Positions 1 through 20,704 of a stretch of 20,704 bases of DNA are shown here, piece after piece (position 1 is the first letter of the stretch; each line of letters begins with the position of its first letter). The position numbers were made by a program, and so were the translations under genes. A model generated the notes under the pieces. It ran no database searches, had not been told where the DNA came from, and worked only from the letters and a program-made list of their open reading frames with translations. Source of the stretch: a virus. The stretch covers positions 1 to 20,704 of the IMG/VR virus record IMGVR_UViG_3300023184_003746. The stretch is one strand, 5' to 3'.

Positions 1-2763
1 ATCAAAATGATGCCCAACCATTGAGAAAAATAATAAAAAGTTCTCATTTTCAGTATTGGTTGTTATAAATTGTGGTATATTATTTATTAGATAATTTGAG
101 TTTTGATTATCATAATATGTGGCTAATCCTAAAAGATTATCATACCACGCACCAACTTGTGCATTGGTGGATGCCAATCGTCCAGAGTTATCATATGGCC
201 AAGTTATAGAATAACTAGTAGCAGTTGTATATGACGATGATGTATATAAAAGTTTTTCAAACCCATCAAACCCTTGTATAACTGATGATTTTTTTATACT
301 CTGTCTATCTATATCTTGTTTACTTGATAATGATTCCGATGCAGGACTTGCCGCTATACTTAAAATATTTCCTTCATATTTTTCTATAAGTTGAACTTTA
401 TATACAAAATTATTAACACGTTCGGCAGCGGAACTAAAATGTACAAAATTACTCCAAAGATACTCCGCACTACCACTTGCAACTTCACCAGTTACATATT
501 CTATGTTTAAATCATCAGTATTTAAATTTGATGCACTTAAATATGTTTGTATTAATGTGGTTGAACTTGATGCGCTTATTATTAAATCATCCAAAGATTC
601 ATATCCAGATGCAGAATGTTTTACAAAATCCACATCTACATTAAAATTCGGCCCCTTTATAGGCGGGCATTCTAACACATCTTGCTCTGTTAGAATTACA
701 GTTTCAATTAATGGGTTTGTCATTAATTTTGTAATCCAGAATGTGGTATTTGGTTGTATATCAGCCGGTAATGGTTCGTATAGTTTTAATATAACAGACT
801 TTACTTCATTCGTAATGACTTCTTTACCGGTTTCATCAAGTTTTTTATCGGATAATGTATAGTTATCTTCTTCCCAACTTGAAATTAATATATGTTGGTC
901 ATTATCAAAATTTGCAAGATGACTTAAATATTTACTATCCTTCTCAGGTTCATTAAATTTTAAATGATCATGAAATGCATCAAATATTGATTTCCTAATT
1001 ATATCCTCGTCTAAATGTATATTTGGATATTGTATTCTTGTAGATACCGAATATTCGTTACCAGATAATTCTTTTGCACCACCACGATTATATGGTTTAA
1101 ATGTAAGTGTTACATTATCACTACCATTCCATCCCTTATGCTTATCGGCTAAATCTTTTAAATTTATTTTTAGAAGGCCATTGGGTTGTAAATTTTTATA
1201 AATTTTTATATGAGTCTTATTCTTCAATAATAACTCAACATCAACTGTAGTTGCCGCAAATGTATTATATATTACATCGTATGTTATATTTAAATCAGAA
1301 AACGATGGTATTATAATTTCAGTAGGAACGGTTATTTCAGTAATACTTGGAAAATCATTTACACTTATAAAATTTATAATTGTTTCTACTCTATCACCTG
1401 TACCCAATTTATCACTTGTAGGAACTAATATAATTCGTTTCTTACCATAAACCCCTCTAAAATCCTTTTTAAATGATAGTTGAAAGTATCCAGATTTTGC
1501 TGGAACTTTTAATACACTGTCGCTATCTATATAAACGCTTACATAGTCCGTATTACTGGAATTAAATTGTACATTTAAAGTCGCATCAACATCTGAATCT
1601 TTAACCTCTTTATCATATTGCGGTTTTGTTATATTGAGGACCGGTCTGATAACGGCTGGTCTTTTTGCTAACTGCGCGCTCACCACAAACCCATTAACCA
1701 ATTCCTTACCGGATACACTAAATGTATTTGCAACTTTCGTCCATCCATCAAATGAATTTGAAGAACGTGATAATTTTGTTCCTGCATTTGTATAGTATAT
1801 TCCTGTGTAGGTATATGAGTTATCCAAATTACCGGTTAATGTGAAATTAACAGTAGAATTTACTAAATTATTATAATCTAAACTTTCTAAATCAGTCGAA
1901 CCCTCTGATAAATTTATTGTACTGGTTTTAATTATATTACGATTTCTATCTAGTATATCATACTTTAAAGATAGCTTATTTCCTAATTCATTTTGTAAAT
2001 TTGAATTAAATATAATTTTATAATTAACAATTTTATTTTCAACCGGAAGTACATCAATTACTTTATCCAAAAATTCAAACCTAATATCAACAGTACCTAC
2101 GGATTTATTTACCTTTCTTTCATTTAGAAATTTATACTGATTATTGGTTGAATCAAATTCAAATTCCTTTACAGATATACTTTCAGCATATAAATAATCA
2201 TTTACACTAACATTATTTGTAGCAGTACTACCAAATGTTAATCCTGGTAAAATATTTGTACTAGTTCGCCATACATTTGGTACTAAATTGGGTGCCGTTT
2301 GAGGTGTGTTGATGTTGGGCACCAATACTTGTTGGCCGGCTATAATATCTCCAGAAGTATTATGTGTTTTTTCTATTGAAACCGAAAAGTAATTTTTTGT
2401 TCTTTTTCCATTTACAACAGCCTTATATATTTTTTCAGTTCCAAAAGATAGTATAGTCTTATCCAATGTTAAAACAGATCCAATACCAACATTACTATCA
2501 TTTTCAGTAAACTGAGTTGGTATATTGGATATTAAGTGTATTTTTACATTACCATTCGTAGAATACGATGGCGGCACAAATGATGGATTTGGTGTAACGG
2601 GTGCCACATATCCACCACCTCCACCACCACCACCATCACCACTATTTCCTATATTAGAAAATGGATGATAGGGGCCCAAACCATCCCATGTGGATATATT
2701 GTTACCATTATCCCGTATTGGGTCATTTGTAGGACTATTATTATTAAACGGGTTTACTAACAT
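1..2763 (-). CDS. Large virion structural protein, partial (C-terminus beyond window)
   Basis: The frame is open from an ATG at 2763 to the first base of the window, giving 921 codons with no stop, so the 3' end of the gene lies outside. The N-terminus is Asn/Pro-rich, with a run of eight glycines at residues 44-51 that looks like a flexible linker. After that the protein is rich in Ser, Thr, Asn and beta-branched residues in alternating patterns (for example TVNFTLTGNLDNSYTYTGIY), as in stacked beta-sandwich or Ig-like domains. No signal peptide or membrane segment is visible. Near the left edge it reads ENFLLFFSMVGHHFD, a segment I associate with large structural proteins of marine T4-like phages (recollection, not a search). 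It is the last gene of the tail operon, 38 nt after the Hint-containing gene. Virion/tail role is inferred from context and composition; the exact function is unknown. Confidence 0.75.
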   Translation of the reverse strand, partial: MLVNPFNNNSPTNDPIRDNGNNISTWDGLGPYHPFSNIGNSGDGGGGGGGGYVAPVTPNPSFVPPSYSTNGNVKIHLISNIPTQFTENDSNVGIGSVLTLDKTILSFGTEKIYKAVVNGKRTKNYFSVSIEKTHNTSGDIIAGQQVLVPNINTPQTAPNLVPNVWRTSTNILPGLTFGSTATNNVSVNDYLYAESISVKEFEFDSTNNQYKFLNERKVNKSVGTVDIRFEFLDKVIDVLPVENKIVNYKIIFNSNLQNELGNKLSLKYDILDRNRNIIKTSTINLSEGSTDLESLDYNNLVNSTVNFTLTGNLDNSYTYTGIYYTNAGTKLSRSSNSFDGWTKVANTFSVSGKELVNGFVVSAQLAKRPAVIRPVLNITKPQYDKEVKDSDVDATLNVQFNSSNTDYVSVYIDSDSVLKVPAKSGYFQLSFKKDFRGVYGKKRIILVPTSDKLGTGDRVETIINFISVNDFPSITEITVPTEIIIPSFSDLNITYDVIYNTFAATTVDVELLLKNKTHIKIYKNLQPNGLLKINLKDLADKHKGWNGSDNVTLTFKPYNRGGAKELSGNEYSVSTRIQYPNIHLDEDIIRKSIFDAFHDHLKFNEPEKDSKYLSHLANFDNDQHILISSWEEDNYTLSDKKLDETGKEVITNEVKSVILKLYEPLPADIQPNTTFWITKLMTNPLIETVILTEQDVLECPPIKGPNFNVDVDFVKHSASGYESLDDLIISASSSTTLIQTYLSASNLNTDDLNIEYVTGEVASGSAEYLWSNFVHFSSAAERVNNFVYKVQLIEKYEGNILSIAASPASESLSSKQDIDRQSIKKSSVIQGFDGFEKLLYTSSSYTTATSYSITWPYDNSGRLASTNAQVGAWYDNLLGLATYYDNQNSNYLINNIPQFITTNTENENFLLFFSMVGHHFD

Positions 2764-2777
2764 TAATTACTTTTGAT

Positions 2778-2785
2778 ATAAATAT
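2778..2785 (-). promoter_or_regulatory. Candidate late-promoter element (ATATTTAT), copy 1
   Basis: The sense (minus) strand reads AAATATTTAT, with 14 nt between the 8-mer and the ATG of the large virion protein. The same 8-mer, on the same strand, lies 14 nt upstream of the gene starting at 10147 and a few nt upstream of the gene starting at 16132. I saw no copy inside a gene on this strand. A gp55-like sigma factor is encoded in the window, so an AT-only phage late promoter is plausible. In this AT-rich DNA the motif could also arise by chance. Confidence 0.3.
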
Positions 2786-2801
2786 TTTAATTTAAATATT
2801 A

Positions 2802-4877
2802 TTACTCACCACCACCTGTGGTAAGATATGCTGTTGTGTTTCTTGGTCCTCCGCTGGTTGAACCACCTCTTACTGGCATTCCGCCATATTGTTGTTGTTG
2901 ATTATCCAATTCACCTCCTGGCATAGATACCCCACCACCAGCACCACTACCGCCGTTTGATACTGGCGTTGCTAATTTGTTGTGCACCAATATACCATTT
3001 GCATAATACGTATGATTTCCTTCAATGGTTAAATTGTAAGTCTGAATTGGAACTAATGTTATTATAGGACTGATTGAATATATTGCCACTGCTTCATCGG
3101 AAGTATTTAATACTAAGTCGCCATCTACTAATTCAGCAACTTCCATTTGGTGTACTTCTTTTGTTTTAACGGGATTGTATGATGCCCAACCTTTACCCAC
3201 TACAAATAATGGGTGATCCGTTGTACACTCTATTGATTCATTATTCAATTCTATTGAAATAATATCGGAACTAATAGGACGAATCAAATCAGTTACTATG
3301 CCTGCTTCTTGTTGTCCACTTTGCTCATTCCACGTTAGAACTTCCATACCTGTCACTACCTCTTCAATTGCTATTTTAGCACCATTTGCGAGCGTTACAA
3401 GCGTTCCTTCTACAAAGCAACCACCGGTTGATGTGGTTGAGCTGGGAGTTGTTGTTACTACATGTGGAGTAGGGGTTGTTGTTACCACCGGCGGAGTTTG
3501 TGTTATTACTTTTGGTGTAGCTACGGTAACTGGCGAAGGCGTTGGTGCCATTTCACTTACATCAAGAGTATTACAAGCTTTTGTTTTTGTAAACTCCCAA
3601 TCAACCGCCGGATATTGTGCTGTTTTGGAAGCTAATCCCTGTGGTGTATCATCTGCTTGAACTCTATTTTGAATATTATTAGCTGAAACAGAGCCATCTT
3701 GTGCACATACTGTTATCGTTTTTCCCATAGCTATAGATTTCTGAACCTCTGTACCCGTTACGTCTACGAATTTAACTATAATTGTATTTTTACTACTAAA
3801 ATTTCTAATAGTATATTCAAAATTACTTTTACTAGTTGGTATTGATATATTTTGAGGAAATATTGGCGGTGTAGGAGTTGGCGCTGGATATACTAAAGTA
3901 GCTGGTTTTGTTTGTGTAGCAAACTCATTTAAATTATTTTGTACATTCTTTGTCAATTCTACTACTTTAAACTCCGTAGGTACTTCCTTTATTAGTATAG
4001 ATCTACGCTTTAAAAAGTATGAATTATATTCTATACAATTAAAAAGTATTTTTTCCATTTCACCAATTATCATAGAAAATTCATATTGCTCACAATCTAT
4101 AAAACGAGTCTCAGCTTGCTTTGAGAAATTGGATTCACGTATATCATAGTACCTATTGGATAAATAGTTGGTAACAGATTCTTTAAAATCAGAGTATATT
4201 TTTGTTCTAAATACATTAAAATCTTTTATACCAAAATCATTTTTAATTGTATTAAAAAAATCCTTACCAAATTTAGTTTCCAATGCCGAATTAATAGAAT
4301 CAAGAACATTTTTTTCAATAGAAGTTAATGAATCCAAAATACTACGTTTATAGTATTTAAAATCTTTATTTAAATTTTGAAGATTATTTAAATCATTTGT
4401 ATTGAGATTTGATATATTAGTATCTGCCGTTTTTAATGGTAGTATTCTAATTTCATTCTTTGACGGTGATATTTCTTGAATCCAAACACGTCTCATTTCA
4501 TTTTCATTACCAACTCTACTACGAACAAAGTTTATATTAGTACGTAGAATGCCATTATGGAATCCCAAATCCTTTAATATTTTTTCAATATCAATTGCCA
4601 ATTCTTTTTGGCCGCCCTTATTTGTTACATTATAAAGGTAATGTTTAATATTGCCTGATTTGATATATGCAATACTATCACCTGTTTTATTTGGTAATAA
4701 ATTATTATTTATATCATACACCGATACTTCCATAACATCGTATGCACAATCACCAAAATCAGCTTCTTCAACTTCTCCTTTTGTAACTATGACAAAATCC
4801 TTATCCTCAATAAATTTACCCTCATTGGTGCCTTTCTGATCTATCTTATCAAAATTTTTATATTTCTTAATACTCAT
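2802..4877 (-). CDS. Tail/virion protein with embedded Hint (intein-like) autoprocessing domain
   Basis: The protein has 691 aa and an ATG start; the upstream gene ends 2 nt before it. Residues about 1-150 form a beta-rich domain containing VRSRVGNEN and WIQEISPSKNEIRILPL, a pattern I recall from tail-fibre-type proteins of marine phages. Residues about 160-320 are helical and charged. Residues about 340-440 look like a beta domain (FEYTIRNFSSKNTIIVKFVD). A Pro/Thr linker with a near-repeat of PVVTTTP/HVVTTTP follows (about 443-485), then a Hint domain at 487-633 (described separately). The tail of 58 residues is Gly/Gln/Ser-rich. The gene sits in the tail operon between a coiled-coil fibre-like gene and the large virion gene. 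What is seen: linker plus Hint plus glycine-rich tail. Inferred: a tail protein that may cleave itself, separating the adhesin-like N-terminal part from the C-terminal tail. Confidence 0.8.
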   Translation of the reverse strand: MSIKKYKNFDKIDQKGTNEGKFIEDKDFVIVTKGEVEEADFGDCAYDVMEVSVYDINNNLLPNKTGDSIAYIKSGNIKHYLYNVTNKGGQKELAIDIEKILKDLGFHNGILRTNINFVRSRVGNENEMRRVWIQEISPSKNEIRILPLKTADTNISNLNTNDLNNLQNLNKDFKYYKRSILDSLTSIEKNVLDSINSALETKFGKDFFNTIKNDFGIKDFNVFRTKIYSDFKESVTNYLSNRYYDIRESNFSKQAETRFIDCEQYEFSMIIGEMEKILFNCIEYNSYFLKRRSILIKEVPTEFKVVELTKNVQNNLNEFATQTKPATLVYPAPTPTPPIFPQNISIPTSKSNFEYTIRNFSSKNTIIVKFVDVTGTEVQKSIAMGKTITVCAQDGSVSANNIQNRVQADDTPQGLASKTAQYPAVDWEFTKTKACNTLDVSEMAPTPSPVTVATPKVITQTPPVVTTTPTPHVVTTTPSSTTSTGGCFVEGTLVTLANGAKIAIEEVVTGMEVLTWNEQSGQQEAGIVTDLIRPISSDIISIELNNESIECTTDHPLFVVGKGWASYNPVKTKEVHQMEVAELVDGDLVLNTSDEAVAIYSISPIITLVPIQTYNLTIEGNHTYYANGILVHNKLATPVSNGGSGAGGGVSMPGGELDNQQQQYGGMPVRGGSTSGGPRNTTAYLTTGGGE
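2979..3419 (-). other. Hint / bacterial intein-like domain (no endonuclease)
   Basis: These bases encode residues 487-633 of the host protein. The domain begins with Cys487 (CFVEGTLVTLANG, intein block A) and has block B TTDHPLF with His555. It ends ILVHN (His632-Asn633), the penultimate His plus terminal Asn used for C-terminal cleavage. The size of about 147 aa leaves no room for a homing endonuclease. The +1 residue is Lys634, not Cys/Ser/Thr, so conventional splicing is not expected. In bacterial intein-like and hedgehog-type Hint domains this arrangement typically gives N- and/or C-terminal cleavage. All key catalytic residues appear intact. Confidence 0.85.
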
Positions 4878-4879
4878 TA

Positions 4880-6073
4880 TTAATATTTTGATTTATGTAA
4901 TACTTGCATTTTAGTTGGATATACCTTTGAACGCTCTTGCCAGCCAAATGTACTCCGAGGACGTCTTACTTTTATTGTATATTTACCAGTATATGTAGCA
5001 CTATCGCCATTATTTGGAAATATAATAGCTTCCGAATGTATGGTAAACCAGATACGGCTTGTTTGACCACGGTTAATTGTAAAGTTATGTAAGCTTGGAA
5101 CAAACCACTCTTGTTTACTTTTACCATTAACAAACCCTCCAGGCCATTCTATTTCAGTCATTATATCTATATCTTCTGTGGTTGATGTGTTTGTTATATC
5201 AAAGTATGCACCAGATTCCCATCTGTTTTGTGTATTTAAATTCGAACCATTAAACCAATTTAAAAATGTGTGCTCATTTTTAGCACTACCTACTATTTCA
5301 CCAGCAGGGCTGAATGGGTACATTTTAACTAAAGCAATATCAAATATTATATCCGAATTGGTTGCCATAGCTGCACCTTGTGTAGCGGTAACAACCGCCT
5401 GTGAAACAGTCTGCTGTTGCTGTACTGCTCCAAGTTGAGAATGTAATCCTTCTACTATTGAATTTAGTGAATCCACTTGCTTTATTAACGCTTCTATTTG
5501 AGATTTGTATCCCGTATTTTGCGATTGTAATGATGCACGTAAAACTGATTCATCTACCGATTTTTGAATAGCAGCTTCTATTTTTTTACTTGAGGCCGCC
5601 ATTGTTTTTGATAAAGTAGTCAGTTGATTAATTAACGCATCATTGGATTGTTCAACTTGTAATTTTTTATTAGTTTCGGCATCCAAATTTGCTTTTAGTG
5701 AATCTATTTGACTATTTAAATCGGTGATATCACTATTGAGTTGAGATACTTTACTATTTAAATCTTTATTCGACTGTACTTCCGCATCAAATAGTTCTTT
5801 TGGAATTAACTTTCCAGGATCGTCTGGAATTTTTGGTTTTAATTCTTTTACATTAACATCTATTGACTTTAGTAATTCGGTTTTGTCAAATTTTGGTTTA
5901 TTTAATTGTTTAAATATAAGAGATGATGCTATGTTAGTATCTTCCACAACAGTTATACCATAATCATTTTTAACCATAGCGGCAGAACCTGATATCCTCA
6001 AAATATCTTCAAGTTGATTATGTCTGTTCTCCTGTAATTTTTCAGCTATTGCTTCTAATGATGTTAATGCCAT
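4880..6073 (-). CDS. Coiled-coil, fibre-like tail structural protein
   Basis: The protein has 397 aa; its ATG overlaps the stop of the upstream gene by 1 nt (TAATG). Residues 1-95 form a mixed N-terminal region. Residues about 97-222 are a long coiled coil with regular Leu/Ile and polar heptads (KDLNSKVSQLNSDITDLNSQ), breaking into a Gln/Ala/Thr-rich stretch. Residues about 240-397 are a compact beta-rich C-terminal domain with many Trp/Phe/Tyr residues (NWFNGSNLNTQNRW, EWFVPSLHNFTINRG) and a basic end. The architecture (coil stalk plus globular tip) and position among tail genes suggest a trimeric fibre or baseplate appendage. I do not recognise a named family. A receptor-binding role is possible but not shown. 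Confidence 0.75.
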   Translation of the reverse strand: MALTSLEAIAEKLQENRHNQLEDILRISGSAAMVKNDYGITVVEDTNIASSLIFKQLNKPKFDKTELLKSIDVNVKELKPKIPDDPGKLIPKELFDAEVQSNKDLNSKVSQLNSDITDLNSQIDSLKANLDAETNKKLQVEQSNDALINQLTTLSKTMAASSKKIEAAIQKSVDESVLRASLQSQNTGYKSQIEALIKQVDSLNSIVEGLHSQLGAVQQQQTVSQAVVTATQGAAMATNSDIIFDIALVKMYPFSPAGEIVGSAKNEHTFLNWFNGSNLNTQNRWESGAYFDITNTSTTEDIDIMTEIEWPGGFVNGKSKQEWFVPSLHNFTINRGQTSRIWFTIHSEAIIFPNNGDSATYTGKYTIKVRRPRSTFGWQERSKVYPTKMQVLHKSKY

Positions 6074-7188
6074 TATTCTTCTATTTCAAAAATTAATTTA
6101 TCATCTATAATAGTAGATATACCATCTTCAACTATTTTTAGTTTTAGATGATATGTACGTTTCATTGGTAATGTTTCTAAATCCATAACAAAGTAGTTAC
6201 TTATGGAATCACAGCTTACCTTTGTATAATCTCCAAACGGAAATACGATTTCTCCTGTTATATAATCTTCTAACTGATAATAAGTAGTTTCTGGCAAATA
6301 TTTTGCTTGGTCGTATTCAAAAGTTGTTCCGAATGATTTTTGTGGGTATTTATCTCTACCTTTAACTCTAATTTTAACTTTACTATCTTTTACATATTTT
6401 GTTTTAAAATTTGTTAGAACAACTTTATACCCATCTTCGGCTGAACCCGTAACCGGTTCTAAACTACCCGTATTAAATACACTATCATCCCAAGTTATTT
6501 CTAATTTTGGTTCGTATATTGTATTCGTTTCTTTTGAAAAGAATTTAAGAACACCATAATCTAACTGGTCTTCTTCATTTTCTAAACCATGCCTTAATAT
6601 TAATCCATTATTAGTAAACTCATTATATATCCAACCATTAACTATATCAGTAATATCCATACGAATATCATCCCTTTCGTAACTATAATGTTGAGAAGCT
6701 TCATATGGTATGTACCAAACCCCACCTTCTGCGTTAGCAGACCCGGTTAGATATGGTTCATAAACTGCACTACCACCAAATGTATTTTCTTGCCACCTAT
6801 TAATACCATTACGGTATCTCCAACTAACACCCTGTTCGATTGTTCCTGATAAAGGTGAACTACCTGTAAGAAACCCATCAAATTTTGTACCACGCCCCAT
6901 ATCCCAACTTTCCGATACAGCATTTGCATATATCGTATATTCCATTGGTATTCCTTCTGATCTAGCTGATTTTAAATTGATATATGCTTTCCAATCATTG
7001 CCCATTTCGCCTGAATCAACTGAAGCTGATAGCGAACTCATATCAATCTTAATAAGAGATCTATATACATCACGAGTATCACCATAGAAAACTTTACCAA
7101 TCTCCAGTATTTCATCACGACCTGCGTTATGAGTTGGTTGTTGTAAGTAAATTGATGAATCGTATAGTACTTTATAAAATTTATGCAT
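6073..7188 (-). CDS. Tail structural protein with DNRLRE-like beta-sandwich
   Basis: The protein has 371 aa and a 1-nt overlap with the genes on both sides. Residues 41-52 read VYRSLIKIDMSS and residues 178-200 read DITDIVNGWIYNEFTNNGLI, followed by YGVLKFFSKE and PKLEITW at about 211-233. This order (RsLIkFD..., D-v-T-xx-v-xxW, N-G-l-l-L, then F-S-re and P-x-L-x-v) matches the DNRLRE/CBM96-type domain known from surface and wall-associated bacterial proteins and phage structural proteins. Residues about 235-371 form a second beta-rich domain (KVVLTNFKTKYVKDSKVKIRVKGR). No transmembrane segment is seen. It lies directly downstream of gp6, where T4-like phages carry further baseplate or fibre components. 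A baseplate/fibre role with possible glycan contact is inferred. Confidence 0.7.
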   Translation of the reverse strand: MHKFYKVLYDSSIYLQQPTHNAGRDEILEIGKVFYGDTRDVYRSLIKIDMSSLSASVDSGEMGNDWKAYINLKSARSEGIPMEYTIYANAVSESWDMGRGTKFDGFLTGSSPLSGTIEQGVSWRYRNGINRWQENTFGGSAVYEPYLTGSANAEGGVWYIPYEASQHYSYERDDIRMDITDIVNGWIYNEFTNNGLILRHGLENEEDQLDYGVLKFFSKETNTIYEPKLEITWDDSVFNTGSLEPVTGSAEDGYKVVLTNFKTKYVKDSKVKIRVKGRDKYPQKSFGTTFEYDQAKYLPETTYYQLEDYITGEIVFPFGDYTKVSCDSISNYFVMDLETLPMKRTYHLKLKIVEDGISTIIDDKLIFEIEE

Positions 7189-9212
7189 TAAATGGCCCTC
7201 CCTTTTATGTCTTTATTTGGATATTTTATTTCAAAGATACACGGATCTAATGATGGGTAAATAATTTTACCTATTGTAGCTTGCGGTATATTATATTTGT
7301 TTGGTGAATAATTACCATCCCCACCACATAGATTACTAATCTCCACGTGTGGTACACTCATAACTCCTTCTACATTTGCTAATATCAATTCTAATTCCGA
7401 TATGTTTATTGGTTTATTAAATGTCCACTTATCTATATCAAAGTAGTCTTGCATTTCAGTTATACATTTAGTAAGAACCTCTCTTTTATTATAATTTGAA
7501 TATACGATTATTTCAAAGTCTAAACCTATATTTACTATATATCCATTTAATATATTAACAGCATCTGTCAACATGCGATATTCGCCTAAGTATGTTTTAA
7601 TATTTTGTTTAACTGCATCATTTGCATTTGTTAGTTTTTTATTAATATCATATGATAATACATACATATTTACTGCAAATGGATTGGATGTTTGCGAAAC
7701 ATCAATAACTGTTTTTGTTAGATATTTTTTTAATTCCTTTTGTATATCCGATTTAGACATACCCTTCATACTATCTACTAAATTTGTAAATTCAGCTATA
7801 GTTTTAGGATTGGATAATACGGCTGATACCGAATTACCATCCATCTCAGCATCGGGAGAAACGTATACTTTTGCAACACTACCATACCTAGATGGCATTG
7901 CTAATGTTCTAACAATATAATCCTGCCTAGTTACTGCACGATTTTGAGAACCAAACATTGCTAAAGCGTTCTGACGAATTTCCTCAATACTCTCACCACC
8001 TCTACCACCAACCGCAGGCTCCAAATTCTCAACAGCAACCGATGTTTTAGCCGCTTGGTATATTGGAAGACTTTCTATTGAAAGTAAATCTTCTTCATAC
8101 TCTATTTTTTTTATTGTAATTAAATCGCCAACATTTACATTCGATTCCACACCGCCTCCTACTAAATATTTGATAGATAATACCTTACCGGCCGGCGCCA
8201 CACCAAATGTATTTGTTTTTAAGAAATTAGATGGGTCTATTGCTCCATTGTTAAGTCTATTAATAGAATTTGCTAATCCCATTCCAATATTTTTTGAATT
8301 TGGTAGGATTATTTCATCATTCATAAGTACATTACCAGATCCAAATTGTATATCAAATGTATTATCAGAATTTACTTTAACTGAAAATCTTTTTGGAACT
8401 TTTTTAACTTCCAATATATAAGGAACACTATCTACATAATTTGTAAATTTACCATTTGCAGCTGTGTTTGGATTTTCTACAAAAATACTTTCTTGTGCCA
8501 AATACGGAACTTCATAATATGGTTCATTAGAACTTTGTTCTGTTATGGAAACTACACCTATCAGCTTACTATCAGATAGTGTGGTAGTTGGGTAATCAGT
8601 AGCATTTGTTGGAAACGATACTGTAGTTTCTATTTGCTTTGCCGATATTGCTTTTATTCTTTTAGTATATAGGAAAAAGTCTGGCTGACCCGTTTGTGTA
8701 TCTCTACTATACACTGTTATTTCTCTATCTGCCGGATCCGAAAAATCCAATGAATCCGTTGTTCTAAATATTATTTCCGAATTTAATGTTGATGATACTT
8801 CCATCCCATCTTTTATACGTAAACAATATCTTTCATCTGGCATATTAGCTGTGCCTGAACCAATCGCAGGTACAAGTTGATAAACTGTTAGATTTGTTAC
8901 AGCCGGAGTAGATACCTTTGGTTTATATCCTATAGCTTGAGCCAATGCTACAACATTCTTACGTTCCGTTGCATGTGCTAACATTGATTCCTTTAATTGT
9001 ACATCCTGATAAAATGATAGTACGTCGCCAATGTATGATGCCATTTCAATAAACACCATACCAGGCGAAGCTTCATTGAAATCGGAATATGTATCTGGAA
9101 AATATGCTTTAGTAAAATCAATAAGATTTCTTCTATATTCGGCAAAATCCTTACCTACATAATTTATAGTCTTATTATTACCCCAGGATTTCTTTGTAGT
9201 TTTAATGGCCAT
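7188..9212 (-). CDS. Baseplate wedge protein, T4 gp6-like (baseplate J family)
   Basis: The protein has 674 aa, close to the roughly 660 aa of T4 gp6. The N-terminus carries the recognisable gp6 signature: GKDFAEYRRNLIDFTKAYFP, SDFNEASPGMVFIEMASYIG, DVLSFYQDVQLKESMLAHAT and RKNVVALAQAIGYKPK. The centre has the baseplate-J-type region with RQNALAMFGSQNRAVTRQDY (near residues 410-435) followed by YGSVAKVYVSPD. gp6 dimers join the wedges of the hexagonal baseplate that triggers tail-sheath contraction. The start is ATG, 8 nt after the gp25-like gene, and the stop overlaps the next gene by 1 nt. The gp25-gp6 order is that of T4-like and other contractile injection systems. This is one of the most secure calls in the window. 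Confidence 0.95.
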   Translation of the reverse strand: MAIKTTKKSWGNNKTINYVGKDFAEYRRNLIDFTKAYFPDTYSDFNEASPGMVFIEMASYIGDVLSFYQDVQLKESMLAHATERKNVVALAQAIGYKPKVSTPAVTNLTVYQLVPAIGSGTANMPDERYCLRIKDGMEVSSTLNSEIIFRTTDSLDFSDPADREITVYSRDTQTGQPDFFLYTKRIKAISAKQIETTVSFPTNATDYPTTTLSDSKLIGVVSITEQSSNEPYYEVPYLAQESIFVENPNTAANGKFTNYVDSVPYILEVKKVPKRFSVKVNSDNTFDIQFGSGNVLMNDEIILPNSKNIGMGLANSINRLNNGAIDPSNFLKTNTFGVAPAGKVLSIKYLVGGGVESNVNVGDLITIKKIEYEEDLLSIESLPIYQAAKTSVAVENLEPAVGGRGGESIEEIRQNALAMFGSQNRAVTRQDYIVRTLAMPSRYGSVAKVYVSPDAEMDGNSVSAVLSNPKTIAEFTNLVDSMKGMSKSDIQKELKKYLTKTVIDVSQTSNPFAVNMYVLSYDINKKLTNANDAVKQNIKTYLGEYRMLTDAVNILNGYIVNIGLDFEIIVYSNYNKREVLTKCITEMQDYFDIDKWTFNKPINISELELILANVEGVMSVPHVEISNLCGGDGNYSPNKYNIPQATIGKIIYPSLDPCIFEIKYPNKDIKGRAI

Positions 9213-9220
9213 TTTGTTCT

Positions 9221-9661
9221 TTAGTTATTAGTTACATTTAATGTTATTGAATCCGACATATTTGGATTAGATGCTAATGAAAACTTTATATCTAAAATTA
9301 TTGTATTACTATCTATATCCTGTTCATCGTAATCAAATAGTATTTCATCAACATTTAAATAGGGTAGCCAGATATTGACAGCATCTATTATTGTTGATTC
9401 AATTCTATTATCAATTTCTCCTTCTATAATCGGTTCAAACAGTAATTTCCAAATATCACATCCAAAATCAGGCTGTGCTACCCTTTCTCCTTTTTTTGTA
9501 AGAATTAAATTTATTAAATTACTTTTGGCTTGTTTTAGTGTTGTATAATTTGTAGCAAACGGACCGCCTGAATTAGAAGCAGTATTAATAGCTATTCCCA
9601 GTATTCTGTGGGCGTTATCAACTAAGTCATTTGTATTGACATTACCTAAATTTATTGCCAT
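9221..9661 (-). CDS. Baseplate wedge protein, gp25-like
   Basis: The protein has 146 aa, against about 132 in T4 gp25. The diagnostic core is LILTKKGERVAQPDFGCDIW followed by KLLFEPI. This is the GPW/gp25 fold, in which a short loop with conserved Gly-Glu-Arg and Phe-Glu-Pro residues marks the family. In contractile tails and T6SS it forms the core wedge bundle and contacts the first sheath ring, initiating sheath polymerisation. The gene is directly upstream of gp6, the usual order. The start ATG is 3 nt past the preceding stop. No enzymatic role is expected. Confidence 0.93.
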   Translation of the reverse strand: MAINLGNVNTNDLVDNAHRILGIAINTASNSGGPFATNYTTLKQAKSNLINLILTKKGERVAQPDFGCDIWKLLFEPIIEGEIDNRIESTIIDAVNIWLPYLNVDEILFDYDEQDIDSNTIILDIKFSLASNPNMSDSITLNVTNN

Positions 9662-9664
9662 ATA

Positions 9665-10147
9665 TTATTTAAATCTTTTTACTAATTCACTATAATCCCT
9701 AGTCAATGCTTTTGTTAGTGCAGCCAACTCAGCATTATCAGTTGTTGGTATTGGTTGATTTGGTATATTCATATCTCTATAATCCATTGTTTCCCAATCA
9801 CCTTCCATTGATACTTCAGGTTGTAATGCATCTAAAATACTACCACCTGCACCACCTTCAACCCTTTCGGCAGAAGTAAATGGAGTTGTTGAGTTTAGTA
9901 TTTCATTCAACAACGGGTCTTTTACAATTTGCTTAACCGGTTGACGTTGTACAACTGGTTGAGGCTTAACTGCATGTTGTGTTTTTACTTCAGTCAAATC
10001 CTTTAATGTAGGAGTTGTACTTTGTTTTTTTGAATTTAAAGTAACCGCACCAGATTTAATTAATTTAGCAAGTTCTTCTTTAACTTGATTTTTTACTTCA
10101 TTTTTGACTACCTCTTTAATTAGAGATACTAAAATATCCGATTTCAT
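9665..10147 (-). CDS. Small tail-module protein, function unknown
   Basis: The protein has 160 aa. The N-terminal 30 residues are a charged amphipathic helix rich in Lys, Val and Glu (IKEVVKNEVKNQVKEELAKL). The middle, about 45-100, is a low-complexity Gln/Pro/Val/Thr linker. A Gly-rich turn (VEGGAGGSILDAL) and a short C-terminal helix (LTKALTRDYSELVKRFK) follow. No catalytic motif, signal peptide or membrane segment is seen. It sits between the unknown structural gene and gp25, a slot where small connector proteins are common in marine T4-like phages. The linker-between-helices layout suggests an adaptor or chaperone role; that is inference only. Confidence 0.7.
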   Translation of the reverse strand: MKSDILVSLIKEVVKNEVKNQVKEELAKLIKSGAVTLNSKKQSTTPTLKDLTEVKTQHAVKPQPVVQRQPVKQIVKDPLLNEILNSTTPFTSAERVEGGAGGSILDALQPEVSMEGDWETMDYRDMNIPNQPIPTTDNAELAALTKALTRDYSELVKRFK

Positions 10148-10161
10148 AATAATTCTTTTTA

Positions 10162-10169
10162 ATAAATAT
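10162..10169 (-). promoter_or_regulatory. Candidate late-promoter element (ATATTTAT), copy 2
   Basis: The sense strand reads CAATATTTATTA, with 14 nt between the 8-mer and the ATG at 10147, the same spacing as copy 1 at 2778. It lies in the 42-nt gap between two tail genes, one of the few real gaps in the virion module. This could restart transcription for the gp25-gp6 block. Confidence 0.3.
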
Positions 10170-10189
10170 TGAAAGTTAAAATTTACTTA

Positions 10190-10741
10190 TTAACCCGGTA
10201 CAGTATATCCAGACCAAGGTTGAACGCATGGTGCCGGAAATGGTGGTGAACCGGGATATAGAGATATTGTATTATGCAGTCCCGATACCGTTAACATATG
10301 TTGTTTTGCACAAAGTATAAACTCGTCTAACCATATATTAACATTATTACATGGAGCATTTGGTATAGGTGTCCAGCTGCCAGCATTTGTTACCGGTGCA
10401 CCCACAACCGATACATTTAGTATGGTTGGAATACATGGGATGGCCGGTGGTATTAATGATATACTAGCACCGGTCCAATATGCTATAATAGCAGGGCCGC
10501 ATATTTCTATTAAAGTTTTTGTTTTTGATTGTTGTTGGGAGTGTAATTCGGATATAAGTAATCCTTGCATAGCAGAGTTTTGTCCTTTAGATAACACAAT
10601 ACCCGTCACATTTGTTTTTCCAGTTTTAACTGCCATATCGTATTCGGATGTTAATTTTGCTGCCCAACCTTCCATACTATTACCAAATGTATGATTAGAC
10701 ATTACACCCGCCATTGCTGATTTAAATGATCCCCAAGGCAT
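10190..10741 (-). CDS. Putative virion protein following the spike gene, unknown family
   Basis: The protein has 183 aa, with an ATG start 4 nt after the stop of the spike gene. Residues 1-75 are mostly helical and polar (MPWGSFKSAMAGVMSNHTFG). The middle, about 82-115, is hydrophobic and Pro/Ile-rich with ICGPAIIAYWTGASISLIPP then AIPCIPTI, and could be a buried beta/turn structure or a weak membrane-interacting segment. The C-terminus is Pro/Gly/Cys-rich (PGSPPFPAPCVQPWSGYTVP). There are six cysteines. In T4 and T6SS the gene near the spike often encodes the PAAR tip, but I see no PAAR repeat pattern and do not call it so. A spike-tip or hub-associated role is possible from position only. 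Confidence 0.7.
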   Translation of the reverse strand: MPWGSFKSAMAGVMSNHTFGNSMEGWAAKLTSEYDMAVKTGKTNVTGIVLSKGQNSAMQGLLISELHSQQQSKTKTLIEICGPAIIAYWTGASISLIPPAIPCIPTILNVSVVGAPVTNAGSWTPIPNAPCNNVNIWLDEFILCAKQHMLTVSGLHNTISLYPGSPPFPAPCVQPWSGYTVPG

Positions 10742-10745
10742 ATTA

Positions 10746-11984
10746 TTAATTTTTTGCTAAAAAGTTTCTTGCTGAATAAAATACTTTCAACCTACTCTTG
10801 ATACCACTAAATGTTCCTGCATTTGTCGGCCCAACTGCAGATGGTCCACATGGAGTTAAATATACTTGTAAATTAATAGCATCAATTAGGTCTTCCAATA
10901 TCTTTTTAAGTTCACCGGCTAGTACCATATTTTGTACTGCTGCACCATCATCTCCTGTTGAACCATCTTTTCCTAAAAATATTTTACCACCAGAATCGGA
11001 GTTAAGGAATATTTGATTACTACCTTTAGAATGTATTGTGATATTTTTTTCATTGTGCATATATATTTCATCCTTTGCATCAACTGAAAACTGACCATCG
11101 GTGATAATGCCTGTACTTTTTTTACCATATATTACAAACTCATTAGCTTTAGCTGAAAGTAATACTCTATCTGAATTTAAGAATACTTGATCACCATCAA
11201 GCGTTTTAGGATATTGTTTAAATCCAACTTTATCTTTTTTAATAGTTTCGGTAAAGGGTACTTTTATTTTATCGGAAACAAAATATAAAGATGAACCATC
11301 CTTGTTTATATCTTCTTCAATAAGAGTTCCTATCTTTTTACTATCCAATTCTGGATTTTGCTTATTACGAATGAATATACCAGGCATGGATTTTTTATCA
11401 TCCGGTGTTAAGAAAAACTCTGAAAATCTAATCGTATTGCCAACCCTACCTTGCAGTATAGTATCTCCTGTTTTTGGTTTTAAGAATTTAATTTTCTCAT
11501 TTATTTTATATTCCTTTTTAGCTGCTTCAACTGTGGAAGGTGATGCATTCGGTGTTCCTGTTTGATTTGTTTCGCTATAATTATTTTGTTTACTGCCTGT
11601 TTTAGTAATTGGTAGTTCACGCTCTTTCGCACCTTCTGCCGTTTTATAATCCTCTCTATAATTTGGATATTGTGTTATTGTATATGGTAGCCAAAAATAT
11701 TCATCGGAATTTTTAATAACCAGTACTGTTTCGCCAACGATTGGATATGTTATATTATTTTTATCAAATGGGAACGCATAGTTTTCTAATTTTTTTGAGT
11801 TAGGCCGAAGAAATTCAATAGCTCCTAAAAAACGAACATCTTTAGTATCAAAATTTTTATTATCATTATATATTTTTATATAATCAGTTTTAGTTTTTAA
11901 TTCTAAAAAATCAGCCGTCTTAATAAAAACCTTTTTAACGGTTGCCAGAAATATTTCTAACCCAGTATCTACATTTTCTGCCAT
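10746..11984 (-). CDS. Baseplate central spike, gp5/VgrG-like (OB fold plus beta-helix)
   Basis: The protein has 412 aa. An N-terminal beta-barrel-like region (about 45-105: VRFLGAIEFL, YPIVGETVLVI, YFWLPYTITQYPNY) fits the OB-fold domain of gp5-type spikes. A Ser/Thr/Asn-rich linker of about 45 residues follows, then ILQGRVGNTIRFSEFF (176-190), a motif I associate with baseplate spike/hub proteins of T4-like phages. Residues about 264-340 have short repeated strands (QVFLNSDRVLLSAKANEFVI, GQFSVDAKDEIYMHNEKNIT, NQIFLNSDSGGKIFLG) typical of a trimeric spike beta-helix. No lysozyme domain like that of T4 gp5 is visible, so wall digestion would need another protein. The role, central puncturing device of the tail tube, follows from architecture and neighbours gp25 and gp6. 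Confidence 0.8.
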   Translation of the reverse strand: MAENVDTGLEIFLATVKKVFIKTADFLELKTKTDYIKIYNDNKNFDTKDVRFLGAIEFLRPNSKKLENYAFPFDKNNITYPIVGETVLVIKNSDEYFWLPYTITQYPNYREDYKTAEGAKERELPITKTGSKQNNYSETNQTGTPNASPSTVEAAKKEYKINEKIKFLKPKTGDTILQGRVGNTIRFSEFFLTPDDKKSMPGIFIRNKQNPELDSKKIGTLIEEDINKDGSSLYFVSDKIKVPFTETIKKDKVGFKQYPKTLDGDQVFLNSDRVLLSAKANEFVIYGKKSTGIITDGQFSVDAKDEIYMHNEKNITIHSKGSNQIFLNSDSGGKIFLGKDGSTGDDGAAVQNMVLAGELKKILEDLIDAINLQVYLTPCGPSAVGPTNAGTFSGIKSRLKVFYSARNFLAKN

Positions 11985-11985
11985 A

Positions 11986-12390
11986 TTATAATTTCTTTTT
12001 TATATCTTCTAATTCAATCTCAATATCGGTTAATTTCTCTTTATTCTTTTCTTCAACCGCATTGATTGTATCTTCCATATCCATAAGCAATTGATTCTTC
12101 TCCGCTTCACTTAACCAACCATCCTCACCAATACCCTTAGCTTCTGCAGCTGCAAGACGTTGAGCAATAGTTGCAAGTTTAATCAAATGGTCATCATTCT
12201 TAACGGAAACTTCAATGAGGTCTTTTATAATAGGGGCTATAACAGTTGCCTCGCCTACATTACGTATGAGTTTACGTAGAGATTCAATCAGCTCAGAAAT
12301 GTTTTTCTTTTTGTTAAGCTGATTTTCGTATATGTCTTTGAATAGGGATGATAGATTTTTACCATCAAATAATTGAAATTCTGATCCCAT
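11986..12390 (-). CDS. Small helical protein, first gene of the virion module, unknown function
   Basis: The protein has 134 aa and is almost wholly helical and charged. The N-terminus reads FQLFDGKNLSSLFKDIYENQ, then a Lys-rich turn (NKKKN), a central hydrophobic helix (ATVIAPIIKDLIEVSVKNDD, HLIKLATIAQRLAAAEA), and a strongly acidic/basic C-terminal helix ending DIKKKL that could form a coiled coil. No catalytic motif is seen. Its stop lies 1 nt before the ATG of the spike gene, so the two are translationally coupled, suggesting an assembly or scaffold-like role in the tail. I recall similar short proteins in large Bacteroidota and marine phages but cannot name a family. Confidence 0.75.
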   Translation of the reverse strand: MGSEFQLFDGKNLSSLFKDIYENQLNKKKNISELIESLRKLIRNVGEATVIAPIIKDLIEVSVKNDDHLIKLATIAQRLAAAEAKGIGEDGWLSEAEKNQLLMDMEDTINAVEEKNKEKLTDIEIELEDIKKKL

Positions 12391-12408
12391 AAGTATATTA
12401 TTGTTTGA

Positions 12409-12428
12409 CTATAATTATAAAATTATAG
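12409..12428. repeat. Perfect AT-only inverted repeat between sigma gene and virion module
   Basis: CTATAATT and AATTATAG are separated by 4 nt (ATAA), in the 42-nt gap between the sigma-factor gene and the first virion gene. No T-run follows on the minus strand, so it is not a standard intrinsic terminator. It could be an operator or mRNA-processing hairpin, or simply chance in AT-rich DNA. Confidence 0.3.
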
Positions 12429-12432
12429 GATT

Positions 12433-13122
12433 TTATATTGTTATATCACCATTCTTATCAAACTCATTATATAATTCCATTTGCTTATCTTTCATTTTAT
12501 TGACAACCTTTGTAATATAATGAGTAGGATAGCCTGTCATTTCTCTAACAAGAAGATATAATCCTTTCTTATTAAAATTCTCAATATACTCTGCTCTACG
12601 AAATAATTCTAATAAAGCATCGGCTATTTGAATATCACGTTTTTTAGGAAAAAATTCCTCCAAATGCTTATCCCAATATACTAACATTCTTTTATTAAAG
12701 GTACGATGCTCTTCGTTACGAACTTCTTCTCTAAAATTATTTTCGGTGTCCCAATTTGTTGGCATAGATGACATTACCTCCGTATCTTTATAACGCTTGT
12801 AGTTAGCGTTATTATTAAGGATAAGGTAATTCCTAGCTACAATCGTAAAGTACGAAAATGCCTTTCCTTTGCCGTTCTTATACATATGAATCTTCTCAAT
12901 CATAAACGCAACAACCTCAGCCATTACATCCTTCGGGTCATCATCAAAGTATGTGAATTTCCATTTATTATAAACGATTTCAGCAAGCTTATCAAATGCG
13001 GGTTGTATTCTTTCTTTGTAAATTTTATCTTTGATACGTTGTTCGTTTGTAACATTATATTCTATAATGGCATCTTCGGTATCTTTTGTAAAGTATTGCT
13101 TTGAGTTTTTCTTCCTAGGCAT
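12433..13122 (-). CDS. RNA polymerase sigma factor, T4 gp55-like (late transcription)
   Basis: The protein has 229 aa. The segment from about residue 60 to 112 carries the sigma region 2 pattern: DDPKDVMAEVVAFMIEKIHM (polymerase-clamp-binding helix), then KAFSYFTIVARNYLILNNNA and YKRYK (the helix that reads and melts the -10 region). Phage gp55-type sigmas keep this F-x-Y-F-x-x-x-A-R-N-x-L core. The C-terminal part (about 170-220) has helices ending VREMTGYPTHYITKVVNKMK, resembling a helix-turn-helix, although full region 4 is not evident. It would direct host RNA polymerase to phage late promoters. The 5' end overlaps the upstream small membrane gene by 8 nt. It sits at the boundary between auxiliary genes and the virion module, a logical place for a late-gene switch. 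Confidence 0.82.
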   Translation of the reverse strand: MPRKKNSKQYFTKDTEDAIIEYNVTNEQRIKDKIYKERIQPAFDKLAEIVYNKWKFTYFDDDPKDVMAEVVAFMIEKIHMYKNGKGKAFSYFTIVARNYLILNNNANYKRYKDTEVMSSMPTNWDTENNFREEVRNEEHRTFNKRMLVYWDKHLEEFFPKKRDIQIADALLELFRRAEYIENFNKKGLYLLVREMTGYPTHYITKVVNKMKDKQMELYNEFDKNGDITI

Positions 13123-13384
13123 TTGTTTTGTTTTTTAATTTAAATCTTTCTATTGTAGATTTAATGTGGCTAAATATAGAACCTACTTCATCATCTTTCT
13201 CAAACATTTGTTTAGAATCAATGACTCTTAATGCTTCTAATAATGCTTCATTCCTACTTAATTCATCTTGAATAAGATTATCATTTTCTTCTATTATATC
13301 TTCATACCTTTCCATTTTTTTAAGTAAATTCCAAGAGGTATAAGATAATGCGATTGTTGTTAATATTAGTATTGCTGTTATCAT
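13115..13384 (-). CDS. Small membrane-anchored coiled-coil protein
   Basis: The protein has 89 aa. Residues 1-17 (MITAILILTTIALSYTSW) form one hydrophobic segment that could be an N-terminal signal-anchor. A charged helix follows (about 20-60: LLKKMERYEDIIEENDNLIQ) with heptad-like spacing, then a basic tail. It lies 2 nt after the peptide deformylase stop and overlaps the sigma-factor start by 8 nt, so expression is coupled to both. A single anchor with a cytoplasmic or periplasmic coil is common in small phage proteins, including some lysis accessory proteins, but nothing specific identifies a role. Confidence 0.7.
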   Translation of the reverse strand: MITAILILTTIALSYTSWNLLKKMERYEDIIEENDNLIQDELSRNEALLEALRVIDSKQMFEKDDEVGSIFSHIKSTIERFKLKNKTNA

Positions 13385-13386
13385 AA

Positions 13387-14022
13387 TTAAACTATTTCGT
13401 AACCTTGTAAAAAATATTCGTTTGCTTTTTTATACTTCACTTCAACAAATTCGTTGGTAGGCGATTTCATCAAAATCTTTTCATTGCGGCCGTATTTGTT
13501 TTTGTTTTCAACGGTCGTTGTATATACCCTATCACGAATTGTCATACCGTCTAAATGATCTATCTCATGCTGAACAATGGTTGTGAGAAGTGTTTCATCC
13601 GATACTTGATTATCTTTTCCATCATTTTCTGGATTTATTTCAAAAGTCAATTCACCCAAATTATCAGTTTGTACTTTGATTTTTGTAAACCTAACTGTTC
13701 TTAATGGTATATCCATAGTTTTTGGAATAGAAAGACACCCTTCATAAAACACATATAGTTCATTTGATGTTTCTGTAATCATTGGATTTAATAAAAATAT
13801 TTCAGTATCTCTTACGTTTATAAGACATGCTCGTTTTTTAATTCCGATTTGTGTAGCTGCTATACCTAACCCAGGATATTGTTTTAAAGCTTCTGCTAAT
13901 GTAGCATGTAGTGAGTCCGCTTCTTTTTGTGTAAATTCACTTTTTAATACGGGGGTTTTTAAATATTCCGTAAATTCTGGATTGGTTAATCCGCCTTTTG
14001 TCTTGTTTGTAATTAATTTCAT
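13387..14022 (-). CDS. def: Peptide deformylase
   Basis: The protein has 211 aa. It removes the formyl group from the N-terminal methionine of nascent proteins, a metal-dependent reaction on the ribosome. All three family motifs are present: motif I GLGIAATQIG (51-60), motif II EGCLSIP with metal ligand Cys96, and motif III HEIDHLDG with ligands His152 and His156 and catalytic Glu153. Motif I has Thr where cellular enzymes usually have Pro (AAPQ). An Asp/Asn-rich insertion of about 15 residues lies between motifs II and III, and a C-terminal extension of about 45 residues follows motif III. The leader AAAACAAATT directly precedes the ATG, 9 nt after the UvdE stop. Phage deformylases are known in marine phages and are thought to boost processing of phage-encoded proteins. 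Confidence 0.93.
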   Translation of the reverse strand: MKLITNKTKGGLTNPEFTEYLKTPVLKSEFTQKEADSLHATLAEALKQYPGLGIAATQIGIKKRACLINVRDTEIFLLNPMITETSNELYVFYEGCLSIPKTMDIPLRTVRFTKIKVQTDNLGELTFEINPENDGKDNQVSDETLLTTIVQHEIDHLDGMTIRDRVYTTTVENKNKYGRNEKILMKSPTNEFVEVKYKKANEYFLQGYEIV

Positions 14023-14031
14023 AATTTGTTT

Positions 14032-14931
14032 TTAATTTATAAATGGTAATATTGCTAACTCTTTAGCTTTTGCTTCCACCATAATATCCACATCCATTTC
14101 ATATGTGTTTGGTAATTCCGTAATATAATCGGAATGAGCTTGTGGTTTAAGTTTGTTATTATTTTCGTGAATAGATTTTGATTCGGAATAGTGTACTACT
14201 GGTGTAATATAATTCGGATAAAACGGCCACGTTGAAGCTGCTGCATTTAGTGCTTGCTCTTCTGTCCAATCACCTGTATTGAATTTGTGGTGATGATAAT
14301 CAAATACAATCGGAATACCTATCTTATCATGTAGATACATCAAATCCCTAACTGAATACATTGATGCCTTATCATCATTCTCAACTGTAAGCCTACTTTG
14401 AACCGATTTAGAGAGCTTTCCAAAGTTCTCACAAAATCTATCCATTGCTTTGATTTTATCCCCATAAACTCCGTTACAATGGATATTAATCTTATTGTAA
14501 GGCGATTTCTCTAATCCCATCATATCAAATATCTTACCATGCAATTCTAAATCACATATTGAGTTGTAAACTACGTTTTCTTTTGGAGAAGTTAATACAA
14601 CGAATGGACCTGGATGCGATGTGATACGAATACCATTCGCTTTTGCATAATCACCGGCTTCTTTAAGTGCTGATTTAATCGCTTTGTAATCTTTGAGTTG
14701 CGTAAGGTCTAACTTATCACCCCAAGGAACGATTGCTGAAGAAAGACGAAAGAAATTAATCTTATTCTCTTTATTCCATTGTAAGATTTTAATGATGTCT
14801 CTTGCGTTTAGCAGAGTTAGTTCGGAAACATAGTCCAAACCTTTAGCGTTGAATGTTCGTTTGACCATTGAACGATTTGTGGTAACTTTCTTACCCATTG
14901 TCATGTTAATACAAGCATATCCTATATTCAT
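14032..14931 (-). CDS. uvdE: UV-damage endonuclease (UvdE/Uve1 family)
   Basis: The protein has 299 aa, near the usual length of bacterial UvdE. UvdE is a TIM-barrel, metal-dependent nuclease that nicks DNA 5' of cyclobutane dimers and 6-4 photoproducts and so starts an excision repair independent of UvrABC. Family landmarks in order: IGYACINMTM (N-terminus), NFFRLSSAIVPWG (59-71), ITSHPGPFVVL with His106, NIHCNGVYGDK with His151, RLTVENDD with Glu184, IPIVFDYHHHKFN with Asp211 and the His cluster, VVHYSES with His247, and His266. These are the expected metal-ligand positions. The start follows a strong promoter-like site with a leader of only about 15 nt. As first gene of its operon it would be expressed with deformylase and the sigma factor. 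Marine or light-exposed lifestyle is suggested, not proven. Confidence 0.92.
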   Translation of the reverse strand: MNIGYACINMTMGKKVTTNRSMVKRTFNAKGLDYVSELTLLNARDIIKILQWNKENKINFFRLSSAIVPWGDKLDLTQLKDYKAIKSALKEAGDYAKANGIRITSHPGPFVVLTSPKENVVYNSICDLELHGKIFDMMGLEKSPYNKINIHCNGVYGDKIKAMDRFCENFGKLSKSVQSRLTVENDDKASMYSVRDLMYLHDKIGIPIVFDYHHHKFNTGDWTEEQALNAAASTWPFYPNYITPVVHYSESKSIHENNNKLKPQAHSDYITELPNTYEMDVDIMVEAKAKELAILPFIN

Positions 14932-14947
14932 ACTTTAAGTTTTATAC

Positions 14948-14980
14948 TACAATATACGAAAAATACTTGGATTTACCAAA
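14948..14980 (-). promoter_or_regulatory. Bacteroidota-type promoter driving uvdE-def-sigma operon
   Basis: The sense strand has TTTG (14980-14977), 19 nt, then GTATATTGTA (14957-14948), and the uvdE ATG 16 nt further on. This fits the -33 TTTG / -7 TAnnTTtG layout of Bacteroidota primary-sigma promoters. The 47 nt at 14934-14980 match 18667-18713 at 42 positions, so it is a repeated regulatory unit. The TTTG element begins 4 nt past the stop of the upstream membrane gene. Confidence 0.75.
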
Positions 14981-14984
14981 TTTA

Positions 14985-15950
14985 TTAGCTATAGCCGCCT
15001 GTATTTGGATTATATGTGATATCCTTTGGGTTGGTGGCCTGTGATTGATTTAGTTCATCAATATTGGGTATAAATTCAACTTCCGGGGCCTCGGATACAA
15101 TGTTTTCTACTATAACCGGTATTTCTTCTGGTTTTATAGTATTTTCAACCATATCACCATAGATTTCATAGTTTTTTTCAGAATCACCGGATGATTGCTT
15201 ATCTAATTGTACGTCTACTATCTTATTTTTGGATATAAGTCCGTTAAATGCTATAATTAGAGCAATTGCAAGGGGGTCAAATACGATTACAATTAAAAAT
15301 ATGAAGAATTTCACTACGGTATTCAATTCCAATCCAAATGCCTCTGCAACGAAACGAAATCCACCTACTTCTTTTTCTAAGTCAATGTTATTATTCTTAA
15401 TTTCGTTGATTTTTTCGTTATATCTTACTGAACTATCTTGTAATGCACCAATTTTATCTTGTAATTTAGCAATTTGCTTATCCCTACCATCAACACTCTT
15501 TAAAATTCGGTTATTAACATTGCCATCGCCGATAATTTTACCCTGATTTGAGTTAAGTTGATTGATTTGACCGGTTAATTGTGCGATTTGAGCCGTATCT
15601 TGTTGAATTTTATTAGACCATACTGAAATTTCACGTTGAACTTGGTCTAATCGTATGTTTTGTTGTTGGAATGCGTTTGATAGATACCCAAAAATGCCGG
15701 CGGATGTGATTAACATAAGTGCACCAACGGCAAGAGTAAGGTAAACCTTATTAAATCCCTTAATTTCATTCCATTTTTGCTTTAGGTATGTTGCTGCAAC
15801 CAATTTTGCGAACTCTAATACGGAAGCCATAACCATTACAGCTATTGAAGCTCCACTAAATAGCACACCTAATCCGGTTACAGAGAAATAAGCTGCGCAA
15901 CCGGCTATGGCAAGTGCCGCCAATCCTACCAAATATTTAAGCCAATTCAT
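14985..15950 (-). CDS. Multi-pass membrane protein with internal coiled coil, unknown function
   Basis: The protein has 321 aa. Hydrophobic segments lie at about 4-23, 27-55 (perhaps two), 68-90 and 211-236. Between the third and last lies a coiled coil of about 110 residues (LDQVQREISVWSNKIQQDTA; INEIKNNNIDLEKEV). The last segment carries VVKFFIFLIVIVFDPLAIAL, a motif I recall in membrane proteins of many large phages. The C-terminal 80 residues are soluble and acidic with Pro and Asn. There is no cleavable signal peptide pattern. The start overlaps the preceding small gene by 1 nt (TAATG). Superinfection exclusion, envelope remodelling or a holin/spanin-like lysis role are all conceivable; none is shown by the sequence. 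Confidence 0.8.
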   Translation of the reverse strand: MNWLKYLVGLAALAIAGCAAYFSVTGLGVLFSGASIAVMVMASVLEFAKLVAATYLKQKWNEIKGFNKVYLTLAVGALMLITSAGIFGYLSNAFQQQNIRLDQVQREISVWSNKIQQDTAQIAQLTGQINQLNSNQGKIIGDGNVNNRILKSVDGRDKQIAKLQDKIGALQDSSVRYNEKINEIKNNNIDLEKEVGGFRFVAEAFGLELNTVVKFFIFLIVIVFDPLAIALIIAFNGLISKNKIVDVQLDKQSSGDSEKNYEIYGDMVENTIKPEEIPVIVENIVSEAPEVEFIPNIDELNQSQATNPKDITYNPNTGGYS

Positions 15951-16132
15951 TAGTCTCTCTCAATACGAACTAGTTCAGAGATTTGTTCTCTTATATCTTT
16001 AGTTTGCTTTATCAATAGCTCAACTTCTGTATTAGACATTCTTAATGCTCCAGTTGATACATTTTCAATCATTCTTAATTTTCCTTCAAGTGCTTCTAAT
16101 AACCCTTGAACTTTTTGTTTGTACATCATCAT
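15950..16132 (-). CDS. Small helical protein upstream of the membrane protein
   Basis: The protein has 60 aa and is fully helical with heptad spacing (GLLEALEGKLRMIENVSTGA; TEVELLIKQTKDIREQISEL). Three Met codons open the frame (MMMY), so the real start may be at 16126 or 16129 rather than 16132. Its stop overlaps the next ATG, so it is translationally coupled to the membrane protein, which also has a coiled coil; the two may pair. No motif is recognised. Confidence 0.65.
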   Translation of the reverse strand: MMMYKQKVQGLLEALEGKLRMIENVSTGALRMSNTEVELLIKQTKDIREQISELVRIERD

Positions 16133-16136
16133 AGTA

Positions 16137-16144
16137 ATAAATAT
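16137..16144 (-). promoter_or_regulatory. Candidate promoter element (ATATTTAT), copy 3
   Basis: The sense strand reads AAATATTTATTA immediately downstream of the hsp20 terminator, 4-10 nt from the start codon depending on which Met is used. It is the third intergenic copy of this 8-mer. Position after a terminator is what a promoter for the next operon would need. Confidence 0.3.
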
Positions 16145-16152
16145 TTTAAATA

Positions 16153-16187
16153 ATAAAAAAAGGGTAGGATGTGATATCCCTACCCTT
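16153..16187 (-). terminator. Intrinsic terminator after hsp20
   Basis: AAGGGTAGG (16160-16168) pairs with CCTACCCTT (16179-16187) around a 10-nt loop. On the minus strand the hairpin is followed by a run of T (16161-16154) then ATTATT. It starts 28 nt beyond the hsp20 stop codon. This is a strong, conventional rho-independent terminator. Confidence 0.9.
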
Positions 16188-16214
16188 AAATGTAATGAAA
16201 ATAACTGAAATCAC

Positions 16215-16604
16215 CTAAAATTTAATAGATAATTTTTTTGGTTTTTGTGCCTCTTTTTTCTCAACAAGAATAGTAATTATACCATTCTTAATTTCCGCTT
16301 TAGCAGTAAGGCCATCGTATTCTTTTGATAGGTTCAATGTTTCATCAATATCAAATACGAATTGGTTTGCAACATTTTTATTGTCCTTATCTTTTGTAGC
16401 TCTAATATTAATTTGGTCTTCTGTTAGGCTAACTTCTACATTCTTTGGGTCGTGTCCGATGACTGATAATGCTAATTCAATTGCATCATCTTTTAAATCA
16501 ACCACTGCTTTTGTAGGTACATAACTTGTATGTTTTTTTGGCTCACCCATCCAAGGGTCTTTCATAAATTCATTAAGAACTTTTTCTAAATTGTAGTAAT
16601 ACAT
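16215..16604 (-). CDS. Hsp20 / alpha-crystallin small heat-shock protein
   Basis: The protein has 129 aa. The alpha-crystallin domain spans about 33-120: DDAIELALSVIGHDPKNVEV, then LTEDQINIRATKD, and the hallmark YDGLTAKAEIKNGIITILVE with the A-x-x-x-N-G-[IV]-[IL]-x-I signature. The C-terminus KPKKLSIKF offers an I-x-[IV]-like anchor used in oligomer assembly. It is an ATP-independent holdase that binds unfolding proteins. Phage Hsp20 genes are known from T4-like cyanophages. The gene is monocistronic: a possible promoter and the leader AAAACAAAAATCT lie upstream and a terminator lies downstream. The N-terminal arm (about 30 residues, YYNLEKVLNEFMKDPWMG) is short. Confidence 0.92.
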   Translation of the reverse strand: MYYYNLEKVLNEFMKDPWMGEPKKHTSYVPTKAVVDLKDDAIELALSVIGHDPKNVEVSLTEDQINIRATKDKDNKNVANQFVFDIDETLNLSKEYDGLTAKAEIKNGIITILVEKKEAQKPKKLSIKF

Positions 16605-16642
16605 AGATTTTTGTTTTGGTTAAATAATTTCACTATATTGTT

Positions 16643-16675
16643 CAATAACTATACCATTTTAAAAATACTGACAAA
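16643..16675 (-). promoter_or_regulatory. Possible promoter for hsp20
   Basis: In the 93-nt gap upstream of hsp20 the sense strand has TTTG (16675-16672), 18 nt, then TATAGTTATTG (16653-16643). The spacing fits the Bacteroidota -33/-7 layout, but the -7 element is imperfect and it is not similar to the two repeated promoters in its flanks. I see no clear terminator for the upstream gene in this gap. Confidence 0.4.
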
Positions 16676-16697
16676 GTTACATATAATTCGGACATTA

Positions 16698-17753
16698 TTA
16701 CAATAAATGTGGTTTTGCTTCCGACTGACCTGCATTTGTAACCTGAATATACATTGGTGCATAGTACTTAAGCGAATTTGAACCTGCGTATGATAACGCT
16801 GAACGAACTCCATCAAGTAATCCTTCAACGATATACTTAACTCCGCCTTTATATGGAATTACAGTACTTTCACCTTCAACATTCCTTACTTCTTGTCTGT
16901 GTACCATTTTAGTTTCCAATGATGCCGCACCTCTATATCTTTTATATAAACCATTTGGCTTTTCAATGATAGAACCAGGCGCTTCTTCCGTTCCTGCTAT
17001 AAGAGATCCAATCATTACTGTTGAAGCTCCTAATGCTAGGGCTTTTGCTATATCTCCACTACTACGGATTCCTCCATCGGCCATAACGGGTACCTCAGCC
17101 ATATCACATATAGTTTCAACACAGGTTACATTTGGAATCCCAAATCCGGTCTTAACCCTAGTCGTACATAAACTACCACCGCCAATACCAACTCGTAATC
17201 CATCTGCTCCCCAAGCGGTTAAGTCTTCTGCGGCCAATGCGGTAGCAATATTACCTGCGATTACATCAACAAAATCATTTAATGATTTAATACGCCCTAT
17301 TGCTTCAGCTACGTTCTTATGGTGGCCGTGTGCAACATCAATAAGGATAATGTCTGCTCCTACTTCAACTAATGCTTTGGCTCTTTCATAGTAATCACCA
17401 TTAGCACCTACTGCTGCGGCAATTGGTATTTGTTTTAAATCGGCATGCCAATCATCGTACATAACGCCCCAATTCTCATACATTTCCATAGTACGAGCCG
17501 CTTTCACTTTGGCGACTTCGGCAACCTGCTCTTCAATCGTCATAAATCTATGTATGATACCTAAACCACCTAGCTTCATCATTTCAATCGCCATTTCACT
17601 ATCACATACCGTATCCATTGGCGATGCTATAAGTGGTTGTAACAATCCATAACGACGTGTGACTTGTGTGTGTAATTTAATATTCCGGCGAGAATTAATT
17701 TCGGAATAAGCTGGGATTAGTTGTATATCATCATAGGTCAGTGCTACTTTCAT
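16698..17753 (-). CDS. IMP dehydrogenase / GMP reductase family enzyme lacking CBS domains
   Basis: The protein has 351 aa with a complete TIM barrel. Landmarks: LTYDDIQLIPAYSEI (N-terminus), LIASPMDTVCD (41-51), GGLGIIHRFMTIEEQ (62-75), IDVAHGH (138-144), the catalytic loop GIGGGSLCTTRVKTGFG with Cys196, phosphate-binding MADGGIRSSGD (224-234), and YKRYRG (270-275). Where IMP dehydrogenase carries two CBS domains there is only a stretch of about 23 residues (85-108). The flap after YRG is short and ends NVEGESTVIPYKGG; the Arg-Tyr pair of IMP dehydrogenase is not evident and the length is closer to GMP reductase. So reaction direction is uncertain: IMP to XMP (NAD+) or GMP to IMP (NADPH). 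The ATG overlaps the upstream stop by 1 nt. It would adjust purine pools during phage replication. Confidence 0.88.
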   Translation of the reverse strand: MKVALTYDDIQLIPAYSEINSRRNIKLHTQVTRRYGLLQPLIASPMDTVCDSEMAIEMMKLGGLGIIHRFMTIEEQVAEVAKVKAARTMEMYENWGVMYDDWHADLKQIPIAAAVGANGDYYERAKALVEVGADIILIDVAHGHHKNVAEAIGRIKSLNDFVDVIAGNIATALAAEDLTAWGADGLRVGIGGGSLCTTRVKTGFGIPNVTCVETICDMAEVPVMADGGIRSSGDIAKALALGASTVMIGSLIAGTEEAPGSIIEKPNGLYKRYRGAASLETKMVHRQEVRNVEGESTVIPYKGGVKYIVEGLLDGVRSALSYAGSNSLKYYAPMYIQVTNAGQSEAKPHLL

Positions 17754-18016
17754 TATTTACCATTTATTAGTTTATTAATATTGAATTGGAATGAATTTAA
17801 TAAAGTCATAGCGCTTGATAATTCCGATGTAGGATTATCTCTATATAATGTATCACAATCGGTTTTAAGCCCATCTAACTTTTTTAATATACCTTCCATT
17901 GCTTTTTCTTTTTTAGCTGGAGTCATTTCGGACTTCACTACTTTTACTGACTCCTTTTTATTTGGCGTTGAGTCATTATCACCTGTCCAATTTACTTTAC
18001 CACTTATTCTGCTCAT
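17753..18016 (-). CDS. Small charged protein between HD hydrolase and Gua-type enzyme
   Basis: The protein has 87 aa, counted from the ATG at 18016, which lies 1 nt past the HD gene stop; an in-frame TTG at 18043 inside the HD gene is less likely. The N-terminus is basic/Asn/Thr-rich and probably disordered (MSRISGKVNWTGDNDSTPNK). The rest forms two helices (KKEKAMEGILKKLDGLKTDC, ELSSAMTLLNSFQFNINKLI). No catalytic motif is present. Tight coupling on both sides suggests it acts with its operon partners, but the role is unknown. Confidence 0.7.
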   Translation of the reverse strand: MSRISGKVNWTGDNDSTPNKKESVKVVKSEMTPAKKEKAMEGILKKLDGLKTDCDTLYRDNPTSELSSAMTLLNSFQFNINKLINGK

Positions 18017-18017
18017 A

Positions 18018-18662
18018 TTATATTGTATTTTCTTGTGATTCAATAACTGTACTCATATGGTCTGCCCAATGTAAAACATATGGTATTTTAAATTTCATTC
18101 TTTTACTTGGGTCAAATACTTTTAGGTATTTTGTATTATCTTCATCATAAAGACCATCGGTTAATTTAATTCCAAAATATTCTGCTTCGGAAATTTGTAT
18201 ACGATAATCTTGTAGAGTAAAGAAAGTCCTATCAGTAATTGTCATATAAACATTATCTGGGTTTTTTTTAAATAAATCACCCTTATTCTTTATATGCCAA
18301 TCCGAATCGTTTGGAATATAATGCGGTTTGCCCTTTGTACCCAATTTGCCCAAATCGTGATGCAATGCACAAAATATTAATTCTTCATCCGTAAAATCGG
18401 GCTTACCACCCATATCGGTAAAGAATCCTTTTACTTTCATAGCATTCTTACATACATTGAATATGTGGTCAATATATCCACCGGTATAGCAATTATGATA
18501 ACCCAAATTACCACTAGCCGGCGCAATAGCCAGATTAGTACCAAGTTCTCCTTCGGAATACATATGTAGTAATCCTTCAAGTCTTTCACCCTTACAATAC
18601 TTTTTAACGATAGCCATAAACTTATCGTAATTCCCTTCTAATTCTTTTTGAGTTTTATTCAT
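18018..18662 (-). CDS. HD-domain phosphohydrolase
   Basis: The protein has 214 aa. The HD-superfamily metal site is complete: His66 (GGYIDHIFNV), His102-Asp103 (ALHHDLGKLG) and Asp201 (HWADHMST). Substrates of such phage enzymes can be nucleotides, cyclic dinucleotides or (p)ppGpp. The long insertion between HD and the last Asp (about 110-195: KPHYIPNDSDWHIKNKGDLF; FTLQDYRIQISEAEYFGIKL) is larger than in small nucleotidases such as YfbR. It starts at ATG with leader TTAAAACAA and is first in an operon that ends with the IMPDH/GMPR-type enzyme, so a purine nucleotide or signalling nucleotide substrate is an attractive guess. Confidence 0.82.
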   Translation of the reverse strand: MNKTQKELEGNYDKFMAIVKKYCKGERLEGLLHMYSEGELGTNLAIAPASGNLGYHNCYTGGYIDHIFNVCKNAMKVKGFFTDMGGKPDFTDEELIFCALHHDLGKLGTKGKPHYIPNDSDWHIKNKGDLFKKNPDNVYMTITDRTFFTLQDYRIQISEAEYFGIKLTDGLYDEDNTKYLKVFDPSKRMKFKIPYVLHWADHMSTVIESQENTI

Positions 18663-18680
18663 TTGTTTTAAGTTTTATAG

Positions 18681-18713
18681 TACAATATACAAAAAATAAT
18701 CGGTTTTACCAAA
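18681..18713 (-). promoter_or_regulatory. Bacteroidota-type promoter driving HD-hydrolase/Gua operon
   Basis: The sense strand has TTTG (18713-18710), 19 nt, then GTATATTGTA (18690-18681), followed by CTATAAAACTTAAAACAA before the ATG at 18662. The 47-nt block 18667-18713 is 42/47 identical to that upstream of uvdE. It begins right after the terminator at 18715, as expected for the start of a new transcription unit. Confidence 0.75.
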
Positions 18714-18714
18714 T

Positions 18715-18738
18715 AAAAAAGCACCCCATTTGGAGTGC
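18715..18738 (-). terminator. Intrinsic terminator after the aaRS-like gene
   Basis: On the minus strand GCACTCC pairs with GGGGTGC (one G-U pair) around the loop AAAT, followed by six T. It lies about 25 nt past the stop at 18763 and abuts the promoter of the next operon. Confidence 0.9.
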
Positions 18739-18762
18739 TTTATATATTGGGCGGCGTGTGGT

Positions 18763-19584
18763 TTATAAAAATATTTCTTGCTCATTCATTATATATGCTC
18801 TTGCCAAACGGGTCATTCCAATACCTCCGCCGAAACGTGGAAAGAAATCAAATCCTAAAAATTCTTCTAATTCACGCTCCACTCTTTCCTTACCAAACAA
18901 TTCAAATAGTTTGGCCGCATATCCACCTTCGGAAATTGTATAGAATGTATTACGCATTTCATCTACATCACAACTGCGTTCAGCACTACCAATGGTTTCC
19001 TGACCGTAAAGTATAACATCAATTTTATTGAAGATACCATCCCCTTTATGTTTCATATTCCAAAACGGAGAAGTCCTTAATGGAAAATTCTCTAACATAA
19101 TAGAAGAACCATGCTCATTCCACATCATAGTTTCATGCTCCGCTTCTAATATTTTCGTATCATATTGTCCGCAACGTGTATCATAATCAATAGATACTGG
19201 TTGTGCAAATCCTAAATACTCCAATAACTCCAATTCTAATTCTTTTAATGCATCAATCCCACCCTTACTCTCAAATTCAAACATTGGGAATATCATTTCA
19301 TGTCTTCCAGGTATTGGGTCTTTTTCCTGACGATATGATGTTGATATACAAAAACATCCTCGCCAACTTGGGTTTTTAAGTAGTTCATACTCCAACCACA
19401 TCTGACCTGTTTGTGGAAGCGGCCAGACTTCACCATTGTAATTGAATGTTGCTACGGAGTGTGGATTTTCGCATGCAGCAAGAATAGAAAGTCGTGATTG
19501 TGTAGGAACTTCTATAAATCCCTTCATCAGGAAGAACTCTCTCATTAATTGTACCAATTCGTTGTAAACCGATGTGTCTTTCAT
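18763..19584 (-). CDS. Class II aminoacyl-tRNA-synthetase-like catalytic domain (AsnRS/AspRS or AsnA type)
   Basis: The protein has 273 aa from the ATG at 19584, which is preceded by TTAAAACAAAAATT; frames opening further upstream (ATG 19605, TTG 19623) run into the terminator hairpin and are unlikely. Class II motifs: motif 1 GFIEVPTQSR with Pro27; motif 2 SYRQEKDPIPGRHEMIFPMF (83-102) with Arg85, His95 and Glu96; motif 3 GGGIGMTRLAR (252-262) with Arg259. The segment TIGSAERS (197-204) resembles the GSQRE region of AsnRS/AspRS. The N-terminal OB-fold anticodon-binding domain of class IIb synthetases is missing, as in archaeal AsnA-type asparagine synthetases and other synthetase paralogs. 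So it may amidate aspartate, or charge a non-tRNA acceptor, rather than act as a tRNA ligase. Substrate cannot be assigned from sequence alone. Confidence 0.85.
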   Translation of the reverse strand: MKDTSVYNELVQLMREFFLMKGFIEVPTQSRLSILAACENPHSVATFNYNGEVWPLPQTGQMWLEYELLKNPSWRGCFCISTSYRQEKDPIPGRHEMIFPMFEFESKGGIDALKELELELLEYLGFAQPVSIDYDTRCGQYDTKILEAEHETMMWNEHGSSIMLENFPLRTSPFWNMKHKGDGIFNKIDVILYGQETIGSAERSCDVDEMRNTFYTISEGGYAAKLFELFGKERVERELEEFLGFDFFPRFGGGIGMTRLARAYIMNEQEIFL

Positions 19585-19605
19585 AATTTTTGTTTTAATA
19601 AGCAT

Positions 19606-19632
19606 AAAAAAAGGAGAAACCAATTCTCCTTT
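19606..19632 (-). terminator. Intrinsic terminator between small-gene operon and aaRS-like gene
   Basis: On the minus strand AAAGGAGAA pairs perfectly with TTCTCCTTT (9 bp) around TTGGT, with a run of seven T overlapping the end of the stem. It lies 9 nt past the stop of the small basic ORF and about 22 nt before the aaRS-like start. No clear promoter is seen between terminator and gene, so the gene depends on read-through or an unrecognised promoter. Confidence 0.88.
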
Positions 19633-19640
19633 AAAATATA

Positions 19641-19760
19641 TTAAATAATACCATTCATTCTGGCGATACCCTCACCTCGAGATGTAAATCCCTTTCTAAA
19701 TGCCAATATTAATTTTTTCTTTAAATGCTTTCTTTTTAATTTGTTTTTCATTTTTTTCAT
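19641..19760 (-). CDS. Small, very basic protein (39 aa), unknown function
   Basis: The frame runs ATG (19760) to TAA (19641), with a second in-frame ATG at 19751. The first half is Lys/Leu/Arg-rich (MKKMKNKLKRKHLKKKLILA), and the second half is less biased (FRKGFTSRGEGIARMNGII). It lies 16 nt after the stop of the acidic gene and is followed directly by an intrinsic terminator, so it is within the transcript. Such charge could bind nucleic acid or an acidic partner such as the protein encoded just upstream. An overlapping 23-codon frame from ATG 19767 is the alternative. Confidence 0.5.
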   Translation of the reverse strand: MKKMKNKLKRKHLKKKLILAFRKGFTSRGEGIARMNGII

Positions 19761-19776
19761 CAACCATATATATTTG

Positions 19777-20097
19777 TTATCTTAAAAATAATTCCTTTTT
19801 TGTTAAAATTTTATAAAGAATTTCTACTTCTTCTTCCGAAGTCAATTCAGGTAGGTCTTCATCAAATAATCTCATAGTATATAACCTAGTGCCAGTATCC
19901 GCATCCATAAACTCATCCGACTCTGATGAGAACATTGCCGGAATTGCTTCAACATCTTTTAATTCTTCTTCATCAACATCAATGAATGGAATGATATAGT
20001 AATAGTATTTATCATCACCATCTTCAACATCAATCTTATGCGCCTTCCATTTATCAAATGAATTATCGGTTATAGGTGTTTGTGGTATTATTATCAT
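19777..20097 (-). CDS. Small acidic protein, unknown function
   Basis: The protein has 106 aa and is strongly acidic (IDVDEEELKDVE; SSESDEFMDADTG; LTSEEEVEILYKIL). The N-terminus is beta-like with Tyr-rich strands (DKYYYYIIPF). The start ATG overlaps the upstream stop (ATGA, 4 nt). No motif is recognised. Highly acidic small proteins in phages sometimes mimic DNA or inhibit host enzymes, but nothing here singles out such a role. Confidence 0.7.
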   Translation of the reverse strand: MIIIPQTPITDNSFDKWKAHKIDVEDGDDKYYYYIIPFIDVDEEELKDVEAIPAMFSSESDEFMDADTGTRLYTMRLFDEDLPELTSEEEVEILYKILTKKELFLR

Positions 20098-20351
20098 AAT
20101 TTTAAATATTTTTCATCAACCGTATCCCACTTACTCAAGGGACACGAATTAGGTGAAGGTGAATGGGACTTAGCTTCTAATGCACAACCGCATTCACCGC
20201 ATACTACCCAAAATGTACTATCTTTTATTAACTCTTTACGAGAAGGGCATTCGGCACATACTTCTAAACGCTTTTCAGATAATATCTTTTGTGCCTCTGT
20301 TGGATTCCATTTAATTCTCCAAGCCTCTATAATTTCTCTAAACTTATTCAT
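20094..20351 (-). CDS. Small Cys-rich zinc-ribbon-like protein
   Basis: The protein has 85 aa from the ATG at 20351, which has leader AAAACAAAAATTATA and overlaps the upstream stop by 1 nt; an upstream in-frame GTG at 20387 is rejected. Cysteines lie at 32, 35, 51, 54, 56 and 70 in CAECPSR ... VVCGECGCALEAKS ... SCPLSKW. The CxxC ... CxxCxC ... CPxxKW arrangement is a zinc-ribbon pattern common in small phage proteins. The N-terminal 25 residues are helical (FREIIEAWRIKWNPTEAQKI). A zinc-binding structural or nucleic-acid-binding role is likely; the precise function is unknown. Confidence 0.8.
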   Translation of the reverse strand: MNKFREIIEAWRIKWNPTEAQKILSEKRLEVCAECPSRKELIKDSTFWVVCGECGCALEAKSHSPSPNSCPLSKWDTVDEKYLKL

Positions 20352-20653
20352 TATAATTTTTGTTTTATTTCCATAATTCTCTGGCACCCTTCATACAACT
20401 CACGTTTAATGAGTATATTGCATATGGTATCTAATAGAGCAGCGTAATCCTTTTTTTCAACTGTAATATATGCAGGCATAAATCTAAACTTAAATATAGC
20501 CAGTTCCTTAGCCCTTTTGTTCTTTTTAAAATTATCTATCGTATCTACTACCGCTTCCAAATCCGCATCACTTAGATTAATACGATCAATCCATTCGGAC
20601 CAATCTAACTTAACCCAACCGGATTCAATCTTATTTAGTACAGTTATATTCAT
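20351..20653 (-). CDS. Hypothetical protein, first gene of small-gene operon
   Basis: The protein has 100 aa. It begins ITVLNKIESGWVKLDWSEWI and continues as helices (DADLEAVVDTIDNFKKNKRA; DYAALLDTICNILIKRELYE). Three Trp lie in the first 22 residues. No known motif, signal peptide or membrane segment is visible. The ATG at 20653 lies only 5 nt beyond the promoter -7 element, so the transcript would be almost leaderless. It is coupled to the zinc-ribbon gene by TAATG. Confidence 0.7.
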   Translation of the reverse strand: MNITVLNKIESGWVKLDWSEWIDRINLSDADLEAVVDTIDNFKKNKRAKELAIFKFRFMPAYITVEKKDYAALLDTICNILIKRELYEGCQRIMEIKQKL

Positions 20654-20658
20654 TTATA

Positions 20659-20690
20659 TACAATATACAAATAATTATTGGAATTGCAAA
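20659..20690 (-). promoter_or_regulatory. Bacteroidota-type promoter at right edge, near-leaderless
   Basis: The sense strand has TTTG (20690-20687), 18 nt, then GTATATTGTA (20668-20659), and the ATG 5 nt later. The -7 element is identical to those upstream of uvdE and the HD gene, and part of the spacer (TCCAA) is shared with the uvdE copy. Confidence 0.65.
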
Positions 20691-20704
20691 ATAAAAGGGA
20701 GGGG

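Follow-up and report, generated by a model that had tools for sequence, protein, structure and literature searches.

Type A BIL domains (Amitai 2003 and Dassa 2004, as summarised in PMC4031507 and PMC7765530) combine an N-terminal thioester with Asn cyclisation, and the outcome is mainly cleavage (PMC4031507). It was also reported that some type A BILs with a non-nucleophilic +1 residue splice weakly, the freed amino group attacking the thioester (PMC4031507). In Tetrahymena BUBL1, the BIL2 domain is reported to react with the amine of a lysine, giving an isopeptide bond, and to dispense a ubiquitin-like domain to substrates (PMC8616854).

With regard to phages, no description of Hint or BIL domains in virion proteins was found in the open-licence literature, where the papers found cover terminase or replication inteins. 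For the processing of virion proteins by intein-like chemistry, only scattered 'intein domain' annotations were found in the same literature. As far as that literature shows, Hints in diverse phage virion-type proteins, a class of them with Lys at +1, and bare His-Asn-Lys ends are undescribed. New in the present analysis are the Hint as an optional module, the recurrence of Lys at +1 and the intact catalytic set of the Lys+1 class. The starting point is the gene P0001 in a virus record from IMG/VR that is 20,704 bases long and is referred to as the window.

The P0001 gene and its Hint domain

The features of P0001, all on the minus strand of the window, are as follows.

2802..4877, minus: P0001, a 691-aa tail-region protein carrying the Hint (by translation; N-terminal part kept in 45 viral contigs)
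3933..4877, minus: conserved N-terminal part, residues ~1-315, common to Hint-bearing and Hint-less homologs
3678..3824, minus: beta-rich domain, residues ~352-400, with a high-confidence model
3420..3560, minus: Pro/Thr-rich linker, residues ~440-486, ending in Gly485-Gly486 at the predicted N-terminal scissile bond
2979..3419, minus: Hint (BIL) domain, Cys487 to Asn633, 147 aa, no homing endonuclease
3417..3419, minus: Cys487 (Cys1), predicted N-terminal nucleophile, invariant in 29 diverse Hints
3213..3224, minus: block B, T552-T-D-H555, with His555 invariant in 29 diverse Hints
2979..2984, minus: His632-Asn633, predicted C-terminal cleavage site via Asn cyclisation, invariant, which the search pattern partly imposed
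2976..2978, minus: Lys634 (+1), recurrent in phage Hints
2805..2978, minus: Gly-rich C-terminal tail, 58 residues, without a recognisable domain

The first-pass annotation had placed a Hint at 2979-3419 (residues 487-633) with Lys at +1, and translation bears this out to the base; the Pro/Thr linker before it and the 58-residue Gly-rich tail after it are also as described there. Its label of P0001 as a tail protein agrees with the surrounding genes. A gp25-like baseplate wedge gene (9221-9661) and a gp6-like gene (7188-9212) lie just upstream, and the gene order runs from these two through two conserved proteins (371 and 397 aa) to P0001 and a large open protein; the order is the same in L012 and L013, among other relatives. 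Because these baseplate wedge genes adjoin it, P0001 is very probably a baseplate or tail component. Its N-terminal part matched no named family in the profile search, and the AF2 model of the full-length protein was poor (pLDDT 53), its sole match in a search of viral models being an unnamed phage homolog with 52% identity. In tblastn with P0001 and with its Hint, no isolate phage with a P0001-type host protein was found, and the surroundings of P0001 are known from uncultured contigs only.

Elsewhere in the window, 18763-19623 encodes a 286-aa core like that of class II aminoacyl-tRNA synthetases (PF00152), which lacks an anticodon-binding domain, and 13387-14931 and 16215-17753 encode peptide deformylase, UvdE UV endonuclease, Hsp20 and a full-length IMPDH/GMP reductase domain.

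The Hint of P0001 contains CFVEGT in block A, TTDH in block B, NHTYYANGILVHN in blocks F/G and VHN in block G. It scores above the curated cut-offs of Pfam PT-HINT (E 2.7e-7), TIGR01443 intein_Cterm (2.1e-7) and TIGR01445 intein_Nterm (1.2e-5), so that the match to Hint families, which the first-pass annotation had left to profile searching, is not a chance one. An AF2 model of the domain, for which 29 diverse Hints were aligned with that of P0001 in first place, has a pLDDT of 91.2 and a pTM of 0.86. Its best PDB match in Foldseek is Tetrahymena BIL2 (6Y75, E 4.6e-14, TM 0.84 by query and 0.92 by target); for 6Y75 and 6TMM together, E is ~1e-13 to 1e-14 and TM by target 0.87-0.92. Clostridium CthBIL4 (2lwy) comes second, above every intein, with Hedgehog far lower, and a ranking of PDB relatives by sequence gives the same order as the fold. 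The Pfam AXH (ataxin-1) model also matches the domain (E 7e-13), as do ataxin-1/HBP1 structures weakly. An AXH identity was put aside, since the other models and the fold describe a full-length Hint; the match may reflect relatedness between AXH and Hint or a contaminated AXH model.

Judged by its sequence, the domain has the features of type A BILs, namely a Hint fold, Cys1, the block-B T-x-x-H, a C-terminal His-Asn, a +1 residue other than Cys, Ser or Thr (Lys634), and a location in a variable region of a non-conserved protein, here a variable C-terminal region, with unrelated host proteins across the class. The kind of domain is therefore one already known. A polymorphic toxin was rejected, as the 58-aa Gly-rich tail holds no toxin domain.

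The Gly-Gly before Cys-Phe in P0001 is the cleavage site pattern of Hedgehog proteins, and many phage Hints lie at the extreme C terminus, after a Gly run. Such a likeness would suit a transfer reaction in which the thioester at this site is resolved by a small nucleophile (a sterol, lipid, glycan or host surface amine) that becomes joined to the tail protein. However, in Hog proteins a sterol-recognition region takes the place of the C-terminal His-Asn, whereas P0001 keeps His-Asn and has only the Gly-rich tail after the Hint; in Foldseek, Hog structures also come far behind the BILs. A Hedgehog-like transfer is thus very unlikely, and a Hedgehog Hog domain was rejected on the retained His-Asn. 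The first-pass annotation had raised attachment of the N-terminal part to another molecule, which may occur and has a precedent in BIL2 (PMC8616854); a cell-surface acceptor for the thioester, also raised there, is pure speculation.

An optional Hint in the P0001 family

Relatives of P0001 are encoded on 45 contigs, nearly all of which match across the N-terminal part, and the Hint is found on only three of them (L002, L003 and L004). The C-terminal end of the Hint-less homologs consists of a Pro-rich linker and a short tail, usually with a run of Gly between them; in the Hint-bearing homologs, the Gly-rich tail is 17-58 aa long and of low conservation. The beta-rich domain of P0001 also occurs in L002-L005 and L012 and is absent from shorter homologs. 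By the tree, the nearest relative is L005 (73% identity, support 98/93), which shares the beta-rich domain and the Thr/Pro linker with P0001 and has no Hint. At the junction, L005 reads ...VTTTQTTGGGG and P0001 reads ...TTSTGG followed directly by Cys487; the L005 alignment stops at TTGG, the two linkers being homologous as far as the Gly run. At least two gains or losses of the Hint are required by the family tree.

Between P0001 and L002, the Hints share 90% amino acid identity and 34 of 55 four-fold degenerate sites, against 59% and 10 of 33 for the N-terminal 300 aa. Since the Hint is so much closer than the N-terminal part, the Hint and tail appear to have been exchanged as a cassette, which indicates that the Hint moved between lineages as a module. 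L004 was left out for the C-terminal end, where its contig runs into adapter-like sequence. The reading frame at this 3′ end (~7850-7925) finishes in KIGRAHV, which resembles translated Illumina adapter, and an assembly artefact is probable at this end of the contig.

An ordinary intein, that is, a splicing element restoring its host protein, would share the fold and the blocks, and its excision would yield a product like the Hint-less homologs. Such an element should nonetheless have Cys, Ser or Thr at +1, and P0001 has neither this nor a homing endonuclease; its Hint moreover sits in a variable linker at a Gly run and not at a conserved functional site. This reading is accordingly given very little probability, and a canonical (class 1) intein was rejected on Lys+1 and the absent endonuclease.

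Lysine at +1 and the catalytic set in phage Hints

When virus contigs were scanned with a block F/G pattern that left +1 free, most matches had Cys or Ser/Thr (true inteins), as expected, and the most frequent non-nucleophilic residue was Lys. A scan requiring Lys returned at least ~119 stretches; these pattern scans sample a single block F/G motif. Among the matches listed, mini-Hints clustered at 60% identity gave 39 clusters, 23 of them with Lys+1. For clusters not picked for Lys, Lys was present in 8 of the 12 without Cys, Ser or Thr (~2e-7 in a crude binomial with a 7% background, which ignores shared ancestry and is a guide only). A complete scan for ends of the form His-Asn-x-stop found seven with Lys against one with Cys after TGG matches were set aside; the seven proteins form ~4 groups, and some end exactly in ...VHNK-stop. 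The Lys at +1, regarded in the first-pass annotation as a local oddity, is instead a recurring feature of a phage Hint class.

The Lys+1 clusters have 26-46% identity to the Hint of P0001, and their +2 residue varies. Three or more Gly are present among the six residues before Cys1 in 9 of the 23 cluster representatives. Among the matches listed, Lys+1 Hints occur on ~13 host protein families that do not match one another in BLASTP, including a phrog_2048 tail protein (L171), collagen-like proteins (L051), Gly-rich proteins (L244), and DUF4815/phrog_358 proteins (L227 and L224), one with a tail-fibre match. As far as their sequences can be recognised, the host proteins are mostly tail or virion proteins of uncultured phages. 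They have just the Hint in common with P0001, with the exception of L274, which also resembles two genes neighbouring P0001. The block-G pattern turned up only rarely in genomes of Bacteroidota (4 of 297), in C-terminal Hints of Flavobacterium or in +1 Ser insertions in an apparent DNA-polymerase-type protein. As these matches are both rare and of other types, the Lys+1 class is apparently not a common host gene in Bacteroidota.

Several other arrangements were also observed. Flavobacterium proteins of 290-425 aa (L067-L077) carry a C-terminal Hint with no more than 5-9 residues after it, with Tyr, Phe, Ile or Met at +1 and Lys at +2, and two genomes have two side-by-side copies. Tandem arrays of 2-4 Hints are encoded by L268, L203, L205, L209 and relatives (~31 ORFs); they follow an N-terminal part of ~305 aa beginning MSVQT..., the first copy is without Cys1, and the +1 residues are, in order, Ile, Lys, Ser/Thr and Glu. 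A second phage protein family, MKGTFFSADF...LRLLEINTDT (L184, L199, L208, L217, L242, L260, L302 and L307), has 1-3 C-terminal Hints, several of which end exactly in HN-Lys-stop, KK or KV. By eye, this family is possibly ATP-grasp-like; it has no Pfam match outside the Hint.

In the alignment of 29 Hints (26-46% identity to that of P0001), no columns are invariant other than Cys1, the block-B His, an Ala and the terminal His-Asn. The Ala and His-Asn were partly forced by the search pattern, and the invariance of Cys1 partly for some loci and by the choice of seeds; no such selection acted on the block-B His. Cys1 and the block-B His are present in all 83 distinct Lys+1 domains that align to the profile, with Thr (80) or Ser (3) at the block-B Thr position. 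For domains with other non-Cys/Ser/Thr residues at +1, the figures are 34 of 56 for Cys1 and 24 of 56 for the block-B His. From these alignments, the Lys+1 class looks chemically intact, and the other +1 variants, mostly from tandem arrays, look decayed. The self-processing Hint/BIL domain proposed by the first-pass annotation depended on Cys487, His555 and Asn633 being kept in homologs; they are conserved, and together with the fold and motifs they support the predicted activity.

Since some tandem-array Hints have lost Cys1, Hint folds can persist without full activity. The Hint of P0001 might likewise be an unreactive fold serving as a tail spacer or interaction domain, and there is no obvious selection on the tail for release. 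That every alignable Lys+1 domain has kept Cys1 and the block-B His, both invariant at 26-46% identity, argues against such an inactive structural domain, which is considered improbable.

A further reading is that a lysine side-chain amine, of Lys634 or of another virion protein, captures the Gly486 thioester to form a Gly-Gly isopeptide link. The Gly-Gly end resembles that of ubiquitin, which counts in its favour, as do the presence of Lys+1 in ~23 clusters while +2 varies (among the matches listed) and the retention of Lys even as the last residue, seven to one over Cys in the His-Asn-x-stop scan. In addition, the closest solved relative, BIL2, was reported to bond a lysine amine (PMC8616854). 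However, related phage or Flavobacterium Hints can also have Arg, Ala, Tyr or Phe at +1, and Lys is hence not strictly required; the acceptor lysine of BIL2 lies in a flanking ubiquitin-like domain and was not demonstrated at +1, and Pfam finds no ubiquitin-like domain in P0001. Such a capture by lysine is unlikely for P0001. The broader proposal, that Lys+1 phage Hints are built-in protein ligases passing a virion Gly end as a thioester to a lysine amine, whether of the +1 residue or of an adjacent subunit, in an ATP-free, ubiquitin-like covalent link in or on the virion, is slightly less likely still.

Proposed self-processing and comparison with known systems

The Hint of P0001 is probably a type A BIL-like self-processing module on a phage baseplate or tail-region protein, predicted to be lost with hydrolysis or weak splicing. 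We infer the reactions, their order and the fate of the released Gly-Gly end as follows. Placed at the junction of the flexible Pro/Thr linker and the Gly-rich tail, the folded Hint would let Cys487 form a thioester with the carbonyl of Gly486, aided by Thr552 and His555 of block B, and Asn633 would cyclise and cleave ahead of Lys634. The probable net outcome would be loss of the Hint and a mature N-terminal protein ending in ...STGG, either hydrolysed (cleavage) or joined by aminolysis to the tail that begins with Lys634 (weak splicing). Gain and loss of the module would be possible because either product resembles the Hint-less homologs, with a linker, a Gly run and a short tail. The position of the insertion, at a run of Gly, also fits this scheme.

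The first-pass annotation expected no normal splicing and considered two separated fragments in the virion possible. The former stands for the canonical intein route, although the weak splicing by aminolysis reported for type A BILs (PMC4031507) would be available here. Two fragments would be one possible outcome but not the sole one, because weak splicing is open to type A BILs even where a +1 nucleophile is missing (PMC4031507). Many relatives have just 1-24 residues after the Asn, so that the C-terminal half-reaction has no obvious use in them. Loss of the Hint by hydrolysis or splicing leaves unexplained the preference for Lys at +1 and the ends only 1-2 residues past the Asn, both of which a lysine acceptor would account for.

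If the domains are active, many uncultured, often aquatic phages would mature or cross-link virion proteins by intein-like chemistry, and new small self-cleaving or ligating domains would be available for protein engineering. The Lys+1 class, especially the bare His-Asn-Lys ends, offers a sharp and cheap probe of whether BILs use lysine acceptors outside ciliates.

Among known systems, phage NCTB (LT598654: SBV38305, SBV38304 and SBV38301) is similar in having Hints in neighbouring tail genes with short C-terminal tails, a Gly run before Cys1 in two of three, and an SBV38304 that ends in VHNKVD-stop; unlike that of P0001, its Hints are divergent and have Ala at +1 in two of three. The three Hint genes (L340, NCTB 96182-108616) lie in the tail cluster of this 258-kb phage, and the stand-alone 153-aa Hint protein that ends in VHNKVD-stop is without an obvious block A. 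The nearest earlier mentions are the GenBank annotation of these proteins, 'putative phage tail protein, contains intein domain', and entries among the viral models that are named 'Hint domain containing protein' or 'Collagen triple helix repeat'; for NCTB, the literature search found genome annotation and no functional study.

The PT-HINT domains of polymorphic toxins (PMC3482391) are self-processing domains of the same Pfam family (PF07591) and also lie near the C terminus, but the P0001-type Hint is followed by only a 17-58 aa Gly-rich tail and no toxin. BIL2 (6Y75/6TMM) is the best match in both sequence and structure and is likewise a Hint without the usual +1 nucleophile, and Gly-rich acceptor chemistry is conceivable for P0001 too. 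BIL2 has ubiquitin-like flanks and a flanking-domain lysine, whereas P0001 is flanked by the Pro/Thr linker and the Gly-rich tail. With type A BILs and CthBIL4 (2lwy), P0001 shares a mini-Hint of ~140-150 aa with Cys1, TxxH and His-Asn, no +1 nucleophile, and a position in the variable part of a variable protein. The type A BILs summarised in PMC4031507 and PMC7765530 belong to bacterial, often secreted, proteins, whereas the Hint of P0001 lies on a phage baseplate or tail-region protein and belongs to a class with recurring Lys at +1.
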